From contig NZ_JNKW01000001.1 of NCBI RefSeq assembly GCF_000702205.1, positions 62,001-126,000 on the forward strand: a DNA stretch of 64,000 bases, given 5' to 3'. The notes beneath the pieces were generated by a model. It ran no database searches. It had not been told where the DNA came from and was given only the letters and a program-made list of their open reading frames with translations. How positions within the stretch are numbered: position 1 is the first letter of the stretch; the number at the start of each line of letters is the position of its first letter. This stretch comes from Lachnospira multipara LB2003. Its GTDB lineage: Bacteria; Bacillota; Clostridia; Lachnospirales; Lachnospiraceae. Below, one piece after another: positions 1 to 64,000 of the stretch. Both the position numbers and the translations under genes were made by a program.

Positions 1-2
1 TT

Positions 3-662
3 TACCTTGTTGTTTTTGATGAAAAATCAGTTTCCTTGTCTTCTGAATTGTATGGGGATATAGATGAGTATATCAATGACAATTATGTAGAAGAAAAGAA
101 TCAAGAAGAATATCCTGATTCAAATGGAAGAAATGAAAGGGTTGTACAGAGGTCTGAATCTTTTGCAGGCGGATTAGCTTCTAATGGCGCTGCTCCAACA
201 TTTTCAAAAGCAAATAAGGCTGCACGTAAAGATGAAGAGGAAATGCTTTCTGATGTGTGCCTATCAGCACCGATATTAGAGGAAGAAAGAAGCCTAGACG
301 ATGTTGTAAATAATCTGGACAAAACCTTTATGGAACTTGTTTTTTCATTTGCTGATGCAAAAGGACTTACTGATGTTGAGGTTCAAAAGAAGGCGAATCT
401 TGATAGAAAGGCATTTTCTAAGCTTAAATGTGGAACTACAAAGAATCCTAGTAAATCCACAGCTCTTGCTTTAGCAGTAGCCCTAGAATTGAATTTAGAT
501 GATACAAAGGATCTTCTTTCAAGAGCAGGACTAGCATTGTCTCCATGCAGTAAGCAGGATGTTATAGTGCAGTACTTTATCGAGAAGAAAGCTTATGACA
601 TATATGAAATCAATCTAGCTCTTTTTGAACATGGAGAACAACTGCTTGGTACGCAAGTCTAG
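3..662 (+). CDS. Macro-domain protein, C-terminal part, with HTH-like C-terminal domain (partial, 5' end outside window)
   Basis: The reading frame is open to the left edge, so the gene begins upstream; the TTG at 36 is not a credible start. The first codons read YLVVFDEKSVSLSSEL, resembling the last strand and helix of macro domains that bind ADP-ribose or O-acetyl-ADP-ribose. A charged low-complexity linker follows (about 100-280), then an XRE-like helical domain (about 330-640; motifs KKANLDRKAFSKLK and ALAVALELNLDDTKDLL). This macro-linker-HTH layout is known from Firmicutes deacetylase-type macro proteins. The VWA protein and ADP-ribosylglycohydrolase downstream support a role in ADP-ribose removal or sensing. 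The macro assignment rests on about 30 residues; the HTH-like part is clearer. Confidence 0.7.
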   Translation, partial: YLVVFDEKSVSLSSELYGDIDEYINDNYVEEKNQEEYPDSNGRNERVVQRSESFAGGLASNGAAPTFSKANKAARKDEEEMLSDVCLSAPILEEERSLDDVVNNLDKTFMELVFSFADAKGLTDVEVQKKANLDRKAFSKLKCGTTKNPSKSTALALAVALELNLDDTKDLLSRAGLALSPCSKQDVIVQYFIEKKAYDIYEINLALFEHGEQLLGTQV

Positions 663-755
663 TAAATGTCGCCTGGCAAGTGACCGGTAAAAATTAATAT
701 CAAGATATAATTACCTCAGAAACAAGCAAATAAGCTAATTACGGAGGTAATCGTT

Positions 756-1457
756 ATGAGAGAAAACTTAACAGAAATCGTATTTATTCTTGACAGAAGT
801 GGCTCTATGAGCGGACTTGAATCTGATACTATTGGTGGATTTAATTCTATGATTGCTAAGCAGCAGAAAGAAGAAGGGGAGGCTATTGTTTCCACCGTTC
901 TTTTTGATGATGAAACAGATGTAATTCATGACAGAGTAGCTATTGGTGAAGTAAAGAAGCTTACAGAAGAAGATTATTATGTTCGCGGCTGCACTGCACT
1001 TTTGGATGCGGTAGGTGGAGCAATTCATCATATCGGTAATGTTCATAAGTATGCAAGAGAAGAGGATAGACCGGCTAAGACCTTGTTTGTTATTACAACA
1101 GATGGTTTGGAAAATGCAAGCAGACATTATTCCTTCAAGGATGTTAAGCGACAAATCAAGCGTCAGCAAGAAAAGTATCACTGGGAATTCATTTTCCTAG
1201 GAGCCAATATTGATGCTATAGAAGTTGCAGAAAATATGGGCATTAGTAAAGACAGAGCAGCAAATTATAATTGTGATGAACTAGGAACAGCCCTTAATTA
1301 TCAGGTTCTTGAAGCTGCCGTAACACGAGTAAGAAAATGCAAAGCCGCGGATATGGCTATGACATTTGCAGGTGGAGCATGGAAAGCAGACATTGACCGT
1401 GATTACGAGAAGCGCGGGAAGAAGAACGGGAAGAAGAACGGAAGGAGGGTAAGATAA
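756..1457 (+). CDS. VWA domain protein (TerY-like)
   Basis: A 233 aa von Willebrand factor A protein, probably cytoplasmic (no signal peptide). The metal-ion-dependent adhesion site is visible as DRSGSMSG near residue 14, with the later threonine in RGCTALLDAVG and the aspartate in TTDGLENA. VWA proteins of this size resemble TerY and usually scaffold partners. The start has a good ribosome binding site (GGAGGTAATCGTT). The C-terminus is a basic tail made by a 12-bp tandem repeat (GGGAAGAAGAAC twice, about 1416-1440), giving a GKKNGKKNG segment. Its last base is the first base of the ADP-ribosylglycohydrolase start codon, so the two genes are very likely translationally coupled. Confidence 0.85.
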   Translation: MRENLTEIVFILDRSGSMSGLESDTIGGFNSMIAKQQKEEGEAIVSTVLFDDETDVIHDRVAIGEVKKLTEEDYYVRGCTALLDAVGGAIHHIGNVHKYAREEDRPAKTLFVITTDGLENASRHYSFKDVKRQIKRQQEKYHWEFIFLGANIDAIEVAENMGISKDRAANYNCDELGTALNYQVLEAAVTRVRKCKAADMAMTFAGGAWKADIDRDYEKRGKKNGKKNGRRVR

Positions 1458-2287
1458 TGATTGGTGCAATTATTGGAGATATTGTCGGCAGTCCTTATGA
1501 ATTTGATCGCGGTGAGAAAATAAAGGATTTTGGCCCATTATTCATAGATGAGTCTGAATATACAGATGATTCTGTTATGACAATTGCCGTAGCAGATGGC
1601 CTCATGAAGGCAGGTCTTATGAAAGCTGGTCCTATGAAAGCTGGCCTGAATTGTGATAATGAAACAATTAGGCGTGAAGTAATAAAGGCAATGAAGACTT
1701 GGGGGCGTAAGTATCCAAAAGCTGGATATGGAGGCATATTTATTTGCTGGTTACAGCATGAGGATGAAGGCCCATATGGAAGCTGGGGCAATGGTTCTGC
1801 TATGCGTGTATCTTCTGTTGGATGGCTTTATGACACCATAGATCGTACAAGAGAAGTAGCACGGATTACAGCAGAGGTTACTCATAATCATCCTGAAGGA
1901 ATAAAAGGCGCAGAAGCTACAGCTTCAGCAATTTTCCTGGCTCGTACAGGAAAATTAAAGGATGAGATTAGAAAATATATTGTAGATGAGTTTGGATATG
2001 ATTTATCAAGAACACTAGATGAAATCCGCCCTACTTACCGACATGTAGAGAGCTGCCAAGAAACAGTTCCTGAAGCAATCACAGCCTTCTTGGAAGGAAC
2101 TGATTTTGAAGACGTAGTTCGATGCGCAGTATCTCTAGGTGGAGATTGTGATACGTTAACTTGTATCGCAGCTGGAATTGCAGAAGCGTTTTATGGCGTT
2201 CCGGATAATTATAAAGAGGAGGCGTTATCTAGGATTGAACCGGATATGCGCGGGGTGTATGAGCGATTCGTAAAGATAAGTAAGTAA
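1457..2287 (+). CDS. ADP-ribosylglycohydrolase (DraG/ARH family)
   Basis: A 276 aa hydrolase of the ADP-ribosylglycohydrolase fold, which removes ADP-ribose from proteins or small molecules using two metal ions. Visible family motifs are GDIVGSPYEF at the N-terminus, YTDDSVMT (metal-binding acidic pair), GNGSAMRVSSVGW, THNHPEG and the C-terminal GGDCDTLTCIAAGIAEAFYG. Length is normal for bacterial members. It shares a base with the VWA gene and has an in-gene RBS (GGAGGGTAAGATA). A 15-bp unit encoding MKAGL/P is tandemly repeated three times near 1603-1647 in a surface-loop position, which looks like a local expansion. A deleted second copy lies at 3797-4128. Target protein unknown. Confidence 0.9.
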   Translation: MIGAIIGDIVGSPYEFDRGEKIKDFGPLFIDESEYTDDSVMTIAVADGLMKAGLMKAGPMKAGLNCDNETIRREVIKAMKTWGRKYPKAGYGGIFICWLQHEDEGPYGSWGNGSAMRVSSVGWLYDTIDRTREVARITAEVTHNHPEGIKGAEATASAIFLARTGKLKDEIRKYIVDEFGYDLSRTLDEIRPTYRHVESCQETVPEAITAFLEGTDFEDVVRCAVSLGGDCDTLTCIAAGIAEAFYGVPDNYKEEALSRIEPDMRGVYERFVKISK

Positions 2288-2295
2288 AATAGCGT

Positions 2296-2345
2296 ACTTT
2301 ACATTGGTGTATATATAGTGTAAAATATATACACCAATGTAAAGT
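2296..2345. promoter_or_regulatory. AbiE promoter inside a 21-bp inverted repeat (probable autoregulatory operator)
   Basis: Perfect inverted repeat: arms 2296-2316 and 2325-2345 with an 8-base centre. A promoter fits inside it: -35 TTTACA (2298-2303), 17-bp spacer, -10 TAAAAT (2321-2326). AbiEi antitoxins are known to bind inverted repeats in their own promoter, so this is most likely the operator for negative autoregulation; that function is inference. Confidence 0.75.
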
Positions 2346-2362
2346 TTGCTGAGGTGACATAT

Positions 2363-2956
2363 ATGACTAAGTTTGAAGAAATTGATGAATTGTTAGAACA
2401 AAATAATGGATACTTATTTTCGAAAGATGTAGAGAAAGCCGGAATCTCCAGAACGTATTTGGCTAGTTATGTTAAGGAAAGAGGACTGGAGAAAGTATCA
2501 AAAGGAATTTATATTTCGCCGGACACATGGGAGGATGAACTGTACATTCTCCAACTTCGTTATCCAAAAGTTATTTTCTTCGGAGAAACTGCGCTGTATC
2601 TTCATGGATTGATTGATAGAGAATACTCACAGATTACTGTGACGGTTCCACCAAGATTTAATCGGACCAGATTATTGTCTGAAGGGGTTGTGATTCGGCA
2701 AGAACAAGAGGCTAATTATAATCTTGGAATCACAGAATTACAAACAAATTTTGGAAACACAGTTAGGGTCTATGATGTGGAAAAGACGATTTGTGATCTT
2801 GTAAAACTGAGAGGCAAAATAGAAGTTCAACATTATCAGACTGCAATTAAGTCATATATGAGAAGAAAAGATAAGGACTTAATGCGTTTGCTTAAGTATG
2901 CAGAAGCTTTAAGAATTCGAGATGAAATCATGAAATACATTGAGGTGATGGTATGA
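2363..2956 (+). CDS. abiEi: AbiEi-type antitoxin / transcriptional regulator
   Basis: A 197 aa protein of the AbiEi family, the antitoxin of type IV toxin-antitoxin systems. The N-terminal part (FEEIDELLEQNNGYLFSKDV through RTYLASYVKERGLEKVSKGIY) is the winged-helix DNA-binding domain; YDVEKTICDLVKLRGKI and the helical end match the AbiEi C-terminal region. ATG 2363 is preferred over GTG 2354 because GAGGTG at 2351 is correctly spaced from the ATG. It overlaps the toxin gene by 4 bp (ATGA). The palindrome just upstream is the expected binding site. A C-terminal relic of a paralogue lies at 9978-10127. Confidence 0.87.
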   Translation: MTKFEEIDELLEQNNGYLFSKDVEKAGISRTYLASYVKERGLEKVSKGIYISPDTWEDELYILQLRYPKVIFFGETALYLHGLIDREYSQITVTVPPRFNRTRLLSEGVVIRQEQEANYNLGITELQTNFGNTVRVYDVEKTICDLVKLRGKIEVQHYQTAIKSYMRRKDKDLMRLLKYAEALRIRDEIMKYIEVMV

Positions 2957-3786
2957 TAAAAACTGCTATACAGCTAAAAGCAAAGATAAGAAATATATCC
3001 GGTGGTGATAGCAAAGTTGCTATGTCTATGATACGAGTATACTTTATGGAAAGATTTTTGGAACGTGTCTCAATATCAGCGTATAAGAATCAGTTTGTGT
3101 TAAAAGGTGGGATGCTTGTTTCTTCATTGGTTGGGTTAAATAGTCGCGCAACAATGGACATTGATGCTACCGTGCAGGCGCTTCCATTGACACAGGAAGA
3201 GATTGAAAAGATTGTAAATGAAATTGGTGGGATTCCGTTAGAAGATAACGTGTCTTTTGAAATCAAATTCATAGAAACAATTATGGATGAATTTGATTAT
3301 CCGGGTGTACGTGTACATATGGAAGGAAAACTTGATAATCTTAAGCAGCCGATTAAAATTGATATATCGACTGATGATGTAATAACCCCGCGAGCAGTAG
3401 AGTATGGGTATCAATTGATGTTTGAAGATAGAGATATTGAATTGCAGTCATACAATATCGAAACTCTATTAGCTGAAAAATTACAGACTATTCTTAGTCG
3501 TGGATTTGCGAATACGAGAGCGCGAGACTTTTATGATGTTTACGAGATTACTCATAAGAAGTCTTTTGATGGAGAAACATTAAAGACGGCATTTTTAGCT
3601 ACGTGTGAGAAAAGAGGTACAGTGTTCACATCTGAACAGATGCAAACAATTCTTGAGGATATAGGTTCTGATAAGCAGATGAGAGAACGTTGGAACCAAT
3701 TTAAGAAAAATAATTATTATGTTGAGGATTTAAGCTTTGATGAAGTAATGGATTCTGTTCAAAATCTAGTGGTATCTTTCTTATAA
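2953..3786 (+). CDS. abiEii: AbiEii-type nucleotidyltransferase toxin
   Basis: A 277 aa protein of the AbiEii/DUF1814 nucleotidyltransferase family, the toxin partner of AbiEi. Family signatures visible: KGGMLVSSL followed by SRATMDIDATV (the G-S and D-x-D nucleotidyltransferase motif), KIDISTDD in the middle, and LLAEKLQTILSRG with RARDFYDVYEI, carrying the conserved lysine and aspartates. Length is typical. Related toxins (MenT type) transfer nucleotides to tRNA 3' ends; AbiE systems give abortive phage infection. Whether this pair acts on phage or only maintains DNA is not shown by the sequence. The 4-bp overlap with the antitoxin is the usual operon form. Confidence 0.88.
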   Translation: MIKTAIQLKAKIRNISGGDSKVAMSMIRVYFMERFLERVSISAYKNQFVLKGGMLVSSLVGLNSRATMDIDATVQALPLTQEEIEKIVNEIGGIPLEDNVSFEIKFIETIMDEFDYPGVRVHMEGKLDNLKQPIKIDISTDDVITPRAVEYGYQLMFEDRDIELQSYNIETLLAEKLQTILSRGFANTRARDFYDVYEITHKKSFDGETLKTAFLATCEKRGTVFTSEQMQTILEDIGSDKQMRERWNQFKKNNYYVEDLSFDEVMDSVQNLVVSFL

Positions 3787-3796
3787 TAGAATTACG

Positions 3797-4128
3797 AAGG
3801 GCACTTAGGCTTAAGAAGCTGGGGCAACGGTTCTGCTATGCGTGTATCTTCTGTTGGATGGCTTTATGACACCATAGATCGTACAAGAGAAGTGGCAAGG
3901 ATTACGGCAGAGGTTACTCATAATCATCATGAAGGTACTGATTTTGAAGACGTAGTTCGATGTGCAGTATCTCTCGGTGGAGATTGTGATACGTTAACTT
4001 GTATCGCAGCTGGAATTGCAGAAGCGTTCTATGGCGTTCCGGATAATTATAAAGAGGAAGCGCTATCTAGGATTGAGCCGGATATGCGGCAGGTGTATGA
4101 GCGATTTTTAATGGTACGTATTTCATAA
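3797..4128 (+). pseudogene. Internally deleted and 5'-truncated copy of the ADP-ribosylglycohydrolase gene
   Basis: Nearly identical to the 3' half of the gene at 1457-2287, starting around the GSWGNGSAMRVSS segment. After THNHHEG it jumps to TDFEDVVRC. In the intact copy the two sides of this jump both carry GAAGG (1895 and 2093), so 198 bp (66 codons) was lost in frame between five-base repeats; the join is GAAGG at 3931. The N-terminal metal motif is missing, so the product cannot be an active hydrolase. Only a 96-codon frame from ATG 3838 remains. It lies directly after the AbiE pair, so a duplicated segment brackets that module. Confidence 0.87.
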
Positions 4129-4173
4129 TCAATAGAATGATAATAAAAAAATATAGAAATGAGGGATTAGATA

Positions 4174-5382
4174 ATGTCAGAGATTACATTAACAAATAGT
4201 AATGAATTGTCATTTGAAAAAAATGATATTTCTACACTGACTGAAAAATTATTACTGGATGTTAGGACGAAAGAGATTCCAAAGAATAGAAGTATTGCTA
4301 TGCCTATAGCGAAACTTTCTACTTTGGGTGCTGGAGTATCATCTCTTATTCCAGCGCTGAATACTGTTACTCAAACAACTACAATGAATGTTAGTGGTTT
4401 GTATCAGCTTGCTAATGCAAGTGTTGGAGATACTCTTAAGATTGCAAAAAATGGTAATTTTTGGGGTGCATTTAAAACCGCAGAAGGAGGTTCTAAGTTT
4501 GCACAGCTTGCTCCAGCAAAGTCAGTTTCAGTAACTAGCATTAAAACTATGAATGTAAATCCTGCTATGATTATGATGTCAGTAGCCCTTTTTTCTATAG
4601 AAAAAGAACTTGGTAATATTGCAGACATGGAAAAACAAATCTTATCATTTCTGCAAATAGAGAAGGAATCTGAAATTGAAGCAGATGTAGTAACGCTAAA
4701 TGAGATTATCCAAAAGTATAAGCATAATTGGGATAATGAACATTATATAGCAAGCAATCATAAGATGGTTCTAGACATAAAAAGAACATCAAGGAAAAAT
4801 ATGATTTCTTTTCAAAAAAGTGTTTCAGATGCTTTGAAGTCTAATAAAATAGTGGTTGCCCAAGGACAGGTAAATAATACATTGAACGAATTACAAAAAA
4901 AGTTTAAGTATTATAGGCTTTCCTTATATTCATTCTCATTAGCATCGTTGGTAGAGATTATGCTGAGTGGAAATTTTAAGGAGGAGAATATTCAGGCAGC
5001 AATCAATGAGATAAGGAAAAATTCTGATGAGTATCGCAATTGCTTTAGTGAATGTTCATTGTTCTTGGAAAAGCTTTCAAATGGTTCTATTGAATCAAAT
5101 GTGCTAAAAGGACTTGGAACGGCAAGTAATGCTATGGGTAAGCTCATTGGAAGCATTCCTAAGATAAAAAAAGGAGTAGTTGATGAATTTCTTCAAGATG
5201 CAGGTGGAAAGCTTAAATCAAATGCATCACGCATAAGCAAGGAAGTAATTGAATCATTTGCAGAGGTAAGTAATCCTAATACGGGGGTGTTTATGCAAAA
5301 GATGGAGGATATGATTCTAATTTATGATAAGACTACAGAAATATGTTTTGATAAAGATAACGTATATTTGATAGCTGGATAG
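4174..5382 (+). CDS. Unknown 402 aa helical protein
   Basis: I do not recognise this family. The start ATG follows a GAGGGATTAG ribosome binding site. Residues about 38-75 and 128-145 (SVTSIKTMNVNPAMIMMSV) are mildly hydrophobic, and 145-260 and 270-400 look like long amphipathic helices or coiled coil (ADMEKQILSFLQIEKES; KSVSDALKSNKIVVAQGQ). No signal peptide is visible. Such a mix of glycine/alanine-rich hydrophobic stretches and long helices is seen in helical pore-forming or membrane-associated proteins, but that is only a shape comparison. It stands alone between the ADP-ribosylglycohydrolase relic and non-coding debris, with base composition like its neighbours. Confidence 0.65.
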   Translation: MSEITLTNSNELSFEKNDISTLTEKLLLDVRTKEIPKNRSIAMPIAKLSTLGAGVSSLIPALNTVTQTTTMNVSGLYQLANASVGDTLKIAKNGNFWGAFKTAEGGSKFAQLAPAKSVSVTSIKTMNVNPAMIMMSVALFSIEKELGNIADMEKQILSFLQIEKESEIEADVVTLNEIIQKYKHNWDNEHYIASNHKMVLDIKRTSRKNMISFQKSVSDALKSNKIVVAQGQVNNTLNELQKKFKYYRLSLYSFSLASLVEIMLSGNFKEENIQAAINEIRKNSDEYRNCFSECSLFLEKLSNGSIESNVLKGLGTASNAMGKLIGSIPKIKKGVVDEFLQDAGGKLKSNASRISKEVIESFAEVSNPNTGVFMQKMEDMILIYDKTTEICFDKDNVYLIAG

Positions 5383-5562
5383 ATATATTGGAATCTGCGG
5401 ATTACATTATCTATACGCGTGTCACATCTTATTGATTATCTTGAACAGACAATAAGTAAAGAATTAATTGATAATTCAGAATTAGAGCATTTTATCGAAG
5501 CATATATCGATAGCTCCGATGAATTAAAAGCAATTATCAGTCTCATCAAAATGAGATTTTGA
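5383..5562 (+). other. Short open frame continuing in phase after the 402 aa gene (relic or junction)
   Basis: Directly after the TAG of the upstream gene the same frame stays open to TGA at 5560 and would encode a segment containing HLIDYLEQTISKELID and ELEHFIEAYIDSSDELK. It has protein-like amphipathic character but no start codon with an RBS (only GTG 5419). It is probably a leftover 3' end of another gene joined here by recombination. Confidence 0.35.
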
Positions 5563-5649
5563 ATTAATTGAAAAATGTTGAAATCGTGGGACTTACATAG
5601 GAAAGTCTCATTGCAGTCTCACTAAAGTCTCATGCGTAAATGAGACTTT
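5539..5649. repeat. Cluster of AGTCTCA repeats, three in 11-bp phase, plus inverted copies
   Basis: AGTCTCA occurs at 5604, 5615 and 5626, i.e. exactly one helical turn apart. The third copy forms a perfect 10-bp inverted repeat (5624-5633 with 5640-5649, loop GCGTAA). A further pair AGTCTCAT / ATGAGATT surrounds 5547-5550 at the end of the preceding open frame. This looks like a multi-site protein-binding array or iteron-like site; no function is known. Confidence 0.6.
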
Positions 5650-5751
5650 ATGAGATTTAGTTATAAAATCTATATATGTGACCTAAAACAAAACAGCAAA
5701 AATATAAGTGCCTGTCCATATTAGACATGTGCTGCAGCTTTTTTTATTGGG

Positions 5752-5928
5752 ATGACTCCCATGACAGTTTTTGCTTATACATGGAAGGAAGCAGATTGTA
5801 CTTGTGAAGTTAAATGCAGTGATAATTCAATCAATGAAGACTGTCCTGTATGTAAACAGGATCACAGTTTGTGCCAAGGTTCTGATACATTTGGAGATAT
5901 AGACTTGGATGATAAAAAAGCAAAATAA
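5752..5928 (+). pseudogene. Cysteine-rich fragment resembling a CD1107-family mobile-element protein
   Basis: A 58-codon frame without a clear RBS encodes a segment with C-T-C-x3-C, then DCPVCKQD and a further cysteine. The spacing resembles the cysteine cluster (CTC...C...CPVC...C) seen in CD1107/DUF4366-type proteins of conjugative elements. If so it is a remnant of an integrative element once inserted here. Recognition rests on a short motif only. Confidence 0.4.
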
Positions 5929-6001
5929 AAAAATATAATAAATAATTCATTTACAGACTTGACAAATTTAAAAAAAATATGATGCCGCTCTAATCCCTTT
6001 A

Positions 6002-6010
6002 TGGTATAAT
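6002..6010 (+). promoter_or_regulatory. Extended -10 promoter of the three-gene nuclease operon
   Basis: TGGTATAAT (extended -10 form, TATAAT at 6005-6010) lies 32 bp before the first start codon. No good -35 is at the normal distance; a TTGACA at 5959 is 40 bp upstream and too far. The operon RBS GGGAGG lies 7-12 bases before ATG 6042. Confidence 0.5.
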
Positions 6011-6041
6011 AAAACAGAGTATAACCAAAGGGAGGAAAGAA

Positions 6042-7160
6042 ATGAATAACAGAGCTGCAATGGATGAGATGACATTTCTTAATTTCTATAGAGAGAGTGT
6101 ATCAGGTTATTCAAAAAAGGCGAAGCGTAAAATATGTAAGACGTTAGAGAAAGATGGCAAAATAACATTTGAATCTCAAATGAGTATCCAAATTGATGGC
6201 AATAACCCTATTTATTTTGATAAGGAAGATGTTGACGCTATTATTTCGAAGACAACCATGACAGCAGAACTTATGGGCTTTTTTGAAGAGTGGGAATACA
6301 CTAAATTATATAAGTATTCAGTGCCTGTTTTTTTTGAAGCAGAAAAAGATATTGAGGAAAGTTTAAAAAATATTGGAATTAAGAAATTCGAAAAAAATAG
6401 TTTTTCTACGGATTATGTTTTAAAAACATCACTTTTAGATGCTAATCCAATGTGGTACAAATGTGATGGAAAATATTTTGTTAAGTTTGTATTGCAAAAA
6501 TCATGTTTTCAGGGTGATGATTACGAGCAAATAGATTACAGATATCCAATAGTCATTTATATCGATAAGAATGTTGGAGTGTTAGAAGTAAGATATGATG
6601 CTGTTAAATATAGTAATCAGCAAACTGAAAATAATATCTATGCGAATTTAGTAAGTACATGTTTGAAATGGCTTGTAGAGAAACTGAAATTGAAGTTATT
6701 TTTGTGTGAACATGCCAATACCATAGACGTTATTAATGATAAATCTGATTCTTCTGTAAGAATATACAGACAGATGATGGCTTTAAAATCAGGAGGTTCA
6801 GCAGAGTTAAAAGCTGCCGAGAGTAGAGATGCTGTTTTACCTTTTGTGGGTGAATTACGAGAACTTATAGAAGAAAATGAGGATTTATTTAATGGTGAAG
6901 CAAAAGTAGTAATAGAAAAATATTTGAATGATATAGAAGTGACTGCAAGTTACCCATACATTTATATCAAATGGGAAAATGCAGTAGAATCTCAGAGCTA
7001 TATTGTTAAAATAACTTTTGATTATTTGAGTCAAAAATATACATTGCTACAGCATTTAACAGGAACATGTAGTGATATAGGAATGGAGCGAATGAACAAT
7101 GCAATCAAATATCTTTGTGAAAGTGGCTCCTTTACTAAAGGAGCAGAAATTAAATATTGA
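6042..7160 (+). CDS. Unknown 372 aa protein, first gene of a nuclease operon
   Basis: Not a family I recognise. The start follows a strong AAAGGGAGGAAAGAA site. The sequence is soluble, with alternating beta/alpha character, a basic patch (KKAKRKICKTLEKDGKI) near residue 25-40, and two beta-rich stretches (about 140-200 with YRYPIVIYIDKNVGVLEVRY, and about 300-350 with YPYIYIKWENAVESQSYIVK) that could be repeats of one fold. No catalytic motif is apparent. It overlaps or abuts the winged-helix/zinc-ribbon gene, and the nuclease gene follows, so the three products probably act together; here it could be a substrate-recognition or sensor subunit. That role is inference. Confidence 0.7.
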   Translation: MNNRAAMDEMTFLNFYRESVSGYSKKAKRKICKTLEKDGKITFESQMSIQIDGNNPIYFDKEDVDAIISKTTMTAELMGFFEEWEYTKLYKYSVPVFFEAEKDIEESLKNIGIKKFEKNSFSTDYVLKTSLLDANPMWYKCDGKYFVKFVLQKSCFQGDDYEQIDYRYPIVIYIDKNVGVLEVRYDAVKYSNQQTENNIYANLVSTCLKWLVEKLKLKLFLCEHANTIDVINDKSDSSVRIYRQMMALKSGGSAELKAAESRDAVLPFVGELRELIEENEDLFNGEAKVVIEKYLNDIEVTASYPYIYIKWENAVESQSYIVKITFDYLSQKYTLLQHLTGTCSDIGMERMNNAIKYLCESGSFTKGAEIKY

Positions 7161-7458
7161 TGTCGATACTTTTATTGATTTCTTAGCTCATTATAGTTCT
7201 AAGGATTGGATTTATCCTACTGCTATACATAGAAAATTAAAATATGATATTAAAGATATCTATGATGTGTTAGAAACACTTAGAGAGGCTGGTTATATTG
7301 AGCAGTATTTGGAAATATATTGCCCAATTTGCCAGCGGTACACTGGACAATATTATAAAACCATAGGTGAAGTTCCGGAAGAAGTGTATTGTGAAAATTG
7401 CGATGAAGAGATAATAAATCCATTGGAACATGCATCTGTGATTTACAGGGTATTGTAA
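7099..7458 (+). CDS. Small winged-helix-like protein with zinc ribbon
   Basis: About 100-119 aa. The N-terminal half (DWIYPTAIHRKLKYDIKDIYDVLETLREAGYI, written here only to 7380) has the spacing of a winged helix with a recognition helix and wing. The C-terminal part has CPICQRY and CENCDEE, a four-cysteine zinc ribbon. The start is uncertain: ATG 7099 overlaps the upstream gene by 62 bp and has GGAG at 7085, whereas a strong AAAGGAG at 7137-7143 precedes an in-frame ATT at 7156 that overlaps the upstream stop. Stop is one base before the nuclease gene. The likely role is a DNA- or nucleic-acid-binding adaptor for the nuclease. Confidence 0.7.
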   Translation: MQSNIFVKVAPLLKEQKLNIDVDTFIDFLAHYSSKDWIYPTAIHRKLKYDIKDIYDVLETLREAGYIEQYLEIYCPICQRYTGQYYKTIGEVPEEVYCENCDEEIINPLEHASVIYRVL

Positions 7459-7459
7459 T

Positions 7460-8167
7460 ATGACAGATGCTCAATATAGAAACAACTTTAAAGAAGCAGA
7501 GGAAATCTTAAATGAACATGGTATTGATATTCCTAGCTTTATAGAATATCAGTGTTCTAAAAATCCAAGTTTTTTACAAATGAGCGATGATAATCATAAA
7601 TTGTTTTGCTCTTTGTATGATGAAGTTTTTACACCATCATCTACAACAAAAAGCAAGGGGAATAAGTTGGAGGACCTTACAACGGTGTTGTTTGAAAAGG
7701 CATTTCCGAATATTTTTGATGTGAGAAAAAATTGTAGAACGAGTTCAAATGAAATAGATTTGTTAATCCGTTGGAAAGATGCTGCGAGTAGAATAGGATT
7801 GATTAATGATTTTTATGGACTTGGAAACACTTTTTTATGTGAGTGTAAAAACTATGAAGGCAAAGTTAGTGTTACATATATTGGAAAGTTTTTTTCACTA
7901 ATGAGTTATACGAATACAAGGCTTGGAGTGTTAGTAGCGTGGGATGGAGTTACTGGAAAAGGATGGGCTGATGGTTTAGGGTTAATAAAAAAAATAGCAC
8001 TTGCAGATAAAAGGTACATCATCGTTATAACGAAAGACGATCTTTTTGAAGTATATCAAAAGAAGAAGACGGTATTTGAACTATTAAGAGATAAGTATCA
8101 CTCATTGAAAAATGATATTATGTACGACAAGTATATATCTAAACATGAAGCAGAGAAAAAATTATAA
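7460..8167 (+). CDS. Restriction endonuclease-like protein (PD-(D/E)XK, Mrr-type fold)
   Basis: 235 aa. The central part has the core of a PD-(D/E)XK nuclease: a glutamate in GNKLEDLTTVLFEKAF, the metal-binding aspartate in SSNEIDLLIRW, and ECKNYEGKVSV (E-x-K), followed by KFFSLMSYTNTRLGVLV, the helix and strand that close the core. This pattern matches Mrr-cat/restriction-endonuclease-like proteins that cut DNA. N-terminal about 70 residues are helical and unassigned. It starts two bases after the upstream stop. With no methyltransferase next to it, it is unlikely to be a classical restriction enzyme; a phage-defence or DNA-repair nuclease dependent on its two partners is more likely. Confidence 0.82.
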   Translation: MTDAQYRNNFKEAEEILNEHGIDIPSFIEYQCSKNPSFLQMSDDNHKLFCSLYDEVFTPSSTTKSKGNKLEDLTTVLFEKAFPNIFDVRKNCRTSSNEIDLLIRWKDAASRIGLINDFYGLGNTFLCECKNYEGKVSVTYIGKFFSLMSYTNTRLGVLVAWDGVTGKGWADGLGLIKKIALADKRYIIVITKDDLFEVYQKKKTVFELLRDKYHSLKNDIMYDKYISKHEAEKKL

Positions 8168-8241
8168 TTTGCAAAAGCATAATTAGAAGCATTTACATTT
8201 GTGAGTGCTTTTTTGTGCAAAAAATCAGGTAAATATTTTCG

Positions 8242-8268
8242 GGACAGTCCATATGGGCTGTCCTTTTT
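8242..8268 (+). terminator. Terminator of the nuclease operon
   Basis: GGACAG (8242-8247) pairs with CTGTCC (8258-8263); the inner CCATATGG is also self-complementary, and TTTTT follows. It closes the operon 75 bp after the nuclease stop. Confidence 0.8.
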
Positions 8269-8287
8269 CATTATGGAGGAAAAATAT

Positions 8288-8434
8288 ATGGCAAGAAAAT
8301 CAAGATATATTGGCTACGTGGAAGGCTTAGTGCAACTTAAGGCAAAGCATGAGAAGCGTAGAAGATTCGAAAAGGAAAAGTCACTTACTAGGAAGCTTAA
8401 TCAATATAAAAATGAGGTGAGGGAGAATAGGTAA
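8288..8434 (+). CDS. Small basic protein of unknown function (48 aa)
   Basis: The ATG at 8288 follows TGGAGGAAAA directly. The peptide starts MARKSRYIGYVEG and is rich in lysine and arginine (KAKHEKRRRFEKEKSLTRKL), one or two helices, no cysteine. An earlier in-frame start at 8201 would run through the terminator hairpin and is unlikely. It is followed after 11 bp by the dsRNA-binding protein; together they may be an RNA-binding pair, which is speculation. Confidence 0.6.
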   Translation: MARKSRYIGYVEGLVQLKAKHEKRRRFEKEKSLTRKLNQYKNEVRENR

Positions 8435-8445
8435 AATCTCATAAT

Positions 8446-8721
8446 ATGCTTTTTACTGTCAGAGATGAGATTGATGAGCCAACAGTTGAGATGGCAATTA
8501 ATCAGCTGGAGATTCTTGCAAGACGTGATTATATAGCTATGTCTGAATATGAATATCGCGAAGAACATGATGCTGATGGAAATCCTATCTGGTTTGTTTC
8601 ATGTAAAGTAGAAGGTTTTGATTTTATCGCGTCGATTAACTCATCTTCAAAGAAGAAAGCGAAGAAGCAAGCAGCGCTTGAAATGCTTAATTACGTACTA
8701 GAGAACTATGAGGAGGGTTAA
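8446..8721 (+). CDS. Double-stranded RNA-binding-motif protein
   Basis: 91 aa. Residues about 34-90 match the dsRBM: EYREEHDADGNPIWFVSCKV (beta 1-2), GFDFIASINSSSKKKAKKQA (beta 3 and the KKxAK helix N-terminus) and AALEMLNYVLE (helix 2). This domain normally forms the C-terminus of RNase III; here it stands without the nuclease domain. No RBS lies at a useful distance before ATG 8446 and an in-frame stop is at 8428, so the gene may be a 5'-truncated remnant of a longer protein or be translated by coupling with the small basic gene. Its stop is two bases before the exporter gene. Confidence 0.72.
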   Translation: MLFTVRDEIDEPTVEMAINQLEILARRDYIAMSEYEYREEHDADGNPIWFVSCKVEGFDFIASINSSSKKKAKKQAALEMLNYVLENYEEG

Positions 8722-8723
8722 TT

Positions 8724-9047
8724 ATGTCAAAGTGGATTTATCTATTGATTGCCGGAGCGTTGGAAATCACCTGGGCTGTGGCAATGAAAATGTCAAACGG
8801 ATTTACGGTTCTGATTCCTTCGATTGTTACTATAGTGGGTTACATCGCCAGTGCAGTATTTTTGGCAATTGCACTGAGACAGTTGCCTTTGGGTACTGCC
8901 TATGCCATGTGGACTGGAATGGGAATCCTTGGAACGACGCTGCTTGGCGTATTTCTTTTTCATGAAAAAATGTCGGTTCCACAGGTCATTTGTGTTATTC
9001 TTATTGTAGTTGGAATTGCAGGACTTAAGATTCTTGCAAAAGAATGA
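8724..9047 (+). CDS. gdx: Small multidrug resistance family transporter, SugE/Gdx type
   Basis: 107 aa with four membrane helices. The membrane-embedded glutamate is in the first helix (AGALEITWAVAMKMSNGF), and LRQLPLGTAYAMWTGMG is the SMR signature, with the tryptophan-glycine pattern of the SugE/Gdx branch that exports guanidinium with protons, rather than the EmrE/Qac drug pumps. The RBS is GAGGAGGG in the end of the upstream gene. A guanidine riboswitch, often upstream of gdx, is not present. A single gene suggests a homodimeric dual-topology pump. It appears to form one transcript with the flanking dsRBM and Nudix genes. Confidence 0.85.
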   Translation: MSKWIYLLIAGALEITWAVAMKMSNGFTVLIPSIVTIVGYIASAVFLAIALRQLPLGTAYAMWTGMGILGTTLLGVFLFHEKMSVPQVICVILIVVGIAGLKILAKE

Positions 9048-9064
9048 GAATAAAAGGGAGCAAT

Positions 9065-9628
9065 ATGGCAGAAGAGATTTTTGATATTGTAGATGAAAAG
9101 GGGCAGCCTACAGGCGAGACAGTGACCAGAACACAGGCCCATGCTGAAGGCATTAGACATAGAACAGCTCACATATGGGTGGTTCGTGAAAATGGAGATA
9201 AGACAGAGGTTCTGTTGCAGAAGAGAGCTATGAATAAGGATTCTTTTCCGGGCAGATATGACACTTCATCAGCTGGGCATATTCAGGCTGGGGATGAGCC
9301 ATTGGAATCTGCTGTTAGAGAATTGTCGGAGGAGCTTGGTATTCAGGCGGATCCGGATGATTTGCATTTTGCAGGAACATTTCCAATTCAGTATGAAAAG
9401 GAATTCCATGGAAAAATATTCAAGGACAATGAAATTGCATTCGTTTATGTCTATGACAATGAAGTTGGCATCGATAATCTTACCATCCAAAAGGAAGAGC
9501 TGGACAGTGTAGAGTGGTTCGACATGGAGGAAGTGTATCAGGCATGCCAGCCACCAAGGGATGAGAAGTTCTGCGTTCCTATGGGCGGACTGGAGATAGT
9601 TCGTAAATACGTTAAGGGGGAATGCTAA
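9065..9628 (+). CDS. Nudix hydrolase (isopentenyl-diphosphate isomerase-like)
   Basis: 187 aa. The Nudix box is complete: GHIQAGDEPLESAVRELSEE then LGI, fitting G-x5-E-x7-R-E-x2-E-E-x-G. The N-terminal EEIFDIVDEKGQPTGETVTR and HRTAHIWVV, with LLQKRAMNKDSFPGRYDTSSAGH, place it with the YfcD/IDI-like Nudix proteins, which hydrolyse nucleotide-sugar or similar diphosphates rather than isomerise IPP. The ATG at 9065 with AAAAGGGAG upstream is chosen over ATG 9044, which overlaps the exporter gene. Substrate unknown. Confidence 0.85.
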   Translation: MAEEIFDIVDEKGQPTGETVTRTQAHAEGIRHRTAHIWVVRENGDKTEVLLQKRAMNKDSFPGRYDTSSAGHIQAGDEPLESAVRELSEELGIQADPDDLHFAGTFPIQYEKEFHGKIFKDNEIAFVYVYDNEVGIDNLTIQKEELDSVEWFDMEEVYQACQPPRDEKFCVPMGGLEIVRKYVKGEC

Positions 9629-9739
9629 TTGCAGATATTATACAGATTATTGCGATGTACCTTATGATAGAACAAGAAATGATTATATTTCAAATGGTGT
9701 GATGTTAATTATATTGTACGTTTCGGTAGACAAAAGGGG
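9629..9739. other. Intergenic stretch without a recognisable feature
   Basis: Short AT-rich sequence between the Nudix gene and the promoter of the putative small RNA. No frame with an RBS and no hairpin stands out. Confidence 0.5.
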
Positions 9740-9773
9740 TTGATTTCCTTTGAAAATTGGGTATTATAATAGT

Positions 9774-9920
9774 AACCAAAGAGGTATGCGATGTGTCGGA
9801 TTCGTGTGCTGAGGTTCTAATGTGAGTTTGGTTCACTTACTCCGAATAGGTGAATGCCGAAAAACAAAGAACTATACTTGAATTCAAAAAGCTTCTGGCG
9901 TCTGTCAGAAGCTTTTTTTT
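9774..9920 (+). ncRNA. Putative independent small RNA (~145 nt)
   Basis: A promoter precedes it (TTGATT 9740-9745, 16 bp, TATTAT 9762-9767; TATAAT at 9765 is also possible). No frame with an RBS exists inside, and it ends in a strong terminator. Internal pairing includes TTCAC...GTGAA (around 9833-9855) closed by GG/CC, and GTTCT with AGAAC enclosing it. The sequence does not match 4.5S, tmRNA, RNase P or a riboswitch that I recognise. Confidence 0.55.
9886..9920 (+). terminator. Terminator of the putative small RNA
   Basis: A perfect 12-bp stem, AAAAAGCTTCTG (9886-9897) with CAGAAGCTTTTT (9906-9917), 8-base loop, then a T tract to 9920. Confidence 0.88.
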
Positions 9921-9977
9921 ATGGGAGAAATAATGAACCTTCTTTAAGACATTCACACAATAATTATCTTTAAAATA

Positions 9978-10127
9978 ATGTGCGAATGTTCTGATATTCA
10001 AATTGTTCTTGACGCAATGAAGAGATATGCAAAATATGAAAATAGAAATATCAATCTTTTAATGGATTACGCAGAGCAATTACATGTTAAGAAAAAGATT
10101 TTGCGATATATGGAGGTACTACTATGA
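9978..10127 (+). pseudogene. AbiEi antitoxin gene relic (C-terminal end only)
   Basis: The frame encodes AMKRYAKYENRNINLLMDYA and EQLHVKKKILRYMEVLL, which aligns with the C-terminal helices of the intact antitoxin at 2363-2956 (AIKSYMRRKDKDLMRLLKYA, RIRDEIMKYIEVMV). Everything before this is missing. The 4-bp ATGA overlap with the following toxin relic is preserved. Confidence 0.8.
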
Positions 10128-10261
10128 AAACCAAAAATGCAATGCAGCTAAAGGCTTTTATAAATTACAAATCAAAATATCAAAAGACGTTCGCCTATGC
10201 AAAGGATATTGAGTTTGCTGATACTTGTGATGCAGTACTACATATATTAACTATGTCTTAA
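10124..10261 (+). pseudogene. AbiEii toxin gene relic (N-terminal end only)
   Basis: Starts MKTKNAMQLKAFINYKSK, like the start of AbiEii proteins (intact copy: MIKTAIQLKAKIRN). After about 20 codons the sequence is unrelated and ends at TAA 10259. The nucleotidyltransferase core is absent. A repeat copy begins 20 bp later, so the deletion probably came with that element. Confidence 0.75.
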
Positions 10262-10280
10262 TTGTGGTTTGCGCATCTGA

Positions 10281-10660
10281 TTCATGTTTGCCTATATGAA
10301 GGAAAAATTCCCCTGTAGGGCAACAAATCTCAAGATTTCTTCTGTGTTTTTCATCTTTTTCACCCTTATTTTACGCATATAGGCAAATTAAATTTTTCAA
10401 AACCCCGAAAAGGCAAGAATTTGTTGCCTTTATGACAGCTTTTTGTGTGATTTGGATTAGCTGTAAATTTATTGAACTTTTCCAAAACCGGAAATCTAAT
10501 CTTTTTCTAGACTTTTCTCTTGATTAGGGCAATCCAGCCAGCAACCTAGAGGCTCAGAAAATGAACCTGGGTAATTCGACCAGTAACTTAGCAGTTCAGA
10601 AAATGAACCTGTGTAATCCGACCAGTAACCTAGAGGTTCAAGAAATGAATTGCAATGTTT
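10281..10660 (+). repeat. Dispersed repeat family 1, copy A
   Basis: Begins at TTTGCCTATATG and includes CATATAGGCAAA as an inverted partner, then the terminator-like hairpin AAAAGGCAAGAATTTGTTGCCTTT near 10410-10432, then a conserved tail. In this copy the tail carries a 42-nt unit three times (starting 10528, 10570, 10612; pattern GGTAATCCGACCAGTAACCT). Other copies: 16027, 17610, 20851, 22910, 35286. No transposase is encoded. Confidence 0.85.
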
Positions 10661-10736
10661 ATAAATATAATATAGAATTATTGTAGTTTTTTAACCTTAA
10701 AAACTATGGAGATATGTATGCGGCTTTTTGATAAAG

Positions 10737-10899
10737 TAAAGCGGACATTCGGAATCCGCTTCGCTACTTCCTCATGAACGCAGTGGCACTTTGTGCCACC
10801 TGTCAGAAGGGGCTTTAACCCCTTCTGACATTAGTAAGCTTTATATCCCCGCTTAAAGCTTACGCTTTTGAAGCGGGGGATTGCTTACACTGCGTTCAA
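10737..10899 (+). repeat. Multi-hairpin element 2, copy 1 (163 nt)
   Basis: An outer stem GAACGCAGTG / CACTGCGTTC encloses at least three inner hairpins: GTGGCAC/GTGCCAC, a 12-bp TGTCAGAAGGGG/CCCCTTCTGACA and CCCCGCTT/GAAGCGGGG; GCGGA/TCCGC lies before the outer stem. An almost identical 163-nt copy in opposite orientation is at 34082-34244. It lies directly before the gene at 10933. Confidence 0.85.
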
Positions 10900-10932
10900 G
10901 AAAAAGCAAAATTAAAAAGGAGAGTTTGTGAC

Positions 10933-11523
10933 GTGAAAAATATTAGATTCTATGAGGCAGAAAAGTATAATTCAGATGATTATGAAAAAGTAGAAGATAT
11001 GATATATAAAACTACAGATAAAAAAACTTATGGTGAATCTTTAGCACTTAAGGGGTGTTCAGACGCCCAGTTGGTTTCAAAATTGCTTAAATCAGAAGAC
11101 TGGGCTCAGGGAACCAGTAATCTTCTCAAAAAATATTTGATACTTACATATGATGGAAAAAGATACTATCGCAAAATAGAAAATGTCGGAACAGATAATG
11201 ATATTGTCTGGGAAGATCAACATGATCCTGAGGAACAAAGTATTATTTATGTAACATCAATTATTTTTGAACCAGAACCTGAGCTAGAAGAAAATGAACC
11301 TAGTGATCCTTACGTTTCGCAGTATCCTTTAGATGATATATTGGATAAGTTTTTTGTGTATTGTAATGACATGTATGAAAAAGAGAATGAATCTGATAAG
11401 AATCATTCATATGTTGAATTTGCAAGCGAAAAAATCGAAGAAATCAGAGACTTACTTTCTATTATTGGCAAGCATGTTTATAACAAATTGGAAGGCGAAT
11501 ATGTATATCTAAAAATAGAATAA
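10933..11523 (+). CDS. Unknown acidic 196 aa protein
   Basis: GTG start preceded by AAAAAGGAGAG. I do not recognise the family. The N-terminal part (SLALKGCSDAQLVSKLLKSE, NLLKKYLILTYDGKRYYRKI) could be a small alpha/beta domain. The middle is very acidic (FEPEPELEENEPSDPYVSQY) and the last third is helical. No signal or membrane segment. It sits between multi-hairpin element 2 and the promoter module of the ACT gene, as one unit of the cassette-like island. Acidic small proteins in such islands are often immunity or anti-toxin factors; nothing in the sequence proves it. Confidence 0.65.
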   Translation: MKNIRFYEAEKYNSDDYEKVEDMIYKTTDKKTYGESLALKGCSDAQLVSKLLKSEDWAQGTSNLLKKYLILTYDGKRYYRKIENVGTDNDIVWEDQHDPEEQSIIYVTSIIFEPEPELEENEPSDPYVSQYPLDDILDKFFVYCNDMYEKENESDKNHSYVEFASEKIEEIRDLLSIIGKHVYNKLEGEYVYLKIE

Positions 11524-11551
11524 AATTCGCATCCTCTGTGGGTCAATTTAA

Positions 11552-11619
11552 TTGACAATCAACAGGATTCTGTACTATTGATAATAGTAAAATTAACAAA
11601 TCGAGATTTATAGAGGAGA
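11552..11619 (+). promoter_or_regulatory. Shared promoter/5'UTR module, copy 1
   Basis: TTGACA (11552-11557), 18 bp, TATTGA (11576-11581), then AGTAAAATTAACAAATCGAG and ATTTATAGAGGAG just before ATG 11626. The same module precedes the genes at 18022 and 21286, and a partial one precedes 16412. AAATC-GA-GATTT at 11598-11609 is a small dyad shared by all. Confidence 0.75.
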
Positions 11620-11625
11620 ATATAG

Positions 11626-11991
11626 ATGGAATTGAAGAGAATAGATTGCAAACTAACAGTCTGCAAGGTAACTGAGGTATCAAGTATTAATTTAGAGTCG
11701 GATTTTTATTTTATTGGTAAGACAGATGAAGAGGTATCGTTAGTCTGTAAAACAGAAGATACTCCTATAAATACGGTGGAACGAGATGATGGATGGCGAG
11801 GTTTTCGCATTCAAGGAGTTCTTGATTTTTCATTAATTGGCATTTTGTCAAAACTTTCAGGTATTCTTGCAGAGCACAAAATTGGAATATTTGCAGTATC
11901 GACATATAACACAGATTATATTCTTGTAAAAGAAGAAAATTTTGAGCGTGCATTGAACGTATTGGCTGCTGAAGGATATACAGTGGTATAA
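11626..11991 (+). CDS. ACT-domain protein (CASTOR/COG3602-like)
   Basis: 121 aa made of two ACT-like halves. The N-terminal half has SSINLESDFYFIGKTDEEVSL, and the second half carries the usual ACT turn and helix (GVLDFSLIGILSKLSGILAE) followed by HKIGIFAVSTYNTDYILVKE. Stand-alone ACT proteins of this type bind amino acids; none is specified by the sequence. Expressed from promoter module copy 1 with GAGGAG as RBS. The TAA stop overlaps the post-gene motif AACTTCAAATTT at 11990, the same motif seen behind several other island genes. Confidence 0.85.
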   Translation: MELKRIDCKLTVCKVTEVSSINLESDFYFIGKTDEEVSLVCKTEDTPINTVERDDGWRGFRIQGVLDFSLIGILSKLSGILAEHKIGIFAVSTYNTDYILVKEENFERALNVLAAEGYTVV

Positions 11992-12063
11992 CTTCAAATT
12001 TTTAGAGGCAAATTATATTTCAGCATAACTGACTAATAATAATTACAACATGAGGAAGATATA

Positions 12064-13029
12064 ATGACAGATAAAGAGTTATGGGCAGAATTCTGTTCAC
12101 AAAAAAATATTGATATAAATACACCTTATGAAGCATGGGCATTTGGAGGTGCCACAGAGGCTGATACGGATAGACTTGCACAACTTGTTTTGAAGGGAAA
12201 GAAATTTGGAACCGCGAGCTCTTATGACGAATATGTAATGGAGAATGCTTTGGATGAGATTCCCAAGTCAGGGGATTATAGCGTGATTTTGAACAGTAAA
12301 GATGAGGCTGTTTGCGTAATTAGAGACTATGATGTGTATGTGAGAGCATTTGGGGACGTACCACCATTTCATGCTTATGCAGAAGGTGAAGGCGACAGAT
12401 CACTAAAATATTGGCGTGATGTTCACACAAGTTTTTTCAAGGATTGCCTTAATGAAACGGATAAGCCGTTTACACAGGAATCACGTGTAGTATGTGAGAA
12501 GTTCAGCGTAGAATACATTCCGGGAAAAGATATTCCGGAAGATGAACTGCTTTTTGTTGAGCCTACTATGGCATTTGCAAAAGAAATAGCGGCTTATAGG
12601 CAGGAAATGCTGGATTCAGAGTCTTTTTTTGATGGCTGTTTTTCCATGAAGAGGATGCCAGATATACAAGAATATGTTGATTATTGCATAGGCTGGGCAA
12701 ATCCAAGACGAGAAGCGGGTGAGTATAGCGCATGGGGCAATGTGCTTCTTGTCATCAGAAAGTCAGATATGAAAATGGTTGGATGCATGCAGATCCATAA
12801 TGTTTTAACTGAAAAAATGAAGAAATATACAGGACATGTTGGCTACTCAGTGCGCCCATCAGAAAGAAGGAAGGGATATGCAAAAAAGATGCTGGCTAAG
12901 GCTTTAGATTTCCTTTCAAGTTTCGGATTTGAAGAAGTTAACGTAAGTTGTCTTCCGGAAAATGAAGCAAGCAAAAAAACATCTTGGCAAATTGGTAATA
13001 GTTGTTATAGTTTTAAAAATACCTTATAA
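12064..13029 (+). CDS. ASCH-domain protein fused to a GNAT acetyltransferase (C-terminus probably frameshifted)
   Basis: 321 aa. Residues 1-150 form a YhfF-like ASCH domain (AWAFGGATEADTDRLAQLVL, then TASSYDEY and AEGEGDRSLKYWRDVHTSFF), a putative RNA-binding fold. Residues about 165-320 form a RimJ/RimL-type GNAT domain with VGYSVRPSERRKGYAKKMLA, the acetyl-CoA loop. The expected family ending EASKKTILANGG is replaced by EASKKTSWQIGNSCYSF, and the frame stops early. Seven A residues at 12973-12979 are the likely slippage point. The last strands of the GNAT fold are therefore missing, and activity is doubtful. The start follows GAGGAAGATATA. Confidence 0.8.
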   Translation: MTDKELWAEFCSQKNIDINTPYEAWAFGGATEADTDRLAQLVLKGKKFGTASSYDEYVMENALDEIPKSGDYSVILNSKDEAVCVIRDYDVYVRAFGDVPPFHAYAEGEGDRSLKYWRDVHTSFFKDCLNETDKPFTQESRVVCEKFSVEYIPGKDIPEDELLFVEPTMAFAKEIAAYRQEMLDSESFFDGCFSMKRMPDIQEYVDYCIGWANPRREAGEYSAWGNVLLVIRKSDMKMVGCMQIHNVLTEKMKKYTGHVGYSVRPSERRKGYAKKMLAKALDFLSSFGFEEVNVSCLPENEASKKTSWQIGNSCYSFKNTL

Positions 13030-13066
13030 TATAATAAAATATAGACTTAGTATAGGAGGAGCCAAA

Positions 13067-13276
13067 ATGATATGTCCAAAATGTGGTAGTGAAAATTGCC
13101 ATGTTATTAATGAAACATATATTTCTGGAACTGATTTCAGTGCAGGCAAGGGATGTCTTGGTGCATTATTATTTGGACCTATAGGAATTCTTTGTGGAGC
13201 TTGTGGAGAAGGAAAGCAGACCCATAATGTAAATTATTGGGTATGTAATTCATGTGGTTATAAGTGGCGAAGATAA
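13067..13276 (+). CDS. Small zinc-ribbon protein
   Basis: 69 aa. Two cysteine pairs, CPKC at residues 3-6 and CNSC near residue 61-64, form a zinc ribbon around a glycine-rich, partly hydrophobic middle (GCLGALLFGPIGILCGACG) that could insert into or touch the membrane. ATG 13067 has a clear TAGGAGGA ribosome binding site; the same frame is open further upstream but without an RBS. Its last base is the first base of the DUF2085 start codon, so the two are probably one operon. Confidence 0.75.
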   Translation: MICPKCGSENCHVINETYISGTDFSAGKGCLGALLFGPIGILCGACGEGKQTHNVNYWVCNSCGYKWRR

Positions 13277-13644
13277 TGAATAAGAAGGATGAAGTATGGA
13301 TTAAGTTAATGCATATAGGTCATGTGCTAGGTTGCCATCAAATGGAATGCAGGAGTTTTTCAATTGCTGGATATCAATTTCCTTTATGTGCTCGATGCAC
13401 CGGAGTTTTAATAGGTGAGTTACTTGGAATAGCATGTATTATAGGTGGATTTCGTATATCCTGGGTTACAATTCTGATATTTATTGCTATTATGGGAATT
13501 GATTGGTTCATTCAGTATATTAGGTTACTTATGTCAAATAATTATCGTCGTGTTGTGACAGGTATACTTTGCGGATTTGCTGTGACTTACGTATATTTTT
13601 ATTTGATAAGTGAAGTTATTAGATTAGTACAGGTAATATTTTGA
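13276..13644 (+). CDS. DUF2085 membrane protein
   Basis: About 122 aa from ATG 13276 (a GTG at 13264 is also in frame). The family signature is clear: GCHQMECRSFSIAGYQFPLC then ARCTGVLIGELLG, followed by three membrane helices (GIACIIGGFRISWVTILIF, IAIMGIDWFIQYI and the C-terminal VTGILCGFAVTYVYFYLI). DUF2085 proteins are small membrane proteins with conserved cysteines of unknown function. The start overlaps the zinc-ribbon stop by one base. Confidence 0.85.
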   Translation: MNKKDEVWIKLMHIGHVLGCHQMECRSFSIAGYQFPLCARCTGVLIGELLGIACIIGGFRISWVTILIFIAIMGIDWFIQYIRLLMSNNYRRVVTGILCGFAVTYVYFYLISEVIRLVQVIF

Positions 13645-13717
13645 CTTTTATAAAGCTGGTACTTCTAGTGAAAATTAGTTGTACTAGCTTAATTTTTATG
13701 TAAAAAGGGAGAATATT

Positions 13718-13813
13718 ATGTACCATTTTGTAAAAGACAAAGATTTCCTTGAAATTTATAAATCGGGATTTGTCTTGATTTTAGGCACTAAAGGTGCTAT
13801 TTTTAAATTGTAA
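13718..13813 (+). pseudogene. Short leftover reading frame (31 codons)
   Basis: ATG preceded by AAAAAGGGAGAAT gives MYHFVKDKDFLEIYKSGFVL and stops at 13811. The RBS and start look genuine, but the frame runs into the boundary motif AAATCGGGATTTGT at 13760, so it is most likely the first 13 codons of a gene cut at a junction. Confidence 0.45.
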
Positions 13814-13838
13814 CATAAAATACGTTACAATTTAAAAA
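13800..13838. promoter_or_regulatory. 15-bp inverted repeat, probable operator of the HTH gene
   Basis: TTTTTAAATTGTAAC (13800-13814) and GTTACAATTTAAAAA (13824-13838) are perfect partners around a 9-bp centre, ending 11 bp before ATG 13850. Position and symmetry fit autoregulation by the HTH protein encoded next. Confidence 0.65.
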
Positions 13839-13849
13839 GAGGTTTACAT

Positions 13850-14797
13850 ATGAAAGAATTTATAGAGAAGAGCATTGGGATGGAAGTAGATATTAAAGAC
13901 ATAGACTATAATGGAAGACTTCCAATGATCTATTCTTCATTATATGATTTCAAGATTGCGAGTATGCATAATATAGAGTGGCTAATAGCAATTCCAAAAG
14001 AAAAAATCAATTTGGCTCAATTACGAAAGAACCATAGGCAAATTGAGAAGCTTTTGGATATGCGTTGTGCTTTGTATATAAAGAATACTAGCACTTACTC
14101 TAAGAATGCAATGATAGCAGATGGAATTCCTTTTATTGTAGAAGATAAGGAAATATATCTTCCATTTTTAGGTATCCTTCTTAATTCTGCTCGTGAAAGA
14201 ACTATAAAGCCAGTTCAAAGAATATCATTTTTAACTCAAAAAATGATTCTTACAGCAATCTATGAAAAATGGAATGGAATTACAGTTACAAAAGCAGCAG
14301 AACAGCTAGACATTACAAAAATGTCAGCCTCTAGGTGTTTTGACGAGATAGATTTTTTCGATATGCCAGTTCTTGGAACCAAGGGCAAGTCACGTGTCAT
14401 CAATGTATCGGATGATATAAAGGAACTGTGGAATAGTATTGAAGTTTATATGAGAAATCCTGTGATTAATATCTTTTATATTAATGATAATCTGAATCTT
14501 CCTGTCTTTGGTGGAATGTCAGCGCTTGCTGAATATTCAATGATATCTGATAATAAATATCCGACTTATGTTGTGGCAAAGAAAGATATAAAAGATTTGG
14601 CACTGAAGGATAGGTTAGTTGATATAAAAAAAGATGAACCTGGCTGCATTATACAGGAGGTAGGTTACGTGGTTTCTTTTGACAAAGGTGATGCTATTGA
14701 TCCATTATCACTTTTATTATCATTGTCAGATGATGAAAAAAAAGATGAAAGAATCGAGATTTCTATAAGAGAAATGTTGGAGGAATATGTATGGTAG
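13850..14797 (+). CDS. HTH (MarR-like) protein, antitoxin-like
   Basis: 315 aa. The middle carries a winged helix (SFLTQKMILTAIYEKWNGIT, VTKAAEQLDITKMSASRCFD). The N-terminal third and C-terminal half are alpha/beta without motifs I can name. Long HTH proteins of this type, followed by a nucleotidyltransferase-like partner in a short overlap and preceded by a palindrome, behave like type IV (AbiE-like) antitoxins; here the partner gene is truncated. The RBS is AAAGAGG. Classification as antitoxin is inference from layout; the DNA-binding domain is reasonably clear. Confidence 0.7.
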   Translation: MKEFIEKSIGMEVDIKDIDYNGRLPMIYSSLYDFKIASMHNIEWLIAIPKEKINLAQLRKNHRQIEKLLDMRCALYIKNTSTYSKNAMIADGIPFIVEDKEIYLPFLGILLNSARERTIKPVQRISFLTQKMILTAIYEKWNGITVTKAAEQLDITKMSASRCFDEIDFFDMPVLGTKGKSRVINVSDDIKELWNSIEVYMRNPVINIFYINDNLNLPVFGGMSALAEYSMISDNKYPTYVVAKKDIKDLALKDRLVDIKKDEPGCIIQEVGYVVSFDKGDAIDPLSLLLSLSDDEKKDERIEISIREMLEEYVW

Positions 14798-14943
14798 CGG
14801 ATTTGCCAGAATCTGTCAAGGAGGATATTCATCATTTCATTAATAATCTTCAAGAAGATGAATTCGACCAGAATAGTTTGAAGACCTATAGAGTTACAAA
14901 TGATCAGGTGGTAAGTCGCTTGGCAAGTGTCTTCGAAGCTTAA
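14791..14943 (+). pseudogene. Truncated partner (toxin-like) of the HTH gene
   Basis: ATG 14791 overlaps the HTH gene stop by 7 bp, as in toxin-antitoxin pairs, with GGAGG 8-12 bases upstream. The 50 codons include ESVKEDIHHFINNLQEDEFD and VVSRLASVFEA, then stop at 14941. Too short to hold a catalytic domain; the boundary motif AAATCGGCAGTTTGT follows at 14983. It looks like a gene whose 3' part was lost at a cassette junction. Confidence 0.6.
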
Positions 14944-15088
14944 GGTTCAATAAGTATGTATTTTTGGGATAATGAAATTTATAAATCGGCAGTTTGTGGA
15001 GGTAATGGGATTCCAATAAAACAGCATTGTATGAATTGAATTGTCGCTTGCTTGAAGTATGTCAAAGCGAGGATTGGAGGGGTAAATC

Positions 15089-15610
15089 ATGTTAGAAATA
15101 TTAAAAGCGAGGTTTCAGGATAATAAGAATCTTCATATGGAATTGAGTTGGCTTGACGTGGAGAAACGTTTGCTTGAGCATCCGGAATCCATGGACGTTT
15201 TGAGAAGGATGGAGGAGAGCGGCGGAGAACCGGATACCATCGGTTATGACGAAAAGACGGGAAAGCTAATTTTCTGCGACTGCGCAAAGGAGTCCCCTTC
15301 TGGCCGCAGAAGCCTGTGCTATGACGAAAAGGCATTACAGGGGCGTGCTAAAAATCCACCGTCAGGCAGCGCCGAATGGAAAGCAAAAGAAATCGGCGTT
15401 TTGATTATGACGGAGGAACTCTATCGCCGACTGCAAAGTCTCGGGGAATTTGATTTGAAAACGTCGAGTTGGATTACTACGCCGGATGATATTCGCGACA
15501 AGGGCGGTGCATTGTTCTGCGAACGACGTTACGGAACGGTTTTCACATTTCATAACGGGGCGAATTCGTACTATTCCGTGCGCGGGTTCAGAGGTTATAC
15601 GCTTATATGA
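15089..15610 (+). CDS. DUF4256 family protein
   Basis: 173 aa, full-length match in pattern to DUF4256: ESGGEPDTIGYDEKTGKLIF, CDCAKESPSGRRSLCYDEKA, TEELYRRLQSLGEFDLKTSS, and GGALFCERRYGTVFTFHNGA with YYSVRGFRG. Function of the family is not known; it is a soluble cytoplasmic protein common on accessory DNA. RBS TTGGAGGGGT. Base composition is clearly more GC-rich than its neighbours, so the gene was probably acquired separately. No promoter module copy is found in front; the boundary motif at 14983 lies 106 bp upstream. Confidence 0.87.
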   Translation: MLEILKARFQDNKNLHMELSWLDVEKRLLEHPESMDVLRRMEESGGEPDTIGYDEKTGKLIFCDCAKESPSGRRSLCYDEKALQGRAKNPPSGSAEWKAKEIGVLIMTEELYRRLQSLGEFDLKTSSWITTPDDIRDKGGALFCERRYGTVFTFHNGANSYYSVRGFRGYTLI

Positions 15611-15717
15611 TGACTCAGGGGACGGAGTTTGTGATTCATTTTGAGGTAATATAGGAATGTTATAGGAAAAAGAGATGGGCTTTGTCCGTGAAAAGAAAAT
15701 TGCTATGAAAAACTAAT

Positions 15718-15731
15718 AAATCGGAGTTTGT
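15718..15731 (+). repeat. Boundary motif without gene (AAATCGGAGTTTGT)
   Basis: Same motif as found before or at the edges of island genes at 11598, 13760, 14983, 16386, 17990 and 21256. Here it is followed by a small hairpin and then the post-gene motif AACTTCAGATTTGTC at 15762, with no coding sequence between, as if a gene had been lost. Confidence 0.55.
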
Positions 15732-15761
15732 AAGGCTCTTTTGTTAGAGAAAGAGCTCGAT

Positions 15762-15935
15762 AACTTCAGATTTGTCGAGCGGTGACTGCATTCGCATTCC
15801 GCTACGCTTCATGCTCATGTCGCGCTGTCGCACTATAAGTCTGCACACGAATATGTCTGTTCGTGAGCAAGCTCCCGACAGCCAATTCGGTGCATCCTTG
15901 CACCGCTCGTAGAAACGCGCAACTTCAAATTTGTC
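15762..15935 (+). repeat. Multi-hairpin element 3, copy 1, flanked by direct repeats
   Basis: Bounded by AACTTCAGATTTGTC (15762) and AACTTCAAATTTGTC (15921), exactly 159 nt apart. Inside, GAGCGGTG (15777) pairs with CACCGCTC (15901), enclosing GCTGTCG/CGACAGC, CACGAA/TTCGTG and GGTGCA/TGCACC stems. A near-identical copy with the same 159-nt spacing is at 18611-18783. It has no coding capacity and is much more GC-rich than its surroundings. Confidence 0.85.
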
Positions 15936-16005
15936 TATAATGACTTCAAGCTCAAAACAAAGAGTAAGAAAACAAATTGAAAATAAGAGAGGAAAAGATA
16001 AATGA
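15934..16005 (+). pseudogene. 3'-end relic of the membrane-protein gene at 22145 (relic 1)
   Basis: 24 codons reading SIMTSSSKQRVRKQIENKRG and KDK then stop, matching the last codons of the gene at 22145-22888. It is fused directly to the post-gene motif on its left and keeps the same spacer and repeat-family-1 copy on its right. Confidence 0.8.
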
Positions 16006-16026
16006 TTATGTAAAAGAGATTATAGA

Positions 16027-16325
16027 GATTCATGGTTGCCCATATAAAGGAAAAATTTCCATGTAGGGCAACGAATCTCAAGATTTCTTCTGCGTTTTTC
16101 ATCTTTTTTATCCTTATTTTATGTATATAGGCAATTTTAGTTTTATAAAACCCCGAAAAGGCAAGAATTTGTTGCCTTTTTGGGGCTTTTTTGTGTGATT
16201 TGGATTAGTTGTAAATTTATTGAACTTTTCCAAGAACAGAAATCTAATCTTTTTGCAGACTTTTTCCTTGATTTGGGTAATCCGGCCAGTAACTCAGAGG
16301 CTCAGGAAATGAATTGTAAAATTTA
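16027..16325 (+). repeat. Dispersed repeat family 1, copy B
   Basis: Contains the conserved TTGCCCATAT start, the AGGGCAACGAATCTCAAGAT stretch, the terminator core AAAAGGCAAGAATTTGTTGC followed by CTTTTTGGGGCTTTTTT, and one copy of the 42-nt tail unit ending GGAAATGAA. Terminates any transcript coming from the relic on its left. Confidence 0.85.
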
Positions 16326-16411
16326 TAAATATAATATATAATTATTGTTGTTTTTTTAACATTAATAGATAATAGTGAAATTAACAAATTGGAATTTAAA
16401 GGAGTATCACT

Positions 16412-16825
16412 ATGTGGTTTTTATTAGCGCTTAGTTCGGCAATCTTTGCCGCACTGACATCAATATTGGCAAAGATAGGAATTGAAGGTGTCGGATCGAA
16501 TCTGGCTACTGCAATCCGTACGATGGTAGTTGTTATCATGGCATGGGGAATGGTATTTATTACGCATCAGCAAGGCGGTATCAGAGCAATCAGTCAGAAG
16601 AGCTGGATTTTCCTGATCCTGTCCGGGCTGGCAACGGGAGCTTCATGGCTATGCTATTACAAGGCATTGCAGATGGGAGATGCTTCCAAAGTAGTGCCGA
16701 TAGATAAACTGTCCGTAGTTATCACTCTGGTGATGGCATTTGTTTTCCTTCATGAAGAGTTTACTGCAAAGTCGATGATTGGATGCATATTGATCGGGGC
16801 AGGAACATTGTTGATGGTTTTATAA
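16412..16825 (+). CDS. EamA-family half-size transporter
   Basis: 137 aa with four to five membrane helices, one EamA (DMT) repeat instead of the usual two. Visible parts: SAIFAALTSILAKIGIEGVG, AIRTMVVVIMAWGMV and GLATGASWLCYYKALQMGDA, then PIDKLSVVITLVMAFVFLHE, the typical end of an EamA unit. Such single-repeat proteins probably dimerise to move small metabolites; substrate unknown. Start has AAAGGAGTATCACT. A partial promoter/UTR module (AATAGTGAAATTAACAAATT) precedes it, and AACTTCAAGTTT follows at 16832, so it is a complete unit of the island. Confidence 0.87.
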   Translation: MWFLLALSSAIFAALTSILAKIGIEGVGSNLATAIRTMVVVIMAWGMVFITHQQGGIRAISQKSWIFLILSGLATGASWLCYYKALQMGDASKVVPIDKLSVVITLVMAFVFLHEEFTAKSMIGCILIGAGTLLMVL

Positions 16826-16973
16826 ATAAACAACTTCAAGTTTTTGTGGCTAAAGCCAATATAAATAATACTAGACAGATTTGTCCAATAGCGTAAATAC
16901 GGCATTTTCTCGCTTTGTGTCGTGTTATGTTTAGTAGAATAATATTACTCTGTCAATGAAAGGAGGAAACAGT

Positions 16974-17489
16974 ATGGATCAGAAAAAGATTGGACGTTTT
17001 TTAAAAGAACTTAGGAAAGAAAAGAATATTACACAGGAACAGCTTGCCGAAAAGATAAAAGTTTCAGGACGAACGGTTTCTAGATGGGAAACAGGTTCTA
17101 ATATGCCTGATATTAGTTTGTTGGCTGAATTGGCTGATTTTTATGATGTTAGTATACCTGAAATCATTGATGGAGAAAGGAAAAGCGAGAATATGAATGA
17201 AGAAGTAAAAGAAACAGTATTGAAATTATCTGATTATACAGAGACAATTAATCAGAAAAACAAAGGAAGGTTATTTGTACTTACGGTTATTGCAATAATA
17301 GGAATGATTGCGTTCGTGATTATTGAATTTACAGGACTAGATACACCTGGAAGTGTCTATGAAAGAGTAGCTGGTGCAGGTCTTGGGTTAGATTGTGGTA
17401 TATTAATAGTCCTTGCAGTGTATCTTTCTGGACTTTTAGGAAAGATTAAGGCAAGACGAGAAATGAAACGAAAGTACAACTGTAAATAA
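16974..17489 (+). CDS. XRE-family regulator with membrane helices
   Basis: 171 aa. Residues 1-65 are a Cro/C1 helix-turn-helix (FLKELRKEKNITQEQLAEKI, VSGRTVSRWETGSNMPDISL), then a linker, then two membrane helices (FVLTVIAIIGMIAFVII and LGLDCGILIVLAVYLSGLLG) and a basic tail. This membrane-anchored XRE layout is common in Firmicutes accessory regions. ATG 16974 has a near-perfect AAAGGAGGAAAC site. TTCAAATTTGTC at 17511 follows the stop and is fused to relic 2. Target genes are not evident. Confidence 0.87.
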   Translation: MDQKKIGRFLKELRKEKNITQEQLAEKIKVSGRTVSRWETGSNMPDISLLAELADFYDVSIPEIIDGERKSENMNEEVKETVLKLSDYTETINQKNKGRLFVLTVIAIIGMIAFVIIEFTGLDTPGSVYERVAGAGLGLDCGILIVLAVYLSGLLGKIKARREMKRKYNCK

Positions 17490-17520
17490 AAAGTCTAATA
17501 GACCATAAAATTCAAATTTG

Positions 17521-17592
17521 TCTATAATGACTTCAAGCTCAAAACAAAGAGTAAGAAAACAAATTGAAAATAAGAGAGGAAAAGATAAATGA
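17521..17592 (+). pseudogene. 3'-end relic of the membrane-protein gene at 22145 (relic 2)
   Basis: Identical in its 24 codons to the relic at 15934-16005, joined on the left to TTCAAATTTG and on the right to repeat-family-1 copy C through the same spacer. It is therefore a duplicated junction, not an independent event. Confidence 0.8.
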
Positions 17593-17609
17593 TCATGTAA
17601 AAGAGATTG

Positions 17610-17905
17610 TGGAGATTCATGGTTGCCCATATGAAGGAAAATTTCTCCTATAGGGCAATTAATTTTGTAATTTCCTCTGTGCTTTTCATCTTTTTCAATC
17701 TTATTTTACTTATATGGGCAAATCAAATTTTTTAAAACCCCGAAAAGGCAAGAATTTGTTGCCTTTTTGTGACTTTTTTGTATGATTTGGATTAGCTGTA
17801 AAAATATTGAACTTTTCCAAAACTGGAAATCTAATCTTTTTTTAGACTTTTTTCTTGATTTGGGCAATCCGGCCAGTAACTTAGAGGCTCAGGAAATGAA
17901 CCTAG
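17610..17905 (+). repeat. Dispersed repeat family 1, copy C
   Basis: TTGCCCATAT at 17623 pairs with ATATGGGCAA near 17714 (compare TTGCCTATAT with ATATAGGCAA in copy A: both sides changed together). Terminator core AAAAGGCAAGAATTTGTTGC near 17744 and the 42-nt tail unit once. Confidence 0.85.
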
Positions 17906-17943
17906 TGAGTTTTTTATTTTGCGTCCTCTGTGGACAAATTTAA

Positions 17944-18010
17944 TTGACATTTAACAGGATTCTGTATAATTGATAATAGTGAAATAAAAAAATCGGGATT
18001 TATGAAGGGG
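17944..18010 (+). promoter_or_regulatory. Shared promoter/5'UTR module, copy 2
   Basis: TTGACA (17944-17949) and TATAAT (17965-17970; 15-bp spacing, with TAATTG at 17 bp as an alternative), then AATAGTGAAATAAAAAAATC and GGGATTTATGAAGGGG before ATG 18022. About 75% alike to copies 1 and 3. Confidence 0.7.
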
Positions 18011-18021
18011 TGTGAGCAGTA

Positions 18022-18603
18022 ATGATAAAATTACGATATGGAAATACGAACACATTTTATATCGCTGGAGCAAAAGGCGGTCTGCTTATCGATACTGATT
18101 ATGCAGGAACCTTACCTCAGTTTTTCAAAGCGATAAAAACAGCTTGCATTGATATAAGCGATATTTCTTATATGTTAGCCACTCACTACCACCCTGATCA
18201 CATCGGAATCGTCAGTGAGTTACAGAAGCTTGGGGTTACGCTTTTGATTGTAGATGTTCAGCACAGTTCAGTTCATTTCGCCGATGACATATTTTTCAGA
18301 GACAAGCGATTGAATTACAAGCCGATAGATGAAAACGTGGCAAAGGTGATTAGTTGTGCAGAGAGCAGAAGCTTCTTGTGCAGTATTGGAATTAGCGGAG
18401 AGATCATTTACACACCAAGTCACAGTGAAGACAGTGTATCCATTATTCTTGACGATGGAAATTGTATTGTTGGCGATCTGGAGCCTGTTGAATATCTGGC
18501 TGCTTATAACCATAATCCCAGGTTAAAAAGTGACTGGGAGCAAATTATGAGCTATCATCCAAAACGAATCCTTTCTGCCCATGCAAATGAAAAAGAATTC
18601 TAA
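18022..18603 (+). CDS. Metallo-beta-lactamase fold hydrolase
   Basis: 193 aa MBL-fold protein. The zinc motif H-x-H-x-D-H is THYHPDH at about residue 55-61; the following metal histidine is likely in YTPSHSEDS, the bridging aspartate in VGDLEP, and the last histidine in SAHANE. It begins NTFYIAGAKGGLLIDTDYAG, usual for this family. Substrate cannot be predicted (thioester, lactone or nucleotide hydrolases share the motif). Expressed from promoter module copy 2; the post-gene motif TTCAAATTTGTC is at 18612, directly joined to multi-hairpin element 3. Confidence 0.87.
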   Translation: MIKLRYGNTNTFYIAGAKGGLLIDTDYAGTLPQFFKAIKTACIDISDISYMLATHYHPDHIGIVSELQKLGVTLLIVDVQHSSVHFADDIFFRDKRLNYKPIDENVAKVISCAESRSFLCSIGISGEIIYTPSHSEDSVSIILDDGNCIVGDLEPVEYLAAYNHNPRLKSDWEQIMSYHPKRILSAHANEKEF

Positions 18604-18610
18604 ATGACAA

Positions 18611-18783
18611 ATTCAAATTTGTCGAGCGGTGACTGCATTCGCATTCCGCTACGCTTCATGCTCATGTCGCGCTGTCGCACTATAAGTCTGCACACGAATA
18701 TGTCTGTCCGTGAGCAAGCTCCCGACAGCCAATTCGGTGCATCCTTGCACCGCTCGTAGAAACGCGCAACTTCAAGTTTGTAG
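18611..18783 (+). repeat. Multi-hairpin element 3, copy 2, flanked by direct repeats
   Basis: Near-identical to 15762-15935: flanking TTCAAATTTGTC (18612) and TTCAAGTTTGTAG (18771) are again 159 nt apart, with GAGCGGTG (18624) and CACCGCTC (18748) as the outer stem. The only clear internal difference is GTCTGTCCGTG for GTCTGTTCGTG. Confidence 0.87.
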
Positions 18784-18833
18784 TTTGCAAAATGGTCCCA
18801 TGGGGACGGGATTAGGAGGTTCAGAAAAGAAAT

Positions 18834-19277
18834 ATGTTGTATATAAAAAGTATATCAATCCCGAATGTAAATCCCTATAAGGATTTAGGGTTTCAAGGGT
18901 TTAACAATCGATTTTATTATATGGATACTGCTTGGGGCAGACATAGTTGCCCTATCGAAGAAGTAGAGTATGAAGCATTTTTTGGACAACGCTATAAAAA
19001 GGACACGGAGATAGGCTATCTCGTGGATGAAACCTTGGCGAACATTCTACATAGATTAGGGCAAAGAGACTTCGATTTTATGCAAAAGTTATATTCGGAT
19101 GCCAAGATGCACTTCGAAGACGGACAAGTTAAGTTCACCTATCTTCAGAAGTTTTCGAATCCGGATATACAAGGTTTTGACTACGTCTCTAAGACAGATT
19201 CTTTCCCTATCTCGGAAACCTATCACGCGTATATCAAGGGGTTACGGGAGGCGTATGAGAAGAGTCGTCAGCAGTAG
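18834..19277 (+). CDS. Unknown 147 aa protein
   Basis: No family recognised. Soluble and rich in aromatic residues (KDLGFQGFNNRFYYMDTAWG, EEVEYEAFFGQRYKKDTEIG), with helices in the second half and no cysteine cluster or membrane segment. A TTAGGAGGT site lies 14 bp before the ATG, a little far. It follows multi-hairpin element 3 copy 2. Size, composition and single-gene context resemble immunity or anti-restriction type cargo, but no motif supports a function. Confidence 0.6.
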   Translation: MLYIKSISIPNVNPYKDLGFQGFNNRFYYMDTAWGRHSCPIEEVEYEAFFGQRYKKDTEIGYLVDETLANILHRLGQRDFDFMQKLYSDAKMHFEDGQVKFTYLQKFSNPDIQGFDYVSKTDSFPISETYHAYIKGLREAYEKSRQQ

Positions 19278-19325
19278 TTGAAAGATGGACGAGTATAGTG
19301 AGGCGTATTATTGAAAGGAGCTATT

Positions 19326-20072
19326 ATGGAATATGTTTATGTAACAAAAGATAACCTCGAAGAGGAACATATTTGCTGCGCAATATCAAATAATAAGGAT
19401 GTTCAGGTCTCTTCAAAGAAGGCATGGCTTTCGGAGAGGTTTGATGAAGGACTTGTTTTCTTAAAGAGCGTAGAGCGCGGAAAGTGCTTTATCGAATATA
19501 TCCCGGCGGAAAACGCATGGATTCCGATAGAGGCAGATGGATATATGTACATTGACTGTCTCTGGGTGTCCGGGGCTTTCAAGGGACATGGATATTCTAC
19601 TGATCTACTTACTGCCTGCATCGAGGATAGTAAGGAAAAGGGGAAAAAAGGGCTTTGTATTCTTTGCGCTTCAAAGAAGAAACCGTTTCTGGCTGATCCG
19701 AAGTTTCTGAAGTACAAAGGATTTGTCGTGAGCGATGAAGCTGATAATGGTATTCAGCTTTGGTATATGCCGTTTGATAAACATGCAAAAGCTCCGGTGT
19801 TTAAGGAATGTGCAAAACATCCGCATATAGAAGAGCAGGGATATGTTTTGTACTATACGAATCAGTGCCCATTCAATGCAAAATATGTCCCGGTTTTGGT
19901 GCATACGGCAAAAGAAAATGGAATTGCATTCAAGGCAATACATCTTGAAAGCAAAGAAGAAGCACAGAATGCACCGACACCAATCACGAATTATGCGTTA
20001 TTCAATGATGGGGAGTATGTTACAAACGAGCAAATGAACGAGAAGAAATTCTTAAAACTTGCAGGAAAGTGA
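19326..20072 (+). CDS. GNAT acetyltransferase with YoaP-like C-terminal domain
   Basis: 249 aa. Residues about 60-150 are a GNAT domain (YMYIDCLWVSGAFKGHGYST gives the acetyl-CoA loop, then LLTACIEDSKEKGKKGLCIL). Residues about 165-245 match the YoaP-like domain, thioredoxin-like with YYTNQCPFNAKYVPVLVHTA and KAIHLESKEEAQNAPTPITN. This combination is known from B. subtilis YoaP. The acceptor is unknown. ATG 19326 is used because GAAAGGAG precedes it; the TTG at 19311 overlaps that site. Codon use is slightly more GC-rich than its neighbours. Confidence 0.85.
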   Translation: MEYVYVTKDNLEEEHICCAISNNKDVQVSSKKAWLSERFDEGLVFLKSVERGKCFIEYIPAENAWIPIEADGYMYIDCLWVSGAFKGHGYSTDLLTACIEDSKEKGKKGLCILCASKKKPFLADPKFLKYKGFVVSDEADNGIQLWYMPFDKHAKAPVFKECAKHPHIEEQGYVLYYTNQCPFNAKYVPVLVHTAKENGIAFKAIHLESKEEAQNAPTPITNYALFNDGEYVTNEQMNEKKFLKLAGK

Positions 20073-20128
20073 TAGTCGTTTACATTGGAAGTTAATTACA
20101 AACTTCCTGTTTACGAGAGGAGAATTGC

Positions 20129-20728
20129 GTGCAGAAAGTATATCTTAAAACAATGGGTTTTATTTGGTTCGTACATATGCTTTTGACAGGTTCAATTAGT
20201 TTCGGAATAATAGAACAAAATAGAGATTTAGTTAATACCTTTATCATTGTATCAGTTGTAGCAACTGTTGCAATGTTAATCTTAACAATTAAATACTTAA
20301 AAAAAGGATCCGAAGATAAAAAGGAATATTCAGAGTATATGATGGATATGTTCGGTGTATCAGCGTTATGTGCGGAAATATGTATTTATAGATTTGGAGG
20401 ATATTTATCAAAAAATATTCCTATGTTATCAGCTATAGTTTTCTTTTTGGTATTTGTCATTACGGGCATACTATATTGTAATCAAAAGAAAATAAAAAAT
20501 ATTAAATTGATAATATATGCGTTAATAGTTGCTTTTTTTATTTACATATTACCTATAGTAGCTATGCGAAGAATTATCCATTACGGAATAATTACAAAAA
20601 GTATAGGAGATAGCCAAGTCGATTGGATAATATTCTATGCAGTAATTCCGATAATTATTTTATTTGAGATATTAGGAACTTGTAGCTTGGTCAGGAGATT
20701 TATTAAAGATGAAAAAATTGGCTTTTAA
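20129..20728 (+). CDS. Unknown membrane protein (199 aa)
   Basis: GTG start with GAGAGGAGAAT upstream. Six predicted membrane helices in three pairs: FIWFVHMLLTGSISFGI, LVNTFIIVSVVATVAMLIL, AIVFFLVFVITGILY, LIIYALIVAFFIYILPIVA and WIIFYAVIPIIILFEIL are visible. No transporter signature. A single accessory gene of the island; AT-rich like the repeat copies that flank it. Could be an immunity or bacteriocin-protection membrane protein, which is a guess from its type only. Confidence 0.6.
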   Translation: MQKVYLKTMGFIWFVHMLLTGSISFGIIEQNRDLVNTFIIVSVVATVAMLILTIKYLKKGSEDKKEYSEYMMDMFGVSALCAEICIYRFGGYLSKNIPMLSAIVFFLVFVITGILYCNQKKIKNIKLIIYALIVAFFIYILPIVAMRRIIHYGIITKSIGDSQVDWIIFYAVIPIIILFEILGTCSLVRRFIKDEKIGF

Positions 20729-20743
20729 GGAAATGAAGATGTA

Positions 20744-20850
20744 TTGAGAACTAACCTCAAAAATACTAAAGAGGTTTATATAGAATTATATAAATTAGAT
20801 GATACAGTGCATAGAAAAACTATTATCGAAGAATTTGTATATCAAAACCA
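20744..20850 (+). pseudogene. Gene fragment running into repeat copy D
   Basis: A protein-like frame (KEVYIELYKLDDTVHRKTII, EEFVYQNQ) begins after the membrane-protein stop without a proper RBS and continues into repeat copy D, where the repeat's own conserved frame extends it to 21034. It is probably the remains of a gene end joined to the repeat. Confidence 0.35.
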
Positions 20851-21170
20851 GAGATTCATGGTTGCCCATATGAAGGAAAATTTCTCCTGTAGGGCAACAA
20901 ATTTCAAGATTTCTTCTGTGCTTTTTATCTTTTTGACCATTATTTTACTCATATGGGCAATTTTATTTTTTCAAAACCCCGAAAAGGCAAGAATTTGTTG
21001 CCTTTTAGACAGCTTTTTGTGTGATTTGGATTAGTTGTAAAAATATTGAACTTTTCCAAAACTGGAAATCTAATCTTTTTCCAGACTTTTTTCTTGATTT
21101 GGGCAATCCGGCCAGCAAATGAATCAGGGCAATTCGGCCAGCAACCTAGAAGCTCAAGAAATGAACCTAG
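20851..21170 (+). repeat. Dispersed repeat family 1, copy D
   Basis: All parts present: TTGCCCATATG (20862) with CATATGGGCAA (20950), the AAAAGGCAAGAATTTGTTGC terminator core, and one and a half tail units (GGCAATCCGGCCAGC, then GGCAATTCGGCCAGCAACCT). Its + strand stays open in one frame for about 60 codons. Confidence 0.85.
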
Positions 21171-21209
21171 TGAGTCTTATATTTTGCACTCATTGCGGGT
21201 TAATTTTAT

Positions 21210-21278
21210 TTGACATTCAACATGATTATGTACTATTAATAAAAGTGAAATTAACAAATCGAGATTTACAGAGGAGAG
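21210..21278 (+). promoter_or_regulatory. Shared promoter/5'UTR module, copy 3
   Basis: TTGACA (21210-21215), 18 bp, TATTAA (21234-21239), then AAAGTGAAATTAACAAATCG and AGATTTACAGAGGAG before ATG 21286. The UTR part is almost identical to copy 1. Confidence 0.75.
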
Positions 21279-21285
21279 GGACTAC

Positions 21286-22071
21286 ATGAATGAAGTGAAT
21301 AAAACACTGTATATTCCGCTGTATGGAAAATCAAAGGTGAGTCAACAGGGGATTATCATAAACGACCCATCAGCTGAGAGAATATGGAAAGAAGAAGCCT
21401 TCCCGATTCGCGGTAAGTCCAGGTCAAAATGGCTTGCTTACAATATGGCAATGAGAGCTCGTGTATTCGACGACTGGACAGACAGTATGCTTAAGCGGAG
21501 TCGCGATGCGTTGGTGATTCATATTGGCTGCGGACTTGACAGCAGGCATAAGAGGATAAAAACTTCCTGTTCTGAATGGGTGGACTGTGATCTTCCGGAT
21601 GTCATAGAGATTCGCAAGAAGTATTTTCAAGAAAATGAAACCTACCATATGGTAGCTTTGGATGCGTCCAGACCTGAACAGATTGGATTGCTCCCGGATT
21701 GTAATACAGCTATCGTTGTCCTTGAGGGACTGAGCATGTATCTGACCAATAGCCAGGTGCGAGGATTATTTCAAGCGCTGGATAAAAAGTATCGGGAACT
21801 TCATATTCTGATGGATGTTTATACCGAATTCGGCGTTAAAGCATCGAAATATAAGAATCCCGTCAACGATGTTGGCGTTACTAAGCTGTATGGGATAGAT
21901 GATATTGGGAGCATCATTGATGGCCTTCGGATTAGATTTGTAAAAGAGCACAGCTTTACTCCCGCTGCGCTGGTCAAAGAGCTTACACCAATCGAAAGGA
22001 TTTTTTTCAAGCTGTTGTTTACAGGCAAGCTGTATCGAAAGATATATCGCTTGTACGAACTTAAGACATGA
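21286..22071 (+). CDS. Class I SAM methyltransferase, leucine-carboxyl-methyltransferase (LCM) family
   Basis: 261 aa. The SAM-binding loop is VIHIGCGLDSRHKR near residue 80; NMAMRARVFDDW before it and SEWVDCDLPDVIEIRKKYF after it are typical of the LCM/TcmP branch (O-methyltransferases acting on small molecules or carboxyl groups). CNTAIVVLEGLSMYL matches motif IV. Length is normal. Substrate unknown. Under promoter module copy 3 with GAGGAGAGG as RBS. The post-gene motif TTCAAATTTGTT starts two bases after the stop. Confidence 0.85.
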   Translation: MNEVNKTLYIPLYGKSKVSQQGIIINDPSAERIWKEEAFPIRGKSRSKWLAYNMAMRARVFDDWTDSMLKRSRDALVIHIGCGLDSRHKRIKTSCSEWVDCDLPDVIEIRKKYFQENETYHMVALDASRPEQIGLLPDCNTAIVVLEGLSMYLTNSQVRGLFQALDKKYRELHILMDVYTEFGVKASKYKNPVNDVGVTKLYGIDDIGSIIDGLRIRFVKEHSFTPAALVKELTPIERIFFKLLFTGKLYRKIYRLYELKT

Positions 22072-22144
22072 ATTCAAATTTGTTAAACAGGTTGGATAAC
22101 TCCGTTCCGGGGTTTATTATTATAAGACAAAATAGGAGATTGGA

Positions 22145-22888
22145 ATGAAGTGGATTTTAAATAAGGGAAAGAAAGCTACAGATATTTTTGAAGTACTTAG
22201 AAAAATGCCGGAAATAAAGATAAAACACGCATTTTGCTCGCCGATAATATTTGTATGTGGTTTATGTCCTGTAATGCTTATGGAAAATCAAAATAATATA
22301 GTATATTGGAAATTTGTGTTATGGTCTTTTTTGATAGTCACCATAATGAGTTTTATTCTTTTGCTTATTGCCTCTCTTGAGAAGGATGCTGAATATCGAC
22401 ACATTAAAATGTTATTTGTTTTTAAAGAAGAATTGTTATTTTCTTTTATATTTCCTACTGTTATAAGCGTATATTGTGCTCTTAATAGTATTGTTGCGTG
22501 TGTGGATATTGTGGTGTTGTGCGTTATTTTAAGAGTAATTAAAATCTGGTCACTTGAAAGGAAAATTAAAAAAGGTACATACGGATATCATATGGACGCT
22601 AAAGTTAACACTGCACTTGTAGGAGTTGCTTCAATGGCTGGAGTTTTGGGATTTTATTTATTCGTTAACTTAAAGACATTTGAATCTTTTAGTTTAGCAT
22701 ATAACCTTGTTATCGTTTGGCTTGTAGTTATTGTTTTATTGATAGTATTTATGATTGAACCTATAGTTGCAATTAGAATAATTCATAGGGACAAGCGTGG
22801 AATAAATTCTCATTTTTCTATAAAGACTTCAAGGTCAAAACAGAGAGCAAGAAAACATATTGAAAATAAGAGAGGAAAAGATAAATGA
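22145..22888 (+). CDS. Unknown membrane protein whose 3' end recurs in the island
   Basis: 247 aa. About five to six membrane helices (FVLWSFLIVTIMSFILLLIA, FIFPTVISVYCALNSIVACV, TALVGVASMAGVLGFYLFVN, NLVIVWLVVIVLLIVFMIEP) and a strongly basic tail, SRSKQRARKHIENKRGKDK. No family recognised. RBS TAGGAGATTGGA. The final 24 codons are copied at 15934 and 17521, each time with the same spacer and a repeat-family-1 copy behind them. This gene is therefore probably the donor, or a sister of the donor, of a gene-end plus repeat block that spread in the island. Confidence 0.65.
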   Translation: MKWILNKGKKATDIFEVLRKMPEIKIKHAFCSPIIFVCGLCPVMLMENQNNIVYWKFVLWSFLIVTIMSFILLLIASLEKDAEYRHIKMLFVFKEELLFSFIFPTVISVYCALNSIVACVDIVVLCVILRVIKIWSLERKIKKGTYGYHMDAKVNTALVGVASMAGVLGFYLFVNLKTFESFSLAYNLVIVWLVVIVLLIVFMIEPIVAIRIIHRDKRGINSHFSIKTSRSKQRARKHIENKRGKDK

Positions 22889-22909
22889 TCAAGTAAAAGA
22901 GATTGTAGA

Positions 22910-23195
22910 GATTCAGGGTTGCCCATATGAAGATTCATGGTTGCCTATATGAAAATTCAGGAGTTGCCTATATGAAGGAAAAATTCCCCTGTAGGGCAAC
23001 GAATCTCAAGATTTCTTCTGTGTTTTTCATCTTTTTCATCCTTATTTTACACATATGGGCAAATTTAATTTTTCAAAACCCTGAAAAGGCAAGAATTTGT
23101 TGCCTTTTTGGGGCTTTTTTGTTTGATTTGGATTAGTTGTAAAAATATTGAACTTTTTCAAAACCGGAAATCTAATCTTTTTCTAGACTTTTTTT
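22910..23195 (+). repeat. Dispersed repeat family 1, copy E, with tripled start
   Basis: The first ~23 nt (ATTCAGGGTTGCCCATATGA type) is present three times in tandem from 22910 to about 22972 before the usual sequence. The TTGCCTATATG arm and CATATGGGCAA now pair with one G-T. The terminator core is present. The tail ends after TCTAATCTTTTTCTAGACTT (to 23190), where coding sequence of a truncated gene begins. Confidence 0.85.
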
Positions 23196-24215
23196 GAAAC
23201 GGATAAGTATTCGGAATGTTTAGAGTGTGTTAGTAGGTATGATAAATTATATACTGGAATATATCGAAAAGATGCCAATTATGTTCAAATTTTACCTAAA
23301 GCTATTGTAGCTGCACAAAGTGTATATAGTGGAGATGAGTATATAGACCATGTTGGTAGATTTGCAGATTCCATAATTGCTAATACAGAAACAAAAGATT
23401 GGTCAACTCGCTATTTTGCTGCTCAAGTTTATTTAGATTTATATACTAAGAGTAATCAAAATTCTGACTATTTAGATAAGGCTTATAAAATAATATATGA
23501 AAATGTAAGTGTTTTATTATCTGAGCAAAGAAGTATAAATGATAAGTATGTAAATGCCGTTCAAGAAGAGAAGATTGATGAACCTGATTACAGTAAAATG
23601 TCAGCCGATGAAAAAAAGAAAAAGAAACAAGAATATAAAGATGAGAAAGAACGAATTAAAAAGTATAATAAAGAACTAAAAAATGCTAGAAAAACAGAAT
23701 TACCTGAATTATATGAACCATTAGTTTTAAATTCTGAGTTGCTCTTTGCTCTTGCTGAGAAAAAGGGTATAAGTCAAACGGAAAAAGATGATATAGATGC
23801 TTTATTACAGTCATCTACAAATGGTATATTTTGCGTATCTCCTATTAATAATGCTTATTCTTTTTCTGATAATAGTGTTAATGTTGGTGCAACACTTAAG
23901 AGCGATGAAATTGATATACCAGCAATTTTGCTTACAAAAGAATCTGAGATTAATATTGCAATAACAGATGGTGATAAAACAACTGTTATTGATGATTATA
24001 AGATTTCAGAAGTAAAGAGAAAAGGCAGCAGTTCAATTAACGATTTTACTGTGAAAATAACAAGTAAAAAATGGAATAAGTACAAATGGACTAAGGATTC
24101 CAATATTAATATAACCATAACTTATAAGGATGCATATGATAAAACTTATAGCATGGATTATAAGGTAAAGTCTATTAAAAATAATTGGAATGGTAAAAAA
24201 GTGGAGTTTGAATAA
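23187..24215 (+). pseudogene. 5'-truncated gene of unknown function, cut by repeat copy E
   Basis: The frame is open from directly after the repeat (in-frame TAG at 23184) to TAA 24213 and is clearly protein-like from its first codons (ETDKYSECLECVSRYDKLYT), but has no start codon until ATG 23598. So the N-terminus, and any promoter, was removed. The remaining ~340 residues have a helical first part, a highly charged lysine/glutamate segment (DEKKKKKQEYKDEKERIKKY), then a beta-rich C-terminal domain (SDNSVNVGATLKSDEIDIPA, INITITYKDAYDKTYSMDYK). No family recognised. Translation from 23598 (205 aa) is possible but no good RBS is seen. It ends two bases before the lipoprotein gene, so it was once its operon partner. 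Confidence 0.7.
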
Positions 24216-24217
24216 GA

Positions 24218-25051
24218 ATGAAGAAACTTGTTATTGTATGTATTTGTTGCATTATTGCAATAATTGGTTTAAATGCATGTTCTAGAAATAGCGGAGGTTC
24301 AACATTTAGTATCCAGTTTATTGATGTTGGACAAGGAGATGCAGCATTAATTGAATGTGATGGCAAATATATGTTGATAGATGCTGGTGATAAACAGGGC
24401 GGTGAAAAGGTATATCAGGTATTAGAAGAGAATGGCATTCAAAAACTTGATATATTAGTTATGTCTCATTTACATCAGGATCATATTGGAGGATTGGTAA
24501 AAACTCTTACATATGCATCTTCTATTGGAATTGCTTTAAGTAATGATGACGATGGTACTTCAGAAGTGTTTCGAAATGTTGAAAAACAGTTATTGATTAA
24601 TAATTCTAAAATAACAGTACCAAAAGTTGGTGATACTTATTCATTAGGAAGTGCTAAAGTAGAGGTCGTTGATAATTCATCAAGTCAGGAAAACGATTCG
24701 TTAGTTCTATTAGTAACCTATGGGGAAACACGTTTTCTTTTTACAGGAGATATTGAGTATGAAGCTCAGAAGAGAATTGCTGAAAAGTATAATGATGATT
24801 TTAAAATTGATTTGATTAAAATGCCACATCATGGTTCATGGCAAAATATGGATTTGTATAGATTTATTAGAGCATTAAAACCGGATTATGCTGTTATTTC
24901 GTGTGGCAAAGGAAATATATATGGTCATCCACATCGAGAAACTCTAGACTTATTAGATCAAGCTAAAGTTAAAGTATATCGCACAGATGAAGATGGCGAT
25001 ATTATTGTTAAATCAAATGGAAAAACACTTTCATTTACAAAATCAAAGTGA
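24218..25051 (+). CDS. ComEC/Rec2-like metallo-beta-lactamase lipoprotein
   Basis: 277 aa. An N-terminal lipoprotein signal ends at the lipobox IGLNAC (Cys about residue 21), so the protein is anchored outside the cell. The MBL domain is of the ComEC type: FIDVGQGDAALIECDGKYML, the zinc motif SHLHQDHIGG, NDSLVLLVTYGETRFLFTGD and KMPHHGSW, SCGKGNIYGHPH. In full ComEC this domain is extracellular and degrades one DNA strand during uptake; free-standing secreted versions are common in Firmicutes, with nucleic-acid or nucleotide hydrolysis suspected. Its original partner upstream is truncated. A strong terminator follows at 25103. Confidence 0.87.
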   Translation: MKKLVIVCICCIIAIIGLNACSRNSGGSTFSIQFIDVGQGDAALIECDGKYMLIDAGDKQGGEKVYQVLEENGIQKLDILVMSHLHQDHIGGLVKTLTYASSIGIALSNDDDGTSEVFRNVEKQLLINNSKITVPKVGDTYSLGSAKVEVVDNSSSQENDSLVLLVTYGETRFLFTGDIEYEAQKRIAEKYNDDFKIDLIKMPHHGSWQNMDLYRFIRALKPDYAVISCGKGNIYGHPHRETLDLLDQAKVKVYRTDEDGDIIVKSNGKTLSFTKSK

Positions 25052-25102
25052 TTTATTCATCTTATAACGATTGATATATTCAAATCAAGTTAATAATGGA
25101 CT

Positions 25103-25145
25103 AAGTCCTATGATTTTTTTGAAAAAAATCATAGGACTTTTTTGC
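25103..25145 (+). terminator. Terminator after the MBL lipoprotein gene
   Basis: AAGTCCTATGATTTTTT pairs with AAAAAATCATAGGACTT around a three-to-five-base loop and runs into T residues. Near-perfect 17-bp stem. Confidence 0.88.
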
Positions 25146-25273
25146 TTTAAAGATGTAAAACAAAAACTCTATAACATGCTTTTATGAAATTGAAGCAAAA
25201 AAATCAAAAAAAATAATAATTTGGATTGAATTTATGCAATATAAGAAATATAATTAAGGTGGAGGTTGAAAAT

Positions 25274-26572
25274 ATGTTAGTTGAGTTTAGATTTAAAAAT
25301 TATAGATCTTTTAGAGATGAGGCTACTCTTTCTATGGAAGCAGTTGGTCTTTCATCTCTTAAGAATAGTTTGATTGAATATAATGATATGAATTTGTTAC
25401 CTGGAGTTGCTATTTTCGGTAAGAATGGTGGTGGTAAAAGTAACGTTATTAGAGCGTTTTGGTTAGGAGTAGAATTTATAAAAAATGCTCAAAGATTACA
25501 GCATGAGAAGGCGTTAGTGCCAGTTGTACCATTTTCATTAAATGATTATTCATCTAATGAACCGACAGAATTTGAGTTCGATTATATTTCTAATGGAATT
25601 AAATATTGGTATTCTTTTGCTGCAACAAGAGAAAAAATTGTTAGAGAGTCTTTATTTCATGCGCCTAAGGGTCAAAGAGCTCTAGTTTTTGAAAGAAAAG
25701 GGCAGGAATTTAAATTTACAGAGGACAAGGCAAAAAGAAAACTAATAAGTCAGACAGTTGCTGAGAATCAATTATTTTTTTCAAATGCTTGTACATTAAA
25801 TGATGAGGCTTGTATTAATGCAATGCGATGGTTTAGAGAAGATATTATATTTTCAAGAGCTTATGATGATATTCCACGACAATTATTAGAATATTATGAT
25901 GACAGTAATATGCTTAAAGCAATTTCTGATTATGCCAAAAATGCAGATTTTGGTATTGAAGAGATGAGTTTTGAAATTGAAAATAAAGAAGTTGGTGATG
26001 ACCTTGAATTACCGAGTGATATTTCAGAGGATATGAAAAATGCAATTACGTCTTTTATTCAGCTATTATCTGAAACTTCTAATAACTCAGAAGGAAAACT
26101 AAAAATGAGTAGAGTTAAAGCTAACGCAAAGCATAGAGGTATCAATTCAGATGGTCAGACAAGTTTGTATAATTTAGAACTAGAGGATGAGTCAGATGGT
26201 ACAAGAAAACTTATGTCGATTGCGCCAGCAATAGAGTCAGTGCTTCGAAAAGGTGGAATTTTACTTGTGGATGAAATTGAAAGAGAATTGCACCCTATGT
26301 TGGTGAATTTTATTATTGCGAAATTTATGAGTAAAAAGAGTAATCCAAAGGGTGCACAAATTATTTTCACAACACATAATATAGACCTTATGAAGTTAGA
26401 GTATATGAGAAAAGATCAGATATACTTTGCAGATAAGAACATGGAAGATGGAGCTTCAGAGCTTTATAGTGTAACTGATTTTACAACAAAAACCTCTGAT
26501 AATATCTTGAAAGGATATTTGGTTGGAAAATATGGTGCTACTCCAAATCTTGAAATTGAGGAGGTTGAGTAG
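25274..26572 (+). CDS. rloA: AAA15-family ATPase (RloA / AbiLi-like)
   Basis: 432 aa. An SMC/ABC-like ATPase: Walker A is FGKNGGGKSN near residue 47-56, the signature-like segment is ELEDESDGTRKLMSIAPAIE, Walker B is GGILLVDEIERELHP and the switch histidine TTHNIDLM. It starts EFRFKNYRSFRDEATLSMEA, as AAA15/AAA21 proteins do. ATG 25274 with GGTGGAGGTTGAAAAT is better than the earlier GTG/TTG codons. The gene overlaps its RloB partner by one base. RloA-RloB type pairs correspond to lactococcal AbiLi-AbiLii, which block phage growth. That makes a phage-defence function likely. Confidence 0.87.
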   Translation: MLVEFRFKNYRSFRDEATLSMEAVGLSSLKNSLIEYNDMNLLPGVAIFGKNGGGKSNVIRAFWLGVEFIKNAQRLQHEKALVPVVPFSLNDYSSNEPTEFEFDYISNGIKYWYSFAATREKIVRESLFHAPKGQRALVFERKGQEFKFTEDKAKRKLISQTVAENQLFFSNACTLNDEACINAMRWFREDIIFSRAYDDIPRQLLEYYDDSNMLKAISDYAKNADFGIEEMSFEIENKEVGDDLELPSDISEDMKNAITSFIQLLSETSNNSEGKLKMSRVKANAKHRGINSDGQTSLYNLELEDESDGTRKLMSIAPAIESVLRKGGILLVDEIERELHPMLVNFIIAKFMSKKSNPKGAQIIFTTHNIDLMKLEYMRKDQIYFADKNMEDGASELYSVTDFTTKTSDNILKGYLVGKYGATPNLEIEEVE

Positions 26573-27234
26573 TGGCTAGAAGAAATGTAGGAAGTCGTGG
26601 AGACGGTAAAAGAATAATAAGGGTATTTTGTGAAGGTGAGAGCGAACAGGCATATACTGAGTTTTTAAAGAAAGAATTTAGAAATGTTGCAGTGATTAAT
26701 TATCCTAAAGAAACGGGTTTATTTGAAAGAGCTGAAGACAGATTTAATAAGGATCCGCAGTATCGTGATTATAAAGATGTTATAGATGAGGTTTGGTTTT
26801 TTTATGATGTTGAAACAAAAGATATTGATAAATTAAATGAGAGATATAGGATAATCAAAAAGTTACGTAAACTACGATCAGATAAGGATATATGTGTTAG
26901 ATTATTGATGACCTCAGGATGCATTGAGTATTGGCTTATGTTACATTTTAAAAAATGCACACCATCATTAAAGACGGTAGAAGAAAAGAATAAGATGATA
27001 CAAGATTTAAAAAAGGAAGAGCATTTGTATGTTAAAGGTAATAAAGAAATAACAGCAAATATTGCAAAGAATTATCCAAGAGCTATAAAAAATGCTAAGA
27101 GTATTATGAAGAACTTATTATATGATGGTATGCCTTGTTTGGATGATAATGATTTAAGAAATGAGTGGTTACAAAGAAAATGTGTTACTTTTTCTAATGT
27201 ATATGAGGCAATTGAAATTTTAGAAAAATTGTAA
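26572..27234 (+). CDS. rloB: RloB-family protein (AbiLii-like)
   Basis: 220 aa RloB protein. The N-terminal IIRVFCEGESEQAYTEFLKK, with the acidic GE-S-E motif, and DEVWFFYDVETKD, a D-x-D/E-type motif, resemble a Toprim-like metal-binding fold; SGCIEYWLMLHFKKC is the RloB signature. GTG start sharing one base with the RloA stop, RBS GAGGAGG, so translation is coupled. In AbiL-type systems the ATPase senses infection and the partner acts as effector, probably a nuclease; the division of labour here is inferred from that model. Confidence 0.86.
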   Translation: MARRNVGSRGDGKRIIRVFCEGESEQAYTEFLKKEFRNVAVINYPKETGLFERAEDRFNKDPQYRDYKDVIDEVWFFYDVETKDIDKLNERYRIIKKLRKLRSDKDICVRLLMTSGCIEYWLMLHFKKCTPSLKTVEEKNKMIQDLKKEEHLYVKGNKEITANIAKNYPRAIKNAKSIMKNLLYDGMPCLDDNDLRNEWLQRKCVTFSNVYEAIEILEKL

Positions 27235-27238
27235 AAGA

Positions 27239-27283
27239 GACTTCTGGGTACATATCATATCAATAGAGCCAGAAGTCTTTTTA
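27239..27283 (+). terminator. Terminator after the RloAB pair
   Basis: GACTTCTGG (27239-27247) pairs with CCAGAAGTC (27269-27277) and T residues follow. Confidence 0.8.
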
Positions 27284-27580
27284 TCTTTCTTGTTAACTAA
27301 GAAATGACATATGAAGGATGATTATTGTGAATTAGAGTTATCAAAAGGCAAATGGACATTCGATAATATATTTTATATAATATTAATATATACATGGAAC
27401 CAAAACATTCAGATGTAAAGTTAAGCTTAAGAACTCGTAAAAGATGACGTTTATTACATGAAGATGTTTTATCTTAAATGATGGAGCTTTTTTATTGACG
27501 ATTATTATTAATTTTCAAAATATTATTATAAGTATTTGATTAATAAACAAATAAATAATAACAAAGGAGGTTGTTAATGT
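27284..27580. other. AT-rich intergenic region
   Basis: About 300 bp without a supported gene. Short frames start without ribosome binding sites. A weak AAGATGTTTTATCTT dyad lies near 27462-27476. The RBS AAAGGAGG of the next gene is at 27563-27570. Confidence 0.5.
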
Positions 27581-28969
27581 ATGAGGTCAGTAAAAAAAAC
27601 TTTTGATATTAATGCTCATGTTATTAATATTACTAATCAAATCTATTTGGATAACGGACAATCGTTAGTGTCTATAGGTTTTGAAAATCTTGGATATGGA
27701 ACAATTACTGCTATTAAATTTGATGCTAAGGCATACAACATATTTGGTGATTTAGTAAAAATTAACGGTAAGGAAAGCTTTTATTTAATCATTCAGGATA
27801 TTTGTGTTGAAAGGAATACAGTTGTAACTAATTTAAAAGCAACTTTACCTAGTACCGAAGTAAGAAAATTAGAGCTTACTGAATCTCAAGTATGTTTTTC
27901 TGATGGTAGAGTCTTAACATATGAGGGTGAAAATTATAAAGAATATGAACTAGAACAATATGATGTATTAAGTGATGAGCGAGAAATATCTATAGCCTTA
28001 AAGGATAGATTTGGTGGTGAATTTAAGTATAAAGCAATTGAATGTGAAGAAGGATGGATATGTGGATGTGGTAGATTTAATAAATCAGAAGCGATTTGTT
28101 CTAATTGTTGTTGTACAAAGAAAGATGCTTTTTATTATACAGACGATGATAATAAGTCTTACTTAATAAATACTTATAATAAAGCTGTGGAAAAACGTAA
28201 AGAAATTGAAAGAGTAGCAGCTCAAAATAATGCTGAAAAGAAAAAAGTAGAAACAAGAAAGAAATTATTAATAACTATTATAGGTGTAGCTATGCTTGTT
28301 TTATTAGTTGGCAGTATTATCTATGCTAATATTATGTCAAGTAGAATTATGTTTGCGTCAGCGGAAAAGATGAAAAATGAAGTTACTGGTATCTATACAG
28401 TGTATACAAATTACAATCCGCAATATATTATGAGTATACATGAGGATACGGTAACAGTACGACAGTTTGATAGTTCAGGAAAAAGTTATGATAAAAGATA
28501 TACTATCGATGCTTGGAATCCAAATAAAGGTACAATTATTATAGACGATGATACCATAATTGTAACGAATACAGGAGATATACAATATGGTGGTTATTTA
28601 TATAAAAAAGGTGGTTCATGGATAACTTCACTTAAAGATTCATCTAATGGTTCTAGCGATTCATCAAGATCTGGTAGTAGTACATCTGAATCATCAGGTT
28701 TAAAAATAGAAAATGTTAAAGTTACTTCTAATAGTCTTTATACTAAATGCACGGGTACAATAAAAAATACCGGTAAAAAAACATATAAATTCATAGAAAT
28801 TAAAGGAGCATTTAAAGATTCTAAGGGAAATGTTATTGACACAGATTGGACATATGCTGTAGGGGCTGAAGGATTAGCACCAAATGAAGCATCAACTTTC
28901 ACTATGTCAGTAGACCAAAATTTTAATATAGTTGATTGTAAAGTAACAGTGTATGATTTTGATTATTAA
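27581..28969 (+). CDS. Membrane protein with zinc-ribbon-like cysteine cluster and FxLYD domain
   Basis: 462 aa. Residues 1-150 form a beta-rich cytoplasmic domain. WICGCGRFNKSEAICSNCCC (about 160-180) is a zinc-ribbon-like cluster. A short coiled segment leads to one membrane helix, LLITIIGVAMLVLLVGSIIY (about 225-245). Outside are a beta domain with GIYTVYTNYNPQYIMSIHED, a serine-rich linker and an FxLYD-type domain (KVTSNSLYTKCTGTIKNTGK, FIEIKGAFKDSKGNVIDTDW). FxLYD domains are beta-sandwiches on cell-surface proteins. The next gene also has a zinc ribbon plus one helix, so the two probably work together at the membrane; task unknown. Confidence 0.75.
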   Translation: MRSVKKTFDINAHVINITNQIYLDNGQSLVSIGFENLGYGTITAIKFDAKAYNIFGDLVKINGKESFYLIIQDICVERNTVVTNLKATLPSTEVRKLELTESQVCFSDGRVLTYEGENYKEYELEQYDVLSDEREISIALKDRFGGEFKYKAIECEEGWICGCGRFNKSEAICSNCCCTKKDAFYYTDDDNKSYLINTYNKAVEKRKEIERVAAQNNAEKKKVETRKKLLITIIGVAMLVLLVGSIIYANIMSSRIMFASAEKMKNEVTGIYTVYTNYNPQYIMSIHEDTVTVRQFDSSGKSYDKRYTIDAWNPNKGTIIIDDDTIIVTNTGDIQYGGYLYKKGGSWITSLKDSSNGSSDSSRSGSSTSESSGLKIENVKVTSNSLYTKCTGTIKNTGKKTYKFIEIKGAFKDSKGNVIDTDWTYAVGAEGLAPNEASTFTMSVDQNFNIVDCKVTVYDFDY

Positions 28970-28982
28970 GGAGTGAATAGTT

Positions 28983-29546
28983 ATGAAATTTTGTTCTAAA
29001 TGTGGAGAGGTTATTCCAGATGATAGTGTTACATGTCCTAAATGTGGAATAGTCATAAAAGAACAAGAAGAACACGCTGTGATATATGCTTCTCAAGAAA
29101 AAAATAGTGCAGAAACAGTAATAACCAATAATAAGAAAAAAATTAATAAGAAAACTAAGATTGCAATATTTGTTATAATTGGGATTGCTTTATTATCTGT
29201 TATTACATTCTTTTCAATAAATGAAATTGGGAAAGCAAGCTTAAAAAAACAATTGTTAAGAGATTGGATGGATATAGATGATAGTTTGGTTAAGAAAGTA
29301 TTAGATTTTTCAGATGATAAAGTAGAATATCGTTTGGAAACAGTTTATTCAATATATAATAGTTCATTAGGAACATTTGAATATAAAGTTATAAGTAAGG
29401 ATAAAATTAAAATAAAATTAACTGATGATAAATATATAACTTATACTATAAAATTTAATGATGATAAAAGTATGATGAAAGTTACACCAGCTATTACAAG
29501 CACTGATCCAGAGGAGCAATGGTTCAATTTAGATGATTATAAATAG
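28983..29546 (+). CDS. Zinc-ribbon membrane protein
   Basis: 187 aa. Starts MKFCSKCGEVIPDDSVTCPK with CG-x-V after it: a classical N-terminal zinc ribbon (CxxC...CxxC). One membrane helix (IAIFVIIGIALLSVITFFSI, about 62-81) and a C-terminal outside domain of beta strands (KVEYRLETVYSIYNSSLGTF, YITYTIKFNDDKSMMKVTP) similar to small lipocalin-like calycin units that follow such anchors. RBS AAGGAGTG, 13 bp after the upstream stop, so co-transcribed. Function unknown. Confidence 0.75.
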   Translation: MKFCSKCGEVIPDDSVTCPKCGIVIKEQEEHAVIYASQEKNSAETVITNNKKKINKKTKIAIFVIIGIALLSVITFFSINEIGKASLKKQLLRDWMDIDDSLVKKVLDFSDDKVEYRLETVYSIYNSSLGTFEYKVISKDKIKIKLTDDKYITYTIKFNDDKSMMKVTPAITSTDPEEQWFNLDDYK

Positions 29547-29627
29547 ATCAACGTACTAATCATTTTACAGATACATGTACAACAATGGTATTCGCCATAA
29601 TTTTTTGGATGAATATTAAAGGAAAGA

Positions 29628-29660
29628 CGACACAAAAATTTATTTTGTGTCGTTTTTTTT
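29628..29660 (+). terminator. Terminator after the zinc-ribbon pair
   Basis: CGACACAAAA (29628-29637) pairs with TTTTGTGTCG (29643-29652), followed by eight T. Confidence 0.88.
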
Positions 29661-29679
29661 AGAAAAATATAAATTATAT

Positions 29680-29710
29680 TTGACTTAGAGTTAACTCTAG
29701 GTGTTATTAT
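29680..29710 (+). promoter_or_regulatory. MerR-type promoter of the DXS-like gene
   Basis: -35 TTGACT (29680-29685) and -10 TATTAT (29705-29710) are 19 bp apart, too long for normal recognition. The spacer holds the perfect 14-bp palindrome TAGAGTTAACTCTA (29686-29699), extended with one mismatch to 20 bp. A dyad inside a 19-bp spacer is the hallmark of MerR-family activated promoters. No MerR gene is in the window. Confidence 0.75.
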
Positions 29711-29748
29711 GATTTTATCAGCTGATAAATATAAGGAGAAAAGAGAAA

Positions 29749-31497
29749 ATGTACGAATTATTAAAGAAAATAGATGGTCCTGATGACGTTAAGAAACTTT
29801 CACAGGATGAATTAAAATTATTAGCCAATGAAATGCGTGAAGCACTTTTTAATAGACTTACTAAGATAGGAGGTCACTTTGGCCCAAACTTTGGTATGGT
29901 AGAAGCAACAATTGCAATGCATTATGTTTTTAATTCCCCAAAGGATAAGTTTGTATTTGATGTTTCCCATCAGAGTTATCCTCATAAGATGCTAACAGGA
30001 CGTAGAAATGGATATATTGATGATGAATATTTTCTTGAAGATTCAGGCTATACTAATCCAGAAGAAAGTGAACATGACTTCTTTAATGTAGGTCATACAT
30101 CAACTTCAATAGCTCTTGCCCTAGGTTTAGCAAAAGCTCGTGATTTAAAGCATGATAATGAAAATGTAATCGCAATTATTGGTGATGGTTCTCTTTCAGG
30201 TGGAGAGGCTATGGAAGCTCTTAATGTTGCTGGAGAGATGGATTCTAATTTTATTATTGTTGTTAATGATAATGAGATGGCTATTGCAGAAAATCATGGT
30301 GGAATGTATGAAAATCTTAAAGAACTCCGTATTTCAAATGGAAAGTCTAGCAATAACATTTTTAAAGCTTATGGACTTGACTACATTTATGAAGAAGATG
30401 GAAATGACATCTCAAAGATGATTGAAGTCTTTAAAAAGGTTAAGGATTGCAAGCATCCTATTGTAGTACATATTCATACTCAAAAAGGTAAGGGATATGA
30501 ACTTGCTGAAAAAAATAAGGAAAATTGGCATTGGACTATGCCATTTGATAGAGAGACAGGAAAGCCTACAATTGACTTTGGAAATGTTGAGTCTTATACA
30601 GAAATGACAGTTGATTTCATTATGGATAAAGCTAAGAAAGATAAGGACTTCTTTGTTATAACACCTGCCATGCCTGGAGCAATTGGTTTATCTAGAGAGC
30701 AAAGATTAGAACTTAAAGATCAATACCTAGATGTTGGAATTGCTGAAGAAGCAGCTGTTGCAATTGCATCTGGCGCTGCAAAAAATGGAGCAAAGCCATT
30801 ATTAGTTACAAATATGACATTCATTCAAAGATCATATGATCAGATTTCACAGGATTTATGTATTAATAATAACCCTGTAACAATGGTAATGAATTATTCT
30901 TCATTTGACGGACTAACAGATGTGACTCATTTAGGAATTTTTGGACTTTCTGTATTTACTAACATTCCAAATCTTGTGGTACTTGCACCAACATCGGCAG
31001 AAGAATATTTGAATATGCTAGAATGGTCAACAAACCAGAGACAACATCCTGTAATGATTCTTATTCCAGGTAATGAAGTTAGTCATCGAAGTGCAGATGT
31101 AGATTTTTCAGATATTAATAAGTTTAAGATGGAACAAAAGGGTGAAAAGACTGCTATTATTGCCCTTGGAGATTTCTATCAACGTGGTGAAGAATTAGCA
31201 AAGGAAATTAATGCAAAGTTTGGTTATACACCAACACTTATAAATCCTCGCTTTGCTTCTGGACTTGATGAGGAGATGTTAGAAGAACTTAAAAAGGAAC
31301 ATTCACTCGTTATTACATTAGAAGATGGTATTATAGAAGGCGGCTTTGGCCAAAAGATAGCATCATATTATGGAACTAGTGATATGAAGGTTAAGAATTA
31401 TGGATTAAAAAAGGAATTCTATGATCGTTATAATCCAGAGGAACTTCTAAAAGAATTAGAGATGACAACTAGTCAGATTATAGATAGCTTAAGATAG
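29749..31497 (+). CDS. 1-deoxy-D-xylulose-5-phosphate synthase-like transketolase
   Basis: 582 aa, thiamine-diphosphate enzyme of the DXS group (pyruvate plus glyceraldehyde 3-phosphate to DXP). Seen: GGHFGPNFGMVEATIAMHYV and VFDVSHQSYPHKMLTGRR at the N-terminus, the ThDP motif GDGSLSGGEAMEALN ending in NDNEMAIAENHGG, the pyrimidine-domain stretch DVGIAEEAAVAIASGAA, and a C-terminal domain with LEDGIIEGGFGQKI. It is about 40-50 residues shorter than housekeeping DXS and deviates in the second domain (TNMTFIQRSYDQISQDLCIN), so it may be a paralogue with another acceptor. The MerR-type promoter is unusual for a housekeeping isoprenoid gene. RBS AAGGAGAAAAGAG. Confidence 0.82.
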   Translation: MYELLKKIDGPDDVKKLSQDELKLLANEMREALFNRLTKIGGHFGPNFGMVEATIAMHYVFNSPKDKFVFDVSHQSYPHKMLTGRRNGYIDDEYFLEDSGYTNPEESEHDFFNVGHTSTSIALALGLAKARDLKHDNENVIAIIGDGSLSGGEAMEALNVAGEMDSNFIIVVNDNEMAIAENHGGMYENLKELRISNGKSSNNIFKAYGLDYIYEEDGNDISKMIEVFKKVKDCKHPIVVHIHTQKGKGYELAEKNKENWHWTMPFDRETGKPTIDFGNVESYTEMTVDFIMDKAKKDKDFFVITPAMPGAIGLSREQRLELKDQYLDVGIAEEAAVAIASGAAKNGAKPLLVTNMTFIQRSYDQISQDLCINNNPVTMVMNYSSFDGLTDVTHLGIFGLSVFTNIPNLVVLAPTSAEEYLNMLEWSTNQRQHPVMILIPGNEVSHRSADVDFSDINKFKMEQKGEKTAIIALGDFYQRGEELAKEINAKFGYTPTLINPRFASGLDEEMLEELKKEHSLVITLEDGIIEGGFGQKIASYYGTSDMKVKNYGLKKEFYDRYNPEELLKELEMTTSQIIDSLR

Positions 31498-31554
31498 TTA
31501 GTGATAAGCAAAAGCTATAATAAACAATAAATTTTATATAATTGTCCTAACAAC

Positions 31555-31650
31555 ACAGGTATGTTAACATTTTCATCAATAGAAGATAGCTAACTACAGT
31601 GCTGACTGGAAAACCAGAGGTAAGTTAATTTTAGCTTACCTCTATTTTTT
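31555..31650 (+). ncRNA. Leader-RNA element, copy 1 (orphaned)
   Basis: Shares a 25-nt block (31600-31624, TGCTGACTGGAAAACCAGAG then GTAAG) and AGAAGATA...TAGCTAA upstream with the leader at 41395-41495. CTGG/CCAG forms a small hairpin whose 3' half overlaps a terminator AGAGGTAAG (31616) / CTTACCTCT (31635) plus T tract: an attenuator-like arrangement. After it an AAAGGAG remains but no gene; the next gene has its own promoter at 31713. Ligand or class not recognised. Confidence 0.6.
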
Positions 31651-31712
31651 TAGTCGAAAGGAGAAGAGGAAATACCAAAGGTGATTTAGAAAAAAATTTT
31701 TCAAGAAAACAG

Positions 31713-31766
31713 TTGACATGATGTCAATTAAGTTGTATATTCAAATTGTGATTGACATAGTGTCAA
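31713..31766 (+). promoter_or_regulatory. Promoter with two 15-bp dyad operators (aldo/keto reductase)
   Basis: TTGACATGATGTCAA (31713-31727) contains the -35 TTGACA; 17 bp further is TATATT (31736-31741). A second dyad TTGACATAGTGTCAA (31752-31766) covers the expected transcription start region. Both fit TTGACA-N3-TGTCAA. A repressor binding both would block the promoter. Confidence 0.8.
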
Positions 31767-31805
31767 CAAAAAAACATTTGCCGTATATTTAAGAAAGGAG
31801 CTAAT

Positions 31806-32747
31806 ATGAAAGAGACAAAATTAGCTAAGATTGCACTTGGTGCATGGGCTTGGGGTAATGATGGTACTTTTGGAGATGAATTAAGTATTAACAGCCTTAA
31901 GCCGATTTTTGACAGAGCTATGGAGAACGGACTTAATCTTTGGGATACAGCATATGTATATGGAATGGGAACTTCTGAGAAGACCTTGGGACATTTTTTA
32001 AAAGGTCTTGATAAGAATTCTTATGTGATTTCAGATAAATTCACACCACAGGCTGCTAATTATTCTTCAAAGACTCCAGTTAAGGATATGTTAGAGATTG
32101 AATATAACAATCTTGGCATTGATAAGATGGACATTTTCTGGTTACATAATACTGTAGATAGAATTAAGTGGATTACAGAGATTGCCCAGTATTTTGAGGG
32201 CGATTTAGATGCTCCAATTATTGGCGTTTCTAATCACAATTTATCTGAGATAAAAGAAGCTGATAAGATTTTAAAGGAGCATGGCCTAAGACTTGGTGCG
32301 GTTCAGAACCATTACAGTTTAATTAACAGATCATCTGAGGATTCGGGAATTCTTGATTTTTGTAGGGAAAATGATATTTATTTCTTCTCATACATGGTTT
32401 TAGAGCAGGGAGCACTTTCTGGAAAATATAATAAGAGCCATCCAATGCCTGCTAATTCTGATAGAGCTAGAATTTATAATCCGGTTCTTGATAAGCTTGA
32501 AATTATGAATGAGAAATTAAGAGTGTTATCTGATAAATATGATGTATCTCCTGCACAGATTCCAGTTGCTTGGGCAATTGCAAAGGGTACATTACCTATT
32601 ATTGGAGTAACTAAAGTTGAACATGTAGATGATGCCTTAAAGGCTATGAACATTTCCCTATCAGAGGATGACATTAGGGATTTAGAGGATCTAGCAGATA
32701 GCTTAAATTTTGACCTTGTAAGAATGTGGGAAAAGAAGATGGAATAA
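31806..32747 (+). CDS. Aldo/keto reductase
   Basis: 313 aa NAD(P)H-dependent oxidoreductase with the TIM-barrel AKR fold. Catalytic residues: Asp and Tyr in LWDTAYVYGMGTSE (about 44-57), Lys in VISDKF and His in IFWLHNT. Coenzyme-binding parts VSNHNLSEIKEADKILKE and the C-terminal GTLPIIGVTKVEHVDDALKA are present. Substrate is unknown. RBS AAAGGAGC. The two dyad operators in its promoter are shared with the flavin reductase gene behind it, so the two form a small redox regulon, probably against reactive aldehydes or electrophiles (inference). Confidence 0.9.
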   Translation: MKETKLAKIALGAWAWGNDGTFGDELSINSLKPIFDRAMENGLNLWDTAYVYGMGTSEKTLGHFLKGLDKNSYVISDKFTPQAANYSSKTPVKDMLEIEYNNLGIDKMDIFWLHNTVDRIKWITEIAQYFEGDLDAPIIGVSNHNLSEIKEADKILKEHGLRLGAVQNHYSLINRSSEDSGILDFCRENDIYFFSYMVLEQGALSGKYNKSHPMPANSDRARIYNPVLDKLEIMNEKLRVLSDKYDVSPAQIPVAWAIAKGTLPIIGVTKVEHVDDALKAMNISLSEDDIRDLEDLADSLNFDLVRMWEKKME

Positions 32748-32775
32748 TTAAGTAACAAATTTTTTTGATCATGGA

Positions 32776-32804
32776 TTGACACATTGTCAACAATTCATTA
32801 TTAT
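32776..32804 (+). promoter_or_regulatory. Promoter with 15-bp dyad operator (flavin reductase)
   Basis: TTGACACATTGTCAA (32776-32790) includes the -35; TATTAT (32799-32804) follows at exactly 17 bp. Same TTGACA-N3-TGTCAA operator pattern as at 31713 and 31752. Confidence 0.8.
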
Positions 32805-32823
32805 TAGAATAAGGAGTAAAATT

Positions 32824-33366
32824 ATGAAGAAAAATATAGGAGCACAGTTAGCATTATATCCAGCACCAGTTATTGTAGTAGGTTCAATGGTAGAGGGAAA
32901 TCCAAATTGGACATTAGTTGCCCACGCTGGCACAGTGGCACATAGCCATTTAATGGTTTCTATGGTTAGCGCTCATTATACTAACAAAGGTATTCGTGAT
33001 AATAAGAAGTTTTCTGTAAATGTAGTAGATGAGTCGTGGCTAAAAGAAGCTGATAGAATGGGCGTTGTTAGTGGAAACAAGGAAGATAAGTCTGAGGCTT
33101 TTGATTTTACAATTGGTGAAAATGGAGCTCCGCTAATCAATGCAGCTAAGATTTCTATTGAATGTGAAATGGATCACAATTACGAGCTTGAGGGCTTTGA
33201 TAACTTCATTGGAAAAATTCTTGCAACTTATGCAGATGAGTCAATTCTTAATGAAGCAGGAAAAATTAATTATCACCTATTTAAGCCAGTACTTTTTGAA
33301 TTTCCAACTTATGAATATTTTGTAACTGGTGACAAGGTTGGAGATTGCGCAAAGATGAATAAGTAG
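32824..33366 (+). CDS. Flavin reductase-like FMN-binding protein
   Basis: 180 aa split-barrel flavoprotein. The N-terminal ALYPAPVIVVGSMVEGNPNW plus VAHAGTVAHSHLMVSMVSAH, and NKKFSVNVVDESWLKEADRM, match the flavin-reductase family with an FMN phosphate loop; KISIECEMDHNYELEGFDNF and the FKPVLFEFPTYEYF end are also typical. These enzymes reduce FMN or transfer electrons using NAD(P)H. ATG 32824 with AAGGAGTAAAATT is chosen. Shares its operator with the aldo/keto reductase promoter. Confidence 0.85.
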   Translation: MKKNIGAQLALYPAPVIVVGSMVEGNPNWTLVAHAGTVAHSHLMVSMVSAHYTNKGIRDNKKFSVNVVDESWLKEADRMGVVSGNKEDKSEAFDFTIGENGAPLINAAKISIECEMDHNYELEGFDNFIGKILATYADESILNEAGKINYHLFKPVLFEFPTYEYFVTGDKVGDCAKMNK

Positions 33367-33411
33367 TATATTACAACAAATATTTTGTAAATTAATGTTA
33401 GGAGTGTCCAT

Positions 33412-34071
33412 ATGCAAACCAACACTCACCTTGCAGTTGGTGCTTGTCTAGGGCTTACATTAACTTTGGCGGCACCGACGGAAATCACGGTTCTTGGGCT
33501 TTGTGCTACTAGCATAGGCGCTATAATTCCGGATATAGATATTGATGGAACAGGTAAGAAAGAAACCAAATATATCATTATGGGAATCTCGGCTACACTG
33601 GCTATAGTGCCAGTGCTTGCCGGGCTTGTTTGCATGCCGGAAATTTTTGTTTGTTTAAAACGAACATCTTTTATGAGTCTGACATTTAGCACAGCAGCCA
33701 AGAGTACAATAAGTTGGAGCTACATAGCCTTTCTAATTAGCACTATTATGGGGTTTGCACTGTTTATCGGTCTTTGCGCATTTTCAAATAAAACGGATCA
33801 CAGAACTTTCAGTCATTCATTTATGGGAATGGCTTTGTTTACATTTTCAATAGTACTAATAAATCCGCTAGAAGCAGGCTTCTTTTTGGTTGGATATCTT
33901 TCCCACATAGGGCTAGACTTGCTAAATTACAGGCCTGTAAAGCTCTTGTACCCGAAGAAAAGGGGCTTTAGCTTTAGGCTTTGTTATTCGAAGAGTAGAT
34001 TTAGTTTGAATTTGTTAATTTTTAGCGTGATTATTCTAATTGTTGAGAGTATAATAAAGGCGTGCTTATAA
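33412..34071 (+). CDS. YdjM-like membrane-bound metal-dependent hydrolase (DUF457)
   Basis: 219 aa with four to five membrane helices. Family motifs: NTHLAVGACLG at the start, GAIIPDIDIDG, DHRTFSHSFMGMALF and VGYLSHIGLDLLN, whose histidines and aspartates are the presumed metal ligands of the YdjM/LexA-regulated family. These proteins resemble membrane phospholipid-type hydrolases; substrate unknown. The start follows GTTAGGAGTG. It precedes the inverted multi-hairpin element at 34082 by only 10 bp, and AT content is lower than in the flanks. Confidence 0.85.
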   Translation: MQTNTHLAVGACLGLTLTLAAPTEITVLGLCATSIGAIIPDIDIDGTGKKETKYIIMGISATLAIVPVLAGLVCMPEIFVCLKRTSFMSLTFSTAAKSTISWSYIAFLISTIMGFALFIGLCAFSNKTDHRTFSHSFMGMALFTFSIVLINPLEAGFFLVGYLSHIGLDLLNYRPVKLLYPKKRGFSFRLCYSKSRFSLNLLIFSVIILIVESIIKACL

Positions 34072-34081
34072 ACATTATAAA

Positions 34082-34244
34082 TTGAACGCAGTGTAAGCAA
34101 TCCCCCGCTTCAAAAGCGTAAGCTTTAAGCGGGGGTATAAAGCTTACTAGTGTCAGAAGGGGTTAAAGACCCTTCTGACAAGTGGCACAAAGTGCCATTG
34201 CGTTCATGAGGAAGTAGCGAAGCGGATTCCGAATGTCCGCTTTA
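34082..34244 (-). repeat. Multi-hairpin element 2, copy 2 (inverted relative to 10737)
   Basis: 163 nt, nearly identical to the reverse complement of 10737-10899: the outer stem GAACGCAGTG/CACTGCGTTC (one change in the right arm here, GCCATTGCGTTC), the TGTCAGAAGGGG stem and the CCCCGCTT stem are all kept. Loop changes occur (TTAAAGA for CTTTAA complement). Confidence 0.87.
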
Positions 34245-34279
34245 CAAAAAGAGACATGCACAAAGGAAAGAGGAAAAAT

Positions 34280-35119
34280 ATGGAGAATATTTTTAATGAC
34301 AGCAACGTAAATATTGATGAATACAGGCCTGACAGCCCTGGAGTCATTATGGCTAAAAGGATAACAAAGTTAAAAAAATATAAGTTGATATTAATGCTTT
34401 TTATAGTTTTTATAATTCTTATACATTTACTTGTGAAGACTGATAATTTAATGCTAGTTATAATCGCTGTTACGGCTTTTATTATAGCAAGCTCATGTAT
34501 AATTATTTACGAAACAAAATTACAAAAAGAGCTAGAAAAATTGCCGGAAGAAGAGAAGTTTAACCTCAATTATTATAGTTTATATAAAAATGTAAAAAAG
34601 CCAGGTTGGGTCAAAAATAATGTTTTGATGGCCCTTGCTATTAATGGTGCCTTGCTTAAAAACAGGGAGATTACAAGACAGGCTCTTGAGCTTATGAGTG
34701 CTAATTATCAGCCGGAGATTTTATATAAGTTAAAAAATTGGCTTTCATCGGATTCTTGCGAGATTTCTGAGGCGGAGTTGCGTCGCAATAAGTCGCTTTA
34801 TCCAATTGCTAGGATTGCTTGTTTAATTTATGCTTTGTCAGGATTATTATATCTATATGCATTTATAGAAGATTACATTCCAATTGGAGCTTATAAAGCA
34901 TTAGCCCTTTATGAAAGCATTTTCTATAGCATTACGAGAGCTGCTTGTTGTGTTATTGTTATCAATGCTATATATAATATAATTAATAGAAATAAGATTT
35001 ATGTAAATAGTCCTATAAAAAATAAGACTAAAAGAATTATTCTCTTGATTTTAGGAGCTTTGATTTTCACTCTTATTTTTATGACAAATAGTTTTTCACA
35101 GTATTTCTTTGGAATGTAA
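34280..35119 (+). CDS. Unknown membrane protein (279 aa)
   Basis: ATG 34280 follows GAAAGAGGAAAAAT. Two membrane helices near the N-terminus (LILMLFIVFIILIHLLV and LMLVIIAVTAFIIASSCIII), a cytoplasmic helical part with NYYSLYKNVKKPGWVKNNVL and ALLKNREITRQALELMSANY, then three C-terminal helices. No family recognised. Adjacent to multi-hairpin element 2 on one side and repeat family 1 on the other, so it may be another accessory unit of the island type. Confidence 0.65.
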   Translation: MENIFNDSNVNIDEYRPDSPGVIMAKRITKLKKYKLILMLFIVFIILIHLLVKTDNLMLVIIAVTAFIIASSCIIIYETKLQKELEKLPEEEKFNLNYYSLYKNVKKPGWVKNNVLMALAINGALLKNREITRQALELMSANYQPEILYKLKNWLSSDSCEISEAELRRNKSLYPIARIACLIYALSGLLYLYAFIEDYIPIGAYKALALYESIFYSITRAACCVIVINAIYNIINRNKIYVNSPIKNKTKRIILLILGALIFTLIFMTNSFSQYFFGM

Positions 35120-35237
35120 AGGCAGTGAGAGCAGCAGTAGGTGCTGAATTCAGGAAAAGCGGTGATTTTATGCATATAGATAATTTCATTGTGGTAAAGC
35201 TTCTTATTTGTTTGCATTATTTGGGCTTTATCCGTTG

Positions 35238-35286
35238 CGGAGCATTTCGGAGTATTTCGGAGTTGTTTCGAAGTGTTTCGGAGCAC
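35238..35286 (+). repeat. Short tandem repeat, ~10-nt unit
   Basis: Five imperfect units of CGGAGTATTT type (CGGAGCATTT, CGGAGTATTT, CGGAGTTGTTT, CGAAGTGTTT, CGGAGCAC). Directly before repeat copy F. Confidence 0.7.
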
Positions 35287-35530
35287 ACATTTGCCCATAT
35301 GAACTATTATTTTTGCTCTAGGGTAACAAATCTTGAAATTTCTTCTGTGTTTTTCATCTTTTTCACCCTTCTTTTACGCATATAGGCAATTTTAATTTTT
35401 TAAAACCTCGAAAAGGCAAGAATTTGTTGCCTTTTTTGGGCTTTTTTATTTGATTTGGATTAGTTGTAAAAATATTGAACTTTTCCAAATCAAGAAATCT
35501 AATTTTTTTCCAGACTTTTTTCATGATAAG
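35286..35530 (+). repeat. Dispersed repeat family 1, copy F (most diverged)
   Basis: TTTGCCCATATG start, AACAAATCTTGAAATTTCTT, CATATAGGCAA, and the AAAAGGCAAGAATTTGTTGC terminator core followed by CTTTTTTGGGCTTTTTT. The tail differs after 35525. It lies outside the main array and may serve as a terminator toward the Crp/Fnr gene, which is transcribed from the other side. Nothing else is seen in 35531-35602. Confidence 0.82.
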
Positions 35531-35602
35531 GGCAATCCAAGAAACATTTACTTGCGTGATTTAGGCAAATTAAGAAATATTCAGTTGCTAGATTTTGGGC
35601 AA

Positions 35603-36280
35603 TTAAATGTTTAGTTGCGTGGTGCTTTTTATTATGAAACTTTTGTTATCAACATCTATTATTCCTTCAGCCTTCATCTTTGAAAGTTCCCTTATCATGG
35701 CACTTCGATTAACGGATAGGTAGTCTGCAAGGGCAACTCTTGTAAGGGGAGAGATAAGCCTTGTCTGGTGCTGTTCTTTGGCTAGTTGTGAGATGTAGGC
35801 AAGAAGCTTTTCTCTAATGCTATTTTTAGATAGAATCTCGATTTTGTTGATGAACTTTTCATTTTTTTCACCAAGAAGCCTAAAAAGGTTGGTGGCTATT
35901 TGGGCATGAAAATAACAAAAGTTTGGGCAGGTGTGAATAATATTGGATGCAGCTAGAAACAAAATCTTGGTATCTTTAGAGGCCTTAAAAAGCACAGATG
36001 AAGACATGTCTTTTTGTACTGCGAAGCTCTCTCCAAATAATTCCCCGGCTTTATAAAAGGTAAATAGGGAGCTGTTGCCCCAAATGTCCTCTTTAATCAT
36101 GTGAACGCAACCATAAAGCACAATTCCTACGTATGGAATGTTGTCGCTTTCCATGTAAATAATCTCATCTTTTTTAAATTCCTTTTTGAAGGAGCGGATG
36201 CAATAAAGGAGTTTATCTAGGTTCTCTTTATTGATATTCTCAAAAAGCTTTATTTTGCTATAATCGATTTCTTTATTCAT
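35603..36280 (-). CDS. Crp/Fnr-family transcriptional regulator (HcpR-like)
   Basis: 225 aa. Cyclic-nucleotide-binding-like N-terminal domain (FKKEFKKDEIIYMESDNIPY, FYKAGELFGESFAVQ) and C-terminal winged helix (LISPLTRVALADYLSVNRSA, MIRELSKMKAEGIIDVDNKS). No Fnr-type four-cysteine cluster is seen at the N-terminus. Divergent from hcp, 122 bp apart, with a symmetrical GTTGCA-N2-TGCAAC site between them. Regulators of this kind (HcpR) activate hcp in response to nitric oxide or nitrosative stress; assignment rests on family plus position. RBS AGGAGG reads from the minus strand. Confidence 0.87.
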   Translation of the reverse strand: MNKEIDYSKIKLFENINKENLDKLLYCIRSFKKEFKKDEIIYMESDNIPYVGIVLYGCVHMIKEDIWGNSSLFTFYKAGELFGESFAVQKDMSSSVLFKASKDTKILFLAASNIIHTCPNFCYFHAQIATNLFRLLGEKNEKFINKIEILSKNSIREKLLAYISQLAKEQHQTRLISPLTRVALADYLSVNRSAMIRELSKMKAEGIIDVDNKSFIIKSTTQLNI

Positions 36281-36326
36281 AATTTTTTTCCTCCTTTAAT
36301 AGCTTATTTAATAATATAAAAAATAG

Positions 36327-36369
36327 AGTTGCATTTGCAACTGTTTGCTAAATTTTTTTGCCTTATAAT
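36327..36369 (+). promoter_or_regulatory. Crp/Fnr-type operator and hcp promoter
   Basis: AGTTGCA (36327-36333) and TGCAACT (36336-36342) form a dyad. TATAAT is at 36364-36369, with no good -35. With transcription starting about 7 bases after the -10, the dyad centre is at about -41.5, the standard class II activator position. Confidence 0.75.
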
Positions 36370-36402
36370 TCATGCATAAATTAAATGCAAAGGAGTTAGA
36401 TT

Positions 36403-38043
36403 ATGGAAAATACAATGTTTTGTTATCAATGTCAGGAAACAGCAGGATGTTTAGGCTGTACTAAGGTAGGTGTCTGTGGTAAGAAGCCGGAAGTGGCTAA
36501 TTTACAGGATTTGCTCGTATATGTTACAAAGGGAATTTCTGAGGTAACTACAGCTCTTCGAAATGAAGGTAAGGAAGTAAGTGAGGATGTAAATCACTTA
36601 GTTTCTGTGAATTTATTTACTACAATTACAAACGCAAATTTCGATTATGATGCTATTATGAAGAGAGTTATAAAGACACTTATGGTTAAGGAAGAGCTTT
36701 TAGATCAATTAAGTTTAGATGCTAGGGCTAAATTATCAGAAGCTGCCCATTGGAATGGTGAAAAATCAGAATTTGATGCTAAGGCTAAGATGGTGGGAGT
36801 TCTTTCAACTAAAAATGAGGATATTCGTTCTTTAAGAGAACTTATAACATATGGTCTTAAGGGGCTTGCAGCATATTCAAAGCATGCTAATGCACTTTTA
36901 AAGGATAATGCAGAGATTGACGCATTTTTACAAAAAGCTCTTGCAGCAACACTTGATGATAGCCTTACAGTTGATGATTTAGTTGCTCTTACTTTAGAGA
37001 CTGGAAAATACGGTGTTTATGGAATGGCGCTTCTTGATGAGGCCAATACTAAAACTTACGGAAATCCAGAGATTACAAAGGTTAATATTGGTGTTAGAAA
37101 AAATCCAGCTATCCTAATTTCAGGTCACGATCTTAAGGATTTGGAGATGCTTTTAGAGCAAACTAAGGGAACAGGCGTAGATGTGTATACTCACTCTGAG
37201 ATGCTTCCAGCCCACTATTATCCTTTCTTTAAAAAATACGACAATTTTGCTGGAAATTACGGTAATGCATGGTGGAAACAAAGAGAAGAATTTGAGAGCT
37301 TTAACGGCCCTATTCTTATGACAACTAACTGTATTGTTCCACCTGCCCCTTCATATAAGGATAGATTGTTTACAACTGGTGCTGCAGGTTATCCTGGCTG
37401 TAAGCATATTGATGGAAAATACACAGAAACAAAGGATTTTAAAGAGATAATTGAAATGGCTAAAAACTGTCCTGCTCCAACTGAAATTGAGACAGGTACA
37501 ATTACTGGTGGTTTTGCACATGAGCAGGTATTTGCATTGGCAGATAAAGTAGTTGATGCAGTAAAATCAGGTGCTATAAAGAAGTTTGTTGTAATGGCAG
37601 GTTGCGATGGTAGAGCTAAGTCTAGAAGCTATTATACAGATTTTGCAAAGGCTCTTCCAAAGGATGCAGTGATTCTTACAGCAGGTTGTGCAAAATACAA
37701 GTACAATAAGCTTGATTTAGGCGATATTGCTGGAATTCCAAGAGTCCTAGATGCAGGTCAGTGTAACGACTCATACTCATTAGTACTTATTGCGCTTAAG
37801 TTAAAGGAAATATTTGGCCTTGATGATGTTAACGACCTACCAATCGTCTATAATATCTCGTGGTATGAGCAAAAGGCTGTAATTGTCCTCCTTGCCTTAC
37901 TTTACCTTGGAGTAAAAAATATCCACTTAGGTCCAACACTTCCAGCTTTCCTCTCACCAAACGTGGCAAAAGTCCTAGTGGACAATTTTGGAATCGCAGG
38001 AATTACAAATGTCGAAGATGATATTAAGACTTTAATTGGTTAG
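36403..38043 (+). CDS. hcp: Hydroxylamine reductase / hybrid-cluster protein
   Basis: 546 aa hybrid-cluster protein. The N-terminal cysteines of the 4Fe cluster are in [20 protein letters not shown]; the hybrid-cluster ligands lie in the C-terminal part ([98 protein letters not shown]). Length is that of the class found in anaerobes. It reduces nitric oxide or hydroxylamine and protects against nitrosative stress. RBS AAAGGAGTTAGATT. The divergent Crp/Fnr gene and the operator upstream indicate activation under nitrosative conditions. Confidence 0.95.
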
Positions 38044-38172
38044 TAAAGAATAGAATAATTTGGATTTTTCACCATTTTTTTATATAATTAGATCGATAAT
38101 GAAAGTAATGAGAAATTACAAGGGTAAGCTCTAAAGAATATTGATCTAAGAATATAAAAAAGGTGTTAGGAA

Positions 38173-38709
38173 ATGAATAATCAAGGAAAGAATAATAAAT
38201 CTATTTTTATACAAGCACTTGCTAGATTTTCTAGAGAAGTGGCATCTGATGGGGCTATTAGGCACCTTGCAGATAGGGGTTATAATGCCAAACAGATTAA
38301 AGAAAAACTTGATTATCCCACAAGTTTAGACCATATCGGAAAGGTTATGTGGGAACATTTTTTACAAAAAGGAATTTTAACTTATGAAAAGCCTGATGGA
38401 AATACTATTGTTGAAGAGGTTCAATATATAAAGGAACAGGATTCCTATGGACGTACAAGCTTTAGGCAGGTAACTAAAAAAATAGAGCGCCCCAAAAGAG
38501 AATATATTCTAATTGATTTTGGCAAAAGAATATATAAGGACAGGGAAGGCTTTTTAAGAATAATGGAGCGCCTAAGTACTAGCGATAGGGACTATATAAT
38601 GGGGCTTCCATGGGAATTAAAACCAGTTTACCATGTCCTAGATAAACGCATGATGCGTATTAAAGAAATATTGGGTAAGGAGTTTTTACAAAAAGATGAG
38701 GACAGTTAA
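38173..38709 (+). CDS. Unknown 178 aa protein
   Basis: Soluble, no family recognised. The N-terminal part LARFSREVASDGAIRHLADR and GYNAKQIKEKLDYPTSLDHI has a helix-turn-helix-like look; the rest is beta-rich with basic patches (RPKREYILIDFGKRIYKDRE). Start after GGTGTTAGGAA. It overlaps the alpha/beta-hydrolase start by 14 bp, so the two are co-translated. Confidence 0.65.
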   Translation: MNNQGKNNKSIFIQALARFSREVASDGAIRHLADRGYNAKQIKEKLDYPTSLDHIGKVMWEHFLQKGILTYEKPDGNTIVEEVQYIKEQDSYGRTSFRQVTKKIERPKREYILIDFGKRIYKDREGFLRIMERLSTSDRDYIMGLPWELKPVYHVLDKRMMRIKEILGKEFLQKDEDS

Positions 38710-39772
38710 AAAAATACTAAAAATAGTTGCAATTCTTATTGCTGCGTTTATAATACTTGGAATTTTATTTATTGTGGTGATGAGGGCCTGCAACTATTTG
38801 CATCACAAAATCATGTATAAGCATGGGGTAAACGAATCATCTTATATTGAATTAAATGGACAAAAGCAATTTGTAACAATTAAGGGAGAAAATAGAAATA
38901 ATCCAGTAATTATCTATCTTCATGGTGGTCCAGGAGGCGCTGATAGCTATATGAATTACTGCTTTTCAGATTATCTAACTGATGAATATACTGTTGTATC
39001 TTGGGATCAGAGAGGTTGTGGCAGAACTTATTATAAAAATGCCAAGGCTGACCCATTAAATAAGACTGTAACTTTTAGTCAGTCCTTAGAAGATTTAGAT
39101 GCATTAGTAAAATATGTATGTGATAAATTAAATCAGGATAATGTAATAATTATGGGACATTCTTATGGCACAGTTCTTGGCAGTGTTTATGCTAATAGCC
39201 ATGGAGATTTAGTAAAGGCATACATTGGCGTTGGCCAGTTTGTTTCTATAGAAGATGGAGATCTTTACAGTTATGAAGATGCATTAAAAAAGGCTAAAGA
39301 ATCTAATATGGATACAAAAGATCTTGAAAAAGCTTATGGAAACTATTGTAAGGAACCGGGAATTATGTCATTAATTGCCCTAAGACAGGAAACTGATAAA
39401 TATCATCCTGTAACTAAAAAAGCAGACCAGTTTGGACGAGCACTTTTTTCACCTTCTGCAGGAATATTAGATTTAAAATGGTTTATGAAGCAGATGACTG
39501 ATACAGAAAAATATGTCTTATTAAATCATGAACTTTTTGAATATACCTTGGCTTTTAATGCCTATGATAGACCGGATTATTCAATGCCTGTGTGCTTTAT
39601 TTCTGGAGAGCAGGACTTTGTTTGTCCGCTAGATAGTGTTTCTAAATATTATGAAGCAGTTAATTCACCATTGAAAAAAATGTATGTTATAAAGGATTGT
39701 GGTCATGATGTTCACTATGCTGAACCAAGAGAATTTTGCAAAGATATTAAGGAATTCTTAAATAGTATATAG
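38696..39772 (+). CDS. Membrane-anchored alpha/beta hydrolase (proline iminopeptidase-like)
   Basis: 358 aa. One N-terminal membrane helix (ILKIVAILIAAFIILGILFI) anchors the protein, with the enzyme domain outside. Catalytic elements: oxyanion HGGPGGADSY, WDQRGCGRT, nucleophile IMGHSYGTVLG, an acid in SGEQDFVCP and His in DCGHDVHY. This is the S33 peptidase pattern, which frees N-terminal proline or other hydrophobic residues, though substrate preference cannot be read from the sequence. The start lies inside the upstream gene. Confidence 0.87.
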   Translation: MRTVKKILKIVAILIAAFIILGILFIVVMRACNYLHHKIMYKHGVNESSYIELNGQKQFVTIKGENRNNPVIIYLHGGPGGADSYMNYCFSDYLTDEYTVVSWDQRGCGRTYYKNAKADPLNKTVTFSQSLEDLDALVKYVCDKLNQDNVIIMGHSYGTVLGSVYANSHGDLVKAYIGVGQFVSIEDGDLYSYEDALKKAKESNMDTKDLEKAYGNYCKEPGIMSLIALRQETDKYHPVTKKADQFGRALFSPSAGILDLKWFMKQMTDTEKYVLLNHELFEYTLAFNAYDRPDYSMPVCFISGEQDFVCPLDSVSKYYEAVNSPLKKMYVIKDCGHDVHYAEPREFCKDIKEFLNSI

Positions 39773-39911
39773 TAAAATATTATTGCCACTGTGCCAAAGT
39801 AAACTTATAATGTAAGAGAGGAAAGGAAACTTTTACAAAAGTAGAGAATAGATAATAGACATCTTTGGGTTAAAACAAATTGCTTTTGAAAAATAAAAAT
39901 TGGTGGAGAGA

Positions 39912-41354
39912 ATGTTTAAAAAACACAGATTTATAATATATGGAGCTTTAATAATTATAGTGGTGTTTGCTATATTTGCAGGAATACAAGTTAACGAAAG
40001 CTCTTATTTTAAAAAATTAGCAATTGAGCAGGCTACTAACGATGTGAATTTAACTGCAATTGATTTAAATTCGCAGATTACAAATATATCTACAGAACAA
40101 CGAGTAGTATCTCAAATGATGGCAAATGACATTTTTCTTCTTAGATGGTGCGAGGAAGAAACTGAAGATACAGAAAGTGCCCATGCCAAAGAACTTTATG
40201 AATATCTAAAGACATATCAATTAAAGTACAACTATGATGTGGTATTTTTCGTATCTAATAAGACCTATAATTATTATTATAATGATGGCCTTAATAAGGT
40301 GGTTTCAAGGGATAGCGAATTTGATTCCTGGTATTTTAATTTTCTAAATCTAAATCAAGAATATGATATTCAGATAGATCATGATGAGGTAAATGATTAT
40401 GGCGTATCTCTTTTTGTAAACTGTTTAGTTGTTGATAAAGATGGCAATACCATTGGGGTTGTTGGTGTAGGAAATAAAATCGATGATTTTGAAGCATCAG
40501 TAAGTAGTCTTACAGATAGCCTTAGTATTAATGCAGGAATTGTTAATAAAGGGAATGCACATAATTCCTTTACTGGTAGTTCTGGTTTTTATATGACAGC
40601 TAGTGATGCTGCCGCAAACTTTAATATATCAGAAGAAGACGTGCTAAAAAATGTAGGAACTCAAGGCTCAACTTGGACTGATGGCTATTTATGTACAACG
40701 GTTTATCATAATAAAGATCTTAACTGGAATATTATTGTTCAAAAAAATACAAAAGAGCTTGTTGCATCTATGCTAGAGCAGACCTATGGTCGTTTTGTTT
40801 TTATGATAAGTACAACCCTTGCGGTTTCAATTGTCTGTGTAATTCTTCTATCAAGACTTAATAGGGCAACTCGTTTTAATGAAAACATTGATGAATTAAC
40901 AGGTCTTATTAATGCAAAATTATTTAGAGAGATTTTTCAAGAAAAAAGAAAGAAAAGGTTTCATCAAAAAAAATCTTGTTTATTTGTATTAGATATTGAT
41001 AACTTTAAGCACTTTAATGATACTTATGGTCACATGTATGGTAATACAATTATTCGTATGATGGCCTCTAATTTAAAGGATCTTATAGCTAGTGACGGTG
41101 TTGTTTGCAGATGGGGTGGCGATGAATTTATTGGAATAATTTATCACAATGTTGCAGAGTCTAAGATTATGATGGATGAGCTTCAATGCATGGTAAATAA
41201 ATTAGAAACAAGGTCGCCCCTAAGCTTTAGTTGTGGAATTACTAAGATTAATAATCACAAGAGTCTAGAGGAGAATTTTAAACTTGCAGACAGTGCCCTT
41301 TATATTTCAAAAGAAAATGGCAAGGGTCAAGTTACAGTAGCAAAAGCGCGATAA
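39912..41354 (+). CDS. Diguanylate cyclase with sensory extracellular domain
   Basis: 480 aa. A signal-anchor helix (FIIYGALIIIVVFAIFAGIQ), an extracellular dCache-like domain (about 35-295), a second membrane helix (FVFMISTTLAVSIVCVILLS) and a C-terminal GGDEF domain with the active site RWGGDEFIG and NFKHFNDTYGHMYGN. It should make c-di-GMP in response to an outside signal. The RxxD inhibitory site is not obvious. The start is uncertain: GGTGGAG is only a few bases before ATG 39912, and a TTG at 39900 and GTG at 39903 are alternatives. The neighbours are not linked in function. Confidence 0.87.
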   Translation: MFKKHRFIIYGALIIIVVFAIFAGIQVNESSYFKKLAIEQATNDVNLTAIDLNSQITNISTEQRVVSQMMANDIFLLRWCEEETEDTESAHAKELYEYLKTYQLKYNYDVVFFVSNKTYNYYYNDGLNKVVSRDSEFDSWYFNFLNLNQEYDIQIDHDEVNDYGVSLFVNCLVVDKDGNTIGVVGVGNKIDDFEASVSSLTDSLSINAGIVNKGNAHNSFTGSSGFYMTASDAAANFNISEEDVLKNVGTQGSTWTDGYLCTTVYHNKDLNWNIIVQKNTKELVASMLEQTYGRFVFMISTTLAVSIVCVILLSRLNRATRFNENIDELTGLINAKLFREIFQEKRKKRFHQKKSCLFVLDIDNFKHFNDTYGHMYGNTIIRMMASNLKDLIASDGVVCRWGGDEFIGIIYHNVAESKIMMDELQCMVNKLETRSPLSFSCGITKINNHKSLEENFKLADSALYISKENGKGQVTVAKAR

Positions 41355-41394
41355 GGAAAACTTATAATTCATGATAAAAATTAAATAATTGTTA

Positions 41395-41495
41395 GTATTA
41401 AAAGGCTATGATAGTATTCTCTAAACAGAAGATATTAGCTAAGTAAATGCTGACTGGAAAACCAGAGGTAAGTATATAAGCTTATCTCTGGTTTA
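41395..41495 (+). ncRNA. Leader RNA of the amino-acid ABC operon, copy 2 of an unidentified element
   Basis: Same 25-nt block (41448-41472) as at 31600. CCAGAGGTAAG (41462) pairs with CTTATCTCTGG (41481) as a terminator; CTGG/CCAG just upstream could compete with it, and TTAG/CTAA closes a helix further upstream. It ends 57 bp before the binding-protein start, the usual place of a riboswitch. It fits no class I can name. Confidence 0.62.
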
Positions 41496-41551
41496 TTTTT
41501 AATTTAGGCAGCTTTTTATAAAAGCTTGCTTTAAAGGAAGGGAGTAAAAAA

Positions 41552-42253
41552 ATGAAAAGAGAAACTATTAAAAGAAAAATCATGATTAGGAAAAGTTTTA
41601 AAAAAGCGCTGGCTCTTGCACTAACTGCAACTACATTGGCAGTATCTTTAATTGGATGTTCTAATAGTAAAGAGGCAGGAAATGTTAAGAAAATAGTAAT
41701 TGGTTCAGGTAATTCTTATAACCCATATTGTTATATCGATGAAAATGGAAAGGCAGTAGGTTATGAATATGATGTGCTTGCTGCAATTGATGAATTGCTT
41801 CCACAGTATGAATTTGAATATAAGAGCTTAAGTTTTGATCAGATTTTATTATCTCTTGAATCTGGAAAAATCGATGTTGCAGCTTCTGCAACAACTCAAA
41901 TTCTTAAAAATTATAACGAGGCTCATAAGGGAAGCGAAGTTGTAATTGTAAATACAGAAAGTAGTACAGATGAAGAAGCTGTAGCTGCATTAAAAAATGG
42001 AGCTGATAGAGCTATTGTTTTGAAAAAAAGCGACCTAAAAAAATATAATACTAATTTTAGTGATGGAAATGGCGACTGGTTAAAGGCAGTTGGTGAGCCA
42101 GTTAATAATTCTCTTACTTACTATCTCTATAAGCAGGGAAATGATCAGCTAAAAAATGACATTGATGGTGCACTTAAGACTTTAAAGGAAAATGGAACAT
42201 TATCTGAACTTGCTATTAAGTGGGTTGGCTATGATGTCACAGAAAGTGAGTAA
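41552..42253 (+). CDS. Amino-acid ABC transporter binding lipoprotein, internally shortened
   Basis: 233 aa. A signal peptide with lipobox SLIGC, then lobe I of a class III amino-acid binding protein (NPYCYIDENGKAVGYEYDVL, FDQILLSLESGKIDVAASAT). The expected hinge and start of lobe II (sequence like TEERAEKVLFSDPY...LKGKKVG) is missing: the chain jumps from ASATTQILKNYNEAHKGSEV to VIVNTESS. About 30-40 residues are absent compared with the usual 265. RBS GGGAG. Ligand binding is doubtful. It is first gene of a damaged operon behind the leader RNA. Confidence 0.82.
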   Translation: MKRETIKRKIMIRKSFKKALALALTATTLAVSLIGCSNSKEAGNVKKIVIGSGNSYNPYCYIDENGKAVGYEYDVLAAIDELLPQYEFEYKSLSFDQILLSLESGKIDVAASATTQILKNYNEAHKGSEVVIVNTESSTDEEAVAALKNGADRAIVLKKSDLKKYNTNFSDGNGDWLKAVGEPVNNSLTYYLYKQGNDQLKNDIDGALKTLKENGTLSELAIKWVGYDVTESE

Positions 42254-42256
42254 AAT

Positions 42257-42886
42257 ATGGGATCTTATTTTGATGGCACTAGATTCGTAACTAGAATAGG
42301 TCAGATATTACCATATGTTCTTATAAATTTTAAAATGGTTTTTTGGGCAATGCTTTTAGGAACTATTTTAGCTGTATTTGTAGCAATTCTTAGAATTAAG
42401 AAAATTCCTATTGTAAATCAGTTTTTATTGGTATTTATTTCCTTTATGAGAGGAACACCTTTATTGGTTCAGATGTGTTTGGCTTTTTATGGAATTCCTA
42501 TTATATTTGGCAAATTATTTCTAAATGTTTTTGGAATAAATCTTAATAGATTAGATGCATATAGTTTTGTAATTATTGCTTTTATATTAAATGAGGCAGC
42601 TTTCTTAGGGGAAATCTTTAGATCTGCTATACTTGCAATTCCTGTCCTACAAACAGAAGCTTGTTATTCAATTGGAATGACCAAATCACAGACACTTTTT
42701 AGAGTTGTATTACCGCAAGCTGTTCATGTGGCAATTCCACAGTATGGTGCTGATTTAATTGGGGTATTTCATAATACCTCAATTGCCTTTACCTTAGGGG
42801 TGCTGGATATGATGGCTAGGGCAAAAACTTTAGGTGTGTCAACTGGACATACCATTGAAGGATTTGATGGTTCCAGGTTTGCTTAA
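42257..42886 (+). pseudogene. Amino-acid ABC permease, 5' part (3' end lost)
   Basis: 209 codons. Standard His/Glu-type permease: MVFWAMLLGTILAVFVAILR, FMRGTPLLVQM, ILNEAAFLGEIFRSAI and the EAA loop EACYSIGMTKSQTLFRVVLP followed by FHNTSIAFTLGVLDMMARAK. It should continue with one more helix after GVSTGHTIEGF but stops after DGSRFA. Four bases after the binding-protein stop. Confidence 0.82.
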
Positions 42887-43103
42887 TAATATAATCGGTA
42901 TTTTGAAGGCTACTAATCTGGTGTCAGCTATTGGTGTTACTGAAATTATGGTGGCAGCCTTAGTCCCTTGTCAGGATACATATAGTTATTTAGAGGGATA
43001 TTTAGCTGCGGCTCTTATGTATTGGATTATTGGAATTGTGATTGAAAATATTGGACATGTTATTGAGAAAAAAACAACAAGTTACATAAAAAGGTTGGTT
43101 TAA
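42834..43103 (+). pseudogene. 3' end of a second, different ABC permease
   Basis: In another frame the sequence reads NNIIGILKATNLVSAIGVTE, IMVAALV and YLEGYLAAALMYWIIGIVIE: the usual end of an amino-acid permease from the EAA region on. The region equivalent to it is already present in the first permease (FHNTSIAF...), so this is the tail of a second gene. The rest of that gene was deleted, leaving a two-frame chimera. Confidence 0.8.
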
Positions 43104-43114
43104 AGAGGCAGAAT

Positions 43115-43868
43115 ATGATTGAATTAAAGAATGTAAGAAAAAAATTTGGTAATAATGAAGTATTAAAGGATGTTTCATTACATGTAGATGACGGTGAGGT
43201 TGTGGTGCTTTTAGGACCTAGTGGCTCAGGAAAAACCACATTTCTTAGATGTATTAATTTTTTAGAAAGGGCGGATGCGGGAAGATTAACATTTGATGAT
43301 AATGAAATTGATTTAAAAAAGGGCCAAGAAAAGTGAAATTTTGAAAATAAGAAGAAACAGTGCCTTTGTTTTTCAAAATTATGGTCTATTTAATAATAAG
43401 ACAGCAATTCAAAATGTAATGGAAGGTCTTATTGTGGTTCAAAAAAATAGTAAGGAAGAGGCCTATAAGAAAGCGCTAGATGTACTAACATGGGTTGGTT
43501 TAAGTGATAAAGCAGATTTTTATCCGTCACAATTATCAGGAGGACAGCAGCAAAGAGTTGGTATTGCAAGAGCTGTTGCCCTAAACCCTAAAGTTATACT
43601 TTTTGATGAACCAACATCGGCGTTAGATCCAGAGCTTGTGGGAGAAACCCTAGAAGTTATAAAAAAAGTTGCTAAAAAGGGTATAACTATGATTATAGTT
43701 ACTCATGAAATGTCATTTGCTCAAGATGTGGCAGATAGAGTTGTATTTATGGATGGAGGTGTAGTTGTTGAAGAGGGCACTCCCGATCAGGTCTTTTATA
43801 AGCCAAAGGAGGAGCGCACTAAGAAATTTTTATCAAGAATTCTTCAAAAAGATATGTATTATATTTAA
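43115..43868 (+). pseudogene. Amino-acid ABC transporter ATPase with frameshift
   Basis: Two frames together make one complete ATPase. 43115-43336 has Walker A (LLGPSGSGKTTFLRCINFLE) and stops after KKGQEK. 43341-43868 continues with the Q-loop ([20 protein letters not shown]), signature [14 protein letters not shown], Walker [14 protein letters not shown] and VTHEM. Reading [10 protein letters not shown] across the gap needs skipping one base in AAAA (43329-43332). Either a true one-base insertion or a sequencing error. Given the damage in the two genes before it, decay is likely. Confidence 0.85.
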
Positions 43869-43885
43869 TGGTGATTTTGGATTGA

Positions 43886-43926
43886 GGAAAAGCATATAGA
43901 CTAAATCTATGTGCTTTTCCTTTTTT
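43886..43926 (+). terminator. Terminator of the ABC operon
   Basis: GGAAAAGCA-T-ATAG pairs with CTAT-G-TGCTTTTCC, followed by TTTTTT. Confidence 0.85.
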
Positions 43927-44030
43927 AGTTTATAAGATATAATAAAGTTAGCTAATAACGATTATTATAATAGCTTCACTTCGTCACAACTATCTATTAA
44001 TTATTAACATAACTTATAGTGAGGAGATTT

Positions 44031-44906
44031 ATGCATATCGAGAAATTAAAATACTATATAGACTTGTATGAATGCAGGAATTTTACTGAAACAGCCAAGA
44101 AAAACTTCATATCTCAGGCGGCGCTTAGTCAGTTTATAAGTTCCCTTGAAAAGGAGTTTTCTCTATTGCTTTTTGATAGGAATACAACGCCTATTAAGCC
44201 AACAAAGGCGGGGACTTCCTTTTATGAGGAAAGCTTAGTTTTGTATAAGCAGTATAAGTACTTGCTCGAGAGGATGAATAAGGTAAAGACTAATGAAATG
44301 CCGGCTCTTAGAATCGCATATTCTTCTGCTGTGGATATTCAGGCCCTTCTGCCGATTGTTTCAAAATTCAAGGAGAAGTATCCGGAAGCAGAGCTTAAGT
44401 TAAATCGCATAACCTTAAAGGAAGCTGATGAGTATATCTCTAAAGATTTGTGCGATTTGGTTGTATCATTTTCAACAGAATTCATTGATAATCCGACTAC
44501 TAAATTCAAGCTCTTAAAAGAAGGGCAGTACATGGCGGTTGTAGGAAAGGGACATAAGTTTTTTGATAAAAATGTCATCACCAAAGAGGAGCTATATAGT
44601 CAGCCTATAATTATGCTAAGTAGGAAGGTTATCGGAAATATCTATGACAAGGTTTTAGAAAGAGCCAAGGCGGAAGGGTATGACCTATTTATAGAAAAGA
44701 CTGTAGATGATATTGAAACAGAGATGTTCTCAATTATAACGGAAGGCTATATTGGTTTTGCGCCAGATAGCCAGAATCTATCTGATTATGGTGAGGGTAT
44801 TAGGAAGATTTCTATTAAGGATACTAGCCATAGATATAGTGTTGAGGCTTGTTATCATAAGAATAATAATAACGAAACACTAAAAGCATTTTTACAATTA
44901 ATTTGA
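44031..44906 (+). CDS. LysR-family transcriptional regulator
   Basis: 291 aa. N-terminal winged helix (IEKLKYYIDLYECRNFTETA, FISQAALSQFISSLEKEFSL, LLFDRNTTPIKPTKAG) and a two-lobe effector domain (PALRIAYSSAVDIQALLPIV, DLVVSFSTEFI). ATG 44031 is used because of GTGAGGAGATTT; an earlier start at 44019 overlaps that site. Possible targets are the NmrA-like reductase gene after it or the ABC operon before it, all on one strand; divergent promoters, the usual LysR layout, are absent. Confidence 0.88.
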   Translation: MHIEKLKYYIDLYECRNFTETAKKNFISQAALSQFISSLEKEFSLLLFDRNTTPIKPTKAGTSFYEESLVLYKQYKYLLERMNKVKTNEMPALRIAYSSAVDIQALLPIVSKFKEKYPEAELKLNRITLKEADEYISKDLCDLVVSFSTEFIDNPTTKFKLLKEGQYMAVVGKGHKFFDKNVITKEELYSQPIIMLSRKVIGNIYDKVLERAKAEGYDLFIEKTVDDIETEMFSIITEGYIGFAPDSQNLSDYGEGIRKISIKDTSHRYSVEACYHKNNNNETLKAFLQLI

Positions 44907-45108
44907 TCATGGTTTAGAATCTAAACAGGAGTTACACTATATTAGTATCCCATAAGTTTTTGTTATGACCTATAAACTTTTCTAATTGGACATTTGACAA
45001 AAAAATAACTAAGATAATGTTAAGAAATTAACAAAGCAAATACTAAAAAAGAAATTTAGTAACGTAAGTCTTTGTTAACAATATAAGCTTTATTTTAAGG
45101 AGGTTTTT

Positions 45109-46053
45109 ATGGCAAAATTATTATTAACAGGTGTTGATGGAAATTTAGGAGCTGAGGCTGCTAGAGTGTTACTTACTCTTGCTAAGAAGGAAGATTTGAT
45201 TTTTGTAGGCTATAGCAAAGAAGCTCTTGATAAGTTTGCAGCAGAAGGTGTTGAAACTCGTCAGGCTAACTTTAATAATTACGAAGGACTTGAGGAAGCA
45301 TTTAAGGGTGCTGATAGACTTGCACTTATCTCTATGCCATTCGTTGGTGCTAAGAGACAGAATGCTCATAAGAATGTTGTTGATGCAGCTAAGGCAGCAG
45401 GTGTTAAGCAGATTGTCTATACTTCACTTGTAAATGCTGGTGATGAAACTAATCCTTCAGTAGAAAAGAAGGATCATATTTATACAGAAAACTACGTAAA
45501 GGAAGTTGGTCTTGACTACATATTCCTTCGTAATTCACAGTATGCAGAGGCTATGATTACTAACTATTTCACATATGTTAAGGGTGATGGCGTCCTTAAG
45601 AACAGTCAGGGTGATGGCAAGATGGCTTACATCTCAAGAAAGGACTGTGCTAAGGCAGTTGCTTATGCATTATTTAGAGGCGATGAATATACCCGAGCAA
45701 CACTTGATATTAATGGTCCAGAACTTATGACAATTACAGAGTTTATCGAGATTGGAAACAAGGCTACTGGAAACCATATTACATATAAAGAGCTTACTGA
45801 TGAGGAAAATTACCAGGTATTTGATGCTATGGGCGTTCCAAGAACAACTGATGGTGTATTTAAGAAGGGTTCTGAGGCTCCATTCTCATCTGATGGTATG
45901 GTTACATTTGCTCAGGCTATTCGTGAAGGTAAGATGGATACATTTACAGACGATTTTAAGAAGCTTACAGGTTCTGATGCAATGACAGTTCAGTATATGT
46001 TTGAACATGCCGATGATTTCCAGATTGGTGAAAGACATTCAAAGGATGCATAA
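45109..46053 (+). CDS. NmrA/QOR2-like NAD(P)-binding oxidoreductase
   Basis: 314 aa atypical short-chain dehydrogenase. The Rossmann motif LLTGVDGNLGAEAARVLL is at the N-terminus, with KGADRLALISMPFVGAKRQN, GVKQIVYTSLVNAG and YIFLRNSQYAEAMITNYFTY (in place of the usual Tyr-x3-Lys). This matches the NmrA/QorB group: NADPH-sensing proteins or quinone reductases. RBS AAGGAGG. Codon choice is strongly biased (high-expression type), unlike the LysR gene in front. Followed by a GGCGCC-containing terminator. Confidence 0.85.
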   Translation: MAKLLLTGVDGNLGAEAARVLLTLAKKEDLIFVGYSKEALDKFAAEGVETRQANFNNYEGLEEAFKGADRLALISMPFVGAKRQNAHKNVVDAAKAAGVKQIVYTSLVNAGDETNPSVEKKDHIYTENYVKEVGLDYIFLRNSQYAEAMITNYFTYVKGDGVLKNSQGDGKMAYISRKDCAKAVAYALFRGDEYTRATLDINGPELMTITEFIEIGNKATGNHITYKELTDEENYQVFDAMGVPRTTDGVFKKGSEAPFSSDGMVTFAQAIREGKMDTFTDDFKKLTGSDAMTVQYMFEHADDFQIGERHSKDA

Positions 46054-46077
46054 GATAAATTTATAATAACTTATAAG

Positions 46078-46133
46078 CCTTGGCGCCAGATTTATATATG
46101 GATAAACACTAACTGGCGCCAGCTTTATTTTTC
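46078..46133 (+). terminator. Terminator after the NmrA-like gene
   Basis: CTTGGCGCCAG (46079-46089) and CTGGCGCCAG (46113-46122) pair with a ~23-base loop, followed by CTTTATTTTTCC. Each arm is itself palindromic. Confidence 0.7.
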
Positions 46134-46153
46134 CCTGGTGATACATTTCTTGT

Positions 46154-46271
46154 AGTTATTTGCGTAGCAAATCACTACTCGTGTGCGAGCCGCGGCAAAG
46201 CCGCATCTAATGCGAGCACTTTCTTAAGGAGCGTTTAACTCAGTCGGAGCTTGTACTCCGACTGAGTTAAA
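46154..46271 (+). repeat. GC-rich multi-hairpin element (third type)
   Basis: ATTTGC-GTA-GCAAAT, then GCGGC-AAA-GCCGC, then a perfect 16-bp stem TTTAACTCAGTCGGAG (46234) / CTCCGACTGAGTTAAA (46256). No coding capacity. Like elements 2 and 3 it is GC-rich in AT-rich surroundings and made of stacked hairpins, but it shares no sequence with them. Confidence 0.7.
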
Positions 46272-46410
46272 TCAATATATACAAATATCAATGGAAATGC
46301 TAGTATAAATATAGGTATGCGAATTAAATAAATTTCCTATATATGCATTTAAAATGTATAATTTTGGACTTCTTATAGGTTTGAAAAAATTTTACTAGGG
46401 GGAGTTTTTT

Positions 46411-46689
46411 ATGGATGAGATGGTCAGATACCATTTTTTCTTTACAGGAAGAGTGCAAAGCGTGGGCTTTAGGTATAAAGCTAGCTATTTAGCTAAGGAG
46501 TATGGCCTTACTGGATTTGTAAAAAATGAGTACGACGGTTCTGTTAGCTTGGAGATTCAAGGCTTAGATGAGAAGATTACAGAGCTTGTAGAATGCTTAA
46601 AGCGAGACAGAGTTATTAGAATTTATTCCATGTCTAAGGAAAAGATTGACTTAGTTGAAGGAGAAAAGGACTTTAAGATAAAGTTCTAA
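46411..46689 (+). CDS. acyP: Acylphosphatase
   Basis: 92 aa, whole-length acylphosphatase. Catalytic region: FFTGRVQSVGFRYKASYLAK (active-site Arg in GFR) and the Asn in GFVKNEYDGSVSLEIQG. It splits carboxyl-phosphate bonds such as in acetyl phosphate. RBS AGGGGGAG. Single gene; a T-box leader for proS starts about 100 bp after the stop. Confidence 0.92.
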   Translation: MDEMVRYHFFFTGRVQSVGFRYKASYLAKEYGLTGFVKNEYDGSVSLEIQGLDEKITELVECLKRDRVIRIYSMSKEKIDLVEGEKDFKIKF

Positions 46690-46758
46690 TTTGTTAACTG
46701 TGATTTCGCACAGCAATCTTGACGCATTTAGTAAAGAAGAGTTATTTTAAAAAAATTC

Positions 46759-46788
46759 TTGACTTTGTATGTTAAAGGTAGCTAAAAT
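46759..46788 (+). promoter_or_regulatory. Promoter of the T-box/proS transcript
   Basis: TTGACT (46759-46764), 18 bp, TAAAAT (46783-46788). Confidence 0.65.
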
Positions 46789-46794
46789 AGATAC

Positions 46795-47075
46795 AGAATG
46801 CGTTGAGCAGAAATAGTAGTTAAGTGGATATTTCCTAGAGAATAGCCGGTTGGTGCAAGGCTTAAACAATTGCTTAATGAACCAGTCTGTGAGCAGCAGA
46901 AGGTAAAACTAATCTTAGGTTTTTATTAAACTGTAGTCTTAGAAACTTCTGACGGTAGTCGCCGTTAATGACAAGTGAGTAATAGCTCACAATGAGAGCA
47001 GGCAAGGCCTGAATTTAGGTGGTAACGCGGAATTTATTTCGTCCTAAGTATACAATAGTGTACTTAGGGCGTTTT
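46795..47075 (+). ncRNA. T-box riboswitch (proline)
   Basis: Classical T-box: stem I begins with GAGAATAGCCGGTTGGTGCA, the conserved T-box core GGTGGTAACGCGGAA is at about 47018-47032, and the terminator CGTCCTAAGT (47041) / ACTTAGGGCG (47062) with T tract follows. The likely specifier is CCA in TGAACCAGTCTG (46879-46890), a proline codon, in agreement with proS downstream. Uncharged tRNA-Pro would open the terminator. Confidence 0.92.
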
Positions 47076-47139
47076 TTATTTGCTTATTAATATATAAATG
47101 AATAAGGAATGCCCTAAGTATTAGAAAATGGAGGATTAT

Positions 47140-48882
47140 ATGAAGGTTAGTAAATTAGTAGGCGTAAGATTTAAAGAAAGACCAGCTGATTGCGTAATTG
47201 ATAGTCACGCATTTTCAGTAAGAGGTGGTTATGTAAAGCAGGTATCTAACGGTATTTTTTCACTTTATACACCAATGAAGAAGGTTACACAAAATATTGA
47301 AAAAATCATTCGTCAGGAAATGGATGCTGTTGATTCACAGGAAGTTATGTTCCCTGTTGTATTACCAGGTTCTTTATGGGAAGAATCAGGAAGATATCAG
47401 TCAGTAGGTGACGAACTTCTTAGATTTAATGATAGAAATGGTACACCAATGGTACTTGGTATGACTCATGAAGAGGCTGCTGTACATCTTGCAAGAGAAT
47501 ATGGTCGTACATATAAGAATTATCCATTCTCTATTTATCAGATTCAGACAAAGTATCGTGATGAGGCTAGACCACGTGCAGGTCTTATCCGTGTTAGAGA
47601 ATTTACAATGAAGGATGCATATTCATTCCATACATCTCAAGAAGACCTTGAAAAATACTATGATAAGATGACTAATGCTTACTTTAGAATTTTCCAGAGA
47701 ATGGGTATTCCTGAAGTTATTGCTGTTAAGTCTGATTCAGGTATGATTGGTGGTAGCGTATCACATGAATATATGCTTCTTGCTGATTGTGGTGAAGATT
47801 CAATCGTACTTTGTGATGAGTGTGGTTTCTCAGCTAATATGGAAGCTGCTGATACAATTGTTGATAACAGTGGATGCTCAGCTATGGCTGAACTTAAAAA
47901 GGTTCATACACCTGACTGCAAGACAATTGAAGATGTATGCAAATTCCTTAATGCTAAGGTTGAAGAATCTTGTAAGGCTGTTATGTATCAGATTAATGCT
48001 ACAGATGAATATGTTGTAGTATTTACTCGTGGTGATTACGAAGTTAATGAAACTAAGCTTACAAATCTTCTTAATGAGAAGGTTCATCCAGCTGATGTTA
48101 CAGTTGATAGTGGTCTTGTTGCTGGATTCTGTGGCCCTTATAAGATTACAGATAAGTGCAGAGTTATTTATGATAAGTCACTTGAAGGTATTGAGAATTT
48201 AGTTTGTGGTGCTAATGAAGTTGATTATCACTACACAGGCCTTAATATTAAGAGAGATATTGGCGATGTTGAATATGTTGATGTTTCTAAGATTCAGGAT
48301 GGCGGTATTTGCCCAGTTTGTGGTAAGAAGAAGATTAGAATTAGTCGTGGTATTGAAGCTGGTAACATCTTCCAGCTTGGTACAAAGTATACAGAAAGCA
48401 TGAATATGACTTACACTGCTGAGGATGGTAGTGAGAAGACTCCTATTATGGGTTGTTATGGTATTGGTGTTGGTCGTGCTGCAGCTTGTATTATGGAAGC
48501 TCATCATGATGATTATGGTCCAATTTGGCCAATTTCTGTAGCTCCTTGGAAGGTTCATATCTGCTGTATGAGAGTTGATGATGCTGATTGTAAGGCTACA
48601 ACAGATGCAATCTATGAGAAGTTAGAATCAATGGGAATTGATGTACTTTATGATGATAGAGATGTTCGCGCTGGTGCTATGTTTGCTGATGCTGACTTAC
48701 TTGGTGCTCCAATCCGTGTAACAGTTGGTCCTAAGGCACTTAAAAATGGCGAAATCGAACTTTCAACAAGAGATAAGAGCGTTTCTCTTAAGGTTCCTAA
48801 GGATGATATCATTGATGAAATTAAGAAGCTTTATGACAAGTTATATGAAGATATTAATTCTAAGGTTAGTGATAGAATCTAA
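47140..48882 (+). CDS. proS: Prolyl-tRNA synthetase
   Basis: 580 aa bacterial-type ProRS. Class II motifs: GIFSLYTPMKKVTQNIEKII (motif 1 region), TKYRDEARPRAGLIRVREFT (motif 2) and GCYGIGVGRAAACIMEAHHD (motif 3). Between them (about 225-385) is an editing INS domain of the YbaK type (VEESCKAVMYQINATDEYVV), and the anticodon-binding domain is at the C-terminus. Attaches proline to tRNA-Pro. ATG 47140 has GGAGG at 47130; the ATG at 47128 would leave no RBS. Controlled by the T-box upstream. Codon bias is high. Confidence 0.95.
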   Translation: MKVSKLVGVRFKERPADCVIDSHAFSVRGGYVKQVSNGIFSLYTPMKKVTQNIEKIIRQEMDAVDSQEVMFPVVLPGSLWEESGRYQSVGDELLRFNDRNGTPMVLGMTHEEAAVHLAREYGRTYKNYPFSIYQIQTKYRDEARPRAGLIRVREFTMKDAYSFHTSQEDLEKYYDKMTNAYFRIFQRMGIPEVIAVKSDSGMIGGSVSHEYMLLADCGEDSIVLCDECGFSANMEAADTIVDNSGCSAMAELKKVHTPDCKTIEDVCKFLNAKVEESCKAVMYQINATDEYVVVFTRGDYEVNETKLTNLLNEKVHPADVTVDSGLVAGFCGPYKITDKCRVIYDKSLEGIENLVCGANEVDYHYTGLNIKRDIGDVEYVDVSKIQDGGICPVCGKKKIRISRGIEAGNIFQLGTKYTESMNMTYTAEDGSEKTPIMGCYGIGVGRAAACIMEAHHDDYGPIWPISVAPWKVHICCMRVDDADCKATTDAIYEKLESMGIDVLYDDRDVRAGAMFADADLLGAPIRVTVGPKALKNGEIELSTRDKSVSLKVPKDDIIDEIKKLYDKLYEDINSKVSDRI

Positions 48883-48942
48883 TTAACTTTGACATGAGGA
48901 ATTAAAAGTAAACTCCTTATGTTAGCTTTATGGTTCACAATT

Positions 48943-48975
48943 AAAAGCAGCCGTAAATTTGCGGCTGCTTTTTTA
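48943..48975 (+). terminator. Terminator after proS
   Basis: AAAGCAGCCG pairs with CGGCTGCTTT, followed by TTTT. Confidence 0.88.
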
Positions 48976-48992
48976 TAAAGGAGGAATGGCAT

Positions 48993-51368
48993 TTGAATTT
49001 ACAAGATTTAGAGTTAGGTAAAATGGCCACAATTAAAAGTGTTGGTGGAAGTGGAGCTCTTCGTCAACATTTCCTTGATATGGGACTTATTCCAGGTACT
49101 GATATTACATTGCTTAAATATGCACCTTTGGGCGACCCTATGGTTTTATTAGTTACAGACTATGAATTATCAATTCGATTAGCTGATGCAAGTAATATTG
49201 AAATTGAGAATGTTAGGGATAAGGATGAGGATTATAAAAGAACAGTTAATAGTAAATACAAAGAAATTTCCCATCCAGCTATAGGTGAGAAATCTCAGGT
49301 TAATGAAGATAATAAGGATCATAATAAAGAAAAAACAAGCGTTAAGGCTAAAAATGAGAAACTTACCTTTGCCTTAGTTGGTAATCAAAATTCGGGTAAG
49401 ACAACGCTTTTTAATAGATTAACAGGTTCAAATCAACATGTTGGTAATTTCCCGGGAGTAACTGTAGATAGAAAAAGTGGCCAGATTAAGGGCTATCCTA
49501 ATACAGAGGTTGTAGATTTACCTGGTATTTATTCTCTATCTCCTTATACAAGCGAGGAAATTGTATCTAGAGAATTTGTTATAAAAGAAAAGCCATCTGC
49601 AATTATTAATATTGTGGATGCTACTAATATAGAGCGAAATCTCTATTTAACTATGCAGCTTTTAGAACTTGATGTTCCTGTTGTTATTGCCCTTAATATG
49701 ATGGATGAAATGAATGGTAATGGTGGCTCTGTAAATATAAATCTCCTAGAGGAACTTATTCAGGTTCCGGTTGTACCTATTTCTGCTGCCAAAAATCAAG
49801 GTATTGAGGAATTAATAAAGCATGCTATTCACATTGCAAAATACAACGAAAAACCAGGACGTAAGGATTTTTGTAGTGAAGATGACTTTGGTGGTGCAGT
49901 TCATAGAGCAATTCATTCAATTATGAGTTTAATTGAAGATCATTCTAAAAAAAGTGGAATTCCTGCTCGATTTGCAGCTAGTAAATTAATTGAAGGAGAT
50001 AAACTTGTTATCGAGGCTCTAAACTTACATAGTTCTGATAAATTAGCAATTGGTTCAATTGTTTCGCAGATGGAAAGTGAGAGAAATCTTGATAGGGCAG
50101 CAGCTATTGCTGATATGCGATTTAGGTTTATTAGAAGAGTCTGTCATGAAACTGTAATTAAGCCAAAGGAAAGCAAAGAACATGAAAGAAGTAAGAAATT
50201 AGATAAGATTTTTACTGGTAAGTGGACTGCTATTCCTGTGTTTGTGGGAATTATGGCTTTGATTTTTTATTTAACCTTTAATGTAATTGGAGCAGGCCTT
50301 CAGGAATTACTAGCAAAGTTAATTGAAATAATAACTGATAAAGTTGATGTAATCCTTACAAATTCAGGGGTTGCAGCACCTATTCATTCCCTTATTATTG
50401 ATGCTATATTTGAAGGTGTTGGTACTGTGCTTAGTTTTGTGCCTATTATTGTGGTATTATACTTCTTCTTATCAATTCTAGAAGACAGTGGCTATATGGC
50501 AAGAGTTGCCTTCTTTATGGATAAGATATTAAGAAAACTTGGTCTTTCAGGTAGAAGTATTGTGCCTTTACTTATTGGCTTTGGTTGTAGTGTTCCTGCG
50601 GTTATGTCTACAAGAACACTTCCATCAGAAAGAGATAGAAAAATGACACAGCTTCTTATACCTTTTATGAGTTGTAGTGCTAAGATGCCTATTTATGCCT
50701 TCTTTGCATCGGCATTTTTCCCAGGCAAGGCAGCCCTTGTAATGGTTATGCTTTATTTTATAGGAATTATTATGGCTATAGTTGTGGCTGTAATTGGTAA
50801 ATATACTGTATTTAAGGGTGAGGCAGTACCTTTTGTTATGGAGCTTCCAAATTACCGCATGCCAGGTATTAAAAATGTTGTCATGCTTTTATGGGATAAG
50901 GCTAAGGACTTTATTATGCGTGCCTTTACTGTAATTTTTATTGGTACTATTGTAGTTTGGTTTTTACAAAACTTTAACCCATATTTCCATTTAGTTACTA
51001 ATCAGGAAGATAGTATATTAGCCCTTGTAGCTGGTTTTATTGCACCTATTTTTATTCCATTAGGATTTGGTACTTGGAAGATGGTTACTTCCCTTATTTC
51101 AGGTTTCCTAGCTAAGGAAAGTGTTGTTTCTATGCTTTCTGTGCTATTTGGAGGAATTGAAGGGGTTAGAAGTCAAATGTCTAACTTAACTGCATTTACC
51201 TTCCTTGTATTCTGTCTTTTATATACTCCATGTGTTGCAGCTGTTGCATCAATTAAGAGAGAATCAGGTGGAAAAGCTGCCATATTTATGGTTTTATTTC
51301 AATGCGTAGTTGCTTATTTAATAGCACTTATAATTCATACAGTTGGTTTAGTTATTGGCTTACATTAA
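48993..51368 (+). CDS. feoB: Ferrous iron transporter, FeoA-FeoB fusion
   Basis: 791 aa. Residues 1-75 are a FeoA SH3-like domain (SALRQHFLDMGLIPGTDITL, with GG-SG before it), then a charged linker to about 120, then the FeoB G domain (G1 VGNQNSGKTTLFNRLTG, G3 DLPGIYSLSPYTSEE, G4 ALNMMDEM) and a membrane part with two Gate motifs (LIGFGCSVPAVMSTRTLPSE, then the second one around FLVFCLLYTPCVAAVASIKR). Imports Fe2+. Start is TTG with AAAGGAGG upstream; no in-frame ATG fits. Fusion of FeoA to FeoB is common in Clostridia. Confidence 0.95.
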   Translation: MNLQDLELGKMATIKSVGGSGALRQHFLDMGLIPGTDITLLKYAPLGDPMVLLVTDYELSIRLADASNIEIENVRDKDEDYKRTVNSKYKEISHPAIGEKSQVNEDNKDHNKEKTSVKAKNEKLTFALVGNQNSGKTTLFNRLTGSNQHVGNFPGVTVDRKSGQIKGYPNTEVVDLPGIYSLSPYTSEEIVSREFVIKEKPSAIINIVDATNIERNLYLTMQLLELDVPVVIALNMMDEMNGNGGSVNINLLEELIQVPVVPISAAKNQGIEELIKHAIHIAKYNEKPGRKDFCSEDDFGGAVHRAIHSIMSLIEDHSKKSGIPARFAASKLIEGDKLVIEALNLHSSDKLAIGSIVSQMESERNLDRAAAIADMRFRFIRRVCHETVIKPKESKEHERSKKLDKIFTGKWTAIPVFVGIMALIFYLTFNVIGAGLQELLAKLIEIITDKVDVILTNSGVAAPIHSLIIDAIFEGVGTVLSFVPIIVVLYFFLSILEDSGYMARVAFFMDKILRKLGLSGRSIVPLLIGFGCSVPAVMSTRTLPSERDRKMTQLLIPFMSCSAKMPIYAFFASAFFPGKAALVMVMLYFIGIIMAIVVAVIGKYTVFKGEAVPFVMELPNYRMPGIKNVVMLLWDKAKDFIMRAFTVIFIGTIVVWFLQNFNPYFHLVTNQEDSILALVAGFIAPIFIPLGFGTWKMVTSLISGFLAKESVVSMLSVLFGGIEGVRSQMSNLTAFTFLVFCLLYTPCVAAVASIKRESGGKAAIFMVLFQCVVAYLIALIIHTVGLVIGLH

Positions 51369-51376
51369 TATAAATA

Positions 51377-51430
51377 AAACATTCGATATGCATATTATAA
51401 AGACTAAATTTTGCATATCGAATGTTTTTT
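51377..51430 (+). terminator. Terminator after feoB
   Basis: AAACATTCGATATGCA pairs with TGCATATCGAATGTTT; T residues follow. Confidence 0.88.
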
Positions 51431-51516
51431 AATTTAATAAGATTAAAATAAAGAATAATGCATTTAATTGTGTTATAATAATACTATAATTTTGGAATTA
51501 TAATTTGGGAGGTTTT

Positions 51517-52875
51517 ATGGAGTTTTTAAGGGCAAATCAGCTTAATTTAATGTTGCTTTTAAGTGGTTCTTGTTGTGCATTGTCTTTATTAGTTATTTTT
51601 TCTAAGGCTATTCCATTTAACAGGAGAATGGCATTGCTTCTATTAGAATTAAGCTGTGTGGTTTTGCTTTTATCAGATAGATTTGCATATATTTATAGAG
51701 GTGATGTGTCCAATAAAGGATACATAATGGCTAGAGTATGTAATTTTTTGGTGTTTGCCTTTAGCTTACTAATTCAATTTTCTTTTACTTGGGTTTTAAA
51801 AAACTTATATAGAACCGTTAATTATCCCAATAAAATGAATAGAATTACCTTAAGAATATGTGATTTTCTTTTTATATTAGGTGAGGCATTAGTTTTGATT
51901 TCGCAATTTACGGGTCTTTATTATGTTTTTGATGCATATAACAGATATGAAAGATCTAACGATATTGCAGTTAGTTATGTTATTTCTACACTAATTATGC
52001 TTTTACAGCTATTTTTCATTATAAGAAATAAGCGCAATTTAAGCATAAAGATGTTTGTAACATTAATTGCATTTACAGTAGTGCCTTTAATTGCAACAAT
52101 AGCCCAAATATTCTTGTATGGATTATCATTAACTAATATTTCTGTTGTGGGAATGGCAGTGCTACTATATGTATTTACCTTGCTTGATATTAATGAACAG
52201 ATAGAAGATGCTAAGATTAAAGAAATCAATATTCTAAAGAGCGAGCAAGAAAAAATGCAAATGATGTTTGAGCAGACATCGAAAGCTCTAGCAAGTGCTA
52301 TTGATGCCAAGGATGAATATACACATGGACATTCAAGGAGAGTTGCTAAATATTCTGAACTTATTGCTAAAAATGCTGGTAAAACTATTGAGGAGTGTCA
52401 AAGGGTATATTATGCTGCACTTTTACATGATGTGGGCAAAATTGGTATACCTGATCATATTATTAATAAGACTGGAAAACTAACTAAAGAAGAATATGAA
52501 ATTATAAAGCAGCATACATCTATTGGTAGTCAGATTCTTTCAAGTATAAGTAGCACACCTTATTTAAGCCTTGGTGCGAGATATCATCATGAAAGATATG
52601 ATGGAAATGGATATCCAGAAGGTTTATCTGGTAAGAATATACCTGAAATAGCAAGAATAATAGCTGTTGCTGATGCATATGATACCATGACTTCTAAGAG
52701 AAGCTATAGAGCACCTCTAGCTAAGCAGCTTGTAAGAGAAGAGATTATAAAGGGCTCGGGAACACAGTTTGATCCTGAATTTGCAAGGATTATGATTTTT
52801 TTAATGGATTTGGATAAGGATTTTAAGATGCATGAACCGGATGCTCTTTATTTAGTTGGTAATAAGGAAGCGTAA
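51517..52875 (+). CDS. HD-GYP domain protein (c-di-GMP phosphodiesterase) with membrane sensor
   Basis: 452 aa. Seven membrane helices (about 10-215) form a 7TM histidine-kinase-type sensor, then a coiled linker (DAKIKEINILKSEQEKMQMM) and the HD-GYP domain: HGHSRRVAKYSELIAKNAG, the metal pair LLHDVGKIGIPDHIINK, ARYHHERYDGNGYPEG (the GYP motif), and AVADAYDTMTSKRSYR. It hydrolyses c-di-GMP. Start ATG 51517 after GGGAGG. Next gene, 45 bp downstream, is a diguanylate cyclase: opposing activities in one transcript. Confidence 0.9.
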   Translation: MEFLRANQLNLMLLLSGSCCALSLLVIFSKAIPFNRRMALLLLELSCVVLLLSDRFAYIYRGDVSNKGYIMARVCNFLVFAFSLLIQFSFTWVLKNLYRTVNYPNKMNRITLRICDFLFILGEALVLISQFTGLYYVFDAYNRYERSNDIAVSYVISTLIMLLQLFFIIRNKRNLSIKMFVTLIAFTVVPLIATIAQIFLYGLSLTNISVVGMAVLLYVFTLLDINEQIEDAKIKEINILKSEQEKMQMMFEQTSKALASAIDAKDEYTHGHSRRVAKYSELIAKNAGKTIEECQRVYYAALLHDVGKIGIPDHIINKTGKLTKEEYEIIKQHTSIGSQILSSISSTPYLSLGARYHHERYDGNGYPEGLSGKNIPEIARIIAVADAYDTMTSKRSYRAPLAKQLVREEIIKGSGTQFDPEFARIMIFLMDLDKDFKMHEPDALYLVGNKEA

Positions 52876-52920
52876 GTTAGCATAAAAGTATACATATATT
52901 TATAAAATGTGGGGAATACA

Positions 52921-54018
52921 ATGGATAATAAGATTGAAGACTTAAGCTTTAAAGTGAAAGATTTACAAAGTGATAGTATTACGTATGGAAAAACATCCTT
53001 AGGGTTAATGTCTTTTCATATTGCCTTTTTGATATTCGACCTTATTTACGGATATACATTTATGGCTTTTATTAATTGCTTAAGTATTAGTTTTTATTTG
53101 GTTTTATATAAGCTATTTAAAGAATGCAAGACTAGAGTAAAACTTATACGCCTAGCTAAGAGTATTGTTTATGAGATTATGATTTATATGATATTCTCTA
53201 CTATGTTTTTTGGTTGGGATTGTGGCTATCAGTATTGGCTCTTTTCTATGTTTTGTTCTTATTTGTTTGCATATGTTGCACCTGATAGAACAGATGCCAT
53301 AAGAAGGGCTTCTACAGTATTTTTTATGTGTATATGTTTAGTTGCATTTGTTGGTTTATATATCATAACAAAATATGTACAATTGCCATACACAGCAAAG
53401 CAAGATGATGCAATAGTTGTGACTACATGTATAGTTAACGTAATACTTGTATTTGCAGCAATTGGCACATACAATAATGTTTATATAAGACAGATGGAAT
53501 ATAAATATAAGATGCTACATAATATTGCAGATTTTGACCAATTAACTGGACTTGGCAATAGATATTATATGAATGATGTATTGCTTGAAATTGAGAATAG
53601 CAGAATTAATAAACAAAATTTTTGCGTGGCAATGCTAGATATAGATTATTTTAAGTCGGTTAATGACTCTTATGGACATGATAAGGGTGATGAGGTCTTA
53701 AAAACTATTGGTAAGATATTAAACGAGAATCTTCCAGAGGGGGTTACTCCTGGTAGATGGGGTGGTGAGGAATTCTTAATTGTAGCCCAACCTGATATTT
53801 CTCTTGAAGAATTTGTAAACCTTCTTGAAATTATTAGGCTTAAAATCAAACAGGTGAAATTTTCTACAGGTGAAGTTGATAAGACTTTTAGTTGTACTAT
53901 TTCAGTTGGCGTTGCTCAGTATAATCCGAATTTATCAATACCTGATATAATAAAAAAGGCAGATGATAATCTTTATAAAGCTAAAAAACTTGGTAGAGAT
54001 AAATTGATCTACAGTTAA
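52921..54018 (+). CDS. Diguanylate cyclase with membrane domain
   Basis: 365 aa. Six membrane helices (about 30-195, e.g. LGLMSFHIAFLIFDLIYGYT, VVTTCIVNVILVFAAIGTYN) lead to a GGDEF domain with ADFDQLTGLGNRYYMND, AMLDIDYFKSVNDSYGHDKG and the active site GRWGGEEFLIVAQ. GGEEF is catalytically competent. It makes c-di-GMP, and the HD-GYP gene before it degrades it. ATG 52921 with TGGGGAATACA is used. Confidence 0.9.
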   Translation: MDNKIEDLSFKVKDLQSDSITYGKTSLGLMSFHIAFLIFDLIYGYTFMAFINCLSISFYLVLYKLFKECKTRVKLIRLAKSIVYEIMIYMIFSTMFFGWDCGYQYWLFSMFCSYLFAYVAPDRTDAIRRASTVFFMCICLVAFVGLYIITKYVQLPYTAKQDDAIVVTTCIVNVILVFAAIGTYNNVYIRQMEYKYKMLHNIADFDQLTGLGNRYYMNDVLLEIENSRINKQNFCVAMLDIDYFKSVNDSYGHDKGDEVLKTIGKILNENLPEGVTPGRWGGEEFLIVAQPDISLEEFVNLLEIIRLKIKQVKFSTGEVDKTFSCTISVGVAQYNPNLSIPDIIKKADDNLYKAKKLGRDKLIYS

Positions 54019-54075
54019 TCTAATTAGCGATTGATTAACATATAGATAAAACTAGAATATAGAATAAAGAATAAT

Positions 54076-54132
54076 AAAAAATCCCCATAAAGGTTAAGTA
54101 GTTTGGTTTTTGGTGCCTTTATGGGGATTTTT
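54076..54132. terminator. Bidirectional terminator between convergent genes
   Basis: AAAAATCCCCATAAAGG (54076-54092) pairs perfectly with CCTTTATGGGGATTTTT (54116-54132), with A/T tracts on both sides. Confidence 0.9.
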
Positions 54133-54181
54133 AATATTTATTTAAAGAGAAAACAAAAAATGTGTGTTAATTAATAGTTAA

Positions 54182-55444
54182 TTAACCGATAAGGATGTAC
54201 ATTAGCACAGCTATAATTGTACTTGTTAAACCAACTAAAGCTTCATAAGGGATGAGCTTCATTCTTGATTTAATTGACATTGATACTGAACCACCTGTGG
54301 CATGGAAGAATGAGCCATGTGGAAGAGAATCAATAACTGTAGAACCTGCATGAACCATAGCAGCTGCTGCTAATGCTGGAACACCACTTGCAATAAGTGT
54401 TGGTGCAAATGTCTGTGCTGCAATTGTAGCACCACTTGTTGTACTTGCTGTTGCACCGGCCATTAAAATACCAGAAAGCGGTGCTAATACAAATGCTGGC
54501 ATATTTAATACTTCTAGGAGATTGATTACATCGTACTGTAATGCTGAAGCCTTAATAATACCAGAAATAGTACCTGTACCTATTAAAAGAATAGATACGC
54601 CAATAACCTTAGATAAACCAAATTCTGTAATAGAAATTGTATCCTTAAAGTTACTTGTAACTAAAATACAAACTAAACCACCAACAGGAAGTGCTATTAA
54701 TGGATCAATTGTAATGCCAGCAATTGGTCTAAGGGCAAGAAGGATAATTACTACTAAAGGGCCTAATATAGCAGCAAGAAGGTTTGGTAACTTAACGTCT
54801 GATACTTCTATATCGCTATCTTCAACCATAAGACCATTCTTCTTCTTAGAAAGAAGAGATGCTAAAATAATTGTTACTACTAAAGCACAAAGTGCTGGAA
54901 TAATGTTTTTAATCATAAGTGAAGTTAAGTCAACGCCGAAAGCTTCACTAGCTGCAATAGTATTTGGGTTTGGTGAAATAATATTACCAGCTTTACCGCC
55001 ACCTATCATAGCTAATAAAAGGGATTCTTTTGAAATATTGGCTTTTTTGCCAATTGCAAGGGCGATAGGAGCAACTGTAATAACTGAAATATCAATAAAT
55101 ACACCTACTGCACAAATAATCATTGTAGCAATACTTACAGCGGCAACAGCACGTTTTTCACCTAATTTGTTTACGATTGTTTCTGCAATTTTTTGAGCAG
55201 AACCTGTCTTAATTAATGCACCAGCTAAAATACCGCTAGTCATAATTCTAAGAACAGATGACATCATGCCTGATGCACCTTTAACCATTGTGTCAACAGT
55301 AGTAGTTAAACCACCACCGCCAAGAAGTCCACCAATTAAAGCACCAAGTATAAGGCTGTATGCTGGATGAACTTTTTTTATAATTAATACGATTGCAATG
55401 GCAAGACCTATAAGGGCGCCGATTGTGTTAAAATCGTAAGTCAT
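54182..55444 (-). CDS. GntP-family permease (glycerate/gluconate type)
   Basis: 420 aa with 11-12 membrane helices. GntP/ion-transporter features: KKVHPAYSLILGALIGGLLG, DISVITVAPIALAIGKKANI, IGGGKAGNIISPNPNTIAAS and the C-terminal HAGSTVIDSLPHGSFFHATG. These transporters take up gluconate-type sugar acids with protons. The glycerate kinase gene before it on the same transcript (76 bp gap, RBS AGGAGG) indicates glycerate as probable substrate; that is inference from neighbourhood. Confidence 0.88.
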   Translation of the reverse strand: MTYDFNTIGALIGLAIAIVLIIKKVHPAYSLILGALIGGLLGGGGLTTTVDTMVKGASGMMSSVLRIMTSGILAGALIKTGSAQKIAETIVNKLGEKRAVAAVSIATMIICAVGVFIDISVITVAPIALAIGKKANISKESLLLAMIGGGKAGNIISPNPNTIAASEAFGVDLTSLMIKNIIPALCALVVTIILASLLSKKKNGLMVEDSDIEVSDVKLPNLLAAILGPLVVIILLALRPIAGITIDPLIALPVGGLVCILVTSNFKDTISITEFGLSKVIGVSILLIGTGTISGIIKASALQYDVINLLEVLNMPAFVLAPLSGILMAGATASTTSGATIAAQTFAPTLIASGVPALAAAAMVHAGSTVIDSLPHGSFFHATGGSVSMSIKSRMKLIPYEALVGLTSTIIAVLMYILIG

Positions 55445-55520
55445 AATAAAAACCTCCTAGTTTTTAAGCTAAAAACTTATATGTACATTAAATTTAAATA
55501 TAAAAGGGTTTTTCTTTTGT

Positions 55521-56660
55521 TTATTTTGCTATGCTCATACCTGCCTTAATGAATCTAAACATTCTAACAGCACCCTTGTAGTAGAGTTCTTCAGAACGCT
55601 CAATAGCTTCATCAAGTGACATTGGGGCATCAACAGTTGTCATTAGTGATACAATTCCTTCGTCAAAGATCTTCTCGGCATCTTTACCAAGACTTCCGCA
55701 TAAACCAATTGCTGGAATATTCTTCTTCTTAGCACGGTTACCAACACCCTGCATAACCTTACCGAAACAACTTTGCCAATCAGTACGACCTTCGCCAGTT
55801 ACGACTAAGTCTACACCTTCTAATCTTTCGTCAAAACGGATTAAATCAAGTACTGTGTCGATACCTGATTTCATCTCGCCATTTAAAAATACCTTTAAGG
55901 CAATTCCAAGTCCGCCGGCAGCACCAGCGCCCTGAATCTTGTCAGCATCAATGTTAAATTCTTTTTTAATTAAATCACGGTAATTAATCATGCCATTTTC
56001 GAGAATTGGAAGAATCTCTTTAGTTGCACCTTTCTGTGGACCGAAAGTATATGTGGCACCATTTTCACCGCAAAGAGGGTTTGTTACATCACACATAACT
56101 GTGATTTTTGTGTCTTTAAGACGGGAGTCAATACTAGTTGCATCAATAGTAACGATTTTATCTAAATCACGACCAAATCCTTCAACCTCGTTACCATCTT
56201 TGTCTAAAAATTTAACTCCAAGGGCTTTAGCACATCCGATACCACCGTCGTTTGTTGCGCTACCACCGATTGCGATAGAGATGTCTGTAAAACCTTTATC
56301 AAGAGCGTCTTTGATCATTTCGCCAGTACCAAGAGTTGTTGTATTAAGGGGATTACGCAACTCCTGCTTAACAAGAGGTAAACCTGAAGCAGCAGCCATT
56401 TCAATAACGGCTTTGTTACCGAACTTACCATAATAGCTCTTAATTTTATTCATTAATGGATCGTGTACTTCAACGTAGATTTTCTCGCCGTTCATAGCAT
56501 CAATAACTGAGTCAGTTGTACCTTCACCGCCGTCAGCTACTGAAACTCCTGAAAATTCTACATCTTCAAACACGTCTTTAGCAGCCTTTGAAAGAAGTTC
56601 TACTGTCTTAGAACTTGAAAGACTGCCTTTAAATGAATCTGAAGCAAATAATAGTTTCAT
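55521..56660 (-). CDS. glxK: Glycerate 2-kinase (type 2, GlxK/GarK family)
   Basis: 379 aa. Begins MKLLFASDSFKGSLSSSKTV, the family's first motif, with SVADGGEGTTDSVIDAM, FGNKAVIEMAAASGLPLV, AIGGSATNDGGIGCAKALGV, GAGAAGGLGIALKVFLNGEM and VVTGEGRTDWQSCFGKV. Phosphorylates D-glycerate, feeding it to glycolysis. The ATG at 56660 (minus strand) with AGGAAAGGACATTGT is used instead of a start 14 codons earlier. Forms an operon with the GntP permease, divergent from the CdaR-like regulator. Confidence 0.93.
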   Translation of the reverse strand: MKLLFASDSFKGSLSSSKTVELLSKAAKDVFEDVEFSGVSVADGGEGTTDSVIDAMNGEKIYVEVHDPLMNKIKSYYGKFGNKAVIEMAAASGLPLVKQELRNPLNTTTLGTGEMIKDALDKGFTDISIAIGGSATNDGGIGCAKALGVKFLDKDGNEVEGFGRDLDKIVTIDATSIDSRLKDTKITVMCDVTNPLCGENGATYTFGPQKGATKEILPILENGMINYRDLIKKEFNIDADKIQGAGAAGGLGIALKVFLNGEMKSGIDTVLDLIRFDERLEGVDLVVTGEGRTDWQSCFGKVMQGVGNRAKKKNIPAIGLCGSLGKDAEKIFDEGIVSLMTTVDAPMSLDEAIERSEELYYKGAVRMFRFIKAGMSIAK

Positions 56661-56847
56661 ACAATGTCCTTTCCTGAGTGTTTTTAAAGGGATAATTATC
56701 ACTCAAGTTTTTTAAAAGCCTAACTAAATTGTAAGACTGATATTATATTAACATTATGACTTCTTATTTAATATGTTAGGTGTAACATTTTAAATAGGAT
56801 AAGAGTGTGTTATAATTGTTATAAATAACAAATTGATTGGAGACAAT

Positions 56848-57945
56848 ATGAAAATTGATATTAGAGAGCAGTTAGCTGGACAGATTGTTGATGCTATTAA
56901 ATCTATATGTGATCACGATATTAATTTTATAAAGGTTGACGGATATATTAGTGCTAGTACTAATCCTGAAAGGGTTGGAGCATACCATGAAGCTGGAAAA
57001 AATGCGGCAATGACTGGTAAAACTGTTATTGTTAATAATGACAATAAGCTTCAAGGCACAAGGAAAGGTATTAATATGCCTATTATTCACAATGGAGAAA
57101 CTGTTGCTGTTATTGGTATTACAGGCGAACCAAAGGAAGTACAAAAATACGCATATTTGGCCCAAAGAATTACGCTTTTACTTGTAAAAGAACATGAATT
57201 AGAGCTTAACAATCACGATAAAAAAGCACAGATAAATTATGTTATTCATTCACTTATTGATGAGGATAACATTAATATAGATTTTTTAAAGCAGGTAATG
57301 AGAAGTGCTGGTATTAATGATTTTGAGAAAGATTTTACAACTGTTGTGATAAAGCTAAGCAGTAGGTATAATCCACTTAATCTATCACTGATTGAGACAG
57401 ATATTGTGGAGACTATTAAGCAACTAGAAGGCAGTATATATACCTTTAATTATCCTAATGAATACCTGATTATAAGTGATTCGTCAGTGCTTGATAAAAA
57501 GTTGTTTATTCTAGAGAATCTAGCTAGCAGAAATAAGAAAATATTAAAGATTGGCATTGGGGATGGCAGAGTTATTACAAGACAATGTGAATCTTATAAA
57601 TTAGCTAATCTTGCACTTTTTTGTAATAATAAAGAGGGCTCTATTTCTAGATTTTCAGATTTAGATATTGAGATTTTACTTTCTCGTGTACCACTAGAAT
57701 TTAAAAATACCTTCCTACAAAAAACGGTTGAGAATATAAATGATGAAGATAGGGAAATTCTAAAAATTTATTTTGAAGAGGATATGTCCCTTAAAAACAC
57801 TTGCGATAAGCTTTTTATGCATAAGAATACCTTGCAGTATAAGCTTAATAGAATTGCAGCTAACACAGGTTATAATCCAAGAAGCTTTAAGGATGCCTGT
57901 GTCTTATATACAGCTTTAAAAATACTTGATATTAGTAAAAACTAA
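56848..57945 (+). CDS. cdaR: CdaR-type sugar-diacid/glycerate regulator
   Basis: 365 aa. N-terminal sugar-diacid recognition domain (AGQIVDAIKSICDHDINFIK, GKNAAMTGKTVIVNNDNKLQ, NMPIIHNGETVAVIGITGEP) and C-terminal PucR-type HTH (EDMSLKNTCDKLFMHKNTLQ, YKLNRIAANTGYNPR). CdaR regulators respond to glycerate or glucarate and activate their uptake genes. Start ATG 56848 after TTGGAGAC; TATAAT at 56811-56816. It is divergent from glxK-gntP (187 bp gap), its likely target. Confidence 0.88.
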   Translation: MKIDIREQLAGQIVDAIKSICDHDINFIKVDGYISASTNPERVGAYHEAGKNAAMTGKTVIVNNDNKLQGTRKGINMPIIHNGETVAVIGITGEPKEVQKYAYLAQRITLLLVKEHELELNNHDKKAQINYVIHSLIDEDNINIDFLKQVMRSAGINDFEKDFTTVVIKLSSRYNPLNLSLIETDIVETIKQLEGSIYTFNYPNEYLIISDSSVLDKKLFILENLASRNKKILKIGIGDGRVITRQCESYKLANLALFCNNKEGSISRFSDLDIEILLSRVPLEFKNTFLQKTVENINDEDREILKIYFEEDMSLKNTCDKLFMHKNTLQYKLNRIAANTGYNPRSFKDACVLYTALKILDISKN

Positions 57946-57957
57946 AAAGGAGATTGT

Positions 57958-58872
57958 ATGTATTATTACGGAATTGATATTGGTGGAACAACTATTAAAT
58001 GTGGACTTTTTGAAGAAAATGGACATCTGATAAAGGTAAATGAAATTCCTACTAGAAAGGAAGAGTGTGGTAAGTATATATTGCCTGATATTGCTGATTA
58101 TATAGAAAAAAATAATCTTGAATTTGGATTGAAAAAAGAAGACATTGCTGCTGTAGGACTTGGGGTTCCTGGTTCTGTTACTGATGATGGAGTGGTTAAT
58201 AAATGTATAAACCTTGGATGGGGTGTGGTTAATGTTAGTAAAGAATTTACAAAACTAACAGGAATTCCAAGTAAGGTTGGTAATGATGCTAATATGGCAG
58301 CCCTTGGAGAATATTATAAGGGCAGTGGAAAAAATTACAAAAGCATGGTCTTTGTAACAATAGGTACTGGTGTAGGTGGTGGAATTATAATTGATGGTAA
58401 GCCACTTAACGGTGTTAATGGTGCAGCTTGTGAAATTGGACATTTGCCAATTGTAAAGGAAGATGTGGGACAGTGTAATTGTGGTAAGAGAGGTTGCCTT
58501 GAACAGGTAGCATCTGCTACAGGTATTGTAAGAAAAGCTAGGAAACTTATAGCTAGAAAAGACCTAACTGCTAAGGATGTATTTGATTTAGCCAAGGCAG
58601 GAGACAAGCAATGCATAGAGGCTATTAATTATTCACTATCTTATCTTGCAAAGGGACTTGCCTGCATTTCTTGTGCTATTGATCCGGAAGTTTATGTAAT
58701 AGGTGGTGGAGTTTCAAAAGCAGGAGATTATTTGATTGATATTGTAAGTGATTATTATAAAAAAGATGCCTTTCATCCATCAAGAGATACTAAGATTGTA
58801 TTGGCAAGTTTAGGAAATGATGCAGGCATGTATGGTGCTGCATTCTTAGCCGGTTGTATGACTTTAAATTAA
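57958..58872 (+). CDS. glk: ROK-family glucokinase
   Basis: 304 aa. ATP motif YGIDIGGTTIKCGLFEENGH at the N-terminus, VGNDANMAALGEYYKGSGKN (catalytic Asp in NDAN), FVTIGTGVGGGIIIDGKPL, and the zinc cluster CNCGKRGCLE with GH in CEIGHLP before it. This is the full ROK kinase set; no HTH, so it is an enzyme rather than a NagC-type regulator. Phosphorylates glucose. RBS AAAGGAG, 12 bp after the cdaR stop, so co-transcribed with it. Confidence 0.92.
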   Translation: MYYYGIDIGGTTIKCGLFEENGHLIKVNEIPTRKEECGKYILPDIADYIEKNNLEFGLKKEDIAAVGLGVPGSVTDDGVVNKCINLGWGVVNVSKEFTKLTGIPSKVGNDANMAALGEYYKGSGKNYKSMVFVTIGTGVGGGIIIDGKPLNGVNGAACEIGHLPIVKEDVGQCNCGKRGCLEQVASATGIVRKARKLIARKDLTAKDVFDLAKAGDKQCIEAINYSLSYLAKGLACISCAIDPEVYVIGGGVSKAGDYLIDIVSDYYKKDAFHPSRDTKIVLASLGNDAGMYGAAFLAGCMTLN

Positions 58873-58982
58873 ATTATATACAATTTAATTGTTTATTAAT
58901 AAATTTTCTCAAAAATAGGCTTGATTTCTAGCTTGCTTTAATATTACAATTTTATGGTAGTAAATTTTAGAAAGGTAAGGTT

Positions 58983-59597
58983 ATGGATAAAAATAATAGT
59001 TTTAGTAGAATTAATACTGTAAGACTAGTTGGCATTGGTATGCTTTCTGGTATTGCTTTTATATTAATGTTTTTTGAATTTCCAATTCCTGTGCTTATAC
59101 CAAGTTTTATAAAGCTTGATTTATCTGATTTACCAGCACTTATTGGTGCTTTTGCATATGGCCCAATTGCTGGAATATTGATCGAATTAATTAAGAACCT
59201 ATTACACTTACTTGATTCATCATCAGGCTTTGTAGGAGAATTATCAAATTTCCTTCTTGGTGCTTGCTTTGTTGGAGTGGCTGGATGTATTTATAAGATA
59301 AAAAAGACAAGAAAGGGAGCTATTTGTGGTGCTGTAATTGGTGCATTTGCAATGGCAATCTTTAGTTTAGTAACTAATTACTTTATCGTATATCCATTCT
59401 ACACAAACTTTATGCCTATGGAGGCTATAATCGGGGCTTACGAGGCTATTTTGCCTGGAGTTGATAATTTATTTGAAGCATTACTAATTTTTAATGTGCC
59501 TTTTACTTTTGTTAAGGGGCTTATTTCTGTGCTTATAACTGTACTTGTTTATAAGCCATTGTCACCATTGCTTCATGGTTATAAAAAGACAGCATAA
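58983..59597 (+). CDS. ribU: ECF transporter S component, riboflavin type
   Basis: 204 aa with five to six membrane helices. RibU features: FEFPIPVLIPSFIKLDLSDL, PALIGAFAYGPIAGILIELI and KNLLHLL in the conserved position after helix 3. Binds riboflavin for uptake together with a shared EcfT-EcfA module encoded elsewhere. No FMN riboswitch is visible in the 110 bp upstream. RBS AAAGGTAAGGTT. Followed by a terminator. Confidence 0.87.
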   Translation: MDKNNSFSRINTVRLVGIGMLSGIAFILMFFEFPIPVLIPSFIKLDLSDLPALIGAFAYGPIAGILIELIKNLLHLLDSSSGFVGELSNFLLGACFVGVAGCIYKIKKTRKGAICGAVIGAFAMAIFSLVTNYFIVYPFYTNFMPMEAIIGAYEAILPGVDNLFEALLIFNVPFTFVKGLISVLITVLVYKPLSPLLHGYKKTA

Positions 59598-59606
59598 AAT
59601 TTTTTT

Positions 59607-59655
59607 GCCTATCATGTGTAAATCTTTATTAAGATTTGCCTTGATAGGCTTTTTA
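59607..59655 (+). terminator. Terminator after ribU
   Basis: GCCTATCA (59607-59614) pairs with TGATAGGC (59642-59649), with an inner AAATCTT/AAGATTT stem, then TTTTT. Confidence 0.85.
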
Positions 59656-59712
59656 TAAAATATGTATTATAATGAATGCGTTAGAAACTTTAACAAAACG
59701 GGGGTAATTTTT

Positions 59713-61704
59713 ATGTCAGTTCAGGATTACACAAGCGCATTAAAACTAGGAAAAAGGGCATATAATTCAGCTATGAATAGAGGTAAGTCTCCATATTTAC
59801 CTGTTCTTGAGAATTTCTTAGACGAGGAAACAATAGAAAGAGAAGTAAATTTAGGGGAAGACCAAATCCCTTTAAGTCTAGTGGTTGGTACTTGTACAGC
59901 TGCTAGAACTAACGCTTTTGCAGAAAACTTTATGCCTTTGCTTGATTGGGGAACTGAATTTGCTGCTAAATGGGCTTCCCTTTCAGATAGCCAGGTTAAT
60001 GAAGGAATCAGGGAACCAATTAAAGTTTACGAATATATGAATAAATTCTATGTTCTTGAGGGTAATAAAAGAGTATCAGTTCTTAAGTACTTTGGCGCTG
60101 TTACAATTAATGCCAAGGTTACAAGAAAAATACCTAAATATGATCCTAAGAATGTAAATGTAAAAATATATTATGAATTTATGGATTTTTATAAAGCTAC
60201 TAAAATAAATGATATTTACTTTAGCAAAGAAGGCAGCTTTATTTCTCTTATGAATCTTGCTGGCATAAAAAAGGATGAAGCTCTAAATGAATCAGCAGTT
60301 AGAGATATGTGTTCGGCATATTATAATTTTAAAGTCGCTTATTTAGCACGTGGTGGCAATGAATTTGATTATCCTATTGGAGATTCTTTTTTAAGATTTG
60401 TCCATATTCATGGTTATGAAAATGTTGTTAAAATGATTCCATCAGAAATGTCTAAAAATGTGGCTAAAACATGGGCCGAGTTTGAACTTTTAGATGATAA
60501 TAGTGAAGTTAATTTTAATCTTGCCCCTTCTAATAAGGCAAGAAAAAATATTCTTAGTTATTTATTGCCATTTGGTAGCACACAGACTAAGAAATTAAAG
60601 GTTGGTTTTATTTATGAGAAAAGCCCTAGTGATTCAGACTGGGTCTATGCTCATGAACTAGGTAGACAGTATATTGAAGAGACTTTTGGAAGCCAGATTG
60701 AGACCATAACTATGGAAAATGTTATTCCTGATGTTAATGATGAGAAGTGCATGAAGAAAATGGTTAAGGATGGAGTGGATATAATTTTTGTAACATCACC
60801 TTCTATGACCATTGCTTCTTTAAAGGTGGCTATTGCAAATCCAAAAGTTAAGATACTAAATTGTTCTCTTAAAATTCCACATAAATATATTAGAACATAC
60901 TATGCAAGAATGTATGAAGCTAAGTTTTTAAGTGGTATTATAGCTGGTTCTATGGCTGAAAGTGGAAGAATTGGATATGTAGCTAACTGTCCTATTTTTG
61001 GTATTACTGCTAACATTAACGCTTTTGCCCTTGGGGCTAGAATGGTTAACCCTAGGGTTAAGGTCTATGTTGAATGGAGCGGAATTAAAGATAATGACGT
61101 GGAGGCTAATTTTGCTAATAACGGTGTTCACTGTATTTCAGATCAGGATATGATTACCCCAATTAAGGGAAAGAGAAATTTTGGTTTGTATTGTAATGGT
61201 GAGGGCTATAATGCGCATTTTGCTATGACTATATGGCATTGGGGTGTTTTTTATGAGAAACTAATTCAAAGTATAATTAGCGGTTCTTGGGAAAGAGAAG
61301 ATGAGGACGATAATAGCGTTAAGGCACTTAATTACTGGTGGGGACTTTCTGCTGGCGTTGTAGAAATTATTGAATCTAATGCTATTCCAAAAACTACTAA
61401 GAAATTAGTTAACGTCCTAATGGATAGAATTATAAAAAATGACTTTAATATTTTTGAGGGAGAATTAATTGACCAAAATGGACGTGTTAGAAATAAAGAG
61501 GGCAATATTCTTACTCCTGAAGAAATAATTTCTATGGATTATTTACTTGATAATGTAGTGGGCAGTTTCCCTGATGTTGAAAGTCTTAATGATAGTGCAA
61601 AACGAATGGTTGCAAATCAAGGCGTAATTAAAATGGATAAGGAATTTAAGGCGAAATTGTCTAGAGGGCTTAAGGAAAAGATTATAAAAAAGAGAGGTCA
61701 ATAA
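59713..61704 (+). CDS. Cytoplasmic BMP-domain protein with ParB-like N-terminal region
   Basis: 663 aa from ATG 59713 (RBS GGGGGTAA; an ATG at 59662 has no site). Residues about 1-290 include IKVYEYMNKFYVLEGNKRVS and VLKYFGAVTI, the ParB/sulfiredoxin-like nuclease-fold motif. Residues about 300-610 are a periplasmic-binding-type BMP domain (KLKVGFIYEKSPSDSDWVYA, DIIFVTSPSMTIASLKVAIA, GIIAGSMAESGRIGYVANCP, WHWGVFYEKLIQSIISGSW), as in Med/PnrA purine-nucleoside-binding proteins. There is no signal peptide or lipobox, so this binding domain is intracellular and probably a nucleoside sensor rather than a transporter part. The phosphoesterase gene starts at the base after its stop. Confidence 0.83.
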   Translation: MSVQDYTSALKLGKRAYNSAMNRGKSPYLPVLENFLDEETIEREVNLGEDQIPLSLVVGTCTAARTNAFAENFMPLLDWGTEFAAKWASLSDSQVNEGIREPIKVYEYMNKFYVLEGNKRVSVLKYFGAVTINAKVTRKIPKYDPKNVNVKIYYEFMDFYKATKINDIYFSKEGSFISLMNLAGIKKDEALNESAVRDMCSAYYNFKVAYLARGGNEFDYPIGDSFLRFVHIHGYENVVKMIPSEMSKNVAKTWAEFELLDDNSEVNFNLAPSNKARKNILSYLLPFGSTQTKKLKVGFIYEKSPSDSDWVYAHELGRQYIEETFGSQIETITMENVIPDVNDEKCMKKMVKDGVDIIFVTSPSMTIASLKVAIANPKVKILNCSLKIPHKYIRTYYARMYEAKFLSGIIAGSMAESGRIGYVANCPIFGITANINAFALGARMVNPRVKVYVEWSGIKDNDVEANFANNGVHCISDQDMITPIKGKRNFGLYCNGEGYNAHFAMTIWHWGVFYEKLIQSIISGSWEREDEDDNSVKALNYWWGLSAGVVEIIESNAIPKTTKKLVNVLMDRIIKNDFNIFEGELIDQNGRVRNKEGNILTPEEIISMDYLLDNVVGSFPDVESLNDSAKRMVANQGVIKMDKEFKAKLSRGLKEKIIKKRGQ

Positions 61705-62337
61705 ATGAAAATTTTGGTACTTGCTGATGTGGAATCTGAGTATTTATGGGACTATTTTAAAAAAGAGAAACTAGATGGTATAGATCTTATACTATCTGCC
61801 GGAGATTTAAACCCTAATTATCTTTCTTTTTTGGCAACTTTTTCTAAAGTACCTATTCTCTATGTTAGAGGGAATCATGATGATTGCTATAAGGATACTC
61901 CACCTGAAGGGTGTATATGCATAGAAAATAAGGTCTATGTCTATAAAGGTATTAGAATTCTTGGACTTGGAGGCTCTATTAGATATAGAAAAGGAGATAA
62001 CCAATATACTGAAGCACAGATGAAAAAAAGGGTGAATAAGGCCTGGCTGTCTATAAAGAAAAATAAAGGAATAGATATACTTTTGACTCATTCGCCAGCA
62101 AAGGGTATTAATGATGGACCAGATCATGTACATACAGGTTTTGAGGCCTTTAATGAGCTTATAAACCGCTATAAACCTAAGTTTTTTATTCATGGTCATG
62201 TTCATAAAAATTATATGACAAGCTTTACACAAACCTTTAAATTAAATGAGTATACAACAGTGGTTAATGGTTATGAGAGATGTATTGTTGAGTATGATGA
62301 GAAAAATTGTACTGAAAATAATAACGAAGAAAAATAA
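61705..62337 (+). CDS. Calcineurin-like metallophosphoesterase
   Basis: 210 aa. Metal ligands in order: D in LVLADVE (the usual DxH has E here), LSAGDLNPNY, YVRGNHDDC, LLTHSPAKG and FIHGHVHKNY. The class includes nucleotide and cyclic-nucleotide phosphodiesterases; substrate unknown. ATG 61705 directly follows the TAA of the BMP gene, with AAGAGAGG as RBS, so translation is coupled. The fixed pair suggests that the BMP protein senses a nucleoside or nucleotide and the phosphoesterase acts on it (inference). The first ligand deviation may alter metal binding. Confidence 0.85.
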   Translation: MKILVLADVESEYLWDYFKKEKLDGIDLILSAGDLNPNYLSFLATFSKVPILYVRGNHDDCYKDTPPEGCICIENKVYVYKGIRILGLGGSIRYRKGDNQYTEAQMKKRVNKAWLSIKKNKGIDILLTHSPAKGINDGPDHVHTGFEAFNELINRYKPKFFIHGHVHKNYMTSFTQTFKLNEYTTVVNGYERCIVEYDEKNCTENNNEEK

Positions 62338-62345
62338 TATACATC

Positions 62346-62374
62346 TTGCATAAAAAATAGTTATTGTGTATAAT
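62346..62374 (+). promoter_or_regulatory. Promoter of the structured RNA
   Basis: TTGCAT (62346-62351), 17 bp, TATAAT (62369-62374). Confidence 0.7.
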
Positions 62375-62380
62375 TCATTT

Positions 62381-62612
62381 GTGAATAATTTACAAACAAG
62401 TGTGTAGCAAAACATAATGTATGTAATTTAAAACTATATATGGGGTCGAATAAACTCGTGAGTATGATGTATTGGGGGAATATGGCAAGGAAAACCATAC
62501 AGTACGGAATATTTAGGAGTTATTCATAAAGGTTTGTTTTAACGGGGACAGGAAAGAATCGTTAAAGGAAACCTAAGACATGGTGGGCAGGAAAAACCCA
62601 CCATGTTTTTTT
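62381..62612 (+). ncRNA. Structured non-coding RNA, ~230 nt, unidentified
   Basis: From the promoter above to a terminator CATGGTGGG (62579) / CCCACCATG (62597) plus T7. Visible helices: GAATAAACTC with GAGTTATTC closing a multiloop, ATATGG/CCATA inside it, and AGGTTT/AAACCT enclosing TTAACG/CGTTAA. The loops are purine-rich (GGGGGAATATGGCAAGGA, GGGGACAGGAAAGAAT), typical of conserved RNAs. No RBS-preceded frame. It ends 250 bp before the pectate-lyase start, so it is more likely a free RNA than its leader. I cannot match it to 6S, RNase P, SRP or a known riboswitch with confidence. Confidence 0.65.
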
Positions 62613-62864
62613 ATGCAGTAAATGAATTGGTAAAAATTTAAATTTGGAGCTTTATAGTTCTAAATAGAGCTAAAGTATAGTATAAATTGCATAAATAATA
62701 CATTAGAATTATTTATTCTTTGTAAAATAGTACCTATAAAATGTATATGGTACTAAAATACCATGGGAGTACAGTATCTTTTATAAATTTATATTGCTAG
62801 AATGAAGCTGTTGTTGTTTTTATTGAATTCAAGAGTATTAACAAAAAATATGGGAGGCGAATTT
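62613..62864. other. AT-rich upstream region of the pectate lyase gene
   Basis: No gene. TAGTATAAATTG near 62677-62688 and TATAAATTTATATTG near 62781-62795 could supply -10 elements; none has a convincing -35. The RBS TGGGAGGCG ends 6 bp before ATG 62865. Confidence 0.5.
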
Positions 62865-64000
62865 ATGAAACTACCTAAGAATTCAATCAGCACAAAGTGC
62901 TGGGCTATGGTACTTGCATTGGTAATGATGCTAAGTATTTTAATTCCAACTTCTCTATTACAGGCTAAGGCTGCAATAGGGAACATTACCTTGATAACTA
63001 GTTCTGGTTATCTTGAATCGGCTTATGCTACATGGAATCCAGTATCAGGAGCAGATTCATATAGTGTTTATGTTAAGAAGGCAAGTGCAGGGGATCAGTC
63101 TTATGTAAAGGTTGATAACGAATTAATTAGACACTATGGAAATTATGTAAGAGTAGACGTGTTAGGTTTAGAGCCAGGTAACTATAATTTAAAAATTGAG
63201 GCTAGTGGCTCAAATCAGACAAAGTCAGTTACAACATCATCACTTACAGTTACAGCACATGACCGTTCTGGTTTTGCTTTTGTATCTGGTAATGCTAATG
63301 GTGCTTACAATGCTAATGGTACTTTAAAGTCTAATGCAGTAGTTCTTTATATTACAGAAAATACTAAGAATACTGTTTCCCTTGACGTTGTAACAAGCTC
63401 AAAGGGTGCAACTACAAAGGCAGTAGGTTTACAGGCTATCTTAGATGCATACAAGAAGGGCTATGATTCTCGTCCACTTGATATTCGTCTTGTTGGTCAG
63501 ATTACAGATTTTGCTAGCATGATGGATGGAGATATCTTAATTAAGGGTTCAAGTTCATCAAATAGACTTGCTTGCGGTGTAACATTTGAAGGTGTTGGTG
63601 AAGATGCAACATGTGATGGTTGGGGTCTTCGTATTGCTAATGCTTCTAATGTTGAAGTAAGAAACCTAGGTTTTATGAACTGTAATTCAGGAGAAGGCGA
63701 TGATGTTGGTTTACAGCAGAATGATGATCACGTATGGGTTCACAATTGTGATTTCTTCTATGGTGATGCTGGTTCTGATGCAGATCAGGTAAAGGGTGAT
63801 GGTGCTCTTGATACTAAGACATCAAGCTATATTACACATTCATATAACCATTTCTATGACAATGGTAAGTGCAATCTTCAAGGCATGAAGTCAGAATCAA
63901 CTGAAAATTATATTACATATCATCATAACTGGTATGATCATTCAGATAGTAGACATCCAAGAATTCGTACTTGTACAGTACATATTTACAACAACTACTA
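62865..64000 (+). CDS. Secreted pectate lyase, PL1 family (3' end outside window)
   Basis: At least 378 codons, running off the right edge. A Sec signal peptide (CWAMVLALVMMLSILIPTSL, cleavage after LQAKA) is followed by an FnIII-like domain (SGYLESAYATWNPVSGADSY, NYNLKIEASG) and the PL1 beta-helix: FEGVGEDATCDGWGLRIANA, NVEVRNLGFMN, DHVWVHNCDFFYG with the calcium aspartates in DADQVKGDGALDTK, YITHSYNHFYDNGK and YHHNWYDHSDSRHPRIRT, the catalytic-arginine region. Cleaves polygalacturonate by beta-elimination with Ca2+. Strong codon bias suggests high expression. This gene is the best hint at a pectin-feeding life style. Confidence 0.93.
   Translation, partial: MKLPKNSISTKCWAMVLALVMMLSILIPTSLLQAKAAIGNITLITSSGYLESAYATWNPVSGADSYSVYVKKASAGDQSYVKVDNELIRHYGNYVRVDVLGLEPGNYNLKIEASGSNQTKSVTTSSLTVTAHDRSGFAFVSGNANGAYNANGTLKSNAVVLYITENTKNTVSLDVVTSSKGATTKAVGLQAILDAYKKGYDSRPLDIRLVGQITDFASMMDGDILIKGSSSSNRLACGVTFEGVGEDATCDGWGLRIANASNVEVRNLGFMNCNSGEGDDVGLQQNDDHVWVHNCDFFYGDAGSDADQVKGDGALDTKTSSYITHSYNHFYDNGKCNLQGMKSESTENYITYHHNWYDHSDSRHPRIRTCTVHIYNNY

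Follow-up and report, generated by a model that had tools for sequence, protein, structure and literature searches.

Three adjacent genes of Lachnospira multipara LB2003 travel jointly as a mobile cassette, including in an accessory slot of prophages, and probably protect their host cell against other viruses. We consider it an even bet that they form a mobile system for phage exclusion, of RexAB-like design, whose effector is a soluble DNA nuclease. Within the window, by which we mean the whole 64,000-nucleotide stretch analysed here, gene A (6042-7160, + strand) encodes a 372-aa protein that belongs to no sequence family and has a predicted RdgC/CENP-L/CENP-N-like fold. Gene B (7099-7458, + strand) encodes 119 aa comprising, according to weak or sub-threshold matches and conserved cysteines, a winged-helix-like part and a C4 zinc ribbon, and gene C (7460-8167, + strand) encodes a probable PD-(D/E)XK nuclease of 235 aa with an Mrr_cat domain. 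The tight packing described in the original prediction is borne out by the ORF coordinates, with a 62-bp overlap between A and B followed by a 1-bp gap between B and C, and ORF and Pfam content likewise agree with its statement that the three genes include no methyltransferase or helicase. The unit had also been called unrecognised, and this description stands: no described system was matched in PADLOC 2023, NCBIfam or Pfam, no entry in these or in PHROGs names the three-gene system, and the triplet is not described in the titles and abstract starts that searches of open-licence PMC literature brought up. Assignment to a catalogued defence system was rejected, as PADLOC 2023 gives no one-system match to A, B and C.

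The triplet is conserved and patchily distributed

When the same triplet was sought in other genomes, A, B and C were found together on one strand, in the order A-B-C, at 63 of 70 nuclease loci from Clostridia, Bacilli and phages. These 70 are the window, L007 and L009-L076; left out are L001-L006, which are the window or refetches of counted loci, and L008, the fused version, while L007 (the phage of L069) and several near-copies among the Staphylococcus aureus rows lie within the count. Removal of near-copies at about 93% identity leaves 53 of the 71 C proteins and 46 of the 63 A proteins, and at least 11 of the 63 loci have a partial, split or contig-end-cut A or C frame (L012, L028, L031, L032, L039, L044, L054, L058, L060, L064, L074). 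The seven loci without both A and B comprise four that a contig end truncates (L020, L036, L041, L057), two whose C is incomplete or split (L047, L056), and L075, which has the most divergent C. Between the window and its nearest relative, the blastn-matched counterpart in Lachnoanaerobaculum (L009), dN/dS is about 0.147 for A, 0.139 for B and 0.144 for C. Such recurrence, together with values of about 0.14-0.15 for each gene, argues that the triplet is kept together beyond chance.

The cassette is rare and patchy. For example, a protein search found A in 5 of 250 genomes of the same family, the window's own counted; in the other four (L003-L006) B and C follow A, which is broken by a stop codon in L005. 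A profile of A matched 1 of 398 genomes of the phylum, the window's own, and a profile of C matched 5 of 295 genomes of the order, the window's own among them and two of them weakly. On a larger scale the C profile revealed 50 loci in 84,980 species genomes and 18 loci in viral contigs, in scans that start from short conserved patterns and so miss distant copies. The C alignment was needed to find the viral copies, as the same contigs scanned with single window proteins gave nothing, and a search of plasmids gave no match to A. Named hosts include Lachnospiraceae, Lactobacillus colini, Lactococcus plantarum, Lysinibacillus, Desulfosporosinus and Peptacetobacter. A quick tree built from 36 A proteins shows mixed order labels among the 25 labelled rows, with 11 changes against a minimum of 5; label changes were as low in 121 of 200 shuffles, and only Caryophanales (2 rows) cluster. 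The mixed labels are in keeping with transfer, some bins perhaps being mislabelled.

A mobile cassette with its own limits

The limits of the cassette emerged from comparison with the 12.7-kb Lachnoanaerobaculum sp. OBRC5-5 locus (L009), which shares positions 5935..8213 (+ strand) with the window at 87% (blastn) and matches it nowhere else; a search of 5900-8300 against the collected loci returned the same limits. On the downstream side a terminator-like hairpin followed by a U-run (8177..8218, + strand) has a folding energy of -18 kcal/mol and a z of -4.11. Because the match is confined to 5935-8213 and the flanks differ, the cassette stops at its own hairpin. The single terminator of the original prediction is fair, although the hairpin is missing from the terminator scan, which gave instead a stronger terminator just beyond the cassette (8241-8264, -17.5 kcal/mol, z -6.9). 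The single promoter is weak, in that an extended -10 promoter-like site, TGGTATAAT (6002..6010, + strand), is an exact match but a weak one; such matches are no commoner in the window than chance (7 found, 8.5 expected), and the promoter scan found fewer promoter-like sites than in shuffled sequence (13 as compared to 16.2). A Shine-Dalgarno-like GGGAGG is read from the sequence upstream of the A start codon (6030..6035, + strand), and Rfam at gathering threshold had no match in 5300-8500. Among 21 other genomes of the genus, several of them incomplete assemblies, there was no full copy, and two had a match of about 53 bases only. An empty insertion site was not found; in one genome (G925) the downstream dsRBD and SMR genes are present at 90-91%, and the DNA upstream of the dsRBD gene is unlike the window.

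Phages carry the cassette as well. Relatives of C occur in seven S. aureus phage records, and in all three of these that were examined (two members of Phietavirus, Henu2 and SAP71, and one of Peeveelvirus, SauPS-28) the triplet lies between the endolysin and the integrase, hence at the same place in two genera. The endolysin-integrase stretch is described as typically holding accessory genes and as the most diversified part in the phietaviruses studied (PMC12323379). Ten proteins picked from 134 listed neighbours gave further contexts, including integrases (L035, L061, L062), a terminase (L073), an endolysin-like gene (L060), a tail-like gene (L037) and an FtsK-like gene (L034), with three of the ten being uninformative on position. 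In Coprococcus phages a two-gene version is positioned between the terminase and the portal gene, and B and C form a single protein that matches the profiles of both C (99.0%, E 6.9e-18) and B (97.3%, E 2.8e-11). The A-sized protein of this version aligns collinearly with A, if weakly (E 0.033, probability 1.5%), and two additional loci (L134, L135) have the same gene order. The more distant loci L138 and L137 each hold an A-sized gene, a B-sized gene and then C, which is disrupted in L137; A and B were judged here by position and by eye, without a profile. Mobility and residence in a prophage accessory slot lend support to a defence function.

These same features could suggest an addiction unit of toxin-antitoxin type, in which A and B would restrain C, a DNA-damaging toxin, and the unit would serve mainly to stabilise the element. 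The compact mobile operon, the A/B overlap, the B-C fusion and the occurrence in phages and beside an FtsK-like gene would all suit such a unit. We nevertheless regard it as quite unlikely, given the rarity and patchiness of the cassette (5 of 250 family genomes) and the unusual make-up it would have, three genes with a large RdgC-like partner being atypical of toxin-antitoxin systems. Addiction and defence roles are compatible with one another.

Genomic neighbourhood

The original prediction placed the genes beside AbiE and ADP-ribose hydrolases, and such neighbours are indeed present in the window: AbiEi, AbiEii, one ADP-ribosylglycohydrolase and a 96-aa fragment of a second one. As an argument for defence this adjacency is weak, because the cassette is a discrete unit with other flanks elsewhere and its chromosomal neighbours are mixed. 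To describe those neighbours we took the two nearest ORFs of at least 120 aa on each side at 39 chromosomal loci, a set that omits 11 near-copy or broken loci and whose 142 proteins reduce to 131 by similarity. These 131 proteins matched 119 PADLOC families at E <= 1e-10, and the first 25 of the 119 include a Type IV enzyme, a Type II methyltransferase and restriction enzyme, RT_UG31, Olokun and Tmn. A comparison set of 99 proteins, from 13 arbitrarily placed stretches of four genomes, matched 31 PADLOC families; both tallies are of families instead of proteins, the two sets are unequal in size and come from different organisms, and certain defence models also match ordinary enzymes, so that no defence enrichment is claimed. 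Judged by the leading 25 families in each list, chromosomal copies have both housekeeping-looking enzymes and defence genes around them. This mixture was counted against the RexAB-like reading.

Protein A is predicted to resemble RdgC and CENP-L/CENP-N

Sequence comparison offered little purchase on A. Pfam returned nothing above cut-off, PADLOC 2023 returned no family at E <= 1, and neither NCBIfam, PADLOC nor PHROGs gave a convincing match for A or B. A sub-threshold Pfam match to Ku (E 0.026) raised the possibility of a Ku beta-barrel, which was rejected, as the match was seen in 1 of 36 homologues and Ku is absent from the fold rows listed. The RdgC family PF04381 had no match at E <= 0.1 among 36 A proteins, and hhalign found no sequence link between A and RdgC (probability 0.1%) or between A and RexA. 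This failure says little, because the control alignment of RdgC with RexA likewise gave no link; the missing profile link was nonetheless counted against a Rex-like reading.

Structure prediction of the 372-aa protein, which the original prediction had suggested as a check, yielded an RdgC/CENP-L/N-like predicted fold, and this is the main point that was invisible to a first reading of the sequence by itself. The AlphaFold2 model, built with 36 homologues, has a mean pLDDT of 82 and a pTM of 0.80. Foldseek against the PDB gave nothing at E <= 0.001, the best match (4.6e-3) being unrelated, and against viral models it gave four matches at that threshold with modest TM-scores of 0.29-0.40: a Klebsiella phage RdgC (2.2e-5), a 'recombination-associated protein' (6.8e-4), a Providencia phage 'exonuclease' and one unnamed protein. 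The lack of a PDB match and the low viral TM-scores were also counted against the Rex-like reading. We then re-ranked Foldseek's 1000 best chains with VIA-align, and the best 16 rows were all RdgC or CENP-L/CENP-N/Iml3/Chl4 (Z 11.2-5.8), with the first row outside the RdgC/CENP superfamily at Z 5.2; the CENP-L, CENP-N, Chl4 and Iml3 chains were assigned by chain letter where the entry title names the complex only. E. coli RdgC ranked highest (2owl, Z 11.2, 213 residues, rmsd 5.2, model residues 84..368; 2owy, Z 10.5, 88..369). Further rows include CENP-L (7xhn_L, Z 8.1, 200 residues, rmsd 4.2), CENP-N (7bxt_M, Z 8.1, 175 of 198 residues, rmsd 3.9, model residues 8..362), Iml3 (4je3_A, Z 7.8) and Chl4 (6qld_N, Z 6.2). 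Since a Z of 7-8 is usual for models without a clear match, the CENP rows are weak on their own and the weight rests on RdgC and on the uniformity of the list. RexA (8TWQ) is not among the rows listed, an absence that excludes nothing.

Two parts can be distinguished in the predicted fold. An N-terminal helical part (residues 9-87; 6066..6302, + strand) is defined by secondary structure, the CENP-N rows starting at model residue 8 or 9, and an RdgC/CENP-L-like region (about residues 88-369; 6303..7148, + strand) is defined by the 2owl and 2owy alignments. The N-terminal domain of CENP-N comprises about 77 residues. As 7bxt_M aligns from residue 8 and over 175 of its 198 residues, this domain would fall partly on the N-terminal helices of A. 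The resemblance to RdgC (PF04381), which is the best fold match and appears also among the phage models found by Foldseek, thus leaves these helices outside the match, and A has no Pfam or profile similarity to it. CENP-N, for its part, aligns with nearly the whole of A, N-terminal helices included, although CENP-N and CENP-L (Chl4/Iml3) are eukaryotic proteins of other function and their Z lies near the 7-8 level. Chl4/Iml3 has been reported to resemble RdgC and TBP (PMC4080450). A far-reaching and very doubtful extension would give the A family a CENP-N-like build and the role of a DNA-structure sensor for a nuclease, and would place such mobile defence proteins, together with RexA and RdgC, in a prokaryotic pool that gave rise to the kinetochore pair CENP-L and CENP-N.

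An RdgC-like DNA binder beside a nuclease might also serve mobile elements as a module for recombination or DNA repair, with C processing ends for the replication or integration of the element. Along with the predicted fold of A, the sites near integrase or terminase genes and the frequency of RdgC relatives in phages (430 of 50,697 phage records) point in this direction. The S. aureus phages examined, however, carry the cassette in the accessory slot beyond the endolysin, and on the chromosome it forms a discrete cassette that has a terminator-like hairpin of its own, and on balance we find such a module rather improbable.

By composition A is acidic, with a pI of 5.2 in the window and a family median of 5.0 (n=33). 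In this it is like E. coli RdgC (5.3) and unlike lambda RexA (8.6), a difference counted against the Rex-like reading; a Salmonella-phage relative of RexA has a pI of 6.3. All three proteins of the cassette look soluble, the median of each protein's maximum 19-residue hydropathy being 0.87 for A, 0.85 for B and 1.14 for C, and the highest single values 1.44, 1.82 and 1.82, respectively.

The adaptor-like protein B and the probable nuclease C

B had been described as a winged-helix/zinc-ribbon-like protein. The domain matches behind this description remain sub-threshold in Pfam for both the winged helix-turn-helix and the zinc ribbon, and the best PADLOC 2023 match has an E of 0.0054. The ribbon cysteines C75, C78, C98 and C101 (7321..7401, + strand) are all present in 28 of 31 homologues. 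They are mostly or wholly absent in the other three (the S. aureus phage version, that of Lactococcus and one from a virus), and the putative ribbon is therefore not essential.

The assignment of C as an Mrr-type PD-(D/E)XK nuclease held up well. C matches PF04471 (Mrr_cat) with E 2.4e-6 and 28.1 bits against a Pfam cut-off of 21, and its catalytic motifs E71, N97-E98-x-D100 and E128-C-K130 (7670..7849, + strand) are invariant in 36 of 36 aligned homologues, an alignment of unbroken copies from which broken ones were left out. The model of C is predicted to resemble N.BspD6I (Z 11.8), R.BspD6I2 (11.4) and FokI (10.2), and other fold matches include AspBHI, MspJI, Can2 and NucC. C thus shares the Mrr_cat domain and a predicted fold with Type IV and other PD-(D/E)XK defence nucleases. 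It differs from Mrr in that Pfam finds no Mrr N-terminal winged-helix domain at E <= 1, the possible DNA-binding parts being the separate proteins A and B. The best PADLOC 2023 match to C is partial (E 0.012), and its PHROGs relatives, phrog_18586 and phrog_6350, are both without function.

A nuclease of this kind could act in modification-dependent restriction similar to Type IV, with A and/or B reading modified bases and C cutting, an arrangement that needs no methyltransferase. The Mrr-type domain of C, the presence of the modification-dependent enzymes AspBHI and MspJI among its fold matches and the lack of a methyltransferase in the cassette agree with this scheme; Pfam finds no modified-base reader domain in A or B, however, and BspD6I- and FokI-type folds outrank AspBHI and MspJI for C. 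We consider it unlikely, if worth keeping in mind. Its main difference from a RexAB-like system lies in what A senses.

A proposed exclusion mechanism and its relation to RexAB

Several PD-(D/E)XK enzymes rely on partners or on DNA-binding parts for their specificity. Because related nucleases depend on partners in this way and an RdgC-like A lies beside C, we propose for the RexAB-like exclusion system that A clamps, B relays and C cuts. A would be a DNA-binding clamp, probably a dimer, with the RdgC/RexA/CENP-L-N fold, and would sense a feature or structure of invading or replicating phage DNA. B would be a winged-helix and zinc-ribbon adaptor that couples A to C, made in tight proportion to A by the gene overlap and to C by the fusion in some phages; we infer from the same overlap and fusion that the proteins act in fixed proportions as a complex. 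C would be idle until A engages its target and would then cut phage DNA or all cell DNA.

The comparison with RexAB is instructive in both directions. Rex systems have been described for lambda, the P. putida prophage P1 and the phages Sbash, CarolAnn and Butters. By January 2026 descriptions of Rex-like systems numbered only five, with a RexB-type membrane protein as the effector in four, and the published account has RexA sensing by DNA binding and setting off the membrane effector RexB (PMC12894663). The crystal structure of RexA is reported to resemble RdgC (DALI Z 4.4) with domain homology to Iml3/Chl4, and RexA is reported to bind DNA (PMC11077077). Like RexAB, the cassette is borne by prophages; going by its model, the A protein may have the RdgC/Iml3/Chl4-type fold that has been reported in RexA (PMC11077077), and the logic of a soluble DNA-binding sensor with a separate effector (PMC12894663) is the one proposed here. 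Unlike RexAB, it pairs A with a PD-(D/E)XK nuclease and a winged-helix/zinc-ribbon protein, A has no detectable sequence similarity to RexA, and the cassette of the S. aureus phages occupies the endolysin-integrase interval, in contrast to lambda rexAB, a neighbour of cI. With three proteins that look soluble and no membrane effector of RexB type, the cassette cannot be called RexAB, and the missing membrane partner was likewise counted against the Rex-like reading. In RexA mutants DNA binding was reported to be uncorrelated with exclusion (PMC11077077), so that a clamp model may fail for Rex as well.

How RexA senses infection is described as still open 70 years after Benzer's observation (PMC12894663). 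RexB is a membrane channel and awkward to assay, and the pairing of a Rex-like sensor with a soluble nuclease would, if the proposal is true, bring this question within reach of in vitro tests. It would also make the RdgC/RexA/CENP fold a DNA-sensing module capable of working with different effectors, and would provide a candidate function for 'hypothetical' genes of S. aureus phages and of Lachnospiraceae relatives. Among the defences of S. aureus prophages the cassette is unlike Tha, which is HEPN-based (PMC11087260).

Divergence and apparent decay of the cassette

When the three genes of the cassette (A-B-C, window 6042-8167) were compared with the copy in Lachnoanaerobaculum sp. OBRC5-5 (L009), synonymous divergence was uneven along the unit, with dS values of 0.31 for A, 0.47 for B and 0.78 for C. 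Because dS differs among the three genes, the comparison hints at recombination within the operon. The cassette also seems to decay frequently, as judged from the sequences of several copies in which the A or C frame is interrupted or split (loci L005/L044, L031, L032, L047, L058 and L060).

Phages carrying a B-C fusion

In three phage loci (L134, L135 and L008) B and C are fused and are accompanied by an A-sized protein of 409-410 aa, and in each case these genes immediately follow a large terminase-sized gene. In L008, a phage classified under Ca. Heliusvirales, the B-C fusion version is located within the structural module.

Genes flanking the cassette

Upstream, a full-length ADP-ribosylglycohydrolase gene (window 1457-2287) is directly preceded by a gene whose product has a sub-threshold VWA match (756-1457), and the two possibly constitute a two-gene unit. 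A 96-aa ORF located after the AbiE pair (3838-4128) matches only the final part of the ADP-ribosylglycohydrolase family, and may be a remnant left by duplication or insertion. Between AbiE and the cassette lies a gene for a 402-aa protein (4174-5382), for which no family of meaningful score was found in Pfam, NCBIfam or PADLOC. Just 3′ of the cassette, a gene standing alone (8446-8721) codes for a protein of 91 aa that contains a double-stranded RNA-binding motif, and the DNA of this gene has a 70% relative at another place in the same genome.
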